From an uncultured Opitutia bacterium (GTDB lineage: Bacteria; Verrucomicrobiota; Verrucomicrobiia; Opitutales; Opitutaceae): a DNA stretch of 64,000 nucleotides. This document shows positions 1 to 64,000 of this stretch, one piece after another. Made by a program: the position numbers and the translations under genes. Under the pieces are notes generated by a model. That model worked only from the letters and a program-made list of their open reading frames with translations. It ran no database searches and had not been told where the DNA came from. Where the stretch lies: the NCBI GenBank assembly GCA_903862955.1, contig CAIPAH010000023.1, forward strand, positions 124,001 through 188,000, in the 5' to 3' direction. Within the stretch, counting starts at the first letter, position 1. Every line of letters begins with the position of its first letter.

Positions 1-1407
1 GCCCGTGGCCACATCGAGCGCGGAATTGGTGGCCCGGGCGATGTGGCCGTTTTCCGCCCGGAAGACAGGCTTGATCCGGGCGTCGGCGCGGGCGGCTTCC
101 TCGAGGATCTGCCGAACATGTGGCTGCGAGGAAGCGTCGTCCGCGATGCAGAGTTCCCAGCGCGGGTAGACCTGCAGGCGCAGGCTCTCGAGCAGTTCGC
201 GGAGGTATTTTTCCGGGGTGTTGTAGGCCGGCACCACCACGCTGATGAGCGGGCCGCCGGCCGCGACCAGGGCGGCGGCGTCCTGCTCGAGCACGGCGCG
301 CAGGCGCGGCGTGAGCCGGTTGTGCCAGCACCAGCGGGTGTAGGGGTCCTGGTCGCGTCGCCGGACAATCTCGGCCGGCACCGCCGCCGTCTCGCCGTGG
401 CCCAGGGTGGCGGCGAGGTGCTGCTGCAGCCGGGAAATTTCCGCGCGGGACTCCTTCCAACTGTCGAAGCGATACCGACCGACCAGCACGCCGCGCAGCA
501 TCGCGGCGACGACCTTGAAAAAATAGAGCCGGCGATAAATCGGGACCGGCCCGCTATGTTCATCGCGGCGGTCCAGATACATGCGGCGGGCAAAGGCCAG
601 CCGGCGGGGGCCGTCGCCCGTCTCCGCGAAGATCTTCAGGTTCGCCGGGCTGGGGGTGTCGGGGCGGATGTCGACCAGGCCGTAGTAGCCTGACTTGAGC
701 GCGTTGGCATGGTCCGGGCGGTGGGCGGCGACGTCGGTTCGATCCTTGGGAAAGACCAGGCGGTTCTCGGTGAGCACGCCGGTCGTGGCGCTGAGCTGCT
801 GGATTTCGCCGCTGGTGCCGAAAATCCAGCCGGTGATGCGGAATTTGCCGTAGCCGGCATTGATCCAGAAGCCCGGGTTTTCAATGAAGCCGAGGAAGCG
901 CTCGCCGATGACGATGTCGCTGGTGGGCATGAGCACATCGTTAAGCACGGCATCGGTTTCGCGGCAGAGCTGTGACCAGGACGCTCGGTGAAAATGCCGG
1001 TAGAGATGGGCCAGGGTCTGGTAAACCACCGCGGCGCGGAGGAGGCGCGGCGGCTTGGTGGCGCTGGAGGGCAGGCCGGACGTGTCGAGGGCGGTGCGGA
1101 AGAACTCCCGCCAGCCCCGGCCATCGTGGTAGTCCAGGGCCAGTTCCCTGGCTCCGCGCCACACTTGCACCCGTTGCACGAAGCCTGTCCGCAGCGATGG
1201 CACGCCGGCGCCGAAGGCGGCCAGCGTGTCCGGACGGTCGAGGCCGTAAATCCCAAGAAATACCCGGCGATCCACGCGGGCGCGCAGATCGACGCAAACC
1301 GCTCCCTCGCCGGGAAAAAGCCAACCGGTGACCTCGATGCCAGCGACTTCCGGCCGCCAATGGGCGGGACTGTCGATATGGAAGCGCGGTGCGGGGGGGG
1401 CGGTCAT
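1..1407 (-). CDS. GT2-family glycosyltransferase with duplicated N-terminal accessory domain, 3'-truncated by window edge
   Basis: The reading frame is open from ATG at 1407 to base 1, giving 469 codons without a stop; the C-terminus lies outside the window. The last 85 or so residues begin a GT-A GT2 domain: LISVVVPAYNTPEKYL, then CIADDASSQPHV with the nucleotide-binding Asp pair. The DxD region is not reached. Before it are two copies of an accessory module, at about residues 20-105 (TGWLF ... DRPDT ... TGF) and about 200-285 (TGWIF ... DRTDV ... SGYYG). The same module occurs in the genes at 6621-8558 and 9077-10342. It probably transfers a sugar to a polysaccharide at the cytoplasmic membrane face; donor and acceptor are unknown. 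It is divergent from the gene at 1501. Confidence 0.8.
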   Translation of the reverse strand, partial: MTAPPAPRFHIDSPAHWRPEVAGIEVTGWLFPGEGAVCVDLRARVDRRVFLGIYGLDRPDTLAAFGAGVPSLRTGFVQRVQVWRGARELALDYHDGRGWREFFRTALDTSGLPSSATKPPRLLRAAVVYQTLAHLYRHFHRASWSQLCRETDAVLNDVLMPTSDIVIGERFLGFIENPGFWINAGYGKFRITGWIFGTSGEIQQLSATTGVLTENRLVFPKDRTDVAAHRPDHANALKSGYYGLVDIRPDTPSPANLKIFAETGDGPRRLAFARRMYLDRRDEHSGPVPIYRRLYFFKVVAAMLRGVLVGRYRFDSWKESRAEISRLQQHLAATLGHGETAAVPAEIVRRRDQDPYTRWCWHNRLTPRLRAVLEQDAAALVAAGGPLISVVVPAYNTPEKYLRELLESLRLQVYPRWELCIADDASSQPHVRQILEEAARADARIKPVFRAENGHIARATNSALDVATG

Positions 1408-1500
1408 GAAAACAGCGGGAAATTAAGCGGTGACCCCGAGGGGAGAGTAAAGCCTGTTCCGGCCGGCGGGTGACCCATTAAACGGGTTGGCAAGGCCCGG
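1408..1500. promoter_or_regulatory. Divergent intergenic region
   Basis: These 93 bases separate the minus-strand glycosyltransferase from the plus-strand GT39-like gene, so promoters for both should lie here or just inside the coding regions. I could not identify convincing -35/-10 boxes or an operator. Confidence 0.35.
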
Positions 1501-3615
1501 GTGATGACTTTGCCTTGCCGGATGGGAAACCCCTCTGCCGCGCGACCGCCCGGCCGCCTTGAGTCGTGGCTGGCACTGGCGGCTTTTGTGGCGTGCCTCG
1601 CGGGGCATTTTGCGGGGGCCATGGTCGGCTGGCAGAGCCGCAACCTGCCAGGCGTCGAATACCGGCAGGCGCAGACGGCGATTTCAGCATATTTCATCAA
1701 GGAGAGCCGCGATTTCTCCCTCGCGTATCCGACCCCGGTGCTGGGCAAGCCGTGGTCGATTCCGCTGGAATTCCCGCTTTACCAATGGACTGCGGTGGCG
1801 GTGAGTGACGTGACCGGCCTGGGCCTGACCAAGGCGGGGCGGGTGGTAAGCCTGGCGTGTTTCTACCTGATGTTGCCGGCGCTGTTTCTCCTGCTCGGAC
1901 GCTGGCGGGTGGCGCCGGGACACCGCTGGCTGGTGCTCGCAGTGGTGGTGACGTGCCCGCTGTATGTCTTTTATTCGCGGGCGTTCCTGATCGAGACGAT
2001 GGCGCTGATGTTCGCGGTGTGGTTCTGGGTGGCGTTTGAGCGGGCCGTGACGGCCCGCAGCCTGGGCTGGCTCGCAGTGGCGGCGGTCGCAGGCACCGGG
2101 GCGGGGCTGGTCAAGGTGACGACGTTCATGCTCTACCTACTGCCCGTGGCGGGCTGGGCGGTGGGGCGCCTGTGGCGCCAGCGGGCGAGCGCCTGGCGGG
2201 GGGACCTGGCATGGGTGCTCGGGGCGGTGGCGGTGCCCTTCGCGGCGACGCTGGGCTGGCTGAAATATTCGGATGCGGTCAAGGCGCTGAATCCGAACGC
2301 CGGTTTCCTCGGCTCGGCTGCATCATTGAGTTTCACACTCGGAGCGCCAGCCACGCGGTTTTCGGCGGAGCTGTGGGCGATGAAGGGCCGGATCATGGCC
2401 ACGCAGCTCACCTGGCTGCCGATGCTGGTGGCGTGCGGCGTGGTGGCACTGACGCTGGCGCGAACGCGACTGAAGGAGCTGGCCTGGTGCCTCGCGGTGT
2501 TTGGTGCCGCGCTCGTGGTTTTCCCGATCCTCTACGCCTACCATGAATACTACTACCTCGCGAACACCGTGATGCTCATGCTGGCGGTGGGATTCGTGGT
2601 GGTGGGCTTGGCAGAATCCGCCCGCCCGCGCTGGCTGCTCACCCTGGCGATGCTCCTGGTGATCGGCGGGCAGGCCTATGCCTATTTTGAACGGTTTTAC
2701 CCGGTACAGCGGGGAATCAGTGCGGGAGGTGATGGGCTGACGCAGGCGCTGCACCTGCTCACCGACCCGGACGAAGTGGTCGTGGTGACGGGACAGGATT
2801 GGAACTCGATGACGCCCTACTACGCGCAGCGGCGGGCGCTGATGCTGCGGGCCGATGCCGAGAACAATCCCGCGCAGGTGGACGCCGCCCTGGCGGCGCT
2901 GGCCGGGGAGAAAATGGGTGCGCTCGTGCTGACGGGTCCGGTGGGAAGCCGGGGTTGGCTGGTCGAGCGCTTAGTGGCGCGAGGGTTGGAGCCACAGCCG
3001 CTGTTCTACTGGCGCGACGCGGCGGTCTACCTGGCGGCAGCGGATCATGCGCGGAATGTCCGGAGGCTCGACGAACTCGTCTTCCCGGAAGTGCGGGTCG
3101 CGCCCGGCGCGGGGAAGTTCCACGAGCAGCCCGTGAACGGTTGGTATCAGGTGCGGTCGCTCCCTCGCGACCAGCGGGCGACGTTCGACGGCATGACGCC
3201 GGCGCCGGTGCGGTTTTTCAGCAGTTACGGACTGACCTTGGAGCGCGCCAACGGGCGATTGGATTTCGGAGTGCACCCGGTGACGCGTCTGGTCTTTGCG
3301 CTGCCGGCCGGCCGGCATGTCCTTCGGACCACGGTGCTCTTCGCGGAGGATGCCTACCGGGCGGACCTGCCTGAGGCCGATGCGACCGACGGCGTGGAAA
3401 TCACCCTGTCTGCTGCGGGCCCGGGCGACACCGCGCAGGTGCTGGGTTCGCGTCTCGTGGATCCGCGTCACCGCCCCCAGGATCGCGGGCGGATTCCGTT
3501 GCTGTTTGAATTCACGCTCCCGGCCGCGGGGGAAGTGGAGCTGTTCATCGGTCCCGGGCCGGCGGGCCGCACCACCCGCGACTGGGTCATGCTCGGCCGG
3601 CTGGTGATCGACTGA
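1501..3615 (+). CDS. GT39/ArnT-like membrane glycosyltransferase
   Basis: This 704-residue protein has about ten hydrophobic segments followed by a soluble C-terminal part. The first extracytoplasmic loop carries GVEYRQAQTAISAYF and PWSIPLEFPLYQW, in the place where GT39/ArnT/PMT-type enzymes hold their acidic catalytic residues. The C-terminal 120 residues look like a beta-sandwich (LVFALPAGRHVL, ATDGVEITL, GRTTRDWVMLGRL), possibly a carbohydrate-binding fold. Such enzymes use polyprenyl-phosphate sugars on the periplasmic side. It is a clear paralogue of the convergent gene at 3622-5721. GTG 1501, ATG 1504 and ATG 1522 are all possible starts, and no strong Shine-Dalgarno decides between them. 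Family confidence is moderate; substrate unknown. Confidence 0.75.
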   Translation: MMTLPCRMGNPSAARPPGRLESWLALAAFVACLAGHFAGAMVGWQSRNLPGVEYRQAQTAISAYFIKESRDFSLAYPTPVLGKPWSIPLEFPLYQWTAVAVSDVTGLGLTKAGRVVSLACFYLMLPALFLLLGRWRVAPGHRWLVLAVVVTCPLYVFYSRAFLIETMALMFAVWFWVAFERAVTARSLGWLAVAAVAGTGAGLVKVTTFMLYLLPVAGWAVGRLWRQRASAWRGDLAWVLGAVAVPFAATLGWLKYSDAVKALNPNAGFLGSAASLSFTLGAPATRFSAELWAMKGRIMATQLTWLPMLVACGVVALTLARTRLKELAWCLAVFGAALVVFPILYAYHEYYYLANTVMLMLAVGFVVVGLAESARPRWLLTLAMLLVIGGQAYAYFERFYPVQRGISAGGDGLTQALHLLTDPDEVVVVTGQDWNSMTPYYAQRRALMLRADAENNPAQVDAALAALAGEKMGALVLTGPVGSRGWLVERLVARGLEPQPLFYWRDAAVYLAAADHARNVRRLDELVFPEVRVAPGAGKFHEQPVNGWYQVRSLPRDQRATFDGMTPAPVRFFSSYGLTLERANGRLDFGVHPVTRLVFALPAGRHVLRTTVLFAEDAYRADLPEADATDGVEITLSAAGPGDTAQVLGSRLVDPRHRPQDRGRIPLLFEFTLPAAGEVELFIGPGPAGRTTRDWVMLGRLVID

Positions 3616-3626
3616 CGCGGGTCAGT
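3611..3626. repeat. Short perfect inverted repeat spanning two convergent stop codons
   Basis: ACTGAC, GCGG loop, GTCAGT: six-base arms contain the TGA of the plus-strand gene (3613-3615) and the TGA of the minus-strand gene (3624-3622). There is no T-run, so terminator function is doubtful; it may simply reflect the symmetry of the two gene ends. Confidence 0.4.
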
Positions 3627-5721
3627 GGATCGAGATGCGTTCCCAGTACGCCCAGTCGTTGGTGAAGTTGCCGCGCGGACCGGCGGTGATGCGGAAAATC
3701 ACGGGCCCGGCAAATGGCCCGGCATGCGCGAGGTGAATCGACTGCGGGCCGCGATCGGCAGGGTGCTGGACCGGGTCGAGGTCGCGTTGATAGATCATCC
3801 GGCGGGCGCCCTGCGGCTGCTCCTCAATGATCTCGACCGTGATGCCATCGGTGATGGCGGGACCGCCCGGGGCATAGGCGGCCGACACCAGCCCGACCAC
3901 GGCTTCGATCTGCGTGGCGCCCGGCGGGGCGGTGAACTGCAGTTCGGAAATGGGGTGCGCCAGAATCGCGACGCGCCCATCGGCCTGCCCGAGCATCACG
4001 CCGTAACGGCCGCGGGCGCGCGTGGGGTGCGGGCTCAACTGCGGCACCGCCAGCGTCCCGGCGTCGGCCTCGACCATCGGGACGTCTTCGAGTTCGGCCA
4101 ACGACGGTCCGTTGAGCGTGACGCCGGCGAAGGTGCGGCCGGCGAGCCGGGTGCGGGCGCTGGCGATCACGCTCTTGGGCAGATAGAGGTCGCCCTCGGC
4201 GCTGCTCGCGAACGGCACCGGTTCGAGGTGGAAGCGACTGAGGCGTTCGCGCAGGAATTCCGGCGCGGCCTCCTCGTTCACGTCCCGGCGGTTGAGCAGG
4301 GCTGTGATCCGGCGGGGCGGCAGCTGCGCGACGACGCGCTCAAGCGCCGCGGTGTCCAACTCGCGCCCGGCCGGCACGGAGATCACGCGGCGCTGGGCGT
4401 AATACGGCACCAGCGTGTTCCAGTCCCAGCCATAGACCAGCACGACGTCGTCGGCGGGCACGGTTTCCCGCAGCACCGCGGCGATGCCCGGCGCCGCCGG
4501 CAGCACCCGGCGGTGATAATCCCAGTAGCTGTCATGGAAGAGCAGGCCCTGCCCGCCGAGGAACAGCGCCGCCGCCAGCACCCGCGCGCCGCGCGGGAGG
4601 CGGGGGCTGTTCCAAACCCCGGCGAGCAGGATGCCCGCGGCCGCGAGGGGGAAGAGGGCGGTGGCGCAGTAGTAATAGTCGTGGCGGAAATAGAGGTTGG
4701 AGAACAGCAGCGGCCCGGTGAGGAAGCAGGCCGCGCACCACGCGGCGGCGCGCCGGCAGGCGGGAGTGACGAGGGTCGCGCAAAAGGCGAGGAGCACGAG
4801 CGAGCCACCGCTGACGATCAGCCCGGAGAGGTTGCGCCAAAGTTCGGCCCAGACGTCGCCGGCGAAACGTTGCCCAACGGTGCCCCAGACCCAACTCGAG
4901 AGCTGCGACGACTTCAGGTAATCGGCAAACGGATTGGCGTCCTTCACTCGGTCCGCGTGCCGCACCCACCAGCCCGCCACAACAATCCCGGCCAGAACGG
5001 GGCCCGCGGCAAACAGCGTGCGGCGCGAAAGCGCGGCGGGCGCCTGGGTCCGATGGGCCCAGTGTTGGCGCCAAGCGGGCCACGCCAACAGCATTGCCGG
5101 CGGCAGGAACACAGCCCAAGTGGTGATCTTGGTCAGGCCGGCGAGGATGGCGAAAAGACCGGCGGTGACGGCCCAGGGCGTGGAATCGTCCCGCACTGCC
5201 CGCACCAGTGTGTAGAGAAACCAGGCCGAGAAGCAGAGCGCGGTCGTCTCGATCATGAACGTGCGCCCGTAGAACAGGTACACCGGGCCCGAGAGCACCG
5301 CGCTGACCACGAGCAACCGGCGGGTGGGCGCAAGGTCCAGCAGGCCCGCAATCAGGTAAATCGCGGGGAGCGTGGCCCCGAGAAACGCGACACTGACGCC
5401 GCGCCCGGTGGACTCGAGGCCGAGGTCGAAGGTCCGGCTGACGGCGACGACGAGCCATTGGTAGATCGGAAATTCGAAAGGGACCGACCACGGCGGCCCG
5501 AAGATGGGGAATTCATAATCCACCCGGAAGCCATCGACCTGCATCCAGTAGGCGGTGACCGCGGTCTGCAGCTGGCGGAACTCGTTGCGGTCGAGGATGG
5601 AGGCGTGCCAGGAGCGCGTGAGCAGCCAAGCGGCACCCACGAGCGTGGCGCCAAGGAATGCGAACAGCCACGCGCGCGACGGCGGCGGGAGGGAAACGGG
5701 CCCGGTGTCCGGCTCAGTCAT
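3622..5721 (-). CDS. GT39/ArnT-like membrane glycosyltransferase, paralogue of the 1501-3615 gene
   Basis: This 699-residue polytopic protein shares the signature blocks of its convergent neighbour: NEFRQLQTAVTAYW (versus EYRQAQTAISAYF), PWSVPFEFPIYQW (versus PWSIPLEFPLYQW), DWNTLVPYYAQRR (versus DWNSMTPYYAQRR) and a C-terminal beta-sandwich ending near NDWAYWERISIH. It has ten or more membrane segments followed by a periplasmic-type domain. It likely transfers a lipid-linked sugar outside the cytoplasmic membrane. The ATG overlaps the stop of the upstream epimerase gene by four bases (5718-5721), suggesting coupled translation. Substrate unknown. Confidence 0.75.
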   Translation of the reverse strand: MTEPDTGPVSLPPPSRAWLFAFLGATLVGAAWLLTRSWHASILDRNEFRQLQTAVTAYWMQVDGFRVDYEFPIFGPPWSVPFEFPIYQWLVVAVSRTFDLGLESTGRGVSVAFLGATLPAIYLIAGLLDLAPTRRLLVVSAVLSGPVYLFYGRTFMIETTALCFSAWFLYTLVRAVRDDSTPWAVTAGLFAILAGLTKITTWAVFLPPAMLLAWPAWRQHWAHRTQAPAALSRRTLFAAGPVLAGIVVAGWWVRHADRVKDANPFADYLKSSQLSSWVWGTVGQRFAGDVWAELWRNLSGLIVSGGSLVLLAFCATLVTPACRRAAAWCAACFLTGPLLFSNLYFRHDYYYCATALFPLAAAGILLAGVWNSPRLPRGARVLAAALFLGGQGLLFHDSYWDYHRRVLPAAPGIAAVLRETVPADDVVLVYGWDWNTLVPYYAQRRVISVPAGRELDTAALERVVAQLPPRRITALLNRRDVNEEAAPEFLRERLSRFHLEPVPFASSAEGDLYLPKSVIASARTRLAGRTFAGVTLNGPSLAELEDVPMVEADAGTLAVPQLSPHPTRARGRYGVMLGQADGRVAILAHPISELQFTAPPGATQIEAVVGLVSAAYAPGGPAITDGITVEIIEEQPQGARRMIYQRDLDPVQHPADRGPQSIHLAHAGPFAGPVIFRITAGPRGNFTNDWAYWERISIH

Positions 5722-6617
5722 GCGTAACCAGCGGCGGCGCGGCGGATGCCTTCGTCGAGGTTTACGGCCGCCTTCCAGCCGGTGGCGGAGGCGAAGCGGG
5801 TGTTGTCGAGGCGACTGTCGTGGACATCCCAGGTGGGCGCGGGCTGCGGCTGCAGCGCGACGCGGCGCCCGGTGTGCTTTTCCACCAGGCCGATGACCTC
5901 GCGGACGGAGTGCGATTCACCCGCGCTGAGGTTGAATGTGCCGGTCAGGCGCCGGGAGAGAACCAGCTCGAGGGCGCACAGGAAATCCGTGTAGTGCAGG
6001 AAATCCTTCCGCGCGCTGCCGTCGCCCCACAACGTGAGCGGCTGTCCCTCGACTGCGCAGCGCAACGCGTGCGGGATGAGTCCCTGCGCGCGATTCGGGG
6101 GAACGGGGTAGCCGTAGGGATTCGAGATGCGGAGAATGGTGCAGGCTAGCCCGTGATACGTGGCGTAGGTCGCGATGAGTTGCTCCGCGGCGCGCTTGGC
6201 GCGGCCGTAGCTGCCGATCGGGAGGCAGGCGTCCGTCTCGACGTTGGCCCGGCCGGGCGCGTTGCCGTAGACCGTCCCGCCCGAGGAAAAGAAGACAAAG
6301 TGCAGGCGCTTGGATTTCGGGGACGCGGCGATGGCTTCGAGCAGGTTCTTCAGGAGCGGCAAGTCCTGTTTTTCCTCCATGCCCGGGTCCTTTTCGGAGG
6401 TGGCGGGCAGGGTGCTCCACGCCAGATGCAGCAACGCGCTGGATTCACCCGTGGCCAAGGCCGGGATCAATTCGGACAAAGGGAGCAAACCGGGGCCGCC
6501 TTGACGCGAATACAGGGACAGGCCGGGCTCGGACGCACGGAAATGTTCCGCGATGAGCGAAGCCAGTCGGCCGCGTCCGCCGGTGACGATCAGTCGTGAG
6601 TTGGTCGGCTCAGGCAT
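5718..6617 (-). CDS. NAD-dependent epimerase/dehydratase (extended SDR)
   Basis: A 299-residue extended short-chain dehydrogenase. The Rossmann motif is VTGGRGRLAS near the N-terminus, a variant of TGGxGxxG with Ala at the last position; the catalytic Tyr-Lys pair lies in SYGRAKRAAEQ, and FFSSGGTVYG supplies the Ser region. Such enzymes epimerise or dehydrate nucleotide-activated sugars in the cytosol. It sits between two glycosyltransferase genes, three bases downstream-adjacent to the gene at 6621 and overlapping the membrane glycosyltransferase start by four bases, so a role in making a donor for this cluster is likely. The exact reaction cannot be told from sequence. Confidence 0.82.
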   Translation of the reverse strand: MPEPTNSRLIVTGGRGRLASLIAEHFRASEPGLSLYSRQGGPGLLPLSELIPALATGESSALLHLAWSTLPATSEKDPGMEEKQDLPLLKNLLEAIAASPKSKRLHFVFFSSGGTVYGNAPGRANVETDACLPIGSYGRAKRAAEQLIATYATYHGLACTILRISNPYGYPVPPNRAQGLIPHALRCAVEGQPLTLWGDGSARKDFLHYTDFLCALELVLSRRLTGTFNLSAGESHSVREVIGLVEKHTGRRVALQPQPAPTWDVHDSRLDNTRFASATGWKAAVNLDEGIRRAAAGYA

Positions 6618-6620
6618 GAG

Positions 6621-8558
6621 TCACGACGGTGCCAGCGACAGATAGAATTTGGCAAGCGCCGCCGCGCTGCGCGGCCAGCTGAAGTTTTTTTCCGCGAAGT
6701 CGCTCGCCCCGTGACCCAATCGGGCGGCCAGCTCCGGGTCGGCGCGCAATGCCCGCACCGCCCGGGCGATGCCCGCGGCGTCGGCGCGGTCGAGCACGTA
6801 GGCATCGACGCCATGCCGGACCACCGTGCCGAGGTTGGTGCGTGGCAGCACGACGGGGCGGCCGATGGCGAAGAACTCGGGCAGTTTCGAGGGAAAACGA
6901 TAGTCGTTGAACGCATCCGGCGCACCCGGTTGCACGAAAATATCCGCGAGCGCCAGCAGCGCCGGGAGGTGGCGGTGGTGCGAAATCTGCCCGAGCGAAA
7001 GCACGAAGGGCTTGGCCGCCGCCGCCAGGTCGGCGGGCAGCGGCACGCGATCGAGGCCGGTGCGGATCAGCGTCACGGCGTCGCCGGAGGCATTGAGCTC
7101 GACCACCGCGGCATACAGTTCGCGCACTTCGGCGGCATTGGCCGCGTGGACGTTGCCGTGATAGAAGAGGACCGTCTCGCGCGACCGGGCATCGAGCACG
7201 CGCCGGAAGGCCTCGGGGCGCGGCCGGGGATAAAAATACCGCGCATCCGCGGCCGGCCAGATCGCGACGCAGGGTTTCCCCGCGGGAACAAATTCCCGAA
7301 GACGCTCGGCGATCACCGTCACACCGTCGGCAGTGGCGAGAAAGATGCGGCTGCGGTGCGGGTGGGACAGATCCGCGGGCACAACCGCGTCGAGTTCGCG
7401 ATCGCTCATCCGGTCCAGCGCCGAAAATTCGCGCCCCACGGTGATGCTGAGGAGCTGCTGCTCGTTGTCCTCGAGGTGAACGAAAACCCGCGAGCCGTGC
7501 CGCGCGCGCAGTTTTTCGGTGAGGATCCGGACGTGTTCCCGCGGCGTCCATGCGTGGATGACGTCGGGCCCGCGACCGTTGGCGAAAATTACACCGCCCT
7601 CGGCCTCCGCAAAAGTCAGCCCGCGAAACGCCGGTCGCTCGTGGTGTGCGAGTGCGTCGAGGTCGTGCGGCACGGCGACGCTGCACGTGTGGCCGGCCGC
7701 GGCGAGCTCGTTGGCCAGGGCGGCGACGTGCAGCGCGCTGTTCGAGGCGAAGCTGCCGTGCAGCACGAAGAAAACGTTCAGCGGCCGGGCCGGGCGGGAG
7801 GGGCCGGCCGAAGGCGCTTTTGGTGCGTTGCGATCCTCATCCAAGCCGATGCGAGACGCAGTGAGGTCGAGATCGACGGCGTGGTTTTCGTCGGTGGCGA
7901 CGCTGAAAGTCACCGCGGTGCGGGCGATGGCGAGTTTTCCACTGGCGAGGCGCGCACGCACGCGAACCGGCCCATGGCCGGCGACGAGAAAATCCTGGCT
8001 TCGGAAACCTGCGCGACCGGCGTGCGACACTTGGGGAAAGAGCGATTGAACGTCTGTGCGCGTCAGCCCGACGTCGCAGGCGATTTCGCGATGACCGTAA
8101 CGCAGCGCGAGTTCCTTCACGGGTTCATCGGCCGAGAGCGCCCATCCGCCCGCCTTCACGCGGTCGTGCAGGACACCTTGTGAAATTGGCTCGTCAAGCA
8201 CCGCGGAGAACGGCACGGGCTCCACGACGAGGGAGAGCTGCTTGAATCGTTGCCAAGTGCCGTCCGGGCGTTGCGCCTCGAGGGACGCGACGAAGACGCC
8301 CGGCGGGAGTGGGCCGGAGAGAACGAAACCGGATCGCGCCGCCGCAGTTGCCGATGGAAAAAGCTGGGGGACGTCGGTTCGCGTGGTGCGCTGCGTCTGA
8401 GGAACCACGCCGGCCGTCGTCACCAGGCGGACGGCGGGTGGATCGGGCAGGTCCTCGGCGAAGCACCAGCCTTTGACGGTGACTCCCGACGCGCTCGAGC
8501 GCAGCGGTTGGGGCGTCTCGATTTCGCTGTGCAGCCGGAGTGCGCCGGGGGAATTCAT
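6621..8558 (-). CDS. GT4-like glycosyltransferase with two N-terminal accessory repeats
   Basis: A 645-residue protein from ATG 8558, chosen because it makes a four-base ATGA overlap with the upstream stop; a longer open frame reaches 8615 inside the coiled-coil gene. Residues 28-108 (KGWCF, TRTDVPQLFP, RSGF) and 136-218 (GGWAL, TRTDVQSLFP, RAGF) are two copies of a module shared with 1-1407 and 9077-10342. From about residue 260 it is GT-B-like: NVFFVLHGSFASNSALH opens the N-terminal Rossmann domain, and the C-terminal half has FVLSLGQISHHRHLPALL, DIFVQPG and FPSKLPEFFAIGRPVVLP. The usual E-x7-E signature is degenerate. Donor and acceptor unknown. Confidence 0.75.
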   Translation of the reverse strand: MNSPGALRLHSEIETPQPLRSSASGVTVKGWCFAEDLPDPPAVRLVTTAGVVPQTQRTTRTDVPQLFPSATAAARSGFVLSGPLPPGVFVASLEAQRPDGTWQRFKQLSLVVEPVPFSAVLDEPISQGVLHDRVKAGGWALSADEPVKELALRYGHREIACDVGLTRTDVQSLFPQVSHAGRAGFRSQDFLVAGHGPVRVRARLASGKLAIARTAVTFSVATDENHAVDLDLTASRIGLDEDRNAPKAPSAGPSRPARPLNVFFVLHGSFASNSALHVAALANELAAAGHTCSVAVPHDLDALAHHERPAFRGLTFAEAEGGVIFANGRGPDVIHAWTPREHVRILTEKLRARHGSRVFVHLEDNEQQLLSITVGREFSALDRMSDRELDAVVPADLSHPHRSRIFLATADGVTVIAERLREFVPAGKPCVAIWPAADARYFYPRPRPEAFRRVLDARSRETVLFYHGNVHAANAAEVRELYAAVVELNASGDAVTLIRTGLDRVPLPADLAAAAKPFVLSLGQISHHRHLPALLALADIFVQPGAPDAFNDYRFPSKLPEFFAIGRPVVLPRTNLGTVVRHGVDAYVLDRADAAGIARAVRALRADPELAARLGHGASDFAEKNFSWPRSAAALAKFYLSLAPS

Positions 8559-9010
8559 GACTTGCCGCCGGAGAAGATGCGTTCCACCGCGCGCAGCCAC
8601 GCCGTCCACCGCCAACTGCGGGTGGTCTTCAAGGCGCGCAGGTCGGCGTCGATTTGTGCGAGGCGCTGCTCCCGGGCGGCGGCCTCGCGGAGCTGCGCTT
8701 CGAGCTTCCGCTGGATTTCCGCAAGCTGCGCCTGTGCGACTTCGAGGGATTGCGTGATCGCCTGTTGGAGACGCTGCAGCTGGGCCAGCTGGGTTTCACT
8801 CTCGGCGCGGAGACGTTCGGCGTGTGCCGTCTCGGCCAGCTTCTGGTCCGCCAGGGATTGGGCGCCGTGCAGGAGGCGGTTGGTCTCGTCGAGGCGCGCG
8901 GCGGTTTCGTCCCGCGCGTCCTCGAGTTCCATGATGCGGACTTGGGCGAGGATCAGCTGCTGCCGCACGCGGGGCAGAACCTCGGCCGGGTCCGGTGGGG
9001 CGGGATTCAT
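8555..9010 (-). CDS. Small coiled-coil protein with a SWRWTAWLR-type C-terminus
   Basis: A 151-residue protein, almost entirely amphipathic coiled coil (about residues 15-125, rich in Ala, Gln, Glu and Leu). It ends in TTRSWRWTAWLRAVERIF, resembling the S-SWR-T-PLR patch that often follows coiled coils in polysaccharide glycosyltransferases. No signal peptide or membrane span is visible. Its stop overlaps the ATG of the downstream glycosyltransferase (ATGA, 8555-8558). It could be a scaffold or molecular-ruler partner for that enzyme; this is inference from position and shape only. Confidence 0.7.
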   Translation of the reverse strand: MNPAPPDPAEVLPRVRQQLILAQVRIMELEDARDETAARLDETNRLLHGAQSLADQKLAETAHAERLRAESETQLAQLQRLQQAITQSLEVAQAQLAEIQRKLEAQLREAAAREQRLAQIDADLRALKTTRSWRWTAWLRAVERIFSGGKS

Positions 9011-9076
9011 GACGAACTGATCATCAAGTCGCAGCCGTCCGCGATGTGAAGTTTAATGTCGCCGAGGCCAACCGGA

Positions 9077-10342
9077 CTAGGACGCGCGCACGCCCAGTTT
9101 CCACAGGAACTGAATCCATGCGCTCCGGCGCAGGTAGCGGAGCAACACGGGGCTGGTTTCCAGCTCGTGGATCGGAAACGTCCGTCCCTGTGAGCGTTCG
9201 CGCAGGAGGGTGATTTCCCTCTGTCCCGTGTCGTGCATCGAGAAACTCGTCTTCTGGGTCGGATGCACGCGGAAGCAGGCGAGGAAGTAGGGCACGCGAA
9301 CGATGCGCGCGCCGGCGGCGGTGAAGCGCAGGAGGAGGTCCCAATCCATCGCGAATTTGAACGACGTATCCAGCCCACCGACCTTATCCCAAATCCGCCG
9401 GCGCCAGAACAGCGTCTCCTGCGGCACGAAGTCATTCAGGCGCAGCACGGTGTCGTCGTGCGGCGGCAGAAACCAGCGCGCGATCTCCTGCGACGCCTCA
9501 TCCACGACGATCCGGTGGCCGTAAACTGCATCCACCTCGGGGTGACGGGAAAAATATTCCGCCACGAAGGCGAGCGCGCCGGGTTGGTAGGTGTCGTCGG
9601 AATTGATCCACGCCATGATGTCGTCGGGCCCGCCCGTGGTCCGGGCAAAACCGCGGGCGATGGCGTCCGCCTGCCCGCCATCGCGCTCGCTGGCCCAGGC
9701 GTGGAGACGTTTCGCGTGACCCTCGACGATCGCACGGCTGTTGTCGGTCGAGCCGCCGTCCTGGACCACATACTGGCAGGTGACGCCCGGCTGCTCGAGG
9801 ACGCTGCGCATGGTTTCGTCGAGGTAACGACCTTGCTGGAAGGAAGGCGTGACAATGGAAATCTTCGGCCAATCCGGCCGGGCCGGCGTGGGAGGAAATT
9901 TCTCCGCGCGCACGGGACGGGGAGGGTAGGCCATGTGCGCCGGCATCTGGAAAAACATCAGGTCGGTCCAAGCCCCGCCGCCGAGCCAGAAGGGGATGAT
10001 CTGGCGTTCAACGTCCACGCTGCGCGAAAGCAAGGTCTGCCAGTCGCCGACGGCGGGCAGGGCCTCGAGCACGAGTGCGACGCGGCCGGACGGCAGCGTG
10101 CCGCGGATCTCGAAACCGGTGGCGTTGTCGGGCGCGTCGGGCATCGCCGCCTTCACGTCGGGGCGCGGCAGGCCAATGACGCCGTCGAGCTTCACCGCGT
10201 CGGCCCGCAACCGGATGCCACGAATGGATTTCCCGTCCGCACCAAAGCACCAGCCCCGCATGATCAGGCAGCGCGGCCAGCGGTTCCAATCCTTGGGCTG
10301 ATCGAGATGGAACCTGGGAAGCGAATTATCCACGGGAGGCAC
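9077..10342 (-). CDS. GT2-family glycosyltransferase with one N-terminal accessory domain
   Basis: A 421-residue protein. Residues 28-110 are the accessory module (RGWCFGADG, LPRPDVKAAMP, ATGFEI) also found twice each in the genes at 1-1407 and 6621-8558. Residues 159-400 are a GT-A GT2 domain: ISIVTPSFQQGRYLDETM, VVQDGGSTDNS, ERDGGQADAI, then the metal-binding NSDD at 247-250 and the acceptor-site ETLFWRRRIW region. It should be a cytoplasmic, inverting transferase acting on a lipid-linked glycan. No transmembrane segment is seen. A 49-base gap separates it from the transaldolase gene upstream in transcription, so it may share the heptose operon transcript. Confidence 0.85.
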   Translation of the reverse strand: MPPVDNSLPRFHLDQPKDWNRWPRCLIMRGWCFGADGKSIRGIRLRADAVKLDGVIGLPRPDVKAAMPDAPDNATGFEIRGTLPSGRVALVLEALPAVGDWQTLLSRSVDVERQIIPFWLGGGAWTDLMFFQMPAHMAYPPRPVRAEKFPPTPARPDWPKISIVTPSFQQGRYLDETMRSVLEQPGVTCQYVVQDGGSTDNSRAIVEGHAKRLHAWASERDGGQADAIARGFARTTGGPDDIMAWINSDDTYQPGALAFVAEYFSRHPEVDAVYGHRIVVDEASQEIARWFLPPHDDTVLRLNDFVPQETLFWRRRIWDKVGGLDTSFKFAMDWDLLLRFTAAGARIVRVPYFLACFRVHPTQKTSFSMHDTGQREITLLRERSQGRTFPIHELETSPVLLRYLRRSAWIQFLWKLGVRAS

Positions 10343-10391
10343 CAGACAAGCGCCGCTCCTCCGCGATGAAAAGGCTATAACAGGCGCGGCG

Positions 10392-11111
10392 TCAGAGCTT
10401 GAAGCCGGCGTCGGTCGAGTCCTTCAGGAAGCCTTTCACCGTGTCGAGGGAGAGCTCGGTGAGGTCCATGCCGAGCATCTTCGCGGCCTTGGCAATGATG
10501 TCGTGGGGGACGGTGATGATTTTGCAGCCGGCTTCCTGCGCCTGGAAAATGTTGAGCACCTCGCGCGTGCTGGCCCAGAGCAATTCGGCCTTGGGCTGGC
10601 CGGCGAGCAGCGGCACGCAGGCGCGGACGATCGGCATCGGATCGACGCCGGTGTCGGCGATGCGGCCGGCGAAGACGGAGACGACCGAGGGCACCGCGGG
10701 GTTGAGCGCGGCGGCGACGCCTTCCACCTGCTTGACTGTAAGCAGTGCGGTGACGTTGAGCTTCACGCCCTGCGCGCCGAGTTCCTTGATCAGCGGCAGG
10801 CAGGATTCGCCCTTCGAGTTGGTGATCGGGATCTTGGTGTAAACGTTCCTGCCCCACGACGTGATCATCAGCGCCTGGCGCTTCATGTCGGCGACGTCAT
10901 CCGTGAAGACCTCGAGCGAGATGGGCTTGGCGGTGACGGTCTGGAGGATGTCCTTGGCGAAGGCTTCGTAGTTTTTGACGCCGGCCTTCTTCATGAGGCT
11001 CGGGTTGGTGGTGAGGCCCTTGACGTAAGGCTTGGCGTAGAGATCGAGGATGCCGGCCTTGTCCGCGCCATCGGCGTAAATCTGGATTTTGAGTTCGGTG
11101 AGGGATTTCAT
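10392..11111 (-). CDS. Transaldolase / fructose-6-phosphate aldolase-like protein
   Basis: A 239-residue protein of the small transaldolase/FSA class. Visible motifs are KGLTTNPSLMKKAG (31-44), SLEVFTDD (65-72) and YTKIPITN, whose Lys93 is at the Schiff-base position. The barrel tail contains VSVFAGRIADTG and KIITVPHDI. Transaldolases interconvert sedoheptulose-7-phosphate and fructose-6-phosphate. Its start overlaps the stop of the GmhB-like phosphatase gene by four bases (11108-11111), placing it inside the heptose operon, where it could supply the sedoheptulose-7-phosphate used by the GmhA-like isomerase. A general pentose-phosphate role or aldolase activity is also possible. Confidence 0.85.
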   Translation of the reverse strand: MKSLTELKIQIYADGADKAGILDLYAKPYVKGLTTNPSLMKKAGVKNYEAFAKDILQTVTAKPISLEVFTDDVADMKRQALMITSWGRNVYTKIPITNSKGESCLPLIKELGAQGVKLNVTALLTVKQVEGVAAALNPAVPSVVSVFAGRIADTGVDPMPIVRACVPLLAGQPKAELLWASTREVLNIFQAQEAGCKIITVPHDIIAKAAKMLGMDLTELSLDTVKGFLKDSTDAGFKL

Positions 11112-11692
11112 GGCGAAGGAAGGGGCTCATTGAGCTTTTGGCTCTCCGGCTGGGCAAGGATAATTCGGGCGGCGGCGGCGAAGCTCGGGACAGTAAAGTC
11201 CGGGACGGCGTGCAATTGTTCCTCGTAGCCAAAATCTATGAATACCGTGCGTACGCCGGCGTTGTGGCCGCAGTCGACGTCGCGCCAGCGGTCGCCGACC
11301 ATCCAGGAGCGCGTGAGGTCGAGGCCGAGTTCGCGGGCGGCATCCAGCAGCATGCCGGGCGCGGGTTTGCGGCGGGGGTCCGCCGGGTCGCCGGCGCGGC
11401 CGGGCGAGTAACAAACCTCGATGCGCTCGATCTCGGGAATCAGGTGGCGAAGCTGGGCATGCATGGCCTCGATGACAGACTGGGATTGGAGGCCTCGCCC
11501 GACATCGGGCTGATTCGTGGCGACGACCAGCGCATACCCGGCGGCGTGCAGTTCCCGGCATGCGGCGGGTACTTCCGGGAAGAGTTGAAACTCGTCAACG
11601 GTGGCGGGCGCGAAAGGGTTGCCGTCGCGAATCACCGGCACGTTCAGCGTGCCGTCGCGGTCCACGAATACGGCGGGGCGCAGGGCGGTCAC
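11108..11692 (-). CDS. gmhB: D,D-heptose 1,7-bisphosphate phosphatase-like HAD enzyme
   Basis: A 194-residue HAD phosphatase from GTG 11692, which gives a four-base GTGA overlap with the preceding stop; an open frame upstream to 11743 lies inside that neighbour. Motif I is FVDRDGTLN with nucleophile Asp11, followed by VVATNQPDVGRG, the lysine motif RRKPAPGML and MVGDRWRDVDCG. In GmhB this dephosphorylates the C7 phosphate of heptose bisphosphate. The usual zinc loop (several Cys plus His before the RKP motif) is reduced to one Cys, Cys94. Context with HddA-, HddC- and GmhA-like genes supports the assignment; histidinol-phosphatase-like activity is the main alternative. Confidence 0.82.
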   Translation of the reverse strand: MTALRPAVFVDRDGTLNVPVIRDGNPFAPATVDEFQLFPEVPAACRELHAAGYALVVATNQPDVGRGLQSQSVIEAMHAQLRHLIPEIERIEVCYSPGRAGDPADPRRKPAPGMLLDAARELGLDLTRSWMVGDRWRDVDCGHNAGVRTVFIDFGYEEQLHAVPDFTVPSFAAAARIILAQPESQKLNEPLPSP

Positions 11693-13107
11693 ACGAACTT
11701 CAGTTTGCGCGCGGCAAAGACCACCATGCGCAGCAGGAGCCATCCGTGACTCCAGCGGTGGATGTTGGTGGTGCCGTAGGTGCGCTGCTTGTAACGGATG
11801 GGCACGTCCGCGATCTTGAGGTTGAGCTTGGCCGCGCCGAAGAGCAGGTCGAAGTCGCCGAACGGGTCGAAGTCGCCGAAGTAAGCCCGGTTGGCGGCAA
11901 TCCGCTCGTAATGATGGCGGCTGAGCACCTTGGTGCCGCAGAGCGTGTCCTTCACCGGCTGGCCGAGCAGCCAGGTGAAGATGATGCCGAAGGCCTTGTT
12001 CGCGCAGAGATTCAAAAACTGCATTGCCTCCTCATCCATCGGATACACCAGCCGCACGCCATTGGCAAATTCCGCCCGGCCGTTCGCGATCACCTCGTAG
12101 AACTTTGGGAGTTCTTCGGGTGGCATGGTGAGGTCGGCGTCGAGGATCATCAGGATGTCCCCGGTGGCGGCGGCGAAGCCCAGGCGGACAGCGTCGCCCT
12201 TGCCCTTGCCGGTCTGCTGCATGATTTTGATTTTCCGATCCGGGTATTCCTGCGCGACGCGCTGGATCTGGGCCCACGTGTCGTCGCGCGAGTGTCCCTC
12301 GACAAAGATGAGTTCGGTCCCCGCGCCGAGCTCGGCGGTGCGGCGGACGGCGGCCTCGATGTTCCCGGCCTCGTTGCGGGCAGGAATGATGACGGAGACA
12401 GTGCGTGGCTGCGCGGCAGGGCGGACGGGCCGGGCAACGATGAAGACGGTGAGGCAGGACCACTGCACGAGCGGCGCCAGCCAGCGGTTGAGGAGCGGGC
12501 TGAGCAGCGGGATTGGGATCGGCAGCAGCAGCCGGGCCTGCCGGCAGACGGGATTCCAGCCAGCGAGCTGGAGCAGGTTGATCACGTCGGACGGCGCGAG
12601 CCAGCTGTTCTCCGGCTCATTGGATTTCAGCCCGAGCAGTCGGGCCAGCGAGAGCAACGGCCGCCAGAGTGAGTTCTGGAAATTGATGATCAGGCGCGTG
12701 CCGGGGTGGGCCGAGCTTTGCAACCGCTCCAGCAGCAGCTGGACGTCTGCGGCGCGGTTGAGCGTGTCGGAGAGGATGATGACGTCGAACTGCTCGTTCA
12801 GCTCGGCGAGTTCGCCCGCGGCCACGTGGAAACGGGCGTCGGGGACACGGAGCTGCGCGGCGGCAATCTGCCGGGCCGAGAGATCGATGCCAGTCTTGCG
12901 CGCGGCCTTGATTTGCGCGAGCAGCTCGCCGGAACCGCAGCCAACCTCGAGGACGCTGGACTCGGCCGGCACGATCAGGTTGTAATAATGGGCCAGCAGC
13001 TTCCGGTAACCGCGGGCGCCCCAGCGAAGTTCCGTGGGCGCGGCCTCGTAGAAATCGCGCACCTTCTCGAGGTGGCGGGCGGTGGGTTCAGGCAGCGGGC
13101 TGGTCAT
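11689..13107 (-). CDS. Fusion of a SAM methyltransferase and a GT2 glycosyltransferase
   Basis: A 472-residue two-domain protein. Residues 1-230 are a class I SAM methyltransferase: SVLEVGCGSGELLAQIKA is motif I, FDVIILSDTLNR is the motif IV region. Residues 235-472 are a GT2 domain of the dolichyl-phosphate-mannose-synthase type: SVIIPARNEAGNIEAAVRR, FVEGHSRDDTW, KGKGDAVRLGF and LDADLTMPPEELPKFY with the DxD. It lies inside the heptose operon and overlaps the phosphatase start. It may use a heptose or a methylated lipid-linked sugar, but substrates cannot be read from sequence. No frameshift is apparent; the linker is continuous. Confidence 0.82.
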   Translation of the reverse strand: MTSPLPEPTARHLEKVRDFYEAAPTELRWGARGYRKLLAHYYNLIVPAESSVLEVGCGSGELLAQIKAARKTGIDLSARQIAAAQLRVPDARFHVAAGELAELNEQFDVIILSDTLNRAADVQLLLERLQSSAHPGTRLIINFQNSLWRPLLSLARLLGLKSNEPENSWLAPSDVINLLQLAGWNPVCRQARLLLPIPIPLLSPLLNRWLAPLVQWSCLTVFIVARPVRPAAQPRTVSVIIPARNEAGNIEAAVRRTAELGAGTELIFVEGHSRDDTWAQIQRVAQEYPDRKIKIMQQTGKGKGDAVRLGFAAATGDILMILDADLTMPPEELPKFYEVIANGRAEFANGVRLVYPMDEEAMQFLNLCANKAFGIIFTWLLGQPVKDTLCGTKVLSRHHYERIAANRAYFGDFDPFGDFDLLFGAAKLNLKIADVPIRYKQRTYGTTNIHRWSHGWLLLRMVVFAARKLKFV

Positions 13108-13140
13108 GACGGGCGAAGGCCGAGCGAAGGCGGGACGCGC

Positions 13141-13749
13141 TCAGGGCTTCGCGGGGGCGACGCTTTCCCACTTGGTTTGGTTCAGCTTGAGATCGGGATG
13201 CGAAACCCAGAGGTGCCAGACGACGGCCTGGAAGGCCTCGCTGTGGGGCGTGATGTTGTTGGCGTTGACCGTCGGGATGATCACGCAGGCGTCGGCGACC
13301 TTGGCGGTGTAGCCGCCGTCCTTGCCGACGATGCCCAGGATGCGGGCGCCGACCTGCTTTGCCAGCTGCATGGCCGCGACGAGGTTGGGTGAGACGTTTT
13401 TCTCCAGGCTGCCGCCGCCGACGGAAAGGATGAGGAGGGCGTCCTTGGCGTTGAGCCGCGAGCCGCGGAGCCACTCTGCGAACACGCTGGCCCAGCCCTC
13501 GTCGTTGGTGCGGGCGGTGAGCTCGGAGACGTTGTCGGTGGGCGCGTAGACCTCGAGACCGGCGATCTTGCGGAAGTCGTTCACGGCGTGGGAGGCGTTG
13601 GCCGCGCTGCCGCCGACACCGAGGATGAAGAGCCGGCCGTGACGCGCGCGCAACGCGACGAGTTCCCGCACGCATTTCTCGCAATCATCGGGGTTGAGCG
13701 CGGCGACGATGGCGGCGGTTTCCTTCAGGTGTTGGACGGAGTAGGACAT
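13141..13749 (-). CDS. gmhA: Sedoheptulose-7-phosphate isomerase-like SIS-domain protein
   Basis: A 202-residue single SIS-domain protein. ATG 13749 is preferred over ATG 13773 because the latter lies in the preceding gene and a GGAG sits about ten bases before 13749. The sugar-phosphate loop is LGVGGSAANASHAVNDF; a second loop is ILSVGGGSLEKN, and the C-terminal catalytic region has NANNITPHSEAFQAVVWH. GmhA converts sedoheptulose-7-phosphate to D-glycero-D-manno-heptose-7-phosphate in the cytosol. The neighbours encode the next enzymes of the GDP-heptose branch, which strengthens this over other SIS proteins. Confidence 0.85.
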   Translation of the reverse strand: MSYSVQHLKETAAIVAALNPDDCEKCVRELVALRARHGRLFILGVGGSAANASHAVNDFRKIAGLEVYAPTDNVSELTARTNDEGWASVFAEWLRGSRLNAKDALLILSVGGGSLEKNVSPNLVAAMQLAKQVGARILGIVGKDGGYTAKVADACVIIPTVNANNITPHSEAFQAVVWHLWVSHPDLKLNQTKWESVAPAKP

Positions 13750-13756
13750 GGCGGAA

Positions 13757-14485
13757 TCAGCTCCGCGGACCATGCCCGGTCCGGAGAAGGGCGTCGAGTT
13801 CGTTCAGCCCCGCGTGGGAGCCGATTTCGTAGAATCGCTCCTTGATCTCGAAGCCGGCGAGCTGCTGGCGCGCGACGAGGGCCTGCTGGACGTCGGCGAG
13901 ATCGACCGGGGCTTCGCGGGAGAAACCGTCAAACGCGGCGCGGCGGAACACACCCAGCCCGTAATCGACATGGTGCATCTGCGGCTTGGGATGTATCTTG
14001 TCGTAGGCTTTGATTTCGCCGCTCTCGAACCAGACGTTGCTCGTCTCGTAGCGACCATGGTTTTCATAGACGGTCATCAGGCCAAGTTGGCCAGAGTCCT
14101 GGAACGCCTGGCCGACGGCTATGTAATCCGTCGGAAGGTAGCTGTCGCCGTAGAGGACGTAGAACGCGTCGCCGAGCTTGGGCAGTGCGCGGATCAGCGC
14201 GCCGCCGGTGCCGAGCAGCTTCGGACCGTCGAAGGCGTAGTCGAGGCGCACGCCCCATTTGGAGCCGTCGCCGTAGGCGGCGACAATCTGCTCCCCGAGG
14301 TGGCCCACGCAGAGGACGATGCGGGTGAGGCCGGCGCGCTGCAGCAGGCGGAGCTGGTGGGAGAAGAACGGCTCGCCCGCGACCTCCACGAGGAGTTTTG
14401 GGATCTTTTCGGTGATGGGCTTGAGCCGGGTGGCCAAGCCGCCAGCCAGGATCGCCACGGGCAGGTCTGGCGGGACGGACGGCAT
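13757..14485 (-). CDS. hddC: Heptose-1-phosphate nucleotidyltransferase (HddC-like)
   Basis: A 242-residue nucleotidyltransferase. The signature AILAGGLATRLKPIT followed by KIPKLLVEV is the NTP- and metal-binding loop; later blocks are LLGTGGALIRALP, VLYGDSYLPTDY with the catalytic Asp, and MHHVDYGLGVFRR. HddC adds GMP to D-glycero-alpha-D-manno-heptose-1-phosphate to make the GDP-heptose donor. Three bases separate it from the kinase gene upstream and eight from the isomerase downstream, so co-expression is nearly certain. The nucleotide (GTP or another) is inferred from the HddA-like partner, not seen directly. Confidence 0.85.
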   Translation of the reverse strand: MPSVPPDLPVAILAGGLATRLKPITEKIPKLLVEVAGEPFFSHQLRLLQRAGLTRIVLCVGHLGEQIVAAYGDGSKWGVRLDYAFDGPKLLGTGGALIRALPKLGDAFYVLYGDSYLPTDYIAVGQAFQDSGQLGLMTVYENHGRYETSNVWFESGEIKAYDKIHPKPQMHHVDYGLGVFRRAAFDGFSREAPVDLADVQQALVARQQLAGFEIKERFYEIGSHAGLNELDALLRTGHGPRS

Positions 14486-14488
14486 GCG

Positions 14489-15472
14489 TCAGTTTTGTAC
14501 GACGACCTTGGTGCCCTCGAAGTCGAAGCGGAAGCGCACCTCCTGCAGGCCCTTTTCGCGCATCGCGTGACGCAACTTCTGCTTGTCGCCGGCGTAGAAC
14601 ATCAGGAATCCGCCGCCGCCTGCGCCGATGAGCTTGCCGCCGAGGGCGCCGTTGGACATGGCGCACTCATACCAATCGTTGATCTGGGTGTTGCTCATGC
14701 CGGGCGTGCGGGCTTTTTTGCGCTGCCAGTGGATGTCCATCAGGTGGGCGAACTCCTCGAGATTGCCTGACTCCAGTTCAGCGAGCGACTGCCGGCCGAG
14801 TTCCTTCGTGATGTGCAGGTTTTCGAGCATCGCCTTGTCCTGCTGCTGGGACTTGTCGTCCTGGTCCTTGAGGATGGCCGACGCGCTGCGGCTGTAACCG
14901 GTGAAGAACAACAGCAGGTTGTCCTCGAGGTTGAAGAGCGTCTCCTCGGAGATCGCGCACGGGCGGTATTCCACGCGGCCGTCGGGATGAAAGGTGAACG
15001 CGGTGATGCCGCCGATGGCGGCGATGTATTGGTCCTGCTTGCCGACCGGCTCCTTGAGGCGGTCGATTTCAATCGCGCAGGCCTCTTCCGCGAGTGCGGC
15101 CGGGGAGATGTGATGCTTGTTGGCCGTGTGGAGAACCTTGAGCAGCGCGGTGGTGAAACTGCCCGACGAGCCGAGGCCGGTGCCGGCGGGAATGTCGGCC
15201 ATGGAGGTGAGTTCGAGCGAGCGGCCCTCGAGGCCGAGCGCGGCGAAGGCCTCGCGGATGATCGGGTGCTTGAGGCGGGACGCCTCGGGCACGCGCTCCA
15301 GCTCGGAGTATTTCACGATCAAATCCGGCACGAACGTCTGGTGCAGCGTCAGGTAGACGTATTTGTCGATCGCCGCGGCGACGAGGAAACCGCCGTGCTC
15401 CCGGTAATACGAGGGCAGGTCGGTGCCGCCGCCGCCAAGGGAGATGCGCAAGGGAGAACGGGTGATGATCAT
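14489..15472 (-). CDS. hddA: D-glycero-alpha-D-manno-heptose-7-phosphate kinase (GHMP family)
   Basis: A 327-residue GHMP kinase. N-terminal motif SPLRISLGGGGTDLPSYY, ATP-binding motif PAGTGLGSSGSF (95-106) and C-terminal GGKLIGAGGGGFLMFY are all intact. HddA phosphorylates C1 of heptose-7-phosphate to give the 1,7-bisphosphate, the substrate for the GmhB-like phosphatase in the same operon. It is the first gene of the heptose operon in transcription order, with 49 bases to the Gfo/Idh gene before it. GHMP kinases for fucose share these motifs, but the surrounding gmhA-, hddC- and gmhB-like genes favour heptose. Confidence 0.9.
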   Translation of the reverse strand: MIITRSPLRISLGGGGTDLPSYYREHGGFLVAAAIDKYVYLTLHQTFVPDLIVKYSELERVPEASRLKHPIIREAFAALGLEGRSLELTSMADIPAGTGLGSSGSFTTALLKVLHTANKHHISPAALAEEACAIEIDRLKEPVGKQDQYIAAIGGITAFTFHPDGRVEYRPCAISEETLFNLEDNLLLFFTGYSRSASAILKDQDDKSQQQDKAMLENLHITKELGRQSLAELESGNLEEFAHLMDIHWQRKKARTPGMSNTQINDWYECAMSNGALGGKLIGAGGGGFLMFYAGDKQKLRHAMREKGLQEVRFRFDFEGTKVVVQN

Positions 15473-15521
15473 GACGGGGAAGGAAAGACGAGCTTAGGCA
15501 GAAAAACGGCCGGGGCGAAGG

Positions 15522-16547
15522 CTAGAGTTTTGCGGTGGAAACGGGAAAACCGCTGCGCTGGTAGATCGTCTCGACGATCTCGAGGGTGCGGATGCCCTCG
15601 TTCAGGCCCGGCACAGGTTCGCGGCCGAGGCGGATGTCCTCAACGAACGCCTCGACCTCGAGGCGCCAGGATTCGTCGCCGGCGGGAAAGTCAAAGACCG
15701 TGGTTTCGGGCGGGCCCATTTGCGGCAGCATCTGGTAGAACGTCAGGCGCTCGGGGCCGTAACTGCCGCCGAGGCCGTCGATGGTGATTTTCGCCGAGCG
15801 GCCGTAAATCTCGAGGGAGAAAAGGTTCTTCCACTCGGTGCAGCTGACGTGCAGCCACGCGGTCTGACCGGCGGCGGTGCGCAGGGAGAGGAACGCGTTG
15901 TCGTCCACTTTCATGTCCCAAAAGCTGGTGGTCGCGTGGCCCTCGATGGTTGCAAAGTCGCCGAGGATCCAACCGGCGAGGTCGATGAGGTGCACGCCCT
16001 GGTCAATGAGTTCGCCGCCGCCGGACAGCTGGGGATCCGCGCGCCATTCGCGGTCATAGCCCGTGCGGCCGCCGTGGCCGTAGCGCGCGCGCAGGAACAT
16101 CAGCGGCCCGAGCCGGCCTTCGTCGAGCAAGGCGCGGGCCTTGCGCAGGGCGGGGTGGAAGCGGTGATTGTAGCCGAGGCGCACGCGAACACCGGCGGAC
16201 TGGGCGGCATCCTGCAACCGGCGCAGTTGCGCGGCATTGAGTGCGCCGGGTTTCTCCACGAGCACATGCTTGCCGGCCTGGACCGCAGCGAGGGCGAGCG
16301 GGGCGAGCGAGGCGTTGAGCGTGGCGACGATGACGGCCTGCACCGCCGGGTCGGCGAGCAGGACGCGGTGGTCGGTGACGGCGCGGCAGCCCGGCTCGAG
16401 CTGGGCGAGCGCGGTGGCGCGGGCGACGTCGAGATCGCACGTGTAGCGCAGCAGGCCGTGAGGGCCGAGGGCGAGGACGCGCTTGCGACCGATGAGGCCG
16501 CAGCCAATGACAGCGAAATTAAGTTGCTCGGGGTTGGCGCGAATCAT
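15522..16547 (-). CDS. Gfo/Idh/MocA-family oxidoreductase
   Basis: A 341-residue NAD(P)-dependent sugar oxidoreductase. The Rossmann motif is FAVIGCGLIGRKRV at the N-terminus; KHVLVEKPGAL holds the catalytic Lys; GGGELIDQGVHLIDLAGW carries the conserved C-terminal-domain Asp and His. Members oxidise or reduce nucleotide sugars or inositols. It directly precedes the heptose operon and may feed the same glycan. Its ATG lies only twelve bases from the start of the divergent GtrA-like gene. Substrate unknown. Confidence 0.85.
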   Translation of the reverse strand: MIRANPEQLNFAVIGCGLIGRKRVLALGPHGLLRYTCDLDVARATALAQLEPGCRAVTDHRVLLADPAVQAVIVATLNASLAPLALAAVQAGKHVLVEKPGALNAAQLRRLQDAAQSAGVRVRLGYNHRFHPALRKARALLDEGRLGPLMFLRARYGHGGRTGYDREWRADPQLSGGGELIDQGVHLIDLAGWILGDFATIEGHATTSFWDMKVDDNAFLSLRTAAGQTAWLHVSCTEWKNLFSLEIYGRSAKITIDGLGGSYGPERLTFYQMLPQMGPPETTVFDFPAGDESWRLEVEAFVEDIRLGREPVPGLNEGIRTLEIVETIYQRSGFPVSTAKL

Positions 16548-16559
16548 TCCTTGGAGCGG

Positions 16560-16967
16560 ATGTTGAAGGCCAAGCTAAGTGACAGGCAGACGCAAGTGAG
16601 GTTTGTACGATTCTTGACGGTGGGCGCGTCGGCTTTCGTGGTGCAGGTGCTGGTGATGAAGCTGCTCCTGACGTGGCTGGGCACCAACCTTTCGTTCACG
16701 CTTTCGTTCATGTGTTCGACGACGACGCACTACTGTCTGAACCGCTTTTGGGCGCTGCCGAGTTCGCGGCAGGACACGCGCCGGCAGTTCGGTGAATACC
16801 TGACCACCGTGGCCATCAGCTACGCGATCAACCTGGCGGTCTTCCACCTGTGCCTCGACGTCATTGGGCTGGGCAAGATCTGGTCCACGGCAGTGGCGGT
16901 TCCTCCCTCCACGGTCGTCGTGTTTCTCCTGCTCAACTACCGCGTGTTCCGCCACCGCGGCGCCTAG
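16560..16967 (+). CDS. GtrA-family small membrane protein
   Basis: A 135-residue protein with four predicted membrane segments and the GtrA pattern: FVRFLTVGASAFVVQ, then THYCLNRFWALPS after helix two, and LNYRVFRH at the C-terminus. GtrA proteins are thought to flip or support undecaprenyl-phosphate-linked sugars, usually with a GtrB-like GT2 (one lies at 22530-23468). ATG 16560 is chosen because the family pattern begins right after it and a GGAG lies three bases upstream, a rather short spacing; the frame is open further upstream inside the opposite gene. It is a lone plus-strand gene in a long minus-strand run. Confidence 0.8.
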   Translation: MLKAKLSDRQTQVRFVRFLTVGASAFVVQVLVMKLLLTWLGTNLSFTLSFMCSTTTHYCLNRFWALPSSRQDTRRQFGEYLTTVAISYAINLAVFHLCLDVIGLGKIWSTAVAVPPSTVVVFLLLNYRVFRHRGA

Positions 16968-17827
16968 CTCCACTTCTGGCCGCGGTCCTCCGGCACGATG
17001 CGGCGGAGCGTGTAGATGTCGGACTTGGCGAGTGCGTCCCGTTTGGCTCCGAGTTCCTTCCACGGGTCCCACTGCGCGCTGAGCAGCTTGCCGGTGATGC
17101 CGTCGCTGGCGGCGGAGGCGAGCCAGACACACAGCTCGGCGCCGACGTCGAGGGACGCGCCGCCGGACTCCTTTTGCTTCAGGGCGCGCTGGTAGAACGC
17201 CTCGCCCACGGCCTGCGGGCCGGCTTGGAGCAGCTCGTCAAGGAAACGGGTGTTGAGGGCGCCGGGCGCGACGGCGTTCACGTCAACTTTGTGTGCACGT
17301 AATTCCTCGGCGAGGGTCTCGGTCAGGCGCACCACGGCCGCCTTGGAAGCCGCATAGGCGCTGATGTTGGGCATCGGCGCGGTCGCCCCGCCGCCGGAGA
17401 GGTTGATGATCTTGCCGCGACCCTGGGATTTGAAATGGGGAATGAGGGCGCGGCAGGGGAGCAGTACGCCGAAGAGATTGATTTCAATGGCATGCTTCCA
17501 TTCGCCCAGATTCACCGTCTCCGTCGGACCCATCGGCCCGTAGATGCCGGCATTGTTGACCAACACCTGCACCGAACCGAGGGACTTCAGCGCGGCGGCG
17601 GCGAAGCCGTCGACGGCGGCGGGATCAGAGACATCGCAGCGCAGGGGGACGATCTTCTGGCCTGGCTGAGCCAGCGTGTTCAGTTCCCTGGCCGCGGCGT
17701 CGAGCTTGGCGGTGTCGCGGGCACAGAACGCGACGCTGGCACCTTCGCGGACGAAATGGCGGGCGATTTCCAAGCCGAGGCCCTGACTGGCGCCCGTGAT
17801 GATGGTGTTGAGGCCGGAGAGTTTCAT
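16964..17827 (-). CDS. Classical short-chain dehydrogenase/reductase
   Basis: A 287-residue classical SDR. The cofactor motif is IITGASQGLGLEIA, followed by VLVNNAGIYGPMG, the catalytic Ser in INLSGGGAT and Tyr-Lys in SAYAASKAAVVRL, then VNAVAPGALNTR. It would be a cytosolic NAD(P)-dependent oxidoreductase. The gene starts within the stop of the UDP-glucose-dehydrogenase-like gene (ATGA, 17824-17827), so the two may act in sequence on one nucleotide sugar. Its stop overlaps the convergent GtrA stop by four bases in CTAG. Substrate not deducible. Confidence 0.85.
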   Translation of the reverse strand: MKLSGLNTIITGASQGLGLEIARHFVREGASVAFCARDTAKLDAAARELNTLAQPGQKIVPLRCDVSDPAAVDGFAAAALKSLGSVQVLVNNAGIYGPMGPTETVNLGEWKHAIEINLFGVLLPCRALIPHFKSQGRGKIINLSGGGATAPMPNISAYAASKAAVVRLTETLAEELRAHKVDVNAVAPGALNTRFLDELLQAGPQAVGEAFYQRALKQKESGGASLDVGAELCVWLASAASDGITGKLLSAQWDPWKELGAKRDALAKSDIYTLRRIVPEDRGQKWS

Positions 17828-19101
17828 GCAGGGGATCCCACGGTGACGTATTGGAGATGAGGCAGCCCCGCCACCGACTTTTCGAGGAAGCGGGTGGCGT
17901 CAATCACGAGCGGCCGGCGAAGAGTGGAAAGCAGCGTGGACCAGTCCAAGGCGCGAAATTCGGGCCACTCGGTGCAGACCACGACCGCATCGGCGCCGGC
18001 GAGGGCTTCGGCGGCGCTGGACTTGAAGTGGATGAAACTTTGCTGGGCCGACAGCGGCGGCGAGGACGGATCGCAGGCGCGCACCTCAAAGCCATGCGCG
18101 GCGAGAACCTGGCCGAGCTCGAGTGCCGAACTCCGGCGCAGGGTGCTGGTGCCGGGTTTGTAGGTCAGGCCGAGCAGTGCGACGCGCTGGCCGGGCTGGT
18201 CGCCGAGAAATTTCTGGATCTTCTGCCAGGCCCAGAGGCGGTGTTGGTCGTTGCTGCGCTTGATGGCCGGGAGCACCTCGAGCGGCTCGCCCAGCTTGCG
18301 GCCGAGGTTGGCGAGGGTGACGACGTCGCGGGTGAGCGTGCCGCCGGCGATCGCGCTGCCGGGCGAGAGGTAAGCCCGCGGGCCGATGCGGCTCTCGCTC
18401 TTGAGCCCGCGCTCGACCTCTGTGGCATTGGCGCCGGTGTCTTCGCACAGGCGGGCAATCTCGTTCATGAACGTGATGGACACGGCGAGGAATGAGTTGA
18501 TCGCGTGTTTGGTCATCTCGGCCGATTCCGGGCTCATCCAGACGATTTCCCGGGTGAACGGCGCGAAGAGCGTCGCCAGCTGGTCGCGGGTGAGCCCGTC
18601 CCGGCAGCCGGCAATGATGCGATCGGCGTGGTTGAAGACCTCGAGGGCCTGGCCGAGCCGGAGGTTCTCGGGCGAGCAAGCGAAACGGAGTCCCAGCCCC
18701 GCGAATTCCGTCTCGATCTGGCGACAGGTGCCGACCGGCAACTGCGACGAGATGAGCACCAGCGAGCCACGCCGGAGCGCGGGAAGGCAGCGCCGCACAT
18801 CGCGCAGGACCGACTCGGTGTCGGACTGGTCGTTGTCATCCACCGGAGTGTCGTAGGTGACCCACAGGATGTCCGCCTGGCCGCAGGCGTTGGCCACGTC
18901 GGTGGTGAAGCGCAGCCGTCCGCTCGCGAGGCCGGCCTGGATCAGCGCGTCGAGGCCCGGTTCAGCGAGTGGCGCGCGGCCGGAACTCAGGCGGGCGACG
19001 TTGGCCGCGTCGAACTCGAGGCCCGTGACCGAGAAGTGCCGCGCGCAGGATGCAGCGGTCACGCAGCCGAGGTGCCAGAGGCCGAGGACGGTGAGGTTCA
19101 T
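17824..19101 (-). CDS. UDP-glucose/GDP-mannose dehydrogenase-family protein lacking the catalytic cysteine
   Basis: A 425-residue protein with the three-domain layout of nucleotide-sugar dehydrogenases: N-terminal Rossmann VLGLWHLGCVTAA, SPENLRLGQAL (normally SPEFLREG-A), SAEMTKHAINSFLA with the conserved Lys198, and C-terminal VALLGLTYKPGTSTLRRS. Where family members have GFGGSCFPKD, this protein has AIAGGTLTRD, putting Thr255 at the catalytic Cys position. It may catalyse a different or partial reaction, or be inactive. It is translationally coupled to the SDR gene downstream. Confidence 0.8.
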   Translation of the reverse strand: MNLTVLGLWHLGCVTAASCARHFSVTGLEFDAANVARLSSGRAPLAEPGLDALIQAGLASGRLRFTTDVANACGQADILWVTYDTPVDDNDQSDTESVLRDVRRCLPALRRGSLVLISSQLPVGTCRQIETEFAGLGLRFACSPENLRLGQALEVFNHADRIIAGCRDGLTRDQLATLFAPFTREIVWMSPESAEMTKHAINSFLAVSITFMNEIARLCEDTGANATEVERGLKSESRIGPRAYLSPGSAIAGGTLTRDVVTLANLGRKLGEPLEVLPAIKRSNDQHRLWAWQKIQKFLGDQPGQRVALLGLTYKPGTSTLRRSSALELGQVLAAHGFEVRACDPSSPPLSAQQSFIHFKSSAAEALAGADAVVVCTEWPEFRALDWSTLLSTLRRPLVIDATRFLEKSVAGLPHLQYVTVGSPA

Positions 19102-19124
19102 GTGAGGTGGCTGGAGTAGGAAGT

Positions 19125-20777
19125 TCAGGGAAGGTTCCGGCGTTGATAGAGCGACATCTCCCGTCCAAAGATGGTGAAGGTATCAACGAGCCGCAGGTTT
19201 TGGTCACACCAAGCCTTAAGCTGTGGGTAAAGTCGTCGCATCTGTTGATCGTAGGGCCAATAGCCGTTACCCGGCATCCAGTCGGTGAGGATCATGAAGT
19301 CGGTGTCCCTCAGTTTGAAGAATACCGTTTCGTCCGGTCCTGTAAGGATGCTGTCGGGCAGGTGAACGCCGAACGGAATCCAGACTCCATGGCGTTCGTA
19401 GCAAACCAACCGGAGAATCCGTCCATCAATGAAATCGACGATCTGATCCACGCCGACACTGGGTTGAGCAATGTGCCCCGCGCGGACCGTGCGGAAAATA
19501 TAATCGGATACTTGGTTAACCTTTATCGCGCTCTCGAGGAACTTTGGGGTGTGGGGTTGCCGGAGTTCGCGAAGGATGAAGTAAGTGCCGCCCGCCGCAA
19601 GAGCGGCGAGCGCAGGTAGGGCCGGCAGCAGACACGTCCAGACTCGGCCGGGACCGAACTCAATCTGGTTCCACAGGAACTGCCAGAGGCAGAGCACCGC
19701 CATCACCACCCCCGGCACGAGAACCCCAAGGACGGCCTCCGATTTTTGCCGGTGGATGATAAGGATCAGCGCCGGGACGAGCATGAAGACCAAGGCGGAA
19801 TAGAACCAGTCGGAACCAAGGCGGGCGGCCAGTTTCCGTGGATGGCAGGCGACGAACAACAGCAGCAGGCCGGTGAGACCCGCCACTGTCCACCCAAACC
19901 AAGCGCCGAGATAAAGATCTCCTAAGTGTCCGAAGACAAAATTCACGGACTGGCTGAGGTCAATACCTCGCAACCGCGCGGCACTCTCGGTGCCAGTCAC
20001 CTGGCCGACCCAATAGTAATCCCGAATACCCACCCGGTTCACCCAGAAGACCGGGAAGGCCAGCGCGGTGGCGACTACGGCCGCGAGCAATAGATTGAGC
20101 AGGCGGCCCCGCCGATCCCGGTGACAAAGCAGCCACAGGGCGAAGATAAGAAAAATTGGAACGAAATAGGCGCCGGTCAAAAAACGCTCCAACAGGGTCA
20201 CTCCCACGGCGCCGCCAAACACCAGCGACCAACGGGTCGAGCGAAATCCATCGGTCAGGAGGACGGCACAGGCGGCCATCCCGAACAGGCACATCGCCCC
20301 ATGATCGAGTCGGAAGTCCACCGCCGAGCCAGGCTCCCCAGACCAAGGCCGCACTAAACACAAGACCAGGCTGAAACCCATCCATGAGAGAACCCGCGAC
20401 CCGGTCACCCGATGAATCGTAAAGAGCAACGCGGCCTGCCAAACGAGGAAGACAAGCAGGTTTAGGCTAAGTGCAGCGCTACGGGATGCCGAACCGGCGA
20501 CCCAGAAGGCCAATACCGCGCAAACATTATGGAGCTTTCCCTGCACCGCGGGAGTGTCCCAGGCAAATTTTAGACCGGCCGCGAGGCCGTGCTCCTGCAT
20601 ATGATCGTAGGCGTAGTAAGATTCGGTAAGATACTGGATCTGGTCATTCCAACGCGGGTAGATCGAGGCGTGATGACGGGAGGTCATCTGGTCGAATAAC
20701 AGAAATTCGCCCAGCATGATAAGGCAGGCCGCCAGCCACATCCAAGTGACCAAGGTCGTTTTGGTTGCGAGCTTCAT
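19125..20777 (-). CDS. Polytopic membrane protein, probable lipid-linked-sugar glycosyltransferase
   Basis: A 550-residue protein from ATG 20777; an open frame continues to 21122 but that part lies inside the epimerase gene. It has about ten hydrophobic helices, beginning TLVTWMWLAACLIMLGEF, then a soluble tail of about 150 residues. Loop one contains IYPRWNDQIQYLTESYYAY, with acidic and aromatic residues as in GT39/GT83-type enzymes, but I cannot place the family firmly. Base composition is visibly lower in GC than its neighbours, suggesting recent acquisition or replacement. The start overlaps the epimerase stop by one base (TAATG). Confidence 0.7.
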   Translation of the reverse strand: MKLATKTTLVTWMWLAACLIMLGEFLLFDQMTSRHHASIYPRWNDQIQYLTESYYAYDHMQEHGLAAGLKFAWDTPAVQGKLHNVCAVLAFWVAGSASRSAALSLNLLVFLVWQAALLFTIHRVTGSRVLSWMGFSLVLCLVRPWSGEPGSAVDFRLDHGAMCLFGMAACAVLLTDGFRSTRWSLVFGGAVGVTLLERFLTGAYFVPIFLIFALWLLCHRDRRGRLLNLLLAAVVATALAFPVFWVNRVGIRDYYWVGQVTGTESAARLRGIDLSQSVNFVFGHLGDLYLGAWFGWTVAGLTGLLLLFVACHPRKLAARLGSDWFYSALVFMLVPALILIIHRQKSEAVLGVLVPGVVMAVLCLWQFLWNQIEFGPGRVWTCLLPALPALAALAAGGTYFILRELRQPHTPKFLESAIKVNQVSDYIFRTVRAGHIAQPSVGVDQIVDFIDGRILRLVCYERHGVWIPFGVHLPDSILTGPDETVFFKLRDTDFMILTDWMPGNGYWPYDQQMRRLYPQLKAWCDQNLRLVDTFTIFGREMSLYQRRNLP

Positions 20778-21775
20778 TACGAATGCGCGGGCTCGCCGGA
20801 ACCGCGGGCCGGGTAAACCCAACGGTTGGCCTCGAGCCAGCGGAGGGTGGCGATGATGCCCTGCTCGATGGTCTGCCGAGGCTTCCAGCCCGTGGCCATG
20901 ATTTTCTTCGTGTCGAGGAAGATGAACGGATTGTCGCCGATCCAGCCGCGCTCGCCGCCGGTGAACTCCAGCTTGGGCTTCAGGCCGAGCGCGGCGCAGA
21001 GGTAGCCCACGCTGGCCCGCACCTCGACGTATTCGGGCGTGCCGAGATTGTAGACCTGCGTGCGGTGCTTCGCGTCGCGGGCCGTGTGCGTGCGCGTGAC
21101 ATGCAGCAGGGCGGAGACGCAATCCTGCACATACAAGTAGCTCTTGCGCTGCCGGCCGTCGCCGAGGATGCGAAGCCGGTCGGGATGCTCCACCAGCTGG
21201 CGATAGAAATCAAACACGTGGCCGTGCGTGTAGCGTTCGCCAAGGATCGAGACGAAGCGGAAGAGATAGGCCTCGTCGAGCTGGCCGCCCTCGGCGTAGG
21301 CCGAGATCAGGGTCTCGCCGGCGACCTTGCTGGCGGCGTAGAGCGACGTCTGGATCGGGAAGGGCGCGTCCTCGGGCGTGGGGATCAGCGTCGCCTCGCC
21401 GTAGACCGAGCCGGTGGAGGAAAACGCAATGCGCCGGATGCCGTTGGCGCGCATGGCCTCGAGCACGTTGAAGGTAGCGGTCGTGTTTTGCTCGAGGTCC
21501 TTCCGGGGATGCGCCCAGCCGTCCTTGATGTCGGCGTTGGCCGCGAGATGGAACACGAAGTCGCAGCCGCTCATGGCGGCCGTCAGCGCGGCGAGGTCAA
21601 GGTTGTCGCCCCGTACCAGGCGGAATCCGCGCTGGGGGACGGCGTCGGCGAGGAACCGCTCCTGGCCGGTGGAGAGATTGTCCCAGCCCACGACGGAGGC
21701 ACCGTCCGCCAGCAGGCGGTCGATGAGGTTGGAGCCGATGAAGCCGGCGGCGCCGGTGACAAAGATTTTTTGCAC
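20777..21775 (-). CDS. NAD-dependent nucleotide-sugar epimerase
   Basis: A 332-residue extended SDR resembling UDP-glucose 4-epimerases. The start is GTG 21775. Motifs: FVTGAAGFIGSNLIDRLL, VFHLAANADIKDGW, FSSTGSVYGEA with catalytic Ser, and SLYAASKVAGETL with Tyr-Lys; then SYLYVQDCVSALLH and VYNLGTPEYVEV. It interconverts sugar stereoisomers on a nucleotide carrier in the cytosol. It neighbours a methyltransferase and a GT2 enzyme. GalE, WbpP-like or related specificity cannot be separated by eye. Confidence 0.87.
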   Translation of the reverse strand: MQKIFVTGAAGFIGSNLIDRLLADGASVVGWDNLSTGQERFLADAVPQRGFRLVRGDNLDLAALTAAMSGCDFVFHLAANADIKDGWAHPRKDLEQNTTATFNVLEAMRANGIRRIAFSSTGSVYGEATLIPTPEDAPFPIQTSLYAASKVAGETLISAYAEGGQLDEAYLFRFVSILGERYTHGHVFDFYRQLVEHPDRLRILGDGRQRKSYLYVQDCVSALLHVTRTHTARDAKHRTQVYNLGTPEYVEVRASVGYLCAALGLKPKLEFTGGERGWIGDNPFIFLDTKKIMATGWKPRQTIEQGIIATLRWLEANRWVYPARGSGEPAHS

Positions 21776-21787
21776 GGGGAAACGAAG

Positions 21788-22537
21788 TCAGCCGCGAAGC
21801 GGCTCGGGCCGCGGGCGGAGGGCCACGGCGATGACGAGGTTGGTCAGGATGAAGGGCAGAAAGGGCAGGGGAAAAAAACTCCGCGTCTCGGTGGTGAAAT
21901 AAGGCTTCAGCTCCCCCAGGATTTCGTGGGGCAGGTTGATGTGCTCGCGGCTGTGAAACCACCGATACGAGCCGCCATAGAGCCGCTTGTAGGCCCGCTC
22001 GGCGGAGATTTTGCGGGCCAGCGCGTAGGCGGGGCTGCCCTCGCAGGGAATCACGATGAGCAGGCGGCCCTTTGTTTTGTTGAGCAGCCGGTAGGATTCG
22101 CGGATCGTGGCGGGGAGGTTCGGCAGATGCTCGAGGACGTGGATGGCGATGATGCGGTCGAAGAAGCCATCGGGAAAGGCGAAGGGCTGCTGGCAGTCGC
22201 CGACGACGGTCTGGACGCGCGGGAAACGGCGGCGGATTTCCGCGGCCATGTTTTCCCGGAACTCATTGGCGAAATAGTTCTCCTCCTGGACCGGAGTGAG
22301 TTGCTCATAATGGAGGTGTTCGCCGAGGCCCGCGCCGAGCTCGAGGGTCGTCCGGAAGTCCGGGCCCGAATGGCGGATGGGAAACCGGTGGTTGAATTTC
22401 TCGAGCAGGCCGTAGCGGCGGCGACTGGCGAGTTCCACGTGCCAGCGCTGCATGAAGTCGTTGCTGATCCGCTGTTGCTCCGCCGTGAGCACGGGGAGCA
22501 CCTTGGGCCACTTCGGCGTCGGCATGGCTTCATGCAT
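21788..22537 (-). CDS. Class I SAM-dependent methyltransferase
   Basis: About 249 residues from ATG 22537, overlapping the previous gene's stop by eight bases; ATG 22525 is an alternative and TTG 22546 a weaker one. Motif I is TTLELGAGLGEHLHYE; VVGDCQQPFAFPDGFFD is motif II/III, and IIAIHVLEHLPNLPATI is motif IV of the Methyltransf_11 type. The C-terminus ends in a hydrophobic stretch (FFPLPFLPFILTNLVIAVAL), so it may be membrane-attached. It probably modifies a sugar or lipid-linked intermediate. Substrate unknown. Confidence 0.82.
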   Translation of the reverse strand: MHEAMPTPKWPKVLPVLTAEQQRISNDFMQRWHVELASRRRYGLLEKFNHRFPIRHSGPDFRTTLELGAGLGEHLHYEQLTPVQEENYFANEFRENMAAEIRRRFPRVQTVVGDCQQPFAFPDGFFDRIIAIHVLEHLPNLPATIRESYRLLNKTKGRLLIVIPCEGSPAYALARKISAERAYKRLYGGSYRWFHSREHINLPHEILGELKPYFTTETRSFFPLPFLPFILTNLVIAVALRPRPEPLRG

Positions 22538-23468
22538 GGCCGTCAAAGCCCACCGCGCGATCCACGATGAACTTGGGCCGTGCCCGCACCTCTTCGTAGA
22601 TGCGCCCGATGTATTCGCCGAGGATGCCGACGCTGATCAGCTGGATGCCGCCCATGAACAGCACGAGGATCACGATGGTCGGATTGCCGAGCGGGAAGGG
22701 GAAGCCCATGAGCTTCATCACGAGGTAGGCGAGCGCGATGAGGAACGAGCAGGTCGCGATGATGAACCCGGCCATTGTGCTGAGCGTCAGCGCGTAGGTG
22801 GAGAAGCAGAAGATGCCGTTGAAGCCGATGCGCAGGGAACCGAAGAAGCGGTTGTAATTGGTCTCGCCCGCGTGCCGGGCCGGCCGGTCGAAGGGGATGA
22901 TGATCTGCCGGAAGCCGACCACCGCGACCATGCCGCGGAGGAAGCCGTGGGATTCCTTGAGCTTGACGAGTTCGTTGACCACCCGGCGTGACATGAGGCG
23001 AAAATCGCCGGTGTTGGGCGGGATGCGGACGTCGGCGATCTTGTTGATCACCTTGTAGCCGGCGGCCGCCACGGTCTTCTTGATCCACGGTTCACCCGAG
23101 CGCTGGCGGCGCTGGGGCAGGACGACGTCGTAGCCCTCGTGCCACCGGGCCAGCATTTCCATGACGAGTTCGGGAGGATCCTGCAGATCCACATCCATGA
23201 CGATGACGGCCTCGCCGCTGGAGTATTCCATCCCGGCAAGGGTGGCCATCGGCTGGCCGAAACGGCGGGAGAATTTCAGCAGCTTGACGCGGCCATCCTG
23301 TTCACGGGCCTCGAGGATGGCTTCCTCGGTGCGGTCGGGCGACGGGTCGAGGGAGAAGATGATTTCGTAATCCTCGGTTACACCCGCCAGCACCTCGCGC
23401 ATCCGTCGGAGAAACTCCGGGACGTTTTTTTCCTCCTTGTAAACGGGGACGATGATGGAAAGCAGCAT
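22530..23468 (-). CDS. Polyprenyl-phosphate GT2 glycosyltransferase (GtrB/ArnC-like)
   Basis: A 312-residue protein with an N-terminal GT2 domain and two C-terminal membrane helices. Motifs: LLSIIVPVYKEEKNVPEFL, RFGQPMATLAGMEYSSG, VIVMDVDLQDPPELV (metal-binding DxD) and NTGDFRLMSRRVVNEL. The helices span about residues 225-285, and VGILGEYIGRIYEEVRARP closes the protein as in GtrB/ArnC. It should load a sugar onto undecaprenyl phosphate at the inner membrane, providing donors for the GT39-like enzymes and possibly the GtrA-like protein in this window. Confidence 0.9.
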   Translation of the reverse strand: MLLSIIVPVYKEEKNVPEFLRRMREVLAGVTEDYEIIFSLDPSPDRTEEAILEAREQDGRVKLLKFSRRFGQPMATLAGMEYSSGEAVIVMDVDLQDPPELVMEMLARWHEGYDVVLPQRRQRSGEPWIKKTVAAAGYKVINKIADVRIPPNTGDFRLMSRRVVNELVKLKESHGFLRGMVAVVGFRQIIIPFDRPARHAGETNYNRFFGSLRIGFNGIFCFSTYALTLSTMAGFIIATCSFLIALAYLVMKLMGFPFPLGNPTIVILVLFMGGIQLISVGILGEYIGRIYEEVRARPKFIVDRAVGFDGHA

Positions 23469-23532
23469 GTGCCGCGATCCTCGCGAATTGACCCGACAAA
23501 ATCAACCCCGGGCAAGGGGTGGCGACCGCCGC

Positions 23533-24300
23533 TCAGGGCTGCTCCTTTTCGAGCACGATCAGCAGGCGGGCGGCGAAGATCCGCGGAAACGGGGCGGCGA
23601 GGAAATCCAGTCCGCGGATAATTCCGGCGAGGGCCGGCGGGCCGAGCTGGGGCCCGGAAAACCCGCCCGAGGCAAAATACGCGAAGGAGGTGATGGGCCG
23701 CATCTCGCGCACACGCCAGCCAGCGAGCAGGTCACGTCCCTCGCCCCACCAGAACAGGCGGGTAGCCGAGCCCTGGGCCGCGTAATAATCCACCTGGTTG
23801 GCGGTGAAACCGGGCGGGGCGTCCCACGTGATGGGATCGCGCACGGCGACGGGCTCATGGTGAAAGAAATGGTAGACAAACCGGCCGACCCAGCTCGCCG
23901 CCGGTTCAAACAGGATCAACCGGCCGCCGGGGGCGAGTACGCGGTGGAACTCCCGGAGCGCCGTGCCCGGGAAGCGAAGGTGGTGCCAGACATCGAAGAG
24001 GATGAGGTGCGAAACCTCACCGGCGGCGAAGTTCAGCTGGTAGCAGTTTTCCTGGCGGTCGAGCCAGGGATTGGGAAACAAGTCCGTGAGGACACAGCTG
24101 GGGATGACCTCCTTGATGCAACCCAGGCCCGAGCCCAGCTCCACCACCGGGCCAGGCAGGGCCGGGTCGATTTGCGCGGCGATCAGCCGGTAGAACTGGC
24201 GGTAGACCGCCTGCAGCGCCGGCTTGCGCAGCCACGCGGCGCGGTTCCGCTGGATTTCCACATTGTGCTGGCTGACGGGGAGCGCGGTGGAAGCTTTCAT
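23533..24300 (-). CDS. Class I SAM-dependent methyltransferase
   Basis: 255 residues from ATG 24300; GTG 24354 would add 18 residues and cannot be excluded. Motif I is PVVELGSGLGCIKEVIP, followed by SHLILFDVWHHLRFPGTAL and LAPGGRLILFEP, all typical of small-molecule methyltransferases. It lies between a polyprenyl-phosphate transferase and a membrane glycosyltransferase-like gene, with gaps of 64 and 151 bases, so it may have its own regulatory signals. Probable target is a sugar of the cluster's glycan. Confidence 0.78.
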   Translation of the reverse strand: MKASTALPVSQHNVEIQRNRAAWLRKPALQAVYRQFYRLIAAQIDPALPGPVVELGSGLGCIKEVIPSCVLTDLFPNPWLDRQENCYQLNFAAGEVSHLILFDVWHHLRFPGTALREFHRVLAPGGRLILFEPAASWVGRFVYHFFHHEPVAVRDPITWDAPPGFTANQVDYYAAQGSATRLFWWGEGRDLLAGWRVREMRPITSFAYFASGGFSGPQLGPPALAGIIRGLDFLAAPFPRIFAARLLIVLEKEQP

Positions 24301-24451
24301 GCCGGGGACGGGCCGGTCAATGCCGCGGGTGGCGAGGGCGCGGAGGAACGGCACAGCGGTTGGGGTGAATTTACCACGGCAGAAGCTGGAAGGCAGCCCG
24401 CCCGGGCAACGACGTCGAGGAGAAACTGGTCCCGGGACCGGCGGAGTCTGC

Positions 24452-26035
24452 TTACCGGCGGGAAAACGCCAGGAGGCGCCAGTCGCTCAGGGCCGGCTGG
24501 CCGGGAGAGGGGCGGAGCGGGATTTCCTGGCATTCGCAAAAACCCAGGGCGTTGAGCCGCGCCGCCAGCGCCGCTCGCTGGGGCGCGGCGAAGGCGGCCT
24601 CCAGATAGAGCAGGCGGCGGGCGGAACGCAGGTCGGCGGACTCCAGCTCCTTGAGTTGGACGACGCGGTTGGGAATGGGCCGGGTGTAGGTGAGGCTGGC
24701 GCCGAAGATGAAATCATACGCCACCACCACGTCGTCGGCCTGGCTGGCACGGGAAAGACCCGCCGCGACGCTGCGCCAATTCGAGTCCTGCGACTGGCCG
24801 GAATCGAGCAGGGGATCGAGGTAGTAGCTCCGGCTTTGATACACGCCGGACGCCACCATGACACTGGCGACGAGGACAACGGCGGCACCGAGTATCCGAC
24901 GCACCCCCCCACGGGTCCCGGCCGCCTGCCACCGGTCGCATAGGTGCGCGAATCCCAAACCCAGCAGCCACACCGCGTAAAAATAATGGATCACAAAGTA
25001 CCGCGGCCAGAGGGAGAGATCATCCACGCACAGGAAATAACCCACCTGAAATGCAAGGGGAAAGAGGATGCAAATGAGGGCCAGCGTGCCCTGGCGCTTG
25101 ATCTCGCGCACGCCGAGGCTGATGGCGAGACCGGGCGGGGCCCGCAGGACAAGGACCGCCGCGACCGCCAGGGTGACGAGCCAGAACCAGAACAGAAACG
25201 TTGCGAAGGGCGCCCGGCCCGCCAGATGGCCCGTCAACACCAGGTGGAAACCGTCCGCAAGCTGCGGCCAAAACGCGGTGGTGGTCTTTCCCCAGCGCCC
25301 GATGTCGATCTTCTGCGGGTGGGAGAGCAGATACGGCAGGGTGAGCGCGAGGACGATGCCCAGGCTGAGCGCCAGATGTTCCAGGAAGCGCCACCGGTGG
25401 GGCCGGGCCCGTGCGGCCAGAAAGACGAATTGCGCAATCGCGGGAAGGACGATCCAACTCTGGGTATAGTAGCCCAAGGTTAGGAGGATCCCGTAGGCAG
25501 CGAACCAGCCGGCATCCGCCCATTTCCGTCCCAGTTCCCGCTCGTCGAGGCGCAGCACGAACACCGTGGACCAGATGTACCAGGCGACGCCGACCACGTA
25601 CTCCCGGATCTGCAGCACGTGCATGAAAAGGTAGGCATTGAAGGAAAAGGCGAGGAGGAGGAAAACCCGGGGACCGAGCCGCCACGGTGCCGAGAGTTTG
25701 AGCAGGCCCTGCAGGCAAACCCAGAGGAAGAACAGGTTCACGAGCCGGAGGAAGACCACGTCGTGCGTCTGGGCCACGCGCATGAGCGAGTTCTGCAGCA
25801 GGAAATAGAGCGGCTGGTAGGCGTAGGGGGAATTGGCGGCCAGCACGGCATCCCACGTCGCATGGGGGCTCGTCTCGTGGAGCGGAAAAACGGCGCCGCC
25901 ATTCATGATCGCCAGCCGGATGCCCTCGTCGCTGCTGATGCCCTTCAGGTCGATCATCAGGCCGTAAGCGGCCAGAACAAGAAAACAGACCAAGGCGAGG
26001 ACGGTGCGGGGCTCGAGCTGTGGTTTCCCGTTCAC
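24452..26035 (-). CDS. GT39-like polytopic membrane glycosyltransferase
   Basis: A 527-residue protein starting at GTG 26035, supported by GAGGTG five bases upstream. It has about ten membrane helices. The first loop reads LKGISSDEGIRLAIMNGG, with an Asp-Glu pair placed as in GT39/ArnT enzymes, and the next has HATWDAVLAANSPYAYQPLYF. A soluble C-terminal region of about 120 residues follows the last helix. It likely uses polyprenyl-phosphate sugars at the periplasmic face. Family confidence moderate, substrate unknown. Confidence 0.75.
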   Translation of the reverse strand: MNGKPQLEPRTVLALVCFLVLAAYGLMIDLKGISSDEGIRLAIMNGGAVFPLHETSPHATWDAVLAANSPYAYQPLYFLLQNSLMRVAQTHDVVFLRLVNLFFLWVCLQGLLKLSAPWRLGPRVFLLLAFSFNAYLFMHVLQIREYVVGVAWYIWSTVFVLRLDERELGRKWADAGWFAAYGILLTLGYYTQSWIVLPAIAQFVFLAARARPHRWRFLEHLALSLGIVLALTLPYLLSHPQKIDIGRWGKTTTAFWPQLADGFHLVLTGHLAGRAPFATFLFWFWLVTLAVAAVLVLRAPPGLAISLGVREIKRQGTLALICILFPLAFQVGYFLCVDDLSLWPRYFVIHYFYAVWLLGLGFAHLCDRWQAAGTRGGVRRILGAAVVLVASVMVASGVYQSRSYYLDPLLDSGQSQDSNWRSVAAGLSRASQADDVVVAYDFIFGASLTYTRPIPNRVVQLKELESADLRSARRLLYLEAAFAAPQRAALAARLNALGFCECQEIPLRPSPGQPALSDWRLLAFSRR

Positions 26036-26181
26036 GCGGTCACCTCATGATCTCAGCGCGCGGGGACCTCCGCGGTGCCCCCGCCGGCAGTCAGTGGCCC
26101 TGACGCGGCAATCCGGGGGGCGGCCAGCTCTTGCGAGATGTAGCGCGTCGGTTGCATGCGAAGGGAGGGCTGTTCAGGAGT

Positions 26182-26805
26182 TCAGAAACTGCGGGTCGTG
26201 CCCTGCGGGGTAGCGGGCAAGCTATCACTTTGGGACTTGGCCAACGAGGCAAAACTGTTGAGCCCGAATTGAAACGTGTCGTAGGCGTCGCAGACCAGCC
26301 CCTGGCGTCGGGCTAGGTCGACGATGTCGGCCCGGCTGTAGTAGTGCTTATGGTCGGCAATCTCGGGGCCCGAGATGATCTTCAGCCGGAAGGCCAGGAA
26401 CTCGAGCACGGGCCGGGCTGCCGGGGTGGGCGTGGTGAGAAGGATGCGGCCGTCGTCCTTCAGGATGCGGCGAAACTCCTGGAAAAGCGTCCCCACCTGG
26501 TCGAGGGGAATATGCTCCAGCACGGCGAGGATGGTGACCCGGTCAAAGGTGCGGTCCGGAAACTCGAAGTGGTCCTTGAAATGAAACCGCTGCACTTCGA
26601 GATTCGGCGCGGGCCGGCAGGGCGCGGCGTCGTAGTCCAGCCCGATGCCGTGGCTCAGGTCCGTTTGCACCGACTGCAGGAACAGCGCCTGGTGGCCGCA
26701 GCCGAAATCCATGAGCTTCGTCCCCGGCCGGATGAAACGCCGGACGATGCGCGAGCGCCAGCGGCAGATGAACAGATCGAGGGCGTTGAAATCCTTGGTC
26801 CCCAT
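26182..26805 (-). CDS. Class I SAM-dependent methyltransferase
   Basis: A 207-residue methyltransferase. Motif I is KLMDFGCGHQALFLQ, followed by GIGLDYDAAPCRP, FDRVTILAVLEHIPLDQV and LKDDGRILLTTPTP. Short length and lack of extra domains fit a Methyltransf_11-type enzyme. It follows a GT2 gene by sixteen bases on the same strand and may act on the same intermediate. The 146 bases after its stop (26036-26181) carry only the Shine-Dalgarno of the next gene as far as I can see. Confidence 0.83.
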   Translation of the reverse strand: MGTKDFNALDLFICRWRSRIVRRFIRPGTKLMDFGCGHQALFLQSVQTDLSHGIGLDYDAAPCRPAPNLEVQRFHFKDHFEFPDRTFDRVTILAVLEHIPLDQVGTLFQEFRRILKDDGRILLTTPTPAARPVLEFLAFRLKIISGPEIADHKHYYSRADIVDLARRQGLVCDAYDTFQFGLNSFASLAKSQSDSLPATPQGTTRSF

Positions 26806-26821
26806 GCGCGCGTGGATCGGC

Positions 26822-27772
26822 TCAGGCCGACGGGGAACGCTGGATGCGCTTGATGACGACCCGCTCGAGCTCGAGGAAGCGCTGGTTGACCGAGCTCAGC
26901 ACGAGGCCGAGCGACAGGCTCAAGCAGGTCAGCATGAAACCGGAAATCGCGACGATGGCGGAGGCGCGGCTGATGACACGGTGCTGCTGGACCAGTTCGA
27001 CCAGCGGCAGGGCGCCGAAGGCCAGGGTGCCGATGAACAGGAGAATCGCGAGTGTGCCGAACAGCGTCAGCGGCTTGTAGGCGCGGAGCAGGAGGAACAG
27101 GCGCAGCAGCACGCGAATTCCGTCCGGGATCGTCCGGAGCTTGGAAAAACTGCCGGCGGGCCGCTCGCCATACGGGGCCTCGATCTCGCGCAGCACCATG
27201 CCGCGGTACAGGCTCTGCACGGTCAGCTCCGTCTCGACATCGAAACCGCGGGAGGTGATCGGGATCCCCAGCGCGCACTCGCGGGTGAAGGCGCGATAGC
27301 CCGAGAAGATGTCGGAAATGTTGGCGTCGAAGATCTTGTTGATGATCTTGCAGACCAGCTGGTTGCCGGCCACGTGGAACTTGCGGAAGGACTTGTCGGT
27401 GTATTGCTCGAGCCGCGCGGCGACGACCATGTCGGCATCGCCGGCAAGGATCGGGGCAAGCAGGCGGTGGACGGCGGTGGCGTCGTAGGTACCGTCGCCG
27501 TCGATCATGATGATGACGTCGGCGTCCACGACCTCGAACAGGGTGGCAACCACGTAGCCCTTGCCCTGGCGTTTCTCGCGGATGACGGTGGCGCCGGCGG
27601 CGCGGGCGAACTCGGCGGTGCGGTCGGTGCAGTTGTTATCGAACACATACACGGCGGCCGACGGCAGCTGGGCTTTGAAATCGGCGACGACCCGCGCGAT
27701 CGTTTTCTCCTCCTGGTAGCAGGGGATGGTAACCGCGATGCTCGGCGGGGAAGCGGGGGTGGGAGAGGCCAT
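26822..27772 (-). CDS. GT2 glycosyltransferase, polyprenyl-phosphate-sugar-synthase type
   Basis: 316 residues from ATG 27772, where the domain begins; ATG 27826 would add 18 residues. The GT2 motifs are AVTIPCYQEEKTIARVV, VFDNNCTDRTAEFARAAG, KRQGKGYVVATLFEVV and IIMIDGDGTYDATAV (metal site). Two C-terminal hydrophobic helices follow (TLFGTLAILLFIGTLAFGAL and IVAISGFMLTCLSLSLG). This is the architecture of DPM1-like enzymes that make lipid-linked sugars at the inner membrane. It is one of two such enzymes in the window (the other at 22530-23468), implying at least two lipid-linked donors. Confidence 0.87.
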   Translation of the reverse strand: MASPTPASPPSIAVTIPCYQEEKTIARVVADFKAQLPSAAVYVFDNNCTDRTAEFARAAGATVIREKRQGKGYVVATLFEVVDADVIIMIDGDGTYDATAVHRLLAPILAGDADMVVAARLEQYTDKSFRKFHVAGNQLVCKIINKIFDANISDIFSGYRAFTRECALGIPITSRGFDVETELTVQSLYRGMVLREIEAPYGERPAGSFSKLRTIPDGIRVLLRLFLLLRAYKPLTLFGTLAILLFIGTLAFGALPLVELVQQHRVISRASAIVAISGFMLTCLSLSLGLVLSSVNQRFLELERVVIKRIQRSPSA

Positions 27773-27882
27773 GGGACGGTCGGAAGCAGAGACGGGCGGC
27801 AAATGGGTAGCCAGCAAAAAGGCCATGTTCGAAAAGGGATGTCCACCGCGATTTGGCGGCGGTCCATCGCGCGGCAGGCGGG

Positions 27883-29022
27883 TTACTCGGCCGCCACGAT
27901 GACGATACGATGGCCGGTCCAGTAGTGCCGCAGGCGGCTCCAGGCGTCGGTGGCGAGCGCGATCGCGAAGGCGGCGCCGGCGCAGATGATCACGATGAGC
28001 TCGGGAACGTCGCGGCAGGAGGCGAGCGCGTCGGCGTAACGCCAGGCGCCGAAATAGAGCACCAGAATGTGCCAGAGGTAGATTTCCAGCGTGAATCGGC
28101 CGAGGTAGGCGGCGAGCCCCGCCCGGGGATTCCAGCCCAAGGACAGGCCGACGGACAGCCCCAGCACCATGGCGAGGTCGTAGAGCATCATTTCCGGCCG
28201 CACGTAGGCGAAATCGAGGCGGTTGAATTCGAAATGCGCGCCCATTTTTTCGGGATCCAGCAGGTGCTGGGCGTTCCAGGCCATTGCTGCGGCCGCGACG
28301 CCCAACAGGAGCCAGCCGCCCGCCCGGAGTGCGGTCCGCGAGAAGAAACCCTCGAGGGTGCGGATATGGAGGCCGGCGAAGAAATAGAACATCCAGAACA
28401 GGACATTGGGCCGGCCCCACGTGTAGTAATCGAGCGTACCCCGGTTGCAAAGCACGCCCAGCCCGAGGTGCAGCACCAGGAGCAGGACCGCCAGGCCGAG
28501 CGCGGCCCGCGAAGGACTGAGGGCGGGAACCAGGCGGTTCAGCCAGTCCGGCAGGACCTTCAGGACTGGCTGCAGCACGTAAAGCTGCAGGATGAGGGGA
28601 ATGAAATAGAGCGTCGGCTCGACGCCAAAGAGGAACAGGCGCTGCGCCAGCCAGCTGAAGCGGGCGCTGAGGCTGGGCAAGGCCTGCCAGGCGGCGAAGT
28701 GATTCAGCAGGAAAAAAGACGCGAGGCTCGCAATCAGGTAAGGGAAGCCGATCCGCCAGAAGCGGCCGCGATAATATTCGCCCAGGCTCACGGTCTTGCG
28801 GGACGAACCGGCCAGCACGCCGGAAAGAAAAACGAACATCGGGACGGCGAAGCTGAAAACCTGGTTAAGCGTAAGGCCGAGATAAAAGGACGGGCTCCAC
28901 GCGAAGACGTCCGTCGTGACGAAGCTGCCGGCGAAATGGACGCAGACCACGCCGAAGATGCTCCAGCCGCGGAGCGTGTCGATGTAGGCGTTGCGCCCGG
29001 GCTGGGGAAGGGCGGCGTTCAT
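27883..29022 (-). CDS. Acyltransferase 3 family membrane protein
   Basis: 379 residues from ATG 29022, which forms a four-base ATGA overlap with the preceding gene's stop; the open frame continues upstream but overlaps that gene. About ten membrane helices. The N-terminal RGWSIFGVVCVHFAG has the R-x10-H motif of OafA/WecH-type O-acyltransferases, and VPMFVFLSGVLAGSS is the usual second block. These enzymes acetylate or otherwise acylate periplasmic sugars. Coupling to the 952-residue membrane glycosyltransferase suggests modification of the same chain. Confidence 0.87.
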   Translation of the reverse strand: MNAALPQPGRNAYIDTLRGWSIFGVVCVHFAGSFVTTDVFAWSPSFYLGLTLNQVFSFAVPMFVFLSGVLAGSSRKTVSLGEYYRGRFWRIGFPYLIASLASFFLLNHFAAWQALPSLSARFSWLAQRLFLFGVEPTLYFIPLILQLYVLQPVLKVLPDWLNRLVPALSPSRAALGLAVLLLVLHLGLGVLCNRGTLDYYTWGRPNVLFWMFYFFAGLHIRTLEGFFSRTALRAGGWLLLGVAAAAMAWNAQHLLDPEKMGAHFEFNRLDFAYVRPEMMLYDLAMVLGLSVGLSLGWNPRAGLAAYLGRFTLEIYLWHILVLYFGAWRYADALASCRDVPELIVIICAGAAFAIALATDAWSRLRHYWTGHRIVIVAAE

Positions 29023-31877
29023 GGCTTGCGGTAGCCCGTCACCTGCAGGCTGCTGAACAGGAAATAAAGTTGCGGCTGGGGCGGCTCCAGCTTCTCCACC
29101 GTGCGGTGCAGGTTGAGCACGCGATGCTCCTTCACACCGAAGAGCTCGTAGTGTTCCCGGGCGCCCTTTTCGAGCGGGTAGTGCTGGGAGACGAGGTAGT
29201 TCTTGATGTCCGAGTAGCGTTCCACGTAGTCCAGCCAGTCCGGGTCCTTGCCCAGCGCGACGTTGCGGAACTCGAGCACGTTGCGGCCCGGCTGCGGCGC
29301 GAGGGTGACGGTTTCCGTCTGCCACGCAGTGCGCTCCGCCAGCGAATACGTCTTTACCACCTGGCCATTGAACACGACGTCCACGGTGCCGCGTTCGCGC
29401 GCCTGCAGGCGCAGGGCGAAGGAAACTTCCAGCAGGCCCAAGTCCTTAGTCGCGGGAATTTCGAGGCGCACGACCGGGGACTTCGCCCAACGGATGACGG
29501 GGAGGTCCCACTGCGTGTAGGGACCCTCCGGCGCTGCCAGGCCGTCGCTCGTGACGGTGTGCTTCGGGTCGGCGACCATGAGATCCTGACTGAAGATCAA
29601 GGCCGGGTTGTCCGGAGCCTCGATCTCGGGAGGCTGGTCACGGAAAAGATAGAAGATGCTGGTCGAGCCGATTTCCTGACCGTTAGCCTGGTCCTGCACG
29701 CGGATGGTAAAACGCCGGAAGGGGCGCGTGACGGAGGCGGTCGCTTCGCCGCTGGCGGTGAAGGTGGCCAGGGTTTCGGTGGTCAGGTCCTCGTATTCGA
29801 CGCCGACGGTCAGCCGCGCTTGGTCGGGGAGATTCAAGCCGGCCACCTTGATGCCGAGATGCTTGTACCGATCGGGGTTGTGCGGGCCGTAGTAGAGCGC
29901 GACCAGGACATTCCGGTCGGTCTCGGAGGACGGGACGCGCTCGGGGCGCGGGACGAGTCCATAGTAGTCCAGCGCGGGTTGACCTGAGCCGATGGTGCCG
30001 AGAAATTCCACGCCGGCGGTGCGCTTGCTGGGAATGGCGACGGTGGTGAACGACGAAAGCTGCTCAATGTTGCTGTACGCGACCTTGCGCGGAAAACCCC
30101 ATTCGGACATCACGTTGTAGGCGTCAGGCTTGAGTCGGGACGAAGCCGTGAAGCGCTGGTGCCGGCCGAGGGTCATCAGCAGGAAGATGCGTTCGTTGCC
30201 GTCCTGGGAATCGATGTTGACCCGCGGCTGCGTGCTCAGTCGCTGAACCATCACGGCCGGCAGCGCGGGGAGGGCCGGCGGGGCGGGACGGCCGGCCCAG
30301 AGCGGCGCATAGGGCCGGCTGGTGTTTTGGAAAAGGTAGATCGCGGCCAGCCAGACGCTGGTGAAGGCGAGGAACAGCACGATGCCCCGGGTCGCGCGTT
30401 GGAAGCGCGGGCTGGCCCAGCCGGCCTCGACCACAGCGGCCATGCAGGGGCTCAGCACGAGCACGGCTGGCACGAAATAGCGCTGATTGTAGAGCGACCA
30501 CTTGTTCAGGATAAAGTAGGTCGCGAGCCATCCCAGGCCGAGGGCAGCCAGCCACACCATGGGCGGCGGCACGCGCCGCGCGCGCACCAGGCAGAACGCG
30601 GCGCACAGCAACACGAAGGGCCCGGTGAAACCGTACCACACGTGGTCCTCGTTCAGGTCCGGGGGAAAGAGATAGAGCGGGGAAAAGGCGTAGTTCTCGT
30701 TCCAGTGCGGGAAGAAGGTGCGCTGGCCCCACGCATTGAGCTGCGCCGTGAAATTCAGGTCGAAGGTGAAGCGGTGCAGTGGCTCGAGGCAGAACTGGAG
30801 CAGGAAGGCCTCGGAGGTCTGGAACACGCTCGCGATGCTGAAGGGCCGGTTGAGCGTGTAATTGTACGTCTGATTCATCCACTGGCCCGTCTCGGCCAGG
30901 TTGATGAGTGCGAACGGCGCGGCGAAAATCCCGGCCAGGACCGCGGGGAGGATCCAAGCGCGCACGCCGCGGAAGAATTGCGGCAGTTCGCGGCGCCGGG
31001 CATGCTGCCAGAAAATCACCGCGACCAGCAGTCCGGCTGCCGGCCCGAAGAAGATGACCGTGAGCTTGGCGCCGCCGGTGAGTCCGGCGGCGAGCCCCGC
31101 CAGCAGGGCGTCGCGCGTCAAGCGATATTCCCGCCAGCGCAAGCCGAACACCAGGGCACACAGCAGGCCTGCGCCCGTCGGCAGGTCGTTCGTGGTGGCG
31201 GTGGCCTGGGCCAGGACTTGGGTCGCGGTCAGCGCCAGCCACGCGGCGACCAGCGCCGCCTTGGCGCTGAGCCCGCTGAGCCGGCAGAGACGGTGGACCG
31301 CCACGCCGGCTGCGACCCACGCCGCGAGGTTGATGAAATTCAGGGTCTGAAACGGCGGGCCGTAAAGCAGCACGAAGGACTGCAGCAGGTTGAAATTGAA
31401 GGGGAAGAAGATCTGCCGGGGGTTGCCCGTGTCGAAGTGCGCGAGATTGTTCTGCCCGAGGTAATACGCCGCCCGCGACAGGTGGTAGGCGAGCGAGTCA
31501 TAGTTGTTTGGCACGTATGTGCTGCCGATGCGGACGCTGATGTAGGCGATGGGCAGCAGCGTGAGGAAGAAGACCGCAAGCACGCGCGGTCCGGGCCGCG
31601 ACCCAGGAGCTTCGGGGGCAGGCGCGGGGACGGGTTCCGGTGCCACGCGCCGGAGCACCAGCCAGGTCAGCAGCGCGAGCGCGAGCGACGTCCGCAGATA
31701 CCAGCCGGGTTCGCCCAGCCGGCTGAAGCCCGACAGGACCAGGCTGGTGGCGATCAAGTTGGCCCAGAACAGTACCCCGGCGGCCAGAAGGCGGTCCAGC
31801 GGCGAGCGCAGCAGGCGGCAAGCCGTGGCGCCGCACGCCCAAAGCAGAATCGCGGTGTGTGCGAGGAAAAGTGCCAT
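29019..31877 (-). CDS. Large membrane glycosyltransferase-like protein with periplasmic C-terminal domains
   Basis: A 952-residue protein. The first 520 or so residues contain about twelve membrane helices; a loop has YVPNNYDSLAYHLSRAAYY, with the Asp placed as in GT39-like enzymes. The rest is soluble: beta-rich segments and, at 881-921, a module with WLDYVERYSDIKNYL then EHYELFGVKEHRVL. The HY-x2-FG-x2-E-x-R part recurs in the giant glycosyltransferases at 34818-37622 and 38800-41436. It probably adds sugars outside the inner membrane and may recognise the chain through its tail. One base separates it from the upstream gene. Confidence 0.75.
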   Translation of the reverse strand: MALFLAHTAILLWACGATACRLLRSPLDRLLAAGVLFWANLIATSLVLSGFSRLGEPGWYLRTSLALALLTWLVLRRVAPEPVPAPAPEAPGSRPGPRVLAVFFLTLLPIAYISVRIGSTYVPNNYDSLAYHLSRAAYYLGQNNLAHFDTGNPRQIFFPFNFNLLQSFVLLYGPPFQTLNFINLAAWVAAGVAVHRLCRLSGLSAKAALVAAWLALTATQVLAQATATTNDLPTGAGLLCALVFGLRWREYRLTRDALLAGLAAGLTGGAKLTVIFFGPAAGLLVAVIFWQHARRRELPQFFRGVRAWILPAVLAGIFAAPFALINLAETGQWMNQTYNYTLNRPFSIASVFQTSEAFLLQFCLEPLHRFTFDLNFTAQLNAWGQRTFFPHWNENYAFSPLYLFPPDLNEDHVWYGFTGPFVLLCAAFCLVRARRVPPPMVWLAALGLGWLATYFILNKWSLYNQRYFVPAVLVLSPCMAAVVEAGWASPRFQRATRGIVLFLAFTSVWLAAIYLFQNTSRPYAPLWAGRPAPPALPALPAVMVQRLSTQPRVNIDSQDGNERIFLLMTLGRHQRFTASSRLKPDAYNVMSEWGFPRKVAYSNIEQLSSFTTVAIPSKRTAGVEFLGTIGSGQPALDYYGLVPRPERVPSSETDRNVLVALYYGPHNPDRYKHLGIKVAGLNLPDQARLTVGVEYEDLTTETLATFTASGEATASVTRPFRRFTIRVQDQANGQEIGSTSIFYLFRDQPPEIEAPDNPALIFSQDLMVADPKHTVTSDGLAAPEGPYTQWDLPVIRWAKSPVVRLEIPATKDLGLLEVSFALRLQARERGTVDVVFNGQVVKTYSLAERTAWQTETVTLAPQPGRNVLEFRNVALGKDPDWLDYVERYSDIKNYLVSQHYPLEKGAREHYELFGVKEHRVLNLHRTVEKLEPPQPQLYFLFSSLQVTGYRKP

Positions 31878-31878
31878 G

Positions 31879-33810
31879 CTATGCCGGACCGGTCACGGTG
31901 ACATAGAGCGCGCAGCAGCCATGGCAGCCCATGAAGCGGCCGTGGCCGGCGGCCTGCCACTCCTGCGCCGCCCGCTTCACGCCGATTTTGCCGGTGTCGT
32001 TCTCCGTGTTGAGGAAATCATGGACGAGGACGGGCGTGCCGACCTTGAGATACTGGCTGAGGATCTCGAGGTCGGCCTTGCATCCCTCGTAGCTGTGGTC
32101 GCCGTCGAGAAACACCATGGTCGGCGTGATGGACCAGCGCTGCACAAAGTCGCGCAGCACGCCATGGAACAGGTGGCAATACTGGCCGAGCATTTCGCCG
32201 GCCAGGATCTGCCGCGTCCGGGTGATCGAATCGTCCATGATGTCGATGCCGTAGAACTGGGGCCGCTGCGTGCGGGCGGGATTCGCCAGCGCGCCGCGCA
32301 ACTCGACCGTCGCCGAGCGTCCGCCAAACGTGCCGATTTCCAGGATCACGTCGCCCGCGAAATAGCCCATCTCGTAGAGCTTGAAGGAATCGCCCGGCGT
32401 CTGCCAGCCCGGCAGGGATGAGGTCTGGTCAAAAATCTGCGCGTGGGCCTCCGACAGGAAGGACTCTGCGCCGGGCCAGGACGGGCGGTACAATTGCGTG
32501 GAGACGACGTCCGTCGGTTCCTGGAACGGATACGTCAACGTGGGCGGGTTGTGCCCGGTGCCGGCAAGCTGCCGGCCGGTGAGATAAACGTGCCAGCGTT
32601 GTTCCTGCCACCACATCGAGAAGCGCGCGAGGGCCAGCTGCCGGGACCAGGCGGGCGCGACCATCATGAAGCGCTCGTCGTGGATCATGGCTCGGATGGC
32701 GGCCACCGCCCCGGCGGCGTCGCCATTGCGCACGAGCTTGCCGGTGATTTCGTTGCGAACGATCTCCTCGACGCCGCCGGCCTTGAAGGCGACGACGGGC
32801 AGGCCGCAGAGCTGGGCCTCCATGACCGTCTGGCCGAACGCCTCCTCGGTGGCGGTGCTGAGAAAGATGTCCGCCGCCTGGTAAATCGTCGCGAGCTTGT
32901 CCGCTTGCAGATGGTAGCCGAGCCCGGTCATGCCGGGGATTTCACCCGCATTGTGGCCGAAGGCCGTGAAGCAGACCTCGTCCTTCAGGGCGGCGACGAT
33001 CTCGCGCAACTGCCGGCCGCCCTTGCGCTCCTCATGGAAATTGACCGCGGCGCACAGCACGATGGGCATCCGCGGAGGCAGGTTGAGCAGCTGGCGCGCC
33101 GCAAGCTTGTCGGCCGGCTTGAAGGTGTCCTCGTTGGCGCTCAGCTCGATCGTTTCGATGTGACCGCAGGACGGCATCGCCGTCCGGAACATTTTCTTGC
33201 TCCAGAGGCTGTTGGCGATCACCTCGATCCCGTCCGGTCCGCCGAAGATCTGGCGTCGCGTCTGCCACGCGCCACGAATGAGCGCCGGCTCGAGCGGGGG
33301 ATACTGCGTGGCGGTGGGGCAGGACTCGTCGCAGCCGGTCAGGTAGCGCGTGCAGTCCCCTGGGTAGGCGCAGCGGCCGGTGAAGAGGTAGGCATCGTGG
33401 AGGAACGCCAGCACGCGGCAGCCGATGGCGCGCAGGGCGGGCAGCAATTGGAAGGGCCAGCGGGCGGCGTGGAGGTTGCCCACGATGATGACGTCCGGGT
33501 TGAACCGGGCCACCTCCATGAGGAGGCCCGCGATGACGGTCTCGTCGGACAGGTGCTTGCCGCCTTCGAGGTGGTGCACCTCGCGAATGCCGCGCCAGAG
33601 GTCGGGATCGATCACCCGCGTGGCAACGTTTTCCAGCTGGATGTTGCCGTGGGCCCAGGTAAGCACGCCCGCCTCGATGCCGAGGCCCATGATGCACTCG
33701 AGCTGGCGGGACTGGGCGATGCCGGCGCCGTACTGGAAGCCCACGTCGTTCAGGAAGAGCACGCGGCGGGGCAGGTCGGGCGTGCGGCGTTTATCGGCAA
33801 CGGGGGTCAT
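31879..33810 (-). CDS. Fusion of a GT4 glycosyltransferase and a SAM methyltransferase
   Basis: 643 residues from ATG 33810, in a four-base ATGA overlap with the preceding methyltransferase gene; the open frame upstream is inside that gene. Residues 1-390 are GT4: RRVLFLNDVGFQYGAGIAQ, then DIFLSTATEEAFGQTVMEAQ with the E-x7-E donor site and GLPVVAFKAGGVEEIV. Residues 440-643 form a Methyltransf_24-like domain: DVILEIGTFGGRSATVEL, FLDGDHSYEGCKADLEIL and VLVHDF, the type found in macrocin O-methyltransferase relatives. The order is the reverse of the MT-GT2 fusion at 11689-13107. It may add and methylate one sugar. Confidence 0.85.
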   Translation of the reverse strand: MTPVADKRRTPDLPRRVLFLNDVGFQYGAGIAQSRQLECIMGLGIEAGVLTWAHGNIQLENVATRVIDPDLWRGIREVHHLEGGKHLSDETVIAGLLMEVARFNPDVIIVGNLHAARWPFQLLPALRAIGCRVLAFLHDAYLFTGRCAYPGDCTRYLTGCDESCPTATQYPPLEPALIRGAWQTRRQIFGGPDGIEVIANSLWSKKMFRTAMPSCGHIETIELSANEDTFKPADKLAARQLLNLPPRMPIVLCAAVNFHEERKGGRQLREIVAALKDEVCFTAFGHNAGEIPGMTGLGYHLQADKLATIYQAADIFLSTATEEAFGQTVMEAQLCGLPVVAFKAGGVEEIVRNEITGKLVRNGDAAGAVAAIRAMIHDERFMMVAPAWSRQLALARFSMWWQEQRWHVYLTGRQLAGTGHNPPTLTYPFQEPTDVVSTQLYRPSWPGAESFLSEAHAQIFDQTSSLPGWQTPGDSFKLYEMGYFAGDVILEIGTFGGRSATVELRGALANPARTQRPQFYGIDIMDDSITRTRQILAGEMLGQYCHLFHGVLRDFVQRWSITPTMVFLDGDHSYEGCKADLEILSQYLKVGTPVLVHDFLNTENDTGKIGVKRAAQEWQAAGHGRFMGCHGCCALYVTVTGPA

Positions 33811-34802
33811 GAGGCGGCGTCCGCGGTTTTCTTCAGCAGGAAGACGCCGGTGATGGCGGGGCCGACGTGGCTGCGGTAGCAATCGTCGATGTATTTGAGC
33901 TGGGGCTTCAGGTGCCGCGAGATGTGCTTCAGGAACTCGGCGTCGAAGAGCATGCAGTATTTGAGGTAGTTCAGGAAGAAGATGGAGAAACTCACGAACT
34001 CGGCCTGGAACGGCGGGGCGAAGTCGCCAAACGTGGCATTCGGGAAGAACTTCAGCTGCAGGCCGTGGGCGGCGCCGAGCTCGCCCAGCTCGTGCGGGTT
34101 GAACAGGTGCTTGTCCTCCGCCGTGGTCTTGTCGATGTCGCGACGGCAGTAAAACCGGATGGTGTCCACGAAGTTGCCGAGCTGCTTTTTCCAGGCCGCC
34201 TCCAGCTCCACCCCCGCGGCCGCGAGCACCGGCGCGATGGTCTGGCCCAGGGCGCCCATCAGCACGTAGCCGTATTCGCAGGGTTCGGCGCCCATGACGA
34301 GGGCGCCGCCGGGACGCAGCGTGCGTGCGCTCGCCGCGATGAAGGCCTCGACATTGAGGATGTGATGCAGGGTCGATCGCATCGCGATGACCGAGAACAT
34401 CTCGGAAGGCAGCTGGCCCAGGTCGTCGGCGTTGAGCACGGCGAAATGCCGCCGGGCAGTGTAAGCGTCGTTGCCCACGTGGCGCTGGGTCAGGCGCAGG
34501 AAGGCCTGCGACGGATCGGTGACGAGAAAATCGGGCCCCGGATAATTCCGCGCCAGGCCGAAAGTGAGGTAGCCCGTGCCACAGCCGATTTCCAAGGCCG
34601 GCCCGGTGGTGTCCACGCCGTGGGTGGCGAGCAGCCGGCACAGGCCCTCGCCGTCCGCCGGCTCCATCGCGGTCACGCCATACTGGCTGTCGTAGTCCTC
34701 CTCCGCGTGCATGTACGGGCGGTCGGGCGACAGCTGCAGCAGGCCGTGCCATTTCGGCAGCGTCTCAACCCACGCGGTGAATTTGCTGGAGGCGGATGAC
34801 AT
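33807..34802 (-). CDS. SAM methyltransferase, copy A of a duplicated pair
   Basis: A 331-residue class I methyltransferase. PALEIGCGTGYLTFGLARNY is motif I; FLVTDPSQAFLRLTQ, FSVIAMRSTLHHILNVEAF and RPGGALVMGAEPCEYGY follow. A C-terminal half of about 150 residues is shared with the paralogue at 37781-38779 (DKTTAEDKHLFNPHELGELG versus DKTNAEDKHYFSPHHLGELG). Both start with the same RPYMH-E-DY patch. It follows the copy A giant glycosyltransferase by fifteen bases and overlaps the GT4-MT fusion start. Likely acts on the glycan built by its partner. Confidence 0.85.
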   Translation of the reverse strand: MSSASSKFTAWVETLPKWHGLLQLSPDRPYMHAEEDYDSQYGVTAMEPADGEGLCRLLATHGVDTTGPALEIGCGTGYLTFGLARNYPGPDFLVTDPSQAFLRLTQRHVGNDAYTARRHFAVLNADDLGQLPSEMFSVIAMRSTLHHILNVEAFIAASARTLRPGGALVMGAEPCEYGYVLMGALGQTIAPVLAAAGVELEAAWKKQLGNFVDTIRFYCRRDIDKTTAEDKHLFNPHELGELGAAHGLQLKFFPNATFGDFAPPFQAEFVSFSIFFLNYLKYCMLFDAEFLKHISRHLKPQLKYIDDCYRSHVGPAITGVFLLKKTADAAS

Positions 34803-34817
34803 CAGTCGGGAAGGAGG

Positions 34818-37622
34818 TTAGCGGTGGGCGGCGTTCACTTCCTGCAGCTCGGGCAGGTACGGGACGTGCGCGCCGCCGGTCTTTTGCTTTTCGTGTTCGC
34901 GGAAGATGGCGAGGATCTCGGGGACGGCGAGGATGCGGGCGCCGGCCTTGGCCATGCGCACCCACAGGTCGTAGTCCATGCTGTAGTAAAGATCCTCGCG
35001 GAGCTTGCCACCGGCGCGGTCGAAGACGTCGCGCGTGAAGAAGACTTCCGGCTGATGGAAGAAATTCCCCTTCAGCCAGCAGTTGCCGAGGTCGAGCAGT
35101 TCGTGGAGCGGCAGCGGCACGATGCGATCCATCGGCAGGGCGCTGCGGTGAAGGTGGCGGGGCAGGGCCTGGAGATCGAGCACCCGGGCGCACCGGCCCG
35201 CGATCACGTCCACATTGTGCAGCAGGAAAGTCTGGCCCACGGTGAACAGGCTGCCCGGCGCCAGACGGTCGTCGCTGTTGAGCCAGGTCAGGATTCGGCC
35301 GGTGGCACGGGCAAAGCCCTTGTTCAGCGCCTCGGACTGGCCGCCATCCTTCTCGCTGGTCCACCACGCCAGGCGGCTGGCGTATTTCTGGATGATTTCA
35401 ACCGAGCCGTCGGTGGATCCCCCGTCGACGATGAGGTATTCCAGGTTGGGATAATTTTGGTCGAGGACCGAGCGGATGGTTTCCTCGAGATAGGCCGCCT
35501 GGTTGAAGCTGACGGTGACCACGGAGATCTTGGGCCACTCCGCCGGCTGGGCCGGGCGGGCCGGATAGACATCCTGCGGCCGGATGCCGGGCCACTGGAT
35601 CCCGAGCTGATTGGTCGGCAGGCGCGGCCCCAGCCAGCTGGCGGGCGGGCGGAAACAGACGATGGTGTCGCCGAGAATGGTGGTGCGCGCGTCGTCCGGG
35701 GGGAGCCAGTCCAGGGACGCTTCGCAGCCGCTGATCAGCAGCTTGTGATGCGGCTGGAGGCGGCCGAGCACGCAGGGCAGCACCGTGTCGCGATCGGAAG
35801 CGTCGAACAGCACACCGTCAAATTCCGCCAGTCCCGTACAATAGGTCTCGGTGCCGACCTTGCGGCCCTCACGCTCGCCAAAGAGCTGGTAATGATCCCA
35901 GCCGCTCGGCAGCTGGCCGGCGGCCACGGCCGCGCCGACGTCGGGATTGGCCAGCAGGTAGGCTTTTTCGTTGAACAGGCTGTCGATCTGGCCGAGCCAC
36001 TCCCAAAATGTTTCCGCCCAATAGTGCAGCAGGCCGAAGCGGTCGCGCACGTATTCCTTGGGACTGGCGTAAACCTCCACCGAGGTGCCCAGGGACGAAA
36101 GCCAGAGGATGTGGGGCAAGAGCCGCGGGTGAAATTTGACGACGGCGACGCGGCGGAGATTCCGGCTGTAGGGCTCGAGTGCGGCGCGGGTGGCGGCGTA
36201 ATCCGGCCGACGGGCGGCTTCGGATTGCCGCTGCAACTCCTCCCCGGTCGTGCGCAACTGCTCGTTCAGGCCCGCAATGACGGCATCCCGCTCCGCCGCA
36301 ATCTTCACGTGCGCCTGGATCTCGGCGTCCAGTCGCTGGATGTAGGCGACGTTATGCTCATGGTCGGCGTAGGCCGTCTTGAGTTTTTCCTGGAGGAAAT
36401 TGATCGATTTCAACCGCTCCGCGCTGTCGGCCTCCACCTCGCGCAGGAAACCCACGGTCTGCTGCGTCGCCGCATAGGCGTCCCGGGCGTCCTGCTGGAA
36501 CTTGGCCATGGCGCGCTGCGATTCATCGCGATCCTGCTCCACCTCGCGGAGGAACCCAATGGTCTGCTTGGTCGCAGCACGGGCGGCGCGGGCGGCGGCG
36601 CGCGCTTCCTCGATGGCTTGCAGCGCGGCGACCCGGTTCTTTTCCAGTCCCACGAGGCGCGCGGCGCGATCCAGCTCGGCGGCCTGCAGCGTCGCGAGCA
36701 GGTGATTGAGCGCAAGTCCGCTGCGGGGATCGTCGGTCCGGGCGGGCGGGACGATGTCCGGCGATTCCCCGGCGCCCGAACCCGGCTCCTGCAACAACTT
36801 CAAATAGGGCAGGTAAACCTGCTCGCGCAGCCCGGGCGTCACCGTCGCATCGTACTTGTGCAGCCCGGGATCATACAGCTGGCGTCCCAGGTGCTGCAGG
36901 GCGTGGAAGTGGTAGAAAATCAGGGGCCGCTTGTTGAGCCGGACGCCCTGTTTCCCGCCGGTGATCGCGCAATCGCGGATGTTCCAGGGCGCGGCATTGA
37001 TCCCGGGGTTTTGCAGGCTGAGGGTGCCGGGAAATTTCTCCGTCCACGCGTCGAGGTATTTCTGGTCGGCGTAACGATCGGCCTCGAGAAGGTTGAAGCA
37101 CCATTCCGCGCACTTCGTGGACCAGTCGGCGGCGCACGTCTCGCCCGTCGGGTCGTGGCGGAGGGAAACCCAGCCGACGTTGAACTTCCCGTAGCGCTCG
37201 AGATGCGCCAGCGACGCGGGGAAGCGGTGGGGTGTGATGGCCACGGACGCGGCGCCGATCTCGTCATAGATGGGCTGCAGGGAGCTGAAAAAATAGAGGT
37301 CGGCGTCCAGGTATGTGAGCAGCTCGCCCGCGGGCAGCTGGCCCAGAAGGTGCCGCATGAGCCAGGAAGTGCAGGTGAAGTAGAATTCGAGCTTGGTGCG
37401 GTCGGATTGCGCGGCGGCGAGTGCCGGATACCGGCGGGTGAGCTCCGCCACGGGCAGCAGGCGGAGGTGTGGGAGGGCCCGCGTCCGCAAGGCGGACTCC
37501 GTTTCCGCATCCATGCACAACACGACCAGCTCGAAATCCCCGGCATGCTCCACCAGCGACCGGTGCAGCGCGAGGCCGCGGGTCAGGTAGTTTTGGTCAA
37601 AATAGGTGCAGAAATATCTCAT
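34818..37622 (-). CDS. Giant two-domain glycosyltransferase with coiled coil, copy A
   Basis: 934 residues from ATG 37622. Layout: residues 1-290 a GT-A-like domain ([32 protein letters not shown] with DxD at 106-108, [10 protein letters not shown]); 300-475 coiled coil with two copies of QT-GFLREVE; 480-545 a linker; 548-587 the [19 protein letters not shown] module; 697-910 a GT2 domain ([42 protein letters not shown] at 782-785). All catalytic motifs are intact in both domains, so it could add two different sugars or build a repeat, with the coiled coil as a spacer. Paralogue at 38800-41436. Confidence 0.85.
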
Positions 37623-37731
37623 GAATGAGGCCGCGGGACGCAGGAGAGCCAACCACACTAAAGATCGGAATCCTCTGCAAGCCGGCGGCGGAAATCACGC
37701 CAAAAGGAAGGAGTTGCGCGAGACAGGCCAG

Positions 37732-37782
37732 CGAAAAACGAACCGCCGCCCGGCCCTGCGGACGGCGCGCGGCGGCGGGTTC
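37732..37782 (-). terminator. Candidate intrinsic terminator between the duplicated modules
   Basis: On the minus strand, starting at the stop of the copy B methyltransferase, AACCCGCCGCC pairs with GGCGGCGGTT (plus-strand arms about 37771-37781 and 37741-37750, one bulged C). The second arm is followed by CGTTTTT. The GC-rich stem plus T5 fits Rho-independent termination and would separate copy B from copy A transcription. The 158-base gap 37623-37780 would then also hold a promoter for copy A. Confidence 0.5.
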
Positions 37783-38779
37783 AGGCCGGGCCGGACGCCA
37801 TTTTCCTCAGGATGAACACGCCCGTGATTTCCGGACCGGGATGGCTGCGGTGGCACTCGTCGATGAAGGCGAGTTGATCCTTCAGGTGCGTGCGGATGAG
37901 ACCGACAAACTCCGGGTCAAAGCTCATGCAAAACTGGAGGTAAATCAGGAAGAAGCTGCTGAAGCAGTGAAAGCTCTGGATGTAGGGCGGCGCGAAATCA
38001 CGGAAGGACGAGGTGGGGTGGAATTTCAGCTGCAGCCCGTGCGCGGCGCCCAATTCGCCGAGGTGGTGGGGGCTGAAGTAGTGCTTGTCCTCGGCGTTGG
38101 TCTTGTCGAGGTCCCGCAGGCAGGAGAATTTCACGGTCGCGAGGAAATCGTCGAGCCGCTCGGTCCATGCGGGACGCATGTCGATGCCGGCCGCCTTCAG
38201 CGCGGCGGGAATGGACTGGGCCACCGCGGCCATCAGCAGGTAACCGCTCTCGCAGGGCTCCGCGCCCATCATCAGCGCGCCGCCGGGCCGCAGGAGGCGC
38301 GCGCACGCGGCGATGAAGTCCTCCACCTTGAGGATGTGGTGCAGCGTGGAGCGGAGGGCGATGACGGAAAACATCCCGCTTGGCAGGTCGCCGAGATCAT
38401 CGGCGTTGAGCACGGCATAATACCGGCGGGCGGGCACCGCCCCGTGCTCCTCGAGCTGGTTCTGGGTCAGGCGCAGGAAGGCCGGGGAAGGATCCGTGAT
38501 CAGGAAATCCGGGCCGGGATAATACCGCGCGAGGCCGTAGCTGAGATAACCGGTCCCACACCCGATCTCGAGGGCCGGGCCGGTGGAATCAATCTGGTGG
38601 GTGGCGAGCAAGGCGCACAGCCCCTGGCCCTCGGTGGGATCGGGCGCGGTCACGCCGTATTGCGTGTTGTAGTCGCCCTCCGTGTGCATGTACGGCCGGG
38701 CGGGGGACAGCTGGAGCCACCCGCGCCACTTGGGGAGGCGGTGGATCCATGCGGTGAAGGATTCGGGGACGGGAGGCAT
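37781..38779 (-). CDS. SAM methyltransferase, copy B of a duplicated pair
   Basis: A 332-residue paralogue of the gene at 33807-34802, similar along its whole length. SAM motif PALEIGCGTGYLSYGLARYY is intact, as are ITDPSPAFLRLTQ and LRSTLHHILKVEDF, so unlike its glycosyltransferase neighbour it still looks functional. It lies twenty bases after the copy B giant glycosyltransferase and is followed by a candidate terminator. It probably methylates a sugar in the glycan; divergence between copies may reflect different positions or sugars. Confidence 0.83.
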   Translation of the reverse strand: MPPVPESFTAWIHRLPKWRGWLQLSPARPYMHTEGDYNTQYGVTAPDPTEGQGLCALLATHQIDSTGPALEIGCGTGYLSYGLARYYPGPDFLITDPSPAFLRLTQNQLEEHGAVPARRYYAVLNADDLGDLPSGMFSVIALRSTLHHILKVEDFIAACARLLRPGGALMMGAEPCESGYLLMAAVAQSIPAALKAAGIDMRPAWTERLDDFLATVKFSCLRDLDKTNAEDKHYFSPHHLGELGAAHGLQLKFHPTSSFRDFAPPYIQSFHCFSSFFLIYLQFCMSFDPEFVGLIRTHLKDQLAFIDECHRSHPGPEITGVFILRKMASGPA

Positions 38780-38799
38780 GCGGGGCGCGGGCGGGAGAA

Positions 38800-41436
38800 T
38801 CAGGAGGAGGATTGATGGGCCGCGCAGACGGCGCGCAATTCCGCGACTTGCGCGGGGTCAGCCGCGGGGCTATCGGGCACGATGGCCAGGATTTCCGGCA
38901 GGGCAAACAGGCGGGCGCCGGCCTTGGCGAAACGCACCCACAGCTCGTAGTCTGCGGTGGAGTTGAGATCCTCGCGCAATCTGCCGCCCGCGCGTTTGAA
39001 GATGTCGTCTGTGAAAAAGACCTCGGGCTGCTGGAAGAACCGGGCATGCAGCCAGCCTCGATCCAGCGCGAGCAGTTCCTCGGCCGAGAGCGGCTGGATC
39101 CGGTCCAGCGGGTAATGATTGCGATGCAACGAGTGGCCGGCCGGGGCATGGTCGGCCGTGATCCCACAGCGGCCCGCAACGACATCCGTGCCGTGGAGGA
39201 GAAACGTCTGGCCCACGGTGAAAAGGCTGCCGGGAGCCAGGCGGTCTCCGGGGTTGAGCCACGTCAGGATCCGTCCGGTGGCCTGGGCGAGACCGCGGTT
39301 GATGCCTTGTGTCAGGCTGGTTGCGTTTTCGCCGGAGCGCCACACGAGGCGGGCGGCATGGGGTTTGATCACCTCGGCCGCGCCATCGGTGGGGTCACCG
39401 CCGATGACGATATATTCCAAATTCGGGTAATTCTGGTCGAGCACCGAGCGGAGGGTTTCCTCCAGTATCGCACCCGCATGGCCGGCAACCGTGATGACCG
39501 AAATGCGCGGCCAGGCCGCGCATTGGGTGGGTTTTTCGGGATAGATTTCCTCGGCCGTGACCGCCCGCAGGTTGCGGCCCAACAAACCCGTGGGCTGGCG
39601 CGGGCCCAGCCACGTCGCTGGTGGACGCGGGCAATACAGGGTGTGCCCCATCAGGTACGTGCGGCCTTCATCCAAAGGCAGCCAGTCCGTGGGCGGGATG
39701 AAACCGCTTACGAAAAGCTGGTGATGCGGCTGCATCCGGCCGGCGAGGAATGGCGCGAGCGAGGGCGCGTCTGAACCATCGAACGCCACGGCGTCGAAGT
39801 CGGCCAACCCGGGCGAGTAGGCGGGCGTTCCCGCACTGCGACCTTCACGCTGGCCGAAACGCTGGTAGTGGTCCCAGCCGCTGGTCACTTGGCCCATGGC
39901 GATGGCGCGCACCACATCGGGATGGGCCAAGCGGTAGGCGCGCTCGTCAAAAAGGCTGTCGAGGTGTCCCAGCCATTCCAGCAGGGACTCCTGATGGAAA
40001 CCGACCCCGCCGTGGGCGGCGGCATATTCGGGGGGACTGCCGAGCACCTCGACGGCGGTGCCAAACAGCGAGAGCCAGAGAATCTCGGGCAGCAGGTGCG
40101 GATGGAATTTGGCGACCAGCAGGCGGCGGATCTTGCGGCTGTAGGGCTCGAGCACCACGCGGAGATCCTCCTGCTCGACCTGGGCGGCGGCGACCGCGCG
40201 CCGGTCCAGTTCCGCCGTGAGGCTGGCAATCTGCGCGTCCTTGCTCGCGGTCAGCGCCGCCGTTTCGGCCAGCAGCTCCTTGATGTAGGTGACGTTGCCC
40301 GCGAGGTCGAAATAGGCCTTTTTGACTTCCTGGTTCAGCTTCAACAGCGACAGCCGCTGGGCGGCCCGGTCGGCCTCGACGTCCTTCAAGAGGAGCTCGG
40401 TGTGGGTGAGGACCTGGCGGCTGGCGGCCAGCGCCTGGCGGCTCGCCGCCTGGTTCTTCTCGAGCGCGAGCTGGCTGGCCGCGGCTTCCTCGCGGGCCGC
40501 GCGACGGCTTTCCAGCAGCGGCAGCAGAGCCTGGCTGGCGCGGGGATCGTCCGCGCGGGCGGGTGGGACAATGTCGGGCTCGTCGGACGCGGAGGCGAAG
40601 CGGGCGAGTTCCCGCAGATAGGGAAGATAAACCAGCTCCCGGAGTTCCCTGGTGGGCGTGACCCCGAAACGAAAGAGACCGGGGTCATACAGCTGACTGA
40701 CGAGATGACGCAGAAAATGGAAATGGTAGAAGACCAGCGGCCGTCCGTCGACCAGCGGGCCCGGCGCCGCCGCCATGAGGTGAACATTCGCGACGTTCCA
40801 AGGCGCGAGATTTGCCCCCGGGTGGTTCAGGGCAACGGTGCCGGGAAACTTTTCGGGCCACGCCTCAAGGTATTTCTGGTTACCATAACGCGCGGGTTCG
40901 AGGAGCGCGAAACACCAGGTCGCGCATTTTTCCGCCCAGTCGGCGGCGCAGGCGAGGCCGGTGGCATCGTGACGGAGCGCCAGCCAGCCGTTGTTGAATT
41001 TGCCGAACCGCGCCAGGGCGGCGTGGGCGGCCGCGTAGCGGAACGGCGACAGCGCCACCGAGGCGGCGCCGATCTCATCGTAAATGGGTTGGGGCGAACT
41101 GAAGAAATACAGGTCGCCCGCGAGAAAGGTCAGCAGCTCCCCGGCGGGGATTCTCGGCAGCAGATGCCGGAAGAGCCAGGGCACGCACGTGAGTTGGAAT
41201 TCCGCCTCGGTCCGGTCCACCCGCGCGGGGGCGAGCGCCGGAAACGCGCCGGTCAACTCCGCGAGGGGGACAAGGCGCGTGTGCGGCAGCGCCCTGATCT
41301 GGAGTGCGCCGGCGACGACCGCGTCCATGCACAGGATCACGAGCTCGAACTCCCCGGCATGTGTTGTCAGCGACCGGTGCAAAGCAAGCGCGCCGGGCAG
41401 GTCGCCTTGGTCAAGTGAAGTGCAAAAATGCTTCAT
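38800..41436 (-). CDS. Giant glycosyltransferase copy B with degenerate active sites
   Basis: An 878-residue paralogue of the 934-residue protein at 34818-37622 with the same layout, but key residues are changed. In the N-terminal domain DAD becomes AGD at 106-108 and DQKYLDAW becomes NQKYLEAW. In the GT2 domain [10 protein letters not shown] becomes [20 protein letters not shown] becomes GENATSLTQG, and NSDD becomes NPGD at 728-731. The coiled coil (about 300-425) is shorter; the HPDV-SGWDHYQRFGQREGR module (493-533) is kept. The frame is intact for 2.6 kb, so this looks like a retained, non-catalytic or re-purposed protein rather than a decaying pseudogene. Confidence 0.82.
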   Translation of the reverse strand: MKHFCTSLDQGDLPGALALHRSLTTHAGEFELVILCMDAVVAGALQIRALPHTRLVPLAELTGAFPALAPARVDRTEAEFQLTCVPWLFRHLLPRIPAGELLTFLAGDLYFFSSPQPIYDEIGAASVALSPFRYAAAHAALARFGKFNNGWLALRHDATGLACAADWAEKCATWCFALLEPARYGNQKYLEAWPEKFPGTVALNHPGANLAPWNVANVHLMAAAPGPLVDGRPLVFYHFHFLRHLVSQLYDPGLFRFGVTPTRELRELVYLPYLRELARFASASDEPDIVPPARADDPRASQALLPLLESRRAAREEAAASQLALEKNQAASRQALAASRQVLTHTELLLKDVEADRAAQRLSLLKLNQEVKKAYFDLAGNVTYIKELLAETAALTASKDAQIASLTAELDRRAVAAAQVEQEDLRVVLEPYSRKIRRLLVAKFHPHLLPEILWLSLFGTAVEVLGSPPEYAAAHGGVGFHQESLLEWLGHLDSLFDERAYRLAHPDVVRAIAMGQVTSGWDHYQRFGQREGRSAGTPAYSPGLADFDAVAFDGSDAPSLAPFLAGRMQPHHQLFVSGFIPPTDWLPLDEGRTYLMGHTLYCPRPPATWLGPRQPTGLLGRNLRAVTAEEIYPEKPTQCAAWPRISVITVAGHAGAILEETLRSVLDQNYPNLEYIVIGGDPTDGAAEVIKPHAARLVWRSGENATSLTQGINRGLAQATGRILTWLNPGDRLAPGSLFTVGQTFLLHGTDVVAGRCGITADHAPAGHSLHRNHYPLDRIQPLSAEELLALDRGWLHARFFQQPEVFFTDDIFKRAGGRLREDLNSTADYELWVRFAKAGARLFALPEILAIVPDSPAADPAQVAELRAVCAAHQSSS

Positions 41437-42206
41437 AGCCGACGCCGGAGGGCGAAACCTTGGTAAGTTAGCTCAACCCCGTCGAGGAGCTGCCGGTCAA
41501 TCGCGTCAAACTGGGCCACCGGTTCGTAACCCGAGGGCAGCTGTTCGGCCAGCCGCGACCGGCTGAAGAACCACGCCGGATACGACGCAGAATAGAGGCG
41601 TGGCGAGACGGTTTCGACGGTGAGCCGGTCGCGGGTCCCGTCGATGACCGGGGTGCGGTCGAGGATAATCCAGGCAAAGCCATGCCGGGCTACATCCTGA
41701 AGAAAGGCCCACGGGTCCGGTAGGTAGGGCAACACGCCCGACAGGAGCAGGACGGTGGGTTGACGTTCCCGAAGGCAGGCCTCGATCGTCTCATAAAATC
41801 TCAGGCACGCGTTGGAAAATTCCCTCTGGCCGCAGGCGACATGGGCCGGGAGTTCCACAATGCTCCATTCCAGCCCAGGCAGATGGTTCAGGGCATTGCG
41901 GCACTGGAAATAAGTGCTGCCCAAGGAACCGCCGAAATCGAGTACGGAGAGCCGGCCGCCATTTCCGGCCGCCGCCTGGAAGAGGATGTCCAGCAGGGGG
42001 ACCGGGAGCTCGAGTTTGTCGAAGGTCATCGCATCGCGTTCATACGCCGCCTCCCCGCGCACCACTTTGTGCAGGGCGACCCGCGTGCGTTCCAGGATTA
42101 CCGCTTCCTCATAACCCGTCGAACAGGCGCGGGCTTCTGCGAAACTGGCGAAATCGCCGGAGTAAACCACATCGGGGACAAACAACGGCCCAGGATTGGA
42201 GTTCAT
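41433..42206 (-). CDS. TIGR04325-type methyltransferase
   Basis: A 257-residue protein matching the TIGR04325 methyltransferase pattern as I remember it: SVLDFGGSLGSTYFQCRNAL (SAM loop), WSIVELPAHVACGQREF, then VLLLSGVLPYLPDPWAFL and ILDRTPVI. The family is found in surface-polysaccharide loci and its exact acceptor is unknown. It is coupled at both ends by four-base overlaps: with the sulfotransferase gene (42203-42206) and the copy B glycosyltransferase gene (41433-41436), so these genes are one translation-coupled unit. Confidence 0.82.
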   Translation of the reverse strand: MNSNPGPLFVPDVVYSGDFASFAEARACSTGYEEAVILERTRVALHKVVRGEAAYERDAMTFDKLELPVPLLDILFQAAAGNGGRLSVLDFGGSLGSTYFQCRNALNHLPGLEWSIVELPAHVACGQREFSNACLRFYETIEACLRERQPTVLLLSGVLPYLPDPWAFLQDVARHGFAWIILDRTPVIDGTRDRLTVETVSPRLYSASYPAWFFSRSRLAEQLPSGYEPVAQFDAIDRQLLDGVELTYQGFALRRRL

Positions 42207-43024
42207 GAGTTCCGCAAGCGGCGGGCCGGAGTGTAATGCCGGGCCCAGGCCGGATCTTGTTCAAATCCGAGCGCAAGCAGGCTAGGGCCAATCAATTCAT
42301 CCAGCAGGCGGGCATGCTCGGTCTCGTACCAGTTCTTCCAATCCCCCGTCTGCCCTCGGCGAAAGAAGTCGCGATTGTTGCCGGTGAATACCGCTTTGAA
42401 CCCGGCGTGATAAACCTGATCTGTCTCCGCGTAGGTGTGGACGAGCGGGAGTCCCAGATGCGCCATCGCCCGGCGAAGGGTGCGTTCGAAATCCTGCATC
42501 ATTTCCTCGTAGGTGAGGAAGCAGACGTCGCCGGCCTGTCGCGCGGAAGCGACGTGCGCGGCCCAAGCGGGGGCTTCCCGGCGCAGGAAATCCGCAAAAG
42601 CCCTGGCGTCGAATCCCGGATCGGCGCCGCCCCGGGAAAGGAGAACCTCGGTACCCTGGATGCGCTGGGTCGCGAGTTCCTCGCCCTGGGCATAGGCTTG
42701 CAGGAAGAAATAGTAGCTCAGCAAGGAGTCCCGGGCATCGCGGGCGATGTAGACCAGGGGCGCAGGGGGATGGCGGCCGCGAAAGGTGGCCAGATCGTCA
42801 TGCGATTTGATGCAAACCGGTTGGTCCGGGCGCTGGCGGGGTTCGCACCAGAAATGAAAGCCCGCGGCCGGGTCACCGTGCAGTTCGGTGTAGAGCTTGA
42901 AGGGCGTGTAGGCCTCGGCGCGCACGCCACCCACGAGCATCGTCAGGCAATTGATCAGCCAGGTGTTGCCCGAGCGCGGGTAGGAGACGACGTAGAAGGA
43001 GTTCGGCGGCAGCGGAGACGGCAT
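42203..43024 (-). CDS. PAPS-dependent sulfotransferase
   Basis: A 273-residue sulfotransferase-fold protein. The 5'-phosphosulfate loop is SYPRSGNTWL (14-23), VCIKSHDD supplies the catalytic Lys/His (K73, H75), the 3'-phosphate site is YIARDARDSLLSYY (92-105), and FFRRGQTGDWKNWYE matches the RKG-GDWK motif. It transfers sulfate from PAPS to a hydroxyl, presumably on the cluster's glycan or its lipid anchor. The PAPS-forming genes cysD, cysN and cysC lie a few kilobases away beside the exporter permease. It follows the exporter ATPase by three bases. Confidence 0.9.
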   Translation of the reverse strand: MPSPLPPNSFYVVSYPRSGNTWLINCLTMLVGGVRAEAYTPFKLYTELHGDPAAGFHFWCEPRQRPDQPVCIKSHDDLATFRGRHPPAPLVYIARDARDSLLSYYFFLQAYAQGEELATQRIQGTEVLLSRGGADPGFDARAFADFLRREAPAWAAHVASARQAGDVCFLTYEEMMQDFERTLRRAMAHLGLPLVHTYAETDQVYHAGFKAVFTGNNRDFFRRGQTGDWKNWYETEHARLLDELIGPSLLALGFEQDPAWARHYTPARRLRNS

Positions 43025-43027
43025 GGG

Positions 43028-44455
43028 TCAGGCGGAGGGAAGAATCTCCATCATCGAACGACCCGGGAGCCCCGCCATACCAAAATGCAACAGCTGGAAC
43101 GGCGCGGTTTCCTCGCGGAGGCGGACCGAGACGATCGCGAGGGCATGCAGCTCGCAGATGCGCAATTGTGACTGCATGTACGCATCATACGCTATGCCCG
43201 GCTGCTCGAGCAGGCCGCCGGCAATCATGTCCAGGGACACATCCACGGTGTAGTCCGCGCAATGCAGGTTCAGCACGGTATCCTGCCGGAACCGGAGTCG
43301 CGTGCCGGCGCTGACGCGGGCGGGTTCGCGGATGCCATCCTGCAGGGTGATCCGGGAATGCACGGCCTGCGTGGTCTTGTCGCGCAGCGTGACGCAACCG
43401 ACGCAAAATTCCATGTCGTGCAGGATCTCGAATTCGTAGTACACCGCCATGGTTTCGCCCTGCAGGAACAACTGCTTGGCCTGGCCATGGCTGTCGCACA
43501 CGGCGAAACCGGTGCAGCGTGCCCAGCCATTGCCGATCTCGCGCGTGCCGGCGGGCGGAAGCTGGACCGCGGCCCCCGGCCAGCCGAGCCGCGAGGGCTC
43601 GCGGCTCGGCGCGGGCGGAGGTTTTCCCGGGCGGGCCGCGCTCGCGGCGAAGGCGGCGACCTTTTCCTGTTGCTCGAGTTGAAAGTAGACCTTGGTCGCC
43701 TCGGCGGACGGGCCGTGAAACGCGACCTCACCGCGGCGGAACACCAGCGTCTTCGCGCAAAACTGCTGCACGGCGCCGAGATCATGCGTGGCGAGCACGA
43801 TGCAGACGCCCTTGTCCAACAGTTGCCGCATGCGCTCGTAGCAGCGTTGCTGGAAGAAGACGTCCCCGACGGAAAGCGCCTCGTCCACGATCAGGACCTG
43901 CGGCTCCACCGCCGTCTGCACGGCGAAGGCCAGCCGCACCATCATGCCGCTGGAGTAGGTCTTCACCGGCTGCTCGATGAAGTCGCCGATGTCGGCAAAC
44001 GCCGCGATCTGGTCGAACCGCTCGTCCACCTCGCGGCGTGACAATCCCAGCACCGCGGCGTTCAGGTGGACGTTCTCGCGGCCCGTGAAATCCGGGTTAA
44101 AGCCGCTCCCCAGCTCGAGGAGGGCGCCGACCCGCCCGCTGACCCGCACGGTGCCCGCCGTGGGTTGCAGGGTGCCGGCGATGATTTGCAGGAGGGTGGA
44201 CTTGCCGGACCCGTTCCGGCCGATGATCCCGACGCTCTCGCCTTTGGCCACCTCGAATGACACGTCCCGCAGCGCCCAGAAATCCCGGAAACTCCGGGTG
44301 GCGCGGGACTGGAGGGACTGGGCGACGGACGAACCGCTCGGAAAGAGACCGGCAGCGCGGGCCAGCACCGGGGACGTCAGGCGCGAGGACGGAGTTTCCC
44401 AGATGCGGTAGGCCTTGCTGACTCCCTGCACGGAGATGACCGGTGGTTCACTCAT
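43028..44455 (-). CDS. wzt: ABC transporter ATPase with C-terminal cargo domain (Wzt-like)
   Basis: 475 residues from ATG 44455; the frame is open further upstream, but the family start MSEPPVISVQGVSKAYR is here and the upstream part is opposite another gene. Walker A is GRNGSGKST (79-87), signature TYSSGMMVRLAFAV, Walker B VLIVDEALSVGD. Residues about 320-475 form a beta-rich domain (NGWARCTGFAVCDSHGQ, MAVYYEFEILHDMEFCVG) like the Wzt C-terminal domain that recognises the finished O-polysaccharide end. With the Wzm-like permease at 48517-49353 it would export an undecaprenyl-linked polysaccharide across the inner membrane. Confidence 0.92.
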   Translation of the reverse strand: MSEPPVISVQGVSKAYRIWETPSSRLTSPVLARAAGLFPSGSSVAQSLQSRATRSFRDFWALRDVSFEVAKGESVGIIGRNGSGKSTLLQIIAGTLQPTAGTVRVSGRVGALLELGSGFNPDFTGRENVHLNAAVLGLSRREVDERFDQIAAFADIGDFIEQPVKTYSSGMMVRLAFAVQTAVEPQVLIVDEALSVGDVFFQQRCYERMRQLLDKGVCIVLATHDLGAVQQFCAKTLVFRRGEVAFHGPSAEATKVYFQLEQQEKVAAFAASAARPGKPPPAPSREPSRLGWPGAAVQLPPAGTREIGNGWARCTGFAVCDSHGQAKQLFLQGETMAVYYEFEILHDMEFCVGCVTLRDKTTQAVHSRITLQDGIREPARVSAGTRLRFRQDTVLNLHCADYTVDVSLDMIAGGLLEQPGIAYDAYMQSQLRICELHALAIVSVRLREETAPFQLLHFGMAGLPGRSMMEILPSA

Positions 44456-44503
44456 CGGGGATGAAAGACCAGAGCATGCCAACGGCGAGGGGAGGGATGC
44501 GAC
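44456..44503. promoter_or_regulatory. Short divergent region between wzt-like and acyltransferase genes
   Basis: Forty-eight bases separate the two divergent starts. GGAGGG at 44491-44496, seven bases before ATG 44504, is a good plus-strand ribosome binding site. Promoters must overlap here or the coding ends; no clear boxes were identified. Confidence 0.4.
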
Positions 44504-45745
44504 ATGGCGGAAAGGGAGATTGCAGTGTTCGAAGCCTTCACGGTTTCGGCAAGGAAAAGCTCGTCCCTCGATGCGGGCAACGTGATCGTGGGGAAACACG
44601 CCGCCATGTCGGAACCCTCTTTTGCCATCCCCGAACAGGCGGTTCCTGGACCGGATGCCACCTATTATCCGCAACTGGATGGCCTCCGCGCCATCGCGGT
44701 CATGTCCGTGTTCATCGGCCATCTCGTCCCGCTCCGGTTTTTGCAGAAGATCGTCAGCTGGGGCGATACCGGCGTGATCCTGTTCTTTTGCCTGAGTGGT
44801 TTTCTTATCACGCGAATTCTCCTCCGGGTGCAAATTGATGGAACCGGCAATAGATGGATGAGCCTCCGGTCGTTTTATGTGCGACGGGTGCTCCGGATTT
44901 TTCCGATCTACTACCTCGTCATCGTGCTCGGCGTCCTCGTGGGCTATCCCCCGGTACGCGATCAGTTCCTGCGTCTGGTCACCTACAGCTTGAACGTCCC
45001 CGGCCTGCCTCCGACGGATCACCTGGGGGCCTTTTCCCATTTCTGGTCCCTCAGCGTGGAGGAACAATTTTACCTGTTCTGGCCGATGTTGGTCTTGTTT
45101 CTTCCGCGGCGAAATCTCCCGCATTTCATCGTGGGGTTGATTGGCTTGTCGCTTGGTTACCGACTGGCGTTCGCGCTGGCGGGGGCATCATACAAGCTGA
45201 TCTTCGCGAGCCTGTGGGGCTGTCTGGATTCACTCGGTCTTGGGGCCCTGCTGGCGATTGCGTGGGACGAGCCCAGCTGTCGGTGGGCACGCGGCCGCCG
45301 TTTTGTCCGAGTGGGAAAGATCTTCGGCGTCGTCTGGGCCCTGATGACCGTCGGCATCCTCGCCGGGGGCCTTGACTCCGAGTTCACGGGGTATCTTTGG
45401 TTCGCGGCGGTGTATTTCACCACGGCGGCGATTGCGTTCACCGGCCTGATCGCATTCGCGCTCAGCGGGAGCAAGAACTGGTGGGGAAAATTCCTGGAAA
45501 GCTGGCTGATGGTTCGCTTGGGGCGGATCAGCTACGGATTGTACGTCTATCACTTCTTCTTTCCCTACCTCCTGCTTTGGCTGGTGGGCCACCGGTATGT
45601 TCGGCTCACGTCGGCTTGGCACTACGCGGGATGGAGCATCTGCGGCAGCCTGGTCGTCGCCCTCCTGTCCTGGCGTTTCATCGAAAAACCCATCCTGAAC
45701 CTCAAGCGGCATTTCCGTTACGACGAGGGCCGGCGCGCAGCCTAG
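44504..45745 (+). CDS. Acyltransferase 3 family membrane protein (OafA-like)
   Basis: 413 residues from ATG 44504, chosen for its strong GGAGGG site; ATG 44606 is an alternative because the first 34 residues are not typical of the family. The core begins YYPQLDGLRAIAVMSVFIGH with the R-x10-H motif, followed by GVILFFCLSGFLITRILL, SHFWSLSVEEQFYLFWP and a C-terminal SYGLYVYHFFFPYLLLWL. About ten helices. It would O-acylate sugars at the periplasmic side. It is on the opposite strand to its neighbours and ends ten bases from the convergent cysN stop, and slightly lower GC than flanks suggests a later insertion. Confidence 0.9.
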   Translation: MAEREIAVFEAFTVSARKSSSLDAGNVIVGKHAAMSEPSFAIPEQAVPGPDATYYPQLDGLRAIAVMSVFIGHLVPLRFLQKIVSWGDTGVILFFCLSGFLITRILLRVQIDGTGNRWMSLRSFYVRRVLRIFPIYYLVIVLGVLVGYPPVRDQFLRLVTYSLNVPGLPPTDHLGAFSHFWSLSVEEQFYLFWPMLVLFLPRRNLPHFIVGLIGLSLGYRLAFALAGASYKLIFASLWGCLDSLGLGALLAIAWDEPSCRWARGRRFVRVGKIFGVVWALMTVGILAGGLDSEFTGYLWFAAVYFTTAAIAFTGLIAFALSGSKNWWGKFLESWLMVRLGRISYGLYVYHFFFPYLLLWLVGHRYVRLTSAWHYAGWSICGSLVVALLSWRFIEKPILNLKRHFRYDEGRRAA

Positions 45746-45755
45746 GCGTAAACCG

Positions 45756-47027
45756 TCAGAGGATCATGCCGGCCGCGACCGTCGTGTTGTCGGCCGCATC
45801 CACCAGGATCAGGCAGCCGGTCTGGCGGTTCTTGCGGTAGCTGTCGTAGCACAGCGGCGCCGAGGTGTGCAGGGTGACGCGGGCAAGGTCGTTCATGGCG
45901 AGCGGCAATGCGTTCTGATTGCGGTGCAGCGTGGTGATGTCGAGTTTGTAGCGCACCTGCGTGATCGTGCACGCGATCGCGTTGCTCGTGTGGCGCAGGA
46001 CGTAGCGGCGCGCCGGGTCGAACGGGGTCGCGGAAAGCCAGCAAAGCATGCTCTCGAATTCCTGGCCCGTGGTCGGCTGGTTGTTCGGCTTCGCCAGCAG
46101 GTCCCCGCGGGCCAGCGGCAGGGGCGGATCGGTTTCCAGCACGACGGACATCGGGTGAAAGGCCTCGTTCACCGGTCCGCCGGGACCGTGGATGGCCGTG
46201 ACGCGGGCGCACTGGCGGGAGGGAAAATGCATGATCTCCTCGCCCGGGCGGAAGATCCCGCTGGCGACCTGGCCGGCGCAACCTTGGAAGGAAGGGGCCG
46301 CGTCACTGGGGCCGATCACCAGTTGCACCGGGAAGCGCGCGTCGACGTGGTTGATCTCGTTACCGACGTAGACGGTCTCGAGCGTGTAGAGCAGCGGGGG
46401 GCCGTCGAACCACGAGAGGCGCGCGGACTTTTCCACGACGTTGTCACCCGTCAGCGCGGCAATCGGGATGAACTGGATGTCGAGGCCCTCGAGCCGCTCG
46501 GCATACGCCATGAACTGGTTGCGCACGTGCTCAAAGGCGTCCTGGCGGAAATCGACCAGGTCCATTTTGTTCACGCAGACGATGAGGTGCTTGATCCGCA
46601 GCAGCGAGGCGAGGAAAGCGTGGCGGCAGGTTTGCTCCGTCAGACCGTTGCGCACGTCGACGAGCAGCAGCGCGAGTTGCGCCGACGAGGCGCCGGTCAC
46701 CATGTTGCGGGTGTATTCGAAGTGACCGGGGCAATCCGCGAGGATGAACTTGCGCCGCGGCGTCGCAAAATAGCGGTAGGCGACGTCGATGGTGATGCCC
46801 CGCTCGCGCTCGGCGCGGAGGCCGTCGGTCAAAAGCGCGAGGTTCGTCGCCGGGTCGCCGCGCCGCACGCTGGCCTGTTGCACCGCTTCCCATTGGTCCT
46901 CGAAGATGGACTTGGTGTCATGCAGCAGCCGGCCGAGCAGCGTGCTCTTCCCGTCGTCCACGTTGCCGCACGTGATCAGGCGCAGCAGATCCATGGTGGG
47001 ACGAGTGGTGGGGGAGAGGTCAGGCAT
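45756..47027 (-). CDS. cysN: Sulfate adenylyltransferase subunit 1 (GTPase)
   Basis: 423 residues from ATG 47027; TTG 47039 and ATG 46994 are alternatives. G-motifs are complete: CGNVDDGKSTLLGRL (G1), RGITIDVAYRYF (G2), LADCPGHFEYTRNM (G3) and CVNKMDLVDF (G4), with elongation-factor-like domains II and III behind. With CysD it makes APS from ATP and sulfate, driven by GTP. It is shorter than enterobacterial CysN and has no fused kinase, consistent with the separate cysC. No APS/PAPS reductase is nearby, so the product is more likely used for sulfation than for cysteine synthesis. Confidence 0.93.
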   Translation of the reverse strand: MPDLSPTTRPTMDLLRLITCGNVDDGKSTLLGRLLHDTKSIFEDQWEAVQQASVRRGDPATNLALLTDGLRAERERGITIDVAYRYFATPRRKFILADCPGHFEYTRNMVTGASSAQLALLLVDVRNGLTEQTCRHAFLASLLRIKHLIVCVNKMDLVDFRQDAFEHVRNQFMAYAERLEGLDIQFIPIAALTGDNVVEKSARLSWFDGPPLLYTLETVYVGNEINHVDARFPVQLVIGPSDAAPSFQGCAGQVASGIFRPGEEIMHFPSRQCARVTAIHGPGGPVNEAFHPMSVVLETDPPLPLARGDLLAKPNNQPTTGQEFESMLCWLSATPFDPARRYVLRHTSNAIACTITQVRYKLDITTLHRNQNALPLAMNDLARVTLHTSAPLCYDSYRKNRQTGCLILVDAADNTTVAAGMIL

Positions 47028-47048
47028 GGGTGTCCGCAATTTCGTCCG

Positions 47049-47954
47049 TCAAAAATAGCCGGCTCGCTTCCGATCCTCCATCGCTGAGTCGGAGCGGCGG
47101 TCGTCATAGCGCGTCCCGCGCTCCGTCTGCCGCGCCGCGGCGACCTCCGCGATGATTTCCTCGAGCGTGCTGGCACGGGAGCGGACGGCGCCGGTGCAGG
47201 TGAGGTCGCCGACGGTGCGGAAACGGACCCGCTCCCGGGAAACCTGCTCACCGGCCTGCAGCGGCAGCAGCGGTGACGCGGCCAGCAGCGTGCCGTTCCG
47301 CAGGAAGACGTCGCGCTCGTGCGAGAAATACAGCGAGGGCAGCGGGAGTTTTTCGCGCGCAATGTAGGCCCACACGTCCAGCTCGGTCCAGTTGCTGAGC
47401 GGGAAAACGCGGAAGTGCTCACCGGGGTTTTTCCGGCCGTTGTAGAGATTCCACAGCTCCGGGCGCTGGTGATGCGGGTGCCAGTGCCCCGACGCGTCGC
47501 GGTGCGAAAAAATTCGCTCCTTCGCGCGGGCCTTTTCCTCGTCGCGCCGTCCGCCGCCGATGGCGGCGTCGAAATTCAGCTCGGCGATGGCGTCCAGCAG
47601 CGTGACGGACTGCAGGGCGTTGCGGCTGGCGTTGGCGCCGGTTTCCTCGACAGCGCGGCCCCGGTCGAGCGTGTCCTGCACCGTGCGGACGAGCAGGCGA
47701 AAGCCGAGTTCGCGGGCGAGGCGGTCCCGGAATTCGAGTGTCTCGGCAAAATTGTGCCCCGTGTCGATGTGCAGCAGCGGAAACGGCGCGGGTCCGGGCG
47801 CGAACGCCCGGCGGGCCAGAGCGGCGAGCACGAGCGAGTCTTTGCCGCCGGAGAACAGGATGGCGGTGCGGGGAAATTGTGCGGCCGCCTCGCGGAGGAT
47901 GTGGATGGCCTCGTGCTCGAGCGCATCAATCTGACTCAGGTGCAACCGGGACAT
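47049..47954 (-). CDS. cysD: Sulfate adenylyltransferase subunit 2
   Basis: 301 residues from ATG 47954; the frame continues upstream but overlaps cysC. The PP-loop is TAILFSGGKDSLVLAALA, followed by LLHIDTGHNFAETLEFRD, AAIGGGRRDEEKARAKERIF and the C-terminal arm VGDLTCTGAVRSRA, all typical of CysD. It is the adenylyl-transferring subunit, producing APS in the cytosol together with CysN, encoded 21 bases downstream. It lies eight bases after cysC on the same strand. Confidence 0.94.
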   Translation of the reverse strand: MSRLHLSQIDALEHEAIHILREAAAQFPRTAILFSGGKDSLVLAALARRAFAPGPAPFPLLHIDTGHNFAETLEFRDRLARELGFRLLVRTVQDTLDRGRAVEETGANASRNALQSVTLLDAIAELNFDAAIGGGRRDEEKARAKERIFSHRDASGHWHPHHQRPELWNLYNGRKNPGEHFRVFPLSNWTELDVWAYIAREKLPLPSLYFSHERDVFLRNGTLLAASPLLPLQAGEQVSRERVRFRTVGDLTCTGAVRSRASTLEEIIAEVAAARQTERGTRYDDRRSDSAMEDRKRAGYF

Positions 47955-47962
47955 GCCGCGAT

Positions 47963-48514
47963 TCAGGGGGAAAGGGCCGGCAGGCGTTGCAGTACGAACT
48001 GCAGCAGCACGGCGGAGGATTCGGTGGGGATTTGCGTGGCAGTGTGGATCACGAGGTCGGCCTGTAGAGGCGCTTCGAATGGCGAGGACATGCCGGTCAT
48101 TTGGGGCACGTTGCCCTGCTGGGCGCGGGAGTAGAGGCCCTTGACGTCGCGCTGCTGGCAGACAGCGAGCGGCGCGTCCACGAAGACGAGCGAGCAGCGG
48201 TCCCGCCCGATGATGTCGGCCACCATCGTGCGGTTGGCTTGCAGCGGGGTAATGAAGGAAGCGACGGAGCAGAGTCCCGAATCTGCAGCGAGGCGGGCAA
48301 CCTGCGCCGCGCGCCGCAAGTTTTCCGCGCGGTCGGCGGCGGAAAAGCCCAGCCCTTGGCACAGCCCGGTGCGCAGGGCGTCACCGTCCAGCGCCAGCAT
48401 CGGCCATCCGCGCCCGCGGAGGTCGGCGATCAAGGCGTTGGCCAGCGTGGATTTGCCCGCGCCGGAGAGACCGCAGAGCCAGAAGACGTGTCCGGGAGAT
48501 GGAGAGCGGGCCAT
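47963..48514 (-). CDS. cysC: Adenylylsulfate (APS) kinase
   Basis: 183 residues from ATG 48514, two bases after the permease gene; an open frame runs further upstream inside that gene. P-loop GLSGAGKST (15-23), LDGDALRTGLCQGLGFSAAD with the conserved Asp pair, ENLRRAAQVARLAADSG and FVDAPLAVCQQRDVKGLY fit CysC. It phosphorylates APS to PAPS, the sulfate donor of the sulfotransferase at 42203-43024. Being placed between an exporter permease and cysD ties PAPS supply to polysaccharide export. Confidence 0.93.
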   Translation of the reverse strand: MARSPSPGHVFWLCGLSGAGKSTLANALIADLRGRGWPMLALDGDALRTGLCQGLGFSAADRAENLRRAAQVARLAADSGLCSVASFITPLQANRTMVADIIGRDRCSLVFVDAPLAVCQQRDVKGLYSRAQQGNVPQMTGMSSPFEAPLQADLVIHTATQIPTESSAVLLQFVLQRLPALSP

Positions 48515-48516
48515 GG

Positions 48517-49353
48517 TCAGAGCACGTCGGCGAAGGCTGGTTTCATCTTCTGGAAGGCCAGATGACCCAGGATGCAGATGAGGAACCCGGCGAGATACAG
48601 GTAGCCGAGATGGTGGTAATTGATGGGGCGGGCCCAGAGGGCGGCATCGCGGGCGAGGTCGATCGCCAGCAGCAGGGGATTGAAACGAACGTAAGGCCAG
48701 GCTGCGGGATATTTCTGGGCCGTGAAGAACACGCCGCTGGCCCACATCAGGGCCATCGAAAGGAAGGCGGTGATCTGGTTGATGTCGCGGAAGAAGACGC
48801 CGAGCGCCGAAAGCAGCCAGCTGATGCCCAGGCCAAACAGGATGAGGGGCAGGATGATGACGGGCAGCCACAAGGTCGACACGGGCAGGCCACGGCCAAA
48901 CAAGAGCAGGCTGGCCAGGACCAGTCCCAGGCTGATGAGCAGGTGGAACAGGGCGCCGCCGACCGTGGAGGCCGGCAGGATCTCGAGGGGAAAGACCACC
49001 TTCTTCACGAAGTTGGGATTGGAGATGATCGTGGTCGGCGAGACGCCGAGGATTTCCGCCAGAAAGTGGAAGAGGGTGAGGCTCAGGAAGATTCCGAGCC
49101 CGTAATCCAGTTTGGTTTCATTGGGGACCACGCCGTAATGTCCGCCAAAGATGTAGCCGAGCACGACGACATACAGTCCGAGCATTAAAAGGGGGTTGAG
49201 GAGCGACCAAACCAGGCCCAGATGGCTGCCCTTGTGGCGCAATTCGACATTGCGCAGCGTGAACTGCCAGAGCAGTTCACGCTGTCGCCACAAGTCTACG
49301 ACAAAGGCGAGGGGAGCGGGGCGCGGGGGACGCGGAGGAGGATCCTGGCTCAT
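48517..49353 (-). CDS. wzm: ABC-2 type polysaccharide exporter permease (Wzm-like)
   Basis: A 278-residue protein with six membrane helices and the ABC-2 pattern: ELLWQFTLRNVELRHKGSHL, GLVWSLLNPLLMLGLYVVV, IISNPNFVKKVVFPLEILP and ALGVFFRDINQITAFL. Wzm/KpsM-type permeases form the channel for undecaprenyl-linked polysaccharide. Its ATPase partner is encoded about 4 kb away at 43028-44455, separated by cysC, cysD, cysN and a plus-strand acyltransferase. It is the first gene of the minus-strand polysaccharide run and is divergent from the TolC-like gene. Confidence 0.93.
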   Translation of the reverse strand: MSQDPPPRPPRPAPLAFVVDLWRQRELLWQFTLRNVELRHKGSHLGLVWSLLNPLLMLGLYVVVLGYIFGGHYGVVPNETKLDYGLGIFLSLTLFHFLAEILGVSPTTIISNPNFVKKVVFPLEILPASTVGGALFHLLISLGLVLASLLLFGRGLPVSTLWLPVIILPLILFGLGISWLLSALGVFFRDINQITAFLSMALMWASGVFFTAQKYPAAWPYVRFNPLLLAIDLARDAALWARPINYHHLGYLYLAGFLICILGHLAFQKMKPAFADVL

Positions 49354-49583
49354 GTGGAGAAGACGTTGTGAGCGGGATGCTTAGTAAAGGCAATTCAACG
49401 CGCAGGCGTGCGGTGCGGGCGCGAAACCGTCGCGCATGGACATTCCTCCAGCCTTCTGATTCGTTGGATTTGGCCGCTCGCTTTTGTGGTGGAACCACTG
49501 CACTTCAAAGGCGTCCTCCAGACCATACCATCGCCTAACTCATCCCTGCGCCCTTGGTGACGCTGGGATTCCACCCCCGAACC
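49354..49583. promoter_or_regulatory. Divergent intergenic region between wzm-like and TolC-like genes
   Basis: These 230 bases separate the polysaccharide run (minus) from the export operon (plus) and are less GC-rich than the genes. Promoters for both are expected. I could not assign boxes with confidence. Short open frames here lack any family features. Confidence 0.4.
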
Positions 49584-50957
49584 ATGCTCCGACTCACCCG
49601 TCTCCTCGCCCTCGGCTTCGCCAGCATCTCCCTCATCGCACCTGCCGTCCGCTCTGCGACGTATGCCTCCACACCGCTGCCGCTGCCCGAGACCTATTTT
49701 CCCGCGCTGAAGACGATCTTGGAAACGGCGGTCAAGCAGTCGCCGCGCATGATTGCCAAAAACGCCGATAACGCCGCGGCTGAGGGCAACCGCATCGTGC
49801 AACGGGCGGGCCAGCTGCCGTCAGTCAATGGCTGGGCGCAATACTTCCCGTGGGACTGGCAGGATCGGCGCGATCTGACGAAGACCACCATGACCACCAA
49901 GCTCAATTACAACGTCACCGTGAACCAGCCGATCTACCACTGGGGCGCGCTGCAGAACAACACCCGCATCGGCGAGCTCCAACTGCGCATGACCCAGGGA
50001 CAAACGGCGGATGGCTATCGCATCCTCGTGCAGGAAATTCGCTCCCAGTTTCTCTCGCTCATCGTTAAGAAAGCCACGTTGGCCAGAACCCACCTGAGCC
50101 GGCAGATGGCCGAGGACAACTATGCGGCATCCAAGGTGAAGCTGGAGAAGAAGGTGATTTCCGACGCCGACATGTTCATGCCCACGTTCTCCCGCGACCA
50201 GGCGCAGCTGATGGAAGACCGCGTCAGTGAAGATTATGAGAATGCCAAGTCGGTCTTCGCGAAGCTCTGCGGCACATCCATCCTGAGCGACGACCAGATT
50301 CCCAACGAGATCCCGGACGTTTCCGATCCTGCGCCGGCACTCGAACCGATCCTGCATGCCTACATCAGCCAGCCGGAGCCGGAATCCTTCGCACTCAAAT
50401 CCCTCGGGGACCAGATCGAGGTGGAGAAACTCACCTACAAGAACACCGACATCCGGCTACGGCCCAACTTCAACTTCGTTGCGGGCACCAGTCTGGACCA
50501 GCAGAGCTACACGACCAACATCGCGCAGAAATACGCGGTGACGGACTATTTCGTTGGCGTGCAGCTGAACTGGGCGATCTTTGATGGCTTCGCAGTTTCA
50601 GGCGCCAAGGCCAGTTCGCTGGCCCGCCGCCGCCAGCTGGAGCAGAGCTACAAGAGCCTTTCGGCCGACCTGGTGGATGCGGCCCGTAGCCAATACAAGC
50701 AGATCGGGTTCTCCCGCCGTTCCATGGAACTCTCGAATCGACTGCTGAATGGCAGCGTCGGGGCGTTGCGGGAAAAGAAAGCCGACCTCGCCCGCGGCCT
50801 GGCCTCCGAGATCGATGTGAACACCTTCCAAATCCAGCTCGCGGACGCCCAGATCAATGCCTACGTCTCGCGGTCTGACTACCTGATCAAGTCGAGTGAC
50901 TTCCTGTCCACGACGATGCAGGATCCCGCTCTCGCCAACCTCCCCAACAAGCCATGA
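49584..50957 (+). CDS. TolC-family outer-membrane efflux protein
   Basis: 457 residues from ATG 49584, chosen because it gives a good signal peptide (MLRLTRLLALGFASISLIAP, cleavage near AVRSA); the frame is open from TTG 49554. The mature part has two long helical halves, each with coiled-coil stretches and beta segments (NYNVTVNQPIYHWGALQNN; VTDYFVGVQLNWAIFDGF), the pattern of TolC/OEP proteins. It would form the outer-membrane duct for the adaptor and ABC genes that follow; its stop overlaps the adaptor start by four bases. Confidence 0.85.
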   Translation: MLRLTRLLALGFASISLIAPAVRSATYASTPLPLPETYFPALKTILETAVKQSPRMIAKNADNAAAEGNRIVQRAGQLPSVNGWAQYFPWDWQDRRDLTKTTMTTKLNYNVTVNQPIYHWGALQNNTRIGELQLRMTQGQTADGYRILVQEIRSQFLSLIVKKATLARTHLSRQMAEDNYAASKVKLEKKVISDADMFMPTFSRDQAQLMEDRVSEDYENAKSVFAKLCGTSILSDDQIPNEIPDVSDPAPALEPILHAYISQPEPESFALKSLGDQIEVEKLTYKNTDIRLRPNFNFVAGTSLDQQSYTTNIAQKYAVTDYFVGVQLNWAIFDGFAVSGAKASSLARRRQLEQSYKSLSADLVDAARSQYKQIGFSRRSMELSNRLLNGSVGALREKKADLARGLASEIDVNTFQIQLADAQINAYVSRSDYLIKSSDFLSTTMQDPALANLPNKP

Positions 50958-52054
50958 ACAAACGCTGGTTGATTGCGGCGGCCGCCGTTGTGGTCGTCGG
51001 TTTAATCCTCTTCGCCGTCGTCAAGCCGACGGCTCGTGTGGCGGCCGTGGTGCCTGGCGTGGCCCTCAAGGTCGTGACCGGCAGTGTCACGGTCCAGGCG
51101 GAGTTCGCCATGGAGCTCAAGAGCGAGATCAGCGGGCGCATCATGAAGAGCGAGCTCGACATGGGCGGGAAGATTCCCGCCGGCACCGTCCTCGCGCAAA
51201 TCGACCCGGGCGACCTCCAGCTCACCATGGAGCAGACCGAGAACGACTACGAAGCGGCGAAAAAGCGCATCGCGGTCGGCTCGGCCATCAAACTCGACCT
51301 CGAAACGGCCCGCGAGTCCCTCGACAACTACGAGCGGCTGACCAAGACGGGCCAGTATCCGCCCGCGGAACTCGAGAAGCAACGCCGTCTGGTCAAGCAG
51401 ATCGAGCAGAGCCTCGCCCGCGAAGAGGTCGCGAACAAGCAGCTCCTCGACAACTACGAGAACACCATCAAGGTCCAGCACCGTCAGCTCGACAAGATGA
51501 CGATCACCGCGCCGTTCGAGGGCATCGTCTCCGCGGTCTTTGCCCGTCCGGGTGATCTGATTGGCTCCAATTCCCCGATCGCCACGCTCATTTCCACCAG
51601 CCGCACCGTCGAGGCCAAGATCAGCCAGGAGGACTTCGCCGTCATCAAGCTTGGGCAGAAGGCCACGGTTCGCTTCCTCGGGCGCGATTTCGAAACCTAT
51701 CAGGCCGAGGTCGTGCAGATCCTTCCGACCGCGGATCCCGAGACGCAGCGCTACCTCGTTCATCTCGACGTGAAATGCCCCGCCGACGTGCTCGTGCCGG
51801 GCCTGACGGGCGAGGTGAACATCATCGTCGGCGAGCGCAAGTCCCAGACCCTGATTCCCCGCCGCGCGCTGTTCGGCAACAATGTCTACGTCGTGGAAGA
51901 TGGCCATGTGCGCCTGCGCAAGGTGGAGCCGGGCTACGTCAGCATGAACATCGTCGAAATCACCAAGGGCCTCGCCCCGGGGGATCTCGTCGTCGTCGAG
52001 GAGCTGGACAAGTTCCGCGACGGTGACCGCGTGCGGACGGAGCTCGTGAAATAA
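50954..52054 (+). CDS. HlyD/RND-type periplasmic adaptor protein
   Basis: A 366-residue membrane-fusion protein. One N-terminal membrane anchor (WLIAAAAVVVVGLILFAVV), then a biotinyl-lipoyl half (EISGRIMKSELDMGGKIPAG), a helical hairpin at about 85-175, the second lipoyl half (MTITAPFEGIVSAVFARPGD) and beta-barrel domains (VEAKISQEDFAVIKLGQKA). It should bridge the inner-membrane ABC permease to the TolC-like protein. ATGA overlap with the TolC-like gene (50954-50957). DevB and MacA are the nearest functional analogues. Confidence 0.87.
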   Translation: MNKRWLIAAAAVVVVGLILFAVVKPTARVAAVVPGVALKVVTGSVTVQAEFAMELKSEISGRIMKSELDMGGKIPAGTVLAQIDPGDLQLTMEQTENDYEAAKKRIAVGSAIKLDLETARESLDNYERLTKTGQYPPAELEKQRRLVKQIEQSLAREEVANKQLLDNYENTIKVQHRQLDKMTITAPFEGIVSAVFARPGDLIGSNSPIATLISTSRTVEAKISQEDFAVIKLGQKATVRFLGRDFETYQAEVVQILPTADPETQRYLVHLDVKCPADVLVPGLTGEVNIIVGERKSQTLIPRRALFGNNVYVVEDGHVRLRKVEPGYVSMNIVEITKGLAPGDLVVVEELDKFRDGDRVRTELVK

Positions 52055-52100
52055 CCGCGCCGTCTGCCGGCTGCGTTACCGTCCCAGCGCCACGTCTCCC

Positions 52101-53342
52101 ATGTCTCCCAATCTCCGCATTGCCTGCCGCTTCCTCACCGCGAAGAAGCGCGCCATGCTGATGAGCCTGTCGTGCACCGTGCTGGGCGTCGGCCTGTTCA
52201 TTGTGACGCAGGCCACTACGAGCGGCTTCGAGGATTTCTTCATCAAGACCATCCTTGGCACCGACGGCGCGCTGCGCATCCAGGACCAGATCCAGGACAC
52301 GCTGCGCAGCATGAACGGCGGCGCCGGCTCGGACTTTTTGTTCAGTCACCGCGACGGCGTGAAATACATCGAGGGCGTCGAGGAGCCCAAGGCCGTGATC
52401 AGCGCGCTCCGGGAATTCTCCAACGTCTCCGGCACGTCCGCCGTCCTGCGGGGCAACGTGCTTGTGCGCAGCTCGTTTAAGAACGAGAGCGCGCAGGTCT
52501 TCGGCATCGATCTGGACGAGCATCTCAAGGTGTCCGACCTCAACCACCAGATCGTGCAGGGGGATCTCTCCACGTTCCGCGAGGCTCCGACCGGCGCGCT
52601 GGTGGGCAAGGTGCTGGCCGACCGCCTGCAGCTGGACGTGGGCAACTCATTCCTATTGGACGTGCAGGGCCAGTTGCGCCGCTTCCGGGTGAGCGCGATC
52701 TACGAGACGGGCATCGCAGACGTCGACAAGGCCCGCGTGTACGTGCACATTAACGAAGCGCGCTCGCTCCTAAAAAAGCCGATCGGCGTGACCTTCATCC
52801 AGGTCAACCTGTTTGACAAGAACCGGGCGCCGCAGGATGCGGCTCAAATGCAGGAGGTCCTGCGCCACAGCGCGAGCCCCTGGCAGGAGAGGGAGAAAGC
52901 GTGGCTGTCGGCGTTTCGCGCCCTCAGCGTTTCGTCCGCCATCACTGTGTCGGTCTTCACGCTCATTGCCGGCCTCGCGATGTTCAACACGCTGGCGATG
53001 ATCGTCCTCGAGAAGACCAAGGACATCGCGATCCTCCGCTCGATGGGCTATGAGCGCCGCGACATCACGCAGATCTTCCTCTGGCAGGCCGCCATCGTCC
53101 TCGCGATCGGCGCGGTCCTCGGCGCGCTGGTGGGCGCCGTCGGAACCTTCGCCGTGTCGCTGATCCCGCTGCCGATCAACGGCATCTTCAAGACCGAGAC
53201 CTTTCAGGTGTCCTGGAACGCCTGGCATTACGTCGAGGCCGTGCTCACCGCCGCCATCATGGTGATGGCCGCCAGCATCATCCCCGCCCGCCGCGCCGCG
53301 CGGCTCGAGCCGGGCGACATCGTGCGCGGCACCGCGCAATAA
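52101..53342 (+). CDS. ABC transporter permease of the LolC/E-MacB (FtsX) type
   Basis: A 413-residue permease with four membrane helices: one N-terminal (MSLSCTVLGVGLFIVTQATT), a large periplasmic MacB-core-like domain of about 230 residues, then three C-terminal helices (VFTLIAGLAMFNTLAMIVL, LWQAAIVLAIGAVLGALVG and a last one). LEKTKDIAILRSMGYERRDI is the coupling helix typical of LolC/E and MacB. In a tripartite system it powers extrusion of substrate through the TolC-like duct. Substrate unknown; lipoprotein release or export of a small molecule or glycolipid are options. Confidence 0.85.
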   Translation: MSPNLRIACRFLTAKKRAMLMSLSCTVLGVGLFIVTQATTSGFEDFFIKTILGTDGALRIQDQIQDTLRSMNGGAGSDFLFSHRDGVKYIEGVEEPKAVISALREFSNVSGTSAVLRGNVLVRSSFKNESAQVFGIDLDEHLKVSDLNHQIVQGDLSTFREAPTGALVGKVLADRLQLDVGNSFLLDVQGQLRRFRVSAIYETGIADVDKARVYVHINEARSLLKKPIGVTFIQVNLFDKNRAPQDAAQMQEVLRHSASPWQEREKAWLSAFRALSVSSAITVSVFTLIAGLAMFNTLAMIVLEKTKDIAILRSMGYERRDITQIFLWQAAIVLAIGAVLGALVGAVGTFAVSLIPLPINGIFKTETFQVSWNAWHYVEAVLTAAIMVMAASIIPARRAARLEPGDIVRGTAQ

Positions 53343-53348
53343 CCCGCC

Positions 53349-54035
53349 ATGGCCGATCCCGTTCCGCTCGCTCTCCGCTGCGCCAACCTCCACCGCTACC
53401 TGGGGCAGGGCGAGGGACGCGTGCATGTGCTGAAGGGTGTGACCTTCGAGGCGCAGCGCGGGCAGGTTTACGCGATCGTCGGGCCGTCCGGCTGCGGCAA
53501 GAGCACACTGCTCTACCTGCTGGGCCTGCTCGACCAGCCCGACGGCGGGGAGATCGCGATCAACGGCCAGACGATGTCGAACAGCGACGACGCCGCCCGC
53601 ACCGCGGCCCGCGGCGCGCACATCGGCTTCGTGTTCCAGTTTCACTTTCTCATGCTCGAGTTCAGCGCGCTGGACAACGTGATGATGCCGATGCGCAAGC
53701 TCGGCAAACTGTCGCCCGCGGCCATGATCGAGCGGGCGCACGCGCTGTTGGGGTCGGTCGGGCTGGGGGACAAGACCCACCGCCTCGGCACGCAGCTCTC
53801 GGGTGGCGAACAGCAGCGCGTGGCGGTGGCCCGCGCGCTCGCCAACGAGCCGACGATCATCCTCGCCGACGAGCCCACGGGCAACCTCGACGTCAAGAAC
53901 TCCGCCATGGTGTTCGACCTGCTCACGCGCCTCGCCAAGGACCACGGCCAGGCCGTCGTTTTGGTGACCCACAACCCCGACATCGCCAACCGCTGCGACT
54001 TGGTGCGCCCGATGCGTGACGGCGTGTTCGTCTGA
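53349..54035 (+). CDS. ABC transporter ATPase of the LolD/MacB type
   Basis: A 228-residue ATPase: Walker A AIVGPSGCGKSTLLYLLGLL, Q-loop FVFQFHFLMLEFSALDNV, signature QLSGGEQQRVAVARALA, Walker B ILADEPTGNLD and H-loop LVTHNPDIA. The FQFHFLM and LDNV segments match LolD/MacB-type MacB-like ATPases. It lies six bases after the permease gene and completes the TolC, adaptor, permease, ATPase operon. Confidence 0.9.
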   Translation: MADPVPLALRCANLHRYLGQGEGRVHVLKGVTFEAQRGQVYAIVGPSGCGKSTLLYLLGLLDQPDGGEIAINGQTMSNSDDAARTAARGAHIGFVFQFHFLMLEFSALDNVMMPMRKLGKLSPAAMIERAHALLGSVGLGDKTHRLGTQLSGGEQQRVAVARALANEPTIILADEPTGNLDVKNSAMVFDLLTRLAKDHGQAVVLVTHNPDIANRCDLVRPMRDGVFV

Positions 54036-54299
54036 TTGGACGACCGAAATCAGCCACCGTTCACCCGGCGGCCCCGCTCCCGGCCAATTGGCGACCCATC
54101 TCGGTCTGGTTCCTGCTTAGGGGCGGTTATTTTCTCCCAGACGCCCGGTCCGTCCTCCTTTTCCCGGATAAGGCAAATGAATGATGGAAAAGTCAGCACT
54201 TATGACTGGGAGAAAGAAAATTAGCCCGGAAATTTTGGTTTACATCGGAAACACCGCCGCCTTGTTTCGGAAGCGATTTTAACCATTCAACGACGACCT
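54036..54299. promoter_or_regulatory. Intergenic region with a 10-bp inverted repeat, upstream of the ACIII operon
   Basis: This 264-base region is clearly AT-richer than the genes around it and probably drives the ACIII operon. TTTCTCCCAG at 54131-54140 is exactly complementary to CTGGGAGAAA at 54206-54215, with a 65-base spacer. It could be a two-site operator or a long-looped structure. No clear promoter boxes were found. A 62-codon open frame here has no protein-like features. Confidence 0.45.
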
Positions 54300-54488
54300 G
54301 TGAGCCACGACCCATCGCGAAAACATTTTCTGGCCAAGTGCCTCGGCTTCGTGGCCGTCGCCGGCCTGGCCCCGAAACTGCTCGCGAAGCCCGCTGTCAT
54401 GCCGGCCACCTCCGCTTCCGCCCCCCGCCCGGTCGTTTCGCTCCGCCCCGATTCCCGGGCGGTCTCCCGCCGCACGGCCGCGGTGTGA
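54300..54488 (+). CDS. Small protein with a Tat-like signal sequence
   Basis: A 62-residue protein starting at GTG 54300. It begins SHDPSRKHFLAKCLGFVAVA, which resembles a twin-arginine signal with Arg-Lys in place of Arg-Arg, followed by a hydrophobic stretch and LAPKLLAKPA; the rest is Ala/Pro/Ser-rich with no domain. It sits directly before actA, 29 bases away, and is likely exported and co-transcribed with ACIII. Function unknown; a spurious frame cannot be ruled out. Confidence 0.5.
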   Translation: MSHDPSRKHFLAKCLGFVAVAGLAPKLLAKPAVMPATSASAPRPVVSLRPDSRAVSRRTAAV

Positions 54489-54517
54489 GTCGAGGCTAAC
54501 CGAAGCATAACTGGCCC

Positions 54518-55171
54518 ATGTCGAACATTTTTCCCAAGTCGGCGAACAAGCTTCCGCTCCAGATCATCGTGTATCTGGTGGTGCTCAGCGGGATCCTGAC
54601 GGCAGGCGCCACTTATTACATGACGCCGAAATACACGCGCGTCGGTTACGCCCCGGTGCAGCCCGTGCCCTACAGCCACGCGCTTCACGCCGGCCAGCTC
54701 GGGATCGACTGCCGTTACTGCCACAGCAACGTCGAAACGTCAGGCGTCGCCAACCTGCCCACGGCCCAGACGTGCATGAATTGCCACAACCAGGTGAAGA
54801 AGGACAGCCCCCTGCTCGCGGTCGTGCGCCACAGCTTTGAGACCGGGGAGTCGGTCCCGTGGGTCAAGATCCACCAGACACCCGATTACGTCTACTTCAA
54901 CCACGCCATCCACGTGAACCGCGGCGTCAGCTGCTGGGAGTGCCACGGCCAGATCAACGAGATGGAGGTCGTCGCCCACGACAAGCCCCTGAGCATGGGT
55001 TTCTGCCTCGATTGCCATCGCGATCCCGCCCCGCACCTGCGCCCCCGCGACCAGGTGACGAATCTGGACTGGCGCCCCGCCAACGCCACCGAAGCCCGCA
55101 CGCAGGGCGACAAGTTTGTGCACGACTGGAACATCAAACCTCCGCAAAGCTGCTCCGGTTGCCATCGATGA
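54518..55171 (+). CDS. actA: Alternative complex III subunit ActA, pentahaem cytochrome c
   Basis: A 217-residue protein with one N-terminal membrane anchor (LQIIVYLVVLSGILTAG) and five CXXCH haem c sites at 65-69, 86-90, 139-143, 163-167 and 212-216. Five haems and this length match ActA of ACIII, the quinol:electron-acceptor oxidoreductase that replaces the bc1 complex. It passes electrons on the periplasmic side. The gene order actA-B-C-D-E-F follows without gaps, and the actB start overlaps the actA stop by four bases. Confidence 0.94.
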   Translation: MSNIFPKSANKLPLQIIVYLVVLSGILTAGATYYMTPKYTRVGYAPVQPVPYSHALHAGQLGIDCRYCHSNVETSGVANLPTAQTCMNCHNQVKKDSPLLAVVRHSFETGESVPWVKIHQTPDYVYFNHAIHVNRGVSCWECHGQINEMEVVAHDKPLSMGFCLDCHRDPAPHLRPRDQVTNLDWRPANATEARTQGDKFVHDWNIKPPQSCSGCHR

Positions 55172-58100
55172 AACGCAAATTTCACCATCCTGAAGCTTCC
55201 GAACGCGAACTCGCCGGTCCGAAATACTGGCGCAGCCTCGATGAGCTTGCCGCCACGCCGGGCTTCAAGGCGCAGCTGGCGCGTGAATTTCCGGAGGGTT
55301 CCTCCTCGCTCGAAGGCGTCGACCGCCGCCAGTTCACCAAGATCATGGCCGCCTCGTTCGCGCTCGGCGGTCTCGGTCTCGCCGGCTGCCGCCGGCCCGA
55401 GCAGTTCGTGCTGCCGTTCGGCAAGTCGGTCGAGGGTGTGATTCCCGGCCTGCCCCTGTATTTCGCGACGGCCATGCCGCGTCGCAATTCCGCGATCCCG
55501 CTGCTCGCCGAAACCCACCAGGGCCGCCCGACCAAGCTTGAGGGCAATCCGACCTACCAGCCGCACGGCGGCGCCAGCTCGCTGGTCGCCCAGGCGTCGG
55601 TGCTCGACCTCTACGATCCGGACCGCGCGACGAAGCACACGATCAAGGGTGTGGACGCGACCTCCGCTCAGGTTGCCGAGGTCCTTGCCGGTATCGGTAA
55701 GGCTGCCTCCGCCAACGGCGGGGAGGGGCTCGCGTTTCTCGCCGAGGAATCGGGTTCACCCACGCGCGCCCGCCTGCTGGGCCGGCTGCGCCAGAAGTTT
55801 CCCCGCGCCATCTGGGCGGAATACGAGCCGGTGCAGGACGAGCCGCCGGCCGCCGCCGCGCGCGCCGCGTTCGGCCGCGACGTCAAGCCACTCTACCGCT
55901 TTGCCGCCGCCAAGCGCATCGTAAGCTTGGACGCCGATTTCTTCCACGCCGAGGCCGGCAGTCTCTATTATGCGCGGGAGTTTGCGAAGGGTCGCCGCGT
56001 CAAGGAGCGGACCGACGCGATGAACCGTCTTTATGTGATCGAGAGCGGGCTCTCGCTCACCGGCAGCATGGCCGACCACCGCCTGCGCCTCGCCAGCAGC
56101 CACATGGCGGCCTTCGCCGCCGCGCTCGCCTCCAAGGTCATGGGCTCGTCCGCGCTGGACAGCCTCGCCCAGGGACTTTCGTTCAAGGACCAGGAAAAAT
56201 GGCTCACCGCCTGTGCGGAGGACCTGCTGGCCCACAAGGGCGCCTGCGTCGTCGTCGCCGGTGCGCATCAGCCGGCCGCGGTCCACGCGATCGCCTACGC
56301 GCTGAATTCCTTCCTCGGCAACGTCGGCACGACGGTGGACTTCGTGGAAGTCGCCGCCAACGGCGCTTCCAGCATCGCCGGCCTCGCCACCGCCATTTCG
56401 GGCGGCTCGGTCAAGACCCTCATCGTCCTCGGCGGCAACCCGGCTTACAACGCGCCGGCCGATCTCGACTGGAGCAAGCTGCAGTCGTCCGTCCCCGAGG
56501 TGATCCGCGTCGGTTACTATGCCGACGAGACCTCCGCCCTGGCGCACACTCACATCGCGAGCACGCACTATCTCGAGTCGTGGGGCGACGCCCGCACGGT
56601 GGACGGCACGATCGTCCCGGTGCAGCCGATGATCCTCCCGCTGTTCAACGGCCTGACGGAGATCGAGGTGCTCAGCCACGTGCTCGGCGAGGAGAAGACC
56701 GACCCGTATTCCCAGGTTTACACCACCATCACGGGACTCGCGAAGGGTGAGGACGCGGAAAAGACGTTCCGCCAGTTCCTCTACGACGGCCTGCTCAAGG
56801 GTTCCGAGTATCCGACCGTGGCGGTCCGCTTCGATCTCAACGGCGCTGGCGCCCTGTTTGCCTCGCCGCCCAAGGTCGAACAACTCTCCCTCCAGAATCT
56901 CGAGGTCCGCTTCGTCACCGACCACAAGATGGACGACGGCCGCTTCGCCAACAATGGCTGGCTGCAGGAGTGCCCGGACCCGATCACGAAGATTTCCTGG
57001 GACAACGCGATCCTCGTCAGCCCGAAGCTGGGCAAGGAACTCGGCATCGACCCGAAGGGCTCGACGCTGCAGGTCGCGCGCGTCGAGGAAAACGAGTTTG
57101 AGATCGGCAAGGAGAATTCCCGCGTGTTCGAGGTCACCGTCGGTGGCCGCAAGATCCGCGGCCCGGTCCACATCCAGCCCGGCCTCTCGAATTACACGCT
57201 CGTCATCGCCCTCGGCTACGGCCGCACCGCCACGGGGCACGTCGGCACCGGCGCGGGCTTCAGCGCCTATCCGCTGCGGACGACGACCACGATGGCCTTC
57301 GCCACCGGCGCAAAGCTGACCGACACCGGCACCCGCACGCTGCTCGCCAACGTCCAGGAGCACTGGTCGATGGAAGGCCGCGACCTCGTGCGCGAGGCCA
57401 ACCTCGACGAAGTCCAGAAGGACGGCGGTCCCGGTCTCGCCTACGTCAAGGGCATCGGCATGGAGTCGCACAGCCCGTCCGTCCTCGGTGAGGTCGGCAC
57501 GGCGATGACGCCGGCGGAGCGCGCCAAGGAAATTCCCCGTGGCGGTTCGCTTTACTCGACGCCCAAGTTCGACGGCCTCCACCAGTGGGGCATGTCGATC
57601 GACCTCAACACCTGCATCGGCTGCAACGCTTGCGTCGTCGCCTGCCAGGCCGAGAACAACGTCCCGATCGTCGGCAAGGACCAGGTCCTCCGCGGCCGCG
57701 AGATGCACTGGATCCGCCTCGACCGCTACTATTCCGACGGCCGAGCCGACGCGGCGGCCTTCGGCGGCGAGGGCAACCACGAGTTGCCCGAGGATCCCCA
57801 GATTTCCCTGCAGCCCGTCGCCTGCCAGCAATGCGAGCTGGCCCCGTGCGAGACCGTGTGCCCCGTCAACGCCACCGTGCATGACGACGAAGGCATCAAC
57901 ACGATGGCGTATAACCGCTGCATCGGCACCCGCTATTGCGCGAACAACTGCCCGTACAAGGTCAGGCGCTTCAACTTCTTCGACTTCAACCAGCGCCAGC
58001 TTGACAGCCTCTACCTCAGCCAGCTCGGCCCGAAGGGCATGCCGGAGCTCGTGCAGATGGTGAAGAATCCCGAGGTCACCGTCCGCATGCGCGGCGTGAT

Positions 58101-58556
58101 GGAGAAGTGCACGTATTGCGTGCAGCGCATCCAGAACGGCAAGATCGAGCACAAGGTTGAGGTCATGAAGAAGAACAACGGCGCCGCGGTCTCGACCGAC
58201 GAGCTCAGCGTCCCGGATGGCACCATCAAGACGGCCTGCCAGCAGGTCTGCCCGGTGGAGGCCATCGTGTTCGGCAACATCCTCGACGCGACCAGCGAGG
58301 TTTCGAAGGCCAAGGCACACGCCCAGGACTACGCGCTGCTCGGCTACCTCAACATCCGCCCGCGCACCACCTACCTCGGCAAGCTCCGCAATCCGAACCC
58401 GTCGATGCCCGACTACGCCGCGATTTCGATCCCGTACAGCCGCAAGGAATACAACCTCAAGAATCATCCCGCCGGTCACCACCCCGAGCATGAGGAAACG
58501 AAGGAACCCGGCCACGCCATGCTCAACGCGGTTAAAACCATCGGAGGGCTCAGCTA

Positions 58557-58557
<1 letters not shown>
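55168..58557 (+). CDS. actB: Alternative complex III subunit ActB, iron-sulfur/molybdopterin-like protein
   Basis: 1129 residues from ATG 55168, in ATGA overlap with actA; the frame is open further upstream inside actA. A Tat-type signal [19 protein letters not shown] ends in LAGC (Cys74), which also looks like a lipobox. The large middle part resembles molybdopterin oxidoreductases without a visible cofactor-binding cluster. The last third is a ferredoxin-like subunit: [12 protein letters not shown] (from 816), [15 protein letters not shown] (from 886), [21 protein letters not shown] (from 981) and CQQVCPVEA (from 1024), enough for four clusters. It transfers electrons from the quinol-side ActC to the cytochromes. 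Confidence 0.94.
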
Positions 58558-60005
<1,448 letters not shown>

Positions 60006-60017
60006 TCTCACCCGACC

Positions 60018-60551
60018 ATGGCTGCTCCATCCTATGGCCTGATCGCCACCTTCGACACCGCGCCGGAAATCTACCACGCGGCGGCGCAGGTGCGTGACGC
60101 CGGCTACAAGAACTGGGACGTCATTTCCCCGTGCCCGCTGCACGGCCTCGACGCCGCGATGGGCCTCAAGCGCTCGATCGTCCCCCGCATCTCGCTGGCC
60201 GGCGGCATCACAGGTTTCTGCACCGGCATGTCCCTCATCTGGTGGACGGGCGCCTACGACTACAAGCTGACGGTCGGCGGCAAGCCGCTCTTCAGCCCGA
60301 TGTTCGCCTTTCCCGTCTCCTACGAGCTGACGATCCTGTTCACCGCCTTTGCCACCATTATCGGCATGTTCATCGTCAACGGCCTGCCGCGGCACCACCA
60401 CCCGGTCCTGAAATACGACCAGATCAAGCGCGGCCTGGACGACCGGTTCTTCATCGTCATCGAGGCGCGCGACCCGCGCTTCAACCTCGCCAACACGTCC
60501 GCCCTGCTCGCGAAGCTCGGCGGCACGGGCATCAAGGAGCTGGAAGCCTGA
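60018..60551 (+). CDS. actD: Alternative complex III subunit ActD
   Basis: A 177-residue DUF3341-type protein: N-terminal soluble part (GLIATFDTAPEIYHAAAQVR, YKNWDVISPCPLHGLDAAMG), then two membrane helices (PRISLAGGITGFCTGMSLIW; FPVSYELTILFTAFATIIGM), then GLPRHHHPVLKYD and a short soluble tail (DDRFFIVIEARDPRF). It is a peripheral stabilising subunit of ACIII with no cofactor motif. Position between actC and actE is standard. Confidence 0.92.
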   Translation: MAAPSYGLIATFDTAPEIYHAAAQVRDAGYKNWDVISPCPLHGLDAAMGLKRSIVPRISLAGGITGFCTGMSLIWWTGAYDYKLTVGGKPLFSPMFAFPVSYELTILFTAFATIIGMFIVNGLPRHHHPVLKYDQIKRGLDDRFFIVIEARDPRFNLANTSALLAKLGGTGIKELEA

Positions 60552-60554
60552 CCC

Positions 60555-61193
60555 ATGCGCAACGTCTACCTAGTCACAGCGTTCGTCGTGGTGCTCGCGG
60601 TCTCCATCCTGGGTTTCCGCGGGACGAAATTCACCCAGCCGCCGATGGACGTATTCCCCGAGTGGGCCTTCCCCGGCATGAAGCGCCAGCCCAAGCCGCG
60701 TCCGCAGGGCGAGAGCAATTTCTTCGCAGACGGCCGCGCCGACCGCCCGCTACCCGCGGGGGTCGTGTCGCGCAACCCGCTGCGCAATGACGACGCGCTC
60801 TACGCCGGCAAGGCCGCCGACGGCTCGTGGGTGCGCGGTTTCCCGGTTTCCGTGGACGCTACGCGCATGGCGCGCGGCAAGGAACGCTACACGATTTATT
60901 GCTCGCCCTGCCACGGTGCGGTCGGCGACGGCAACGGCATCACGAAGCAGTATGGCATGGGCGCGACGCCCACCTACCACGACGACCGCCTGCGCAAGAT
61001 GGCCGAGGGGGAGATTTTCAACACGATCACGCACGGTTCGCCCAACAAGAACATGCAGTCCTACGCCGACAAACTCTTCCCCGAGGACCGCTGGGCCGTG
61101 ATCCTTTACGTCCGCGCCCTGCAGCGCGCGCAAACCGGCACGACGGCGGATGTCACCACCGACGCCGGTAAACAAGCCCTTGGCCTGAAATGA
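60555..61193 (+). CDS. actE: Alternative complex III subunit ActE, monohaem cytochrome c
   Basis: A 212-residue protein with one N-terminal helix (VYLVTAFVVVLAVSILGF) and a single haem site CSPCH at 116-120, followed by a typical class I cytochrome c fold with downstream Met residues as candidate axial ligand. Many ActE proteins carry a lipobox Cys after the signal; none is present here, so it is probably anchored by the uncleaved helix. It would receive electrons from ActA and pass them to a terminal oxidase. Confidence 0.93.
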   Translation: MRNVYLVTAFVVVLAVSILGFRGTKFTQPPMDVFPEWAFPGMKRQPKPRPQGESNFFADGRADRPLPAGVVSRNPLRNDDALYAGKAADGSWVRGFPVSVDATRMARGKERYTIYCSPCHGAVGDGNGITKQYGMGATPTYHDDRLRKMAEGEIFNTITHGSPNKNMQSYADKLFPEDRWAVILYVRALQRAQTGTTADVTTDAGKQALGLK

Positions 61194-62464
61194 GCACCCA
61201 CGCCGCCACCGTTCCCGCCGCGCTGCCTACCGCGGCCTCGACCGCCGCCACGGCCGGCAAGGCCCTCACCGTCGGCCTCATCGGCCTCGCCGCCACCTTG
61301 CTCGCCGCGCTGTTCGCCCCGGAGAAGCACGGCGTCGCGTTGTCCTATCTCGTCGGCGTCAGCTACTGGACCGCCATCGCCATCGGCATGCTGCTGATGA
61401 TCCTGATTCATCACATCACCGATGCCTCCTGGTCCGTCGTCATTCGCCGGCAATGGGAACACGGCCTCGCCGCCTTCAAGTGGCTCTTCGTTCTCTTCCT
61501 CCCGCTGCTCATCCTCGCGTGGGCCGTGCCCGGCTTCGTCTGGCCCTGGATGGACAAGACCCACGTCCTGCACGGGCACGGCACGGTTGGCACCGACATA
61601 CTTTACCTGAAGAAAGAGGGCTTCCTGAACATCTACACGTTCACGATCATGACCCTGGTGTTCTTTGGCTCCTGGGTGTGGCTCTCCGCCCGCCTGCGCC
61701 GGGCGTCGTTCACGCAGGACACCGACGGCAATGCCGCTTGGACGTTCAAGAATCGCGTCACCTCCGCCATGGGCCTGCCCATCGCGGCGCTGACGCTCAC
61801 GTTCGCCGCCATCTACTGGATCAAGAGCCTGGAGTATCACTGGTTCTCGACGATGTATGGCGTGTGGTTCTTCGCCAACTGCGCACGCGGCGCCCTCTGC
61901 TGCGGCGTGCTGATCATGGTCTGGCTGCTCCACCGCGGCGACTACAAGGGCATCCTCAACACGAACCATTTCCACAGCATCGGCATGCTGATGCTGGCCT
62001 TCACCGTGTTCTGGGCCTATGTGACGTTCTCCCAGTATTTCCTGATCTGGAACGCCAATGTCCCCGAGGAAACCTTCTGGTATAACCTCCGTGAGTTGAA
62101 CCACGACGGCACCACCAACCAGTGGTGGTATGTCGGCCTTGTCATCCTCTTCGGCCACTTCGTCATCCCGTTCTGCGCGCTGCTGTCCTACCGCTTCAAG
62201 GTCACGCCGCACATCATCCGCCGCATCGCCTACTGGGTGCTCACGATCATCCTGATCGACATCTGCTACAACGTGCTCCCGGCCCTGAAGGATGAGCACG
62301 GTGACTCGCTCCCGTTCCTCTCCATCAACCTGCTCTGGGTGCTGACTTCGGTGATCGGCGTCGGCGGCATCTGCATCTGGGCGTATCTCCGCAGTTTCCC
62401 GACCACCAAGCTCATCCCGATCCGCGACCCGCGCATTGGCGAGTGCCTGACCCACCATGAGTGA
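61190..62464 (+). CDS. actF: Alternative complex III subunit ActF
   Basis: A 424-residue membrane protein with about ten helices, the last core subunit of ACIII. Recognisable blocks are VGVSYWTAIAIGMLLMILIH, WPWMDKTHVLHGH, FWAYVTFSQYFLIWNANVPE and TNQWWYVGLVILFGHFVIPF. It is related to NrfD/ActC in fold but lacks quinol-site residues in the family. The start overlaps the actE stop by four bases (61190-61193). Confidence 0.93.
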   Translation: MSTHAATVPAALPTAASTAATAGKALTVGLIGLAATLLAALFAPEKHGVALSYLVGVSYWTAIAIGMLLMILIHHITDASWSVVIRRQWEHGLAAFKWLFVLFLPLLILAWAVPGFVWPWMDKTHVLHGHGTVGTDILYLKKEGFLNIYTFTIMTLVFFGSWVWLSARLRRASFTQDTDGNAAWTFKNRVTSAMGLPIAALTLTFAAIYWIKSLEYHWFSTMYGVWFFANCARGALCCGVLIMVWLLHRGDYKGILNTNHFHSIGMLMLAFTVFWAYVTFSQYFLIWNANVPEETFWYNLRELNHDGTTNQWWYVGLVILFGHFVIPFCALLSYRFKVTPHIIRRIAYWVLTIILIDICYNVLPALKDEHGDSLPFLSINLLWVLTSVIGVGGICIWAYLRSFPTTKLIPIRDPRIGECLTHHE

Positions 62465-62753
62465 CACGCCTTCCCGCTCCACTCCGCTCGTGACCATCCT
62501 GACCGTGCTGGCGGGCTTCGCCCTGTTCGCGGTCGTGGTTTACTATGCGTATCTGCCGAGCCAGACCGGGGCCTACACCGCTGACGGCATCCACACGGCG
62601 GAGCAGCGCCACAAGAATCTCACCGAACTCCGCGCCAAGCAGGCCAAGCAGGCCGCGAGCTACGCGTGGGTTGACCAGAAAAATGGCGTCGTGCAGCTCC
62701 CGCTCGACGTGGCCATGGAGTTCACCGTGCAGAAATACGCGGCCAAGAAATAA
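62457..62753 (+). CDS. Small ACIII-associated membrane protein
   Basis: A 98-residue protein overlapping the actF end by eight bases. One helix (LVTILTVLAGFALFAVVVYY), then an extracytoplasmic stretch with YAWVDQKNGVVQLPLDVAM, a pattern common in small proteins encoded next to ACIII and cytochrome oxidase genes. No cofactor motif. Probably an accessory subunit or assembly factor; the exact role is unknown. Confidence 0.75.
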   Translation: MSDTPSRSTPLVTILTVLAGFALFAVVVYYAYLPSQTGAYTADGIHTAEQRHKNLTELRAKQAKQAASYAWVDQKNGVVQLPLDVAMEFTVQKYAAKK

Positions 62754-62776
62754 CCGCCGCACCCATCCTCTTAGCA

Positions 62777-64000
62777 ATGACCACTGTCCCCCCAGCCGCC
62801 GAGACGGCCGAAGTCACCGAGATCGACAGCTCCGCGCGTTGCTCGCTGCTTCTGCTGCTGACCTGCGCCGCCCTCTGGCTGGTTCTCAGCGGCGTGCTCG
62901 CCGTGGTGAACCTCGTGCAGCTCACGACGCCGACCTTTCTCGCCGACTGCCCGATCTTCACCTACGGCCGCTCCTCGGCCCTGCAGCAGTCGATCTTCGT
63001 CTACGGCTGGGCCGCCAACTCCGGCCTCGCCGTCGCGCTGTGGATCCTCGCCCGCCTCGGCGGTGAGCCGCTCCGCTCGCTTAACTGGCTCAAGGCTGGC
63101 ACCGTTTTCTGGAACATCGCCCTCGTGGTCGGCTTGGTCGGCATCGCCTCGGGCGATGGCACCTCGAACGCCTGGCTGCATCTCCCGCGCTACGTGCTGC
63201 CCGTGATGGTGGTCGCCTACGGTGTGATCGCGATGCCCGGCGTGCTGGCCTGGACTGGCCGCCGTTCGCCCATGACCTTCGCCGCGCAGTGGTATGCCGT
63301 CGCCGCGCTGTTTCTCTTCCCTTGGCTCTTCTCGGCCGCGCAGATGATGCTCGTCTTTGCCCCCGAGCGCGGCGTGCTGCAGGCGCTCGTCGCCGGCTGG
63401 TTTGTGCAGGGCGCGTGGACGCTCTGGCTCGCGCCGCTCGCGCTGGCCCCGGCCTATTATCTGGTGCCCAAGATCACCGGCCGGATCATCCCGAGCTATG
63501 ACTTTGCCTCGCTCAGCTTCTGGACGCTACTCTTCGTCGGCGCCTGGACGGGTGGGCGCCACCTGATTGGCGGGCCGGTGCCGGCGTGGATCGCGACCAT
63601 CGCGGTTGTCTCCTGCGCGCTGCTGCTTTTCCACTACATCGTGGTGGGCGTGAACCTGCGCGCGGCCTTTTCCGCCAACGGCAGCACCGTCCTGCGTTTC
63701 GTGGCGTTCGGCCTCGGGGCCTACGTGCTGGGCGGCTTCATCGATGCGGCCACCGCGATGCGCAGCGTCGCCGTCGTCACGCAGTTCACCCACTTCAGCA
63801 CCGCCCAGTCGCAGCTCGCGCTCAACGGCGCCTTCTCGATGGTGGTCTTCGGCGCCATCTACTTCCTCGGCCCGCGTATCACGGGCCGCGCCTGGCCGTC
63901 GCTCGGACTGATTCGTGCGCACTACGCCGCCGCCGTGATTGGCGTGACCGGCCTCGTGCTCGCGCTCTTCGGTGCCGGCTGGGTGCAGGGGCATGACCTC
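62777..64000 (+). CDS. CcoN-like membrane protein lacking haem-copper ligands, 3'-truncated by window edge
   Basis: 408 codons from ATG 62777 to the window end, open throughout. It has about ten hydrophobic helices and follows the cbb3 oxidase subunit I (CcoN) scaffold: FTYGRSSALQQSIFVYG, AYYLVPKITGRIIPSYD, SLSFWTLLFVGAWTG and MVVFGAIYFLGPRITGR are in CcoN order and spacing. The metal ligands are missing: Gln70 replaces the low-spin haem His of RPLHT, Gln211 the first CuB His (WWYGHNAVG), Arg261-His262 the CuB His pair, Gly255 the Tyr, and AQSQ (343-346) the GHxH haem pair. It cannot bind haem or copper in the usual way; function unknown, perhaps a structural partner of ACIII. Confidence 0.72.
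   Translation, partial: MTTVPPAAETAEVTEIDSSARCSLLLLLTCAALWLVLSGVLAVVNLVQLTTPTFLADCPIFTYGRSSALQQSIFVYGWAANSGLAVALWILARLGGEPLRSLNWLKAGTVFWNIALVVGLVGIASGDGTSNAWLHLPRYVLPVMVVAYGVIAMPGVLAWTGRRSPMTFAAQWYAVAALFLFPWLFSAAQMMLVFAPERGVLQALVAGWFVQGAWTLWLAPLALAPAYYLVPKITGRIIPSYDFASLSFWTLLFVGAWTGGRHLIGGPVPAWIATIAVVSCALLLFHYIVVGVNLRAAFSANGSTVLRFVAFGLGAYVLGGFIDAATAMRSVAVVTQFTHFSTAQSQLALNGAFSMVVFGAIYFLGPRITGRAWPSLGLIRAHYAAAVIGVTGLVLALFGAGWVQGHDL

Follow-up and report, generated by a model that had tools for sequence, protein, structure and literature searches.

A CcoN homologue without haem and copper ligands in verrucomicrobial ACIII operons, a putative membrane scaffold for c-type cytochromes

We found that the ACIII operon of an uncultured Opitutia bacterium carries a gene for a homologue of CcoN, subunit I of the cbb3 oxidases, whose haem and copper ligands are gone. 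This gene, here N*, occupies positions 62777-64000 of the + strand of the window (the whole 64,000-nucleotide stretch of DNA that was analysed). Its frame, which covers residues 1-408 of 473, is still open at the window end, and the full gene was read on the contig beyond it (L005:777-2198, which is G000:C23:186777-188198). That the ligands are lost is firm. From gene order and conservation among relatives, we consider it somewhat probable that N* serves as a cofactor-free membrane scaffold, which would hold the c-type haems of two partner subunits, O and C, and bridge ACIII to another oxidase.

Aligned by phmmer with the CcoN structure 3mk7_A, N* has Gln70 in place of His60, Gln211 of His207, Gly255 of Tyr251, Arg261 of His257, Gln344 of His345 and Gln346 of His347, while His262 matches His258; five of the six ligand histidines and the active-site tyrosine are replaced, and His262 alone is retained. 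We take these positions to be the haem b, CuB, tyrosine and haem b3 sites, an assignment that fits the CcoN of the same genome, which has H, H, Y, HH and HxH at the corresponding places. All the changes named in an earlier, sequence-only reading of the window proved right when the full-length gene was aligned to the structure: His262 apart, no ligand histidines were found at the aligned sites, and no family outside the haem-copper oxidases came closer among the matches. The NorB-type histidine ligands of the haems and FeB are likewise missing at the aligned positions. A misalignment of the ligands was considered and rejected, as phmmer, two MAFFT alignments with the genome's own CcoN and the conservation of the skeleton all concur. 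N* scores 116.6 bits on PF00115 (COX1; cut-off 34.8) and fails the NCBIfam ccoN equivalog with 88.5 bits against a cut-off of 583.15, on which the genome's own CcoNO reaches 653 bits. The act-linked N of the genomes G120 (intact) and G249 also fall below this cut-off, at 253 and 245 bits, so that the cut-off is no test of ligands.

The predicted fold remains that of CcoN. An AlphaFold2 model of the relative L059, which is 78% identical to N*, was built from a 32-row alignment (pLDDT 89.7) and contains 12 long helices; its best matches among solved structures are CcoN (3mk7: Z 49.5, rmsd 1.7 A over 438 residues, TM 0.87 in Foldseek), with NorB lower at Z 42.3 and 40.5. Together with the PF00115 match, this bears out the earlier view of a helix scaffold like that of cbb3 subunit I, and, judging from the modelled relative, N* is a protein that keeps the CcoN membrane fold.

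N* had been described as lying directly after ACIII. A complete act operon does precede it on the + strand, but a 98-aa open reading frame (62457-62753) separates actF from N*. The operon begins with ActA, a pentahaem cytochrome c (54518-55171; Pfam Cytochrome_C7/CIII, five CxxCH), followed by the iron-sulfur subunit ActB (55168-58557; Pfam Fer4 domains; we chose as its start an ATG inside a longer GTG frame), the NrfD-like membrane subunit ActC (58557-60005; Pfam NrfD, 79.9 bits), ActD (60018-60551; Pfam ActD, 209 bits), the monohaem cytochrome c ActE (60555-61193; Pfam Cytochrome_CBB3/Cytochrom_C, one CxxCH) and the second NrfD-like membrane subunit ActF (61190-62464), which had no match in the Pfam search and was recognised by PDB 6f0k chain F (E 1.1e-51). 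Pfam, the ActF structures and the haem motifs thus place N* in an ACIII operon, whose neighbouring genes overlap or almost abut, with 23 bases between N* and the gene before it. The 98-aa frame has one hydrophobic N-terminal stretch and no match in Pfam or NCBIfam, is present between actF and N in many relatives, and is possibly a small ACIII subunit. A look at the downstream genes for CcoO and CcoP found, outside the window, the CcoO-like O (L005:2195-2824; FixO 36.5 bits, cut-off 29.6; one CxxCH) and C, a monohaem cytochrome c (L005:2821-3486; one CxxCH), which complete a conserved run actABCDEF-orf98-N-O-C. A terminator-like hairpin lies behind them at L005:3506-3530, from a scan that is weak as evidence (4 sites against 2.5 expected).

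The loss of ligands extends well beyond this genome. The best 80 of 411 relatives in a scan of contigs are titled Verrucomicrobia or Opitutae-type bacteria. Of the 120 genomes in the taxonomic family, 111 match at E 1e-10 or better, although for a few of them the match may be another CcoN, and across the phylum 122 of 387 genomes match the alignment at 1e-60, the weakest including other oxidases. We read 170 N loci and set aside three (L176, L177, L178) that are other, intact oxidases. The remaining 167 divide into 143 ligand-less loci and 24 with all seven residues (HHYHHHH), a pattern by which the intact set, including its tyrosine, is defined. Since some genomes were entered twice, these loci represent 121 distinct ligand-less and 23 distinct intact sequences. 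None of the 143 ligand-less loci keeps His261 or Tyr255, and none has more than two of the six ligand histidines. The residues that we take to surround the haems, Arg67, Glu132, Glu135, His336 and Arg429, are kept in 24/24 intact loci, whereas ligand-less loci retain Arg67 in 10/142, Glu132 in 14/143, Glu135 in 48/143, His336 in 12/143 and Arg429 in 12/142 cases. The skeleton residues Trp34, Gly64, Trp112, Pro137, Trp172, Trp208, Pro267, Pro269 and Arg367 are present in at least 95% of both forms.

Of 171 rows, 36 share the QQGRHQQ pattern of the window protein, and most members of its clade have that pattern or a close variant. Within this clade Arg261 is invariant (101/101 rows), Gln211 is present in 96/101 and His262 in 89/101, and dereplication at 80% leaves the picture the same (61/61, 56/61 and 53/61 of 61 rows). 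By these alignments, the former CuB site of the clade is rebuilt and conserved, unlike random decay. Such a polar Gln211-Arg261-His262 site could make N* a proton- or ion-conducting subunit that couples electron flow through ACIII to proton movement, and the 12 long helices retained in the predicted relative would suit this role. Other ligand-less lineages, however, carry Ala, Ser, Gln, Asn and other residues at position 261; as the triad is absent from them, no common set of channel residues is seen, and we regard a conducting role as unlikely.

Whether N* might still be a redox enzyme, with other ligands or another cofactor, bears on the lineages that lost less. L154 and L155 (f12) keep both low-spin haem b histidines, so partly loaded forms may exist, and loci of f10 and f14 retain His70. 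Against this, at least one of the two low-spin histidines is gone in 141 of the 143 ligand-less loci, together with most pocket residues, which makes continued redox activity quite improbable; under the scaffold reading, N* would bind neither haem nor copper. The L154/L155 form, in which the active site is lost, is possibly a half-emptied oxidase.

Sequencing error and a pseudogene were ruled out by the family-wide matches, the recurring pattern and a dN/dS (NG86) of 0.068-0.19 in 13 ligand-less pairs of non-identical sequences, which are partly non-independent and in which some values are rough because dS exceeds 1 in several pairs. These values are comparable in range to those of O, C and ActF from the same pairs, and four intact N pairs gave 0.052 to 0.173. 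Long branches in several ligand-less lineages, and one methanotroph genome with no match, would be expected of a gene under relaxed decay and heading to loss; the selection data contradict this, as do the matches in most genomes of the family, the absence of inner stops in the listed rows, and the invariant skeleton with its invariant new arginine, and we consider decay close to excluded. With the ligands and most pocket residues gone from a gene under selection, the earlier suggestion of a selected scaffold without redox chemistry is supported.

On the N tree, as far as the sequences can tell, the redox centre is lost at least three times. A tree of 106 rows needs three changes, two of them forced by starred branches, and a more careful tree of 28 hand-picked rows needs three, all forced, with the caution that two long branches in it (L144 and L053) meet. 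A single origin of ligand loss was rejected on the 28-row tree (AU p 7.8e-07). For the ACIII partners, a tree of 54 rows requires nine changes, all forced; it was made with LG+G4 and a quick search, its root placed manually on L156/L157, from 64 of 94 loci at 80% identity, minus 16 removed by hand and plus 6 chosen, and L160, with no ActB or ActC in reach, was left out. The difference between three and nine changes may stem from long-branch attraction between the emptied N sequences or from operons having exchanged N. L142 and L138 share 61% identity with intact L140 and no more than 45% with any other ligand-less row; L135 is closer to intact L133 (57% identity) than to any ligand-less row; and for L154 and L155 the nearest row besides each other is intact L175. 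Both forms occur within the genus g20 (intact L046, ligand-less L051). When true oxidases were added as outgroup, the earliest branches were intact, although the root split itself is weak; an ACIII-linked C-type oxidase appears to be the ancestral state.

Among the ligand-less loci, 132 extend 1.4 kb or more upstream, and 131 of them have actF there on the same strand (L118 is the exception; 11 further loci are too short for a call), in agreement with the proposed tie to ACIII; 22 of 24 intact loci have it as well. The two intact exceptions are L043 (genome G013), where N is part of a 999-aa open frame preceded, some 7 kb away and on the same strand, by an A-type COX1, and L052 (G110), an intact N-O-C set without act genes in a genome that also has a ligand-less N in its act operon (L053).

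The partners have kept their haem motifs. O has CxxCH in 143/143 ligand-less loci and C in 140 of the 141 where it was found, the miss (L132) being a short frame; L078 and L108 end before C. In C, Met162 is kept throughout (fraction 1.00). O scores far below the cut-off of NCBIfam ccoO (35.1 against 200.65). CcoP is the dihaem partner of cbb3 oxidase, and C, with a single CxxCH, differs from it. At position 143 of O, the presumed axial Met, 85/143 ligand-less loci have Met and 39/143 have His (for example L018, L019 and L034), a substitution that by sequence suggests a lower-potential haem; because the potential of the O haem may then differ, it counts against the scaffold proposal. Some f3 and f10 loci (L144, L145, L164, L165, L167, L168) show an extra C-like cytochrome match between actF and N.

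Outside the Opitutales, a separate oxidase gene often follows the module. In 15 of the 20 ligand-less loci there (L154-L170 and L172-L174), an A-type COX1 in the same orientation begins 1.5 to 2.5 kb after N*; among the five without it, L155 has only 1.3 kb downstream. Seven of these regions, read further, continue with COX3-like genes (Pfam-tested in five) and then COX2 (Pfam-tested in seven), and in the nine regions where COX2 was read it has a CuA motif and no haem motif. COX2 comes before COX1 in one f18 region and also in L171 (f17), whose N is intact; an aa3-type neighbour of this kind can thus accompany an intact N too. Close downstream of the other 123 ligand-less loci, the window's included, no COX1 was found, which speaks against the scaffold reading; 66 of these have at least 4 kb downstream and about half end early. 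The earlier proposal offered docking, proton-channel and quinone-binding roles, and docking fits best, because O and C keep their haem motifs and the aa3-type COX1 follows in these 15 loci; the conserved Arg261-Gln211 would still allow a proton path.

The window genome has a complete fused CcoNO on another contig, a caa3-type oxidase whose COX2 bears one haem motif besides the CuA motif, and a partial further COX1. Another COX1 was found in all 30 ligand-less genomes checked (G000, five methanotrophs, 23 others and G466; for the methanotrophs G170 and G255 the ligand state was taken from their scores, 49 to 51 bits), and in 16 of the 17 genomes in which an intact N was read, so that this feature separates nothing and lends no statistical support to a link with ligand loss. 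Pseudoenzymes that act in assembly or as decoys are known in general, and N*, with its fold and partners retained and a further COX1 in each genome checked, might be an assembly factor or regulatory decoy for the true oxidases. We think this doubtful, at about the same low level as a remaining redox role: two partners with haem c motifs are kept, N* stays in the ACIII operon, and the true CcoNO of the genome is on another contig. In G120 and G249, of one genus, the act-linked N is the sole COX1-family match, and a search for cytochrome bd gave no hit; the N of G120 (L139) was read as intact, whereas its state in G249 was taken from a score of 262 bits. Intact act-linked forms look like working oxidases, a suggestive reading from gene content.

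Under the scaffold hypothesis, N, O and C most likely began as the genes of an active C-type oxidase, located behind those of ACIII. In several lineages the ligands for haem b, haem b3 and CuB, and the tyrosine with them, disappeared from N, while the fold and the c-haem subunits stayed. N* would then fix the cytochromes O and C against ACIII, a physical association to which gene order alone points, and electrons would pass from menaquinol through ActA/ActE to C and O before reaching a separate acceptor, in most cases an aa3 oxidase; this path and acceptor are suggested by the order of the genes, the conserved haem motifs and the neighbouring aa3 genes. The window ActA has five haem motifs and no sixth. 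In the available text of PMC8552683, a sixth ActA haem completes the path to the oxidase in F. johnsoniae, and an oxidase-borne haem c does so in R. marinus; the O and C haems, held by N*, could fill this role. For the caa3 oxidase of the window genome such a bridge is less needed, since its COX2 has a haem of its own. The widest form of the proposal, to which we give an even chance, is that a respiratory oxidase was repeatedly converted into a frame for electron transfer with no cofactors of its own, that ACIII, the pseudo-oxidase N*-O-C and an aa3 oxidase form one supercomplex in several families of the class, and that the Methylacidiphilum "cbb3" is no oxidase.

Compared with the cbb3 oxidase of 3mk7, the module shares the predicted CcoN fold, a CcoO-like monohaem partner, a third cytochrome gene and the order N-O-C; unlike it, N* is without the full ligands of haem b, b3 and CuB or the tyrosine, sits in an ACIII operon, and has a third subunit with one haem motif where CcoP has two. 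The ACIII-(c)aa3 supercomplexes of R. marinus and F. johnsoniae, as described in the accessible parts of PMC5928083 and PMC8552683, also have oxidase-type genes directly behind act, and c-type haems that make the connection to the oxidase; there, unlike here, the linked protein is not one without catalytic ligands that is followed, in most loci outside the Opitutales, by a separate COX1. Like the NrfD-like ActC and ActF, which the sections available of PMC8076601 present as integral membrane proteins that have no redox cofactors and carry redox subunits, N* would be such a carrier, from another family.

Six f11 genomes carry PmoA and belong to the verrucomicrobial methanotrophs. In the three loci read from them, the patterns (L156 SESSHFV, L157 ADAAHQT, L158 SESSHFV) leave His262 as the sole ligand, and no match to the ccoN profile above 34 bits and no other CcoN was found in the six genomes. 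A cbb3 oxidase beside ACIII has been reported for verrucomicrobial methanotrophs and Opitutaceae, to go by the available portions of PMC8498564 (which cites Refojo et al. 2010 for the gene order), PMC6688271 and PMC11102522, and PMC10205796, in the part open to us, includes cbb3 among the oxidases. Because the genomes examined hold no other CcoN homologue, this published "cbb3 oxidase" is most likely the N*-O-C module in the f11 genomes; what those texts, as far as available, treat as an oxidase keeps only His262 in the three loci here. A search at E 1e-60 found no N in the methanotroph genome G127, where N* thus seems dispensable, a point against the scaffold reading; we infer that G127 is the Pantelleria methanotroph, described without cbb3 in the accessible text of PMC8170126.

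The adjacency of ACIII and N is published; on the emptied centre, the listings and passages of the open literature that we searched gave no report of a ligand-less CcoN beside ACIII. Should the scaffold reading hold, it would mean that a central catalytic protein of respiration can lose its chemistry and survive as a structural part, which would be a route for respiratory supercomplexes to gain subunits. The set of oxidases credited to verrucomicrobial methanotrophs and to many Opitutaceae would need correcting, and counts of cbb3 genes by homology would overstate the capacity for low-oxygen respiration. With intact and emptied forms in close relatives, as in g20, the role of the frame is directly testable.

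In one methanotroph locus (L158, genome G185), actF is separated from the N-O-C genes by an insertion of nosZ, nosL, nosD and a gene for a small cytochrome c; a nos cluster at this place is also described for M. caldifontis IT6 in the available text of PMC11102522; judging from gene order, this insertion may tie N2O reduction to ACIII in G185.
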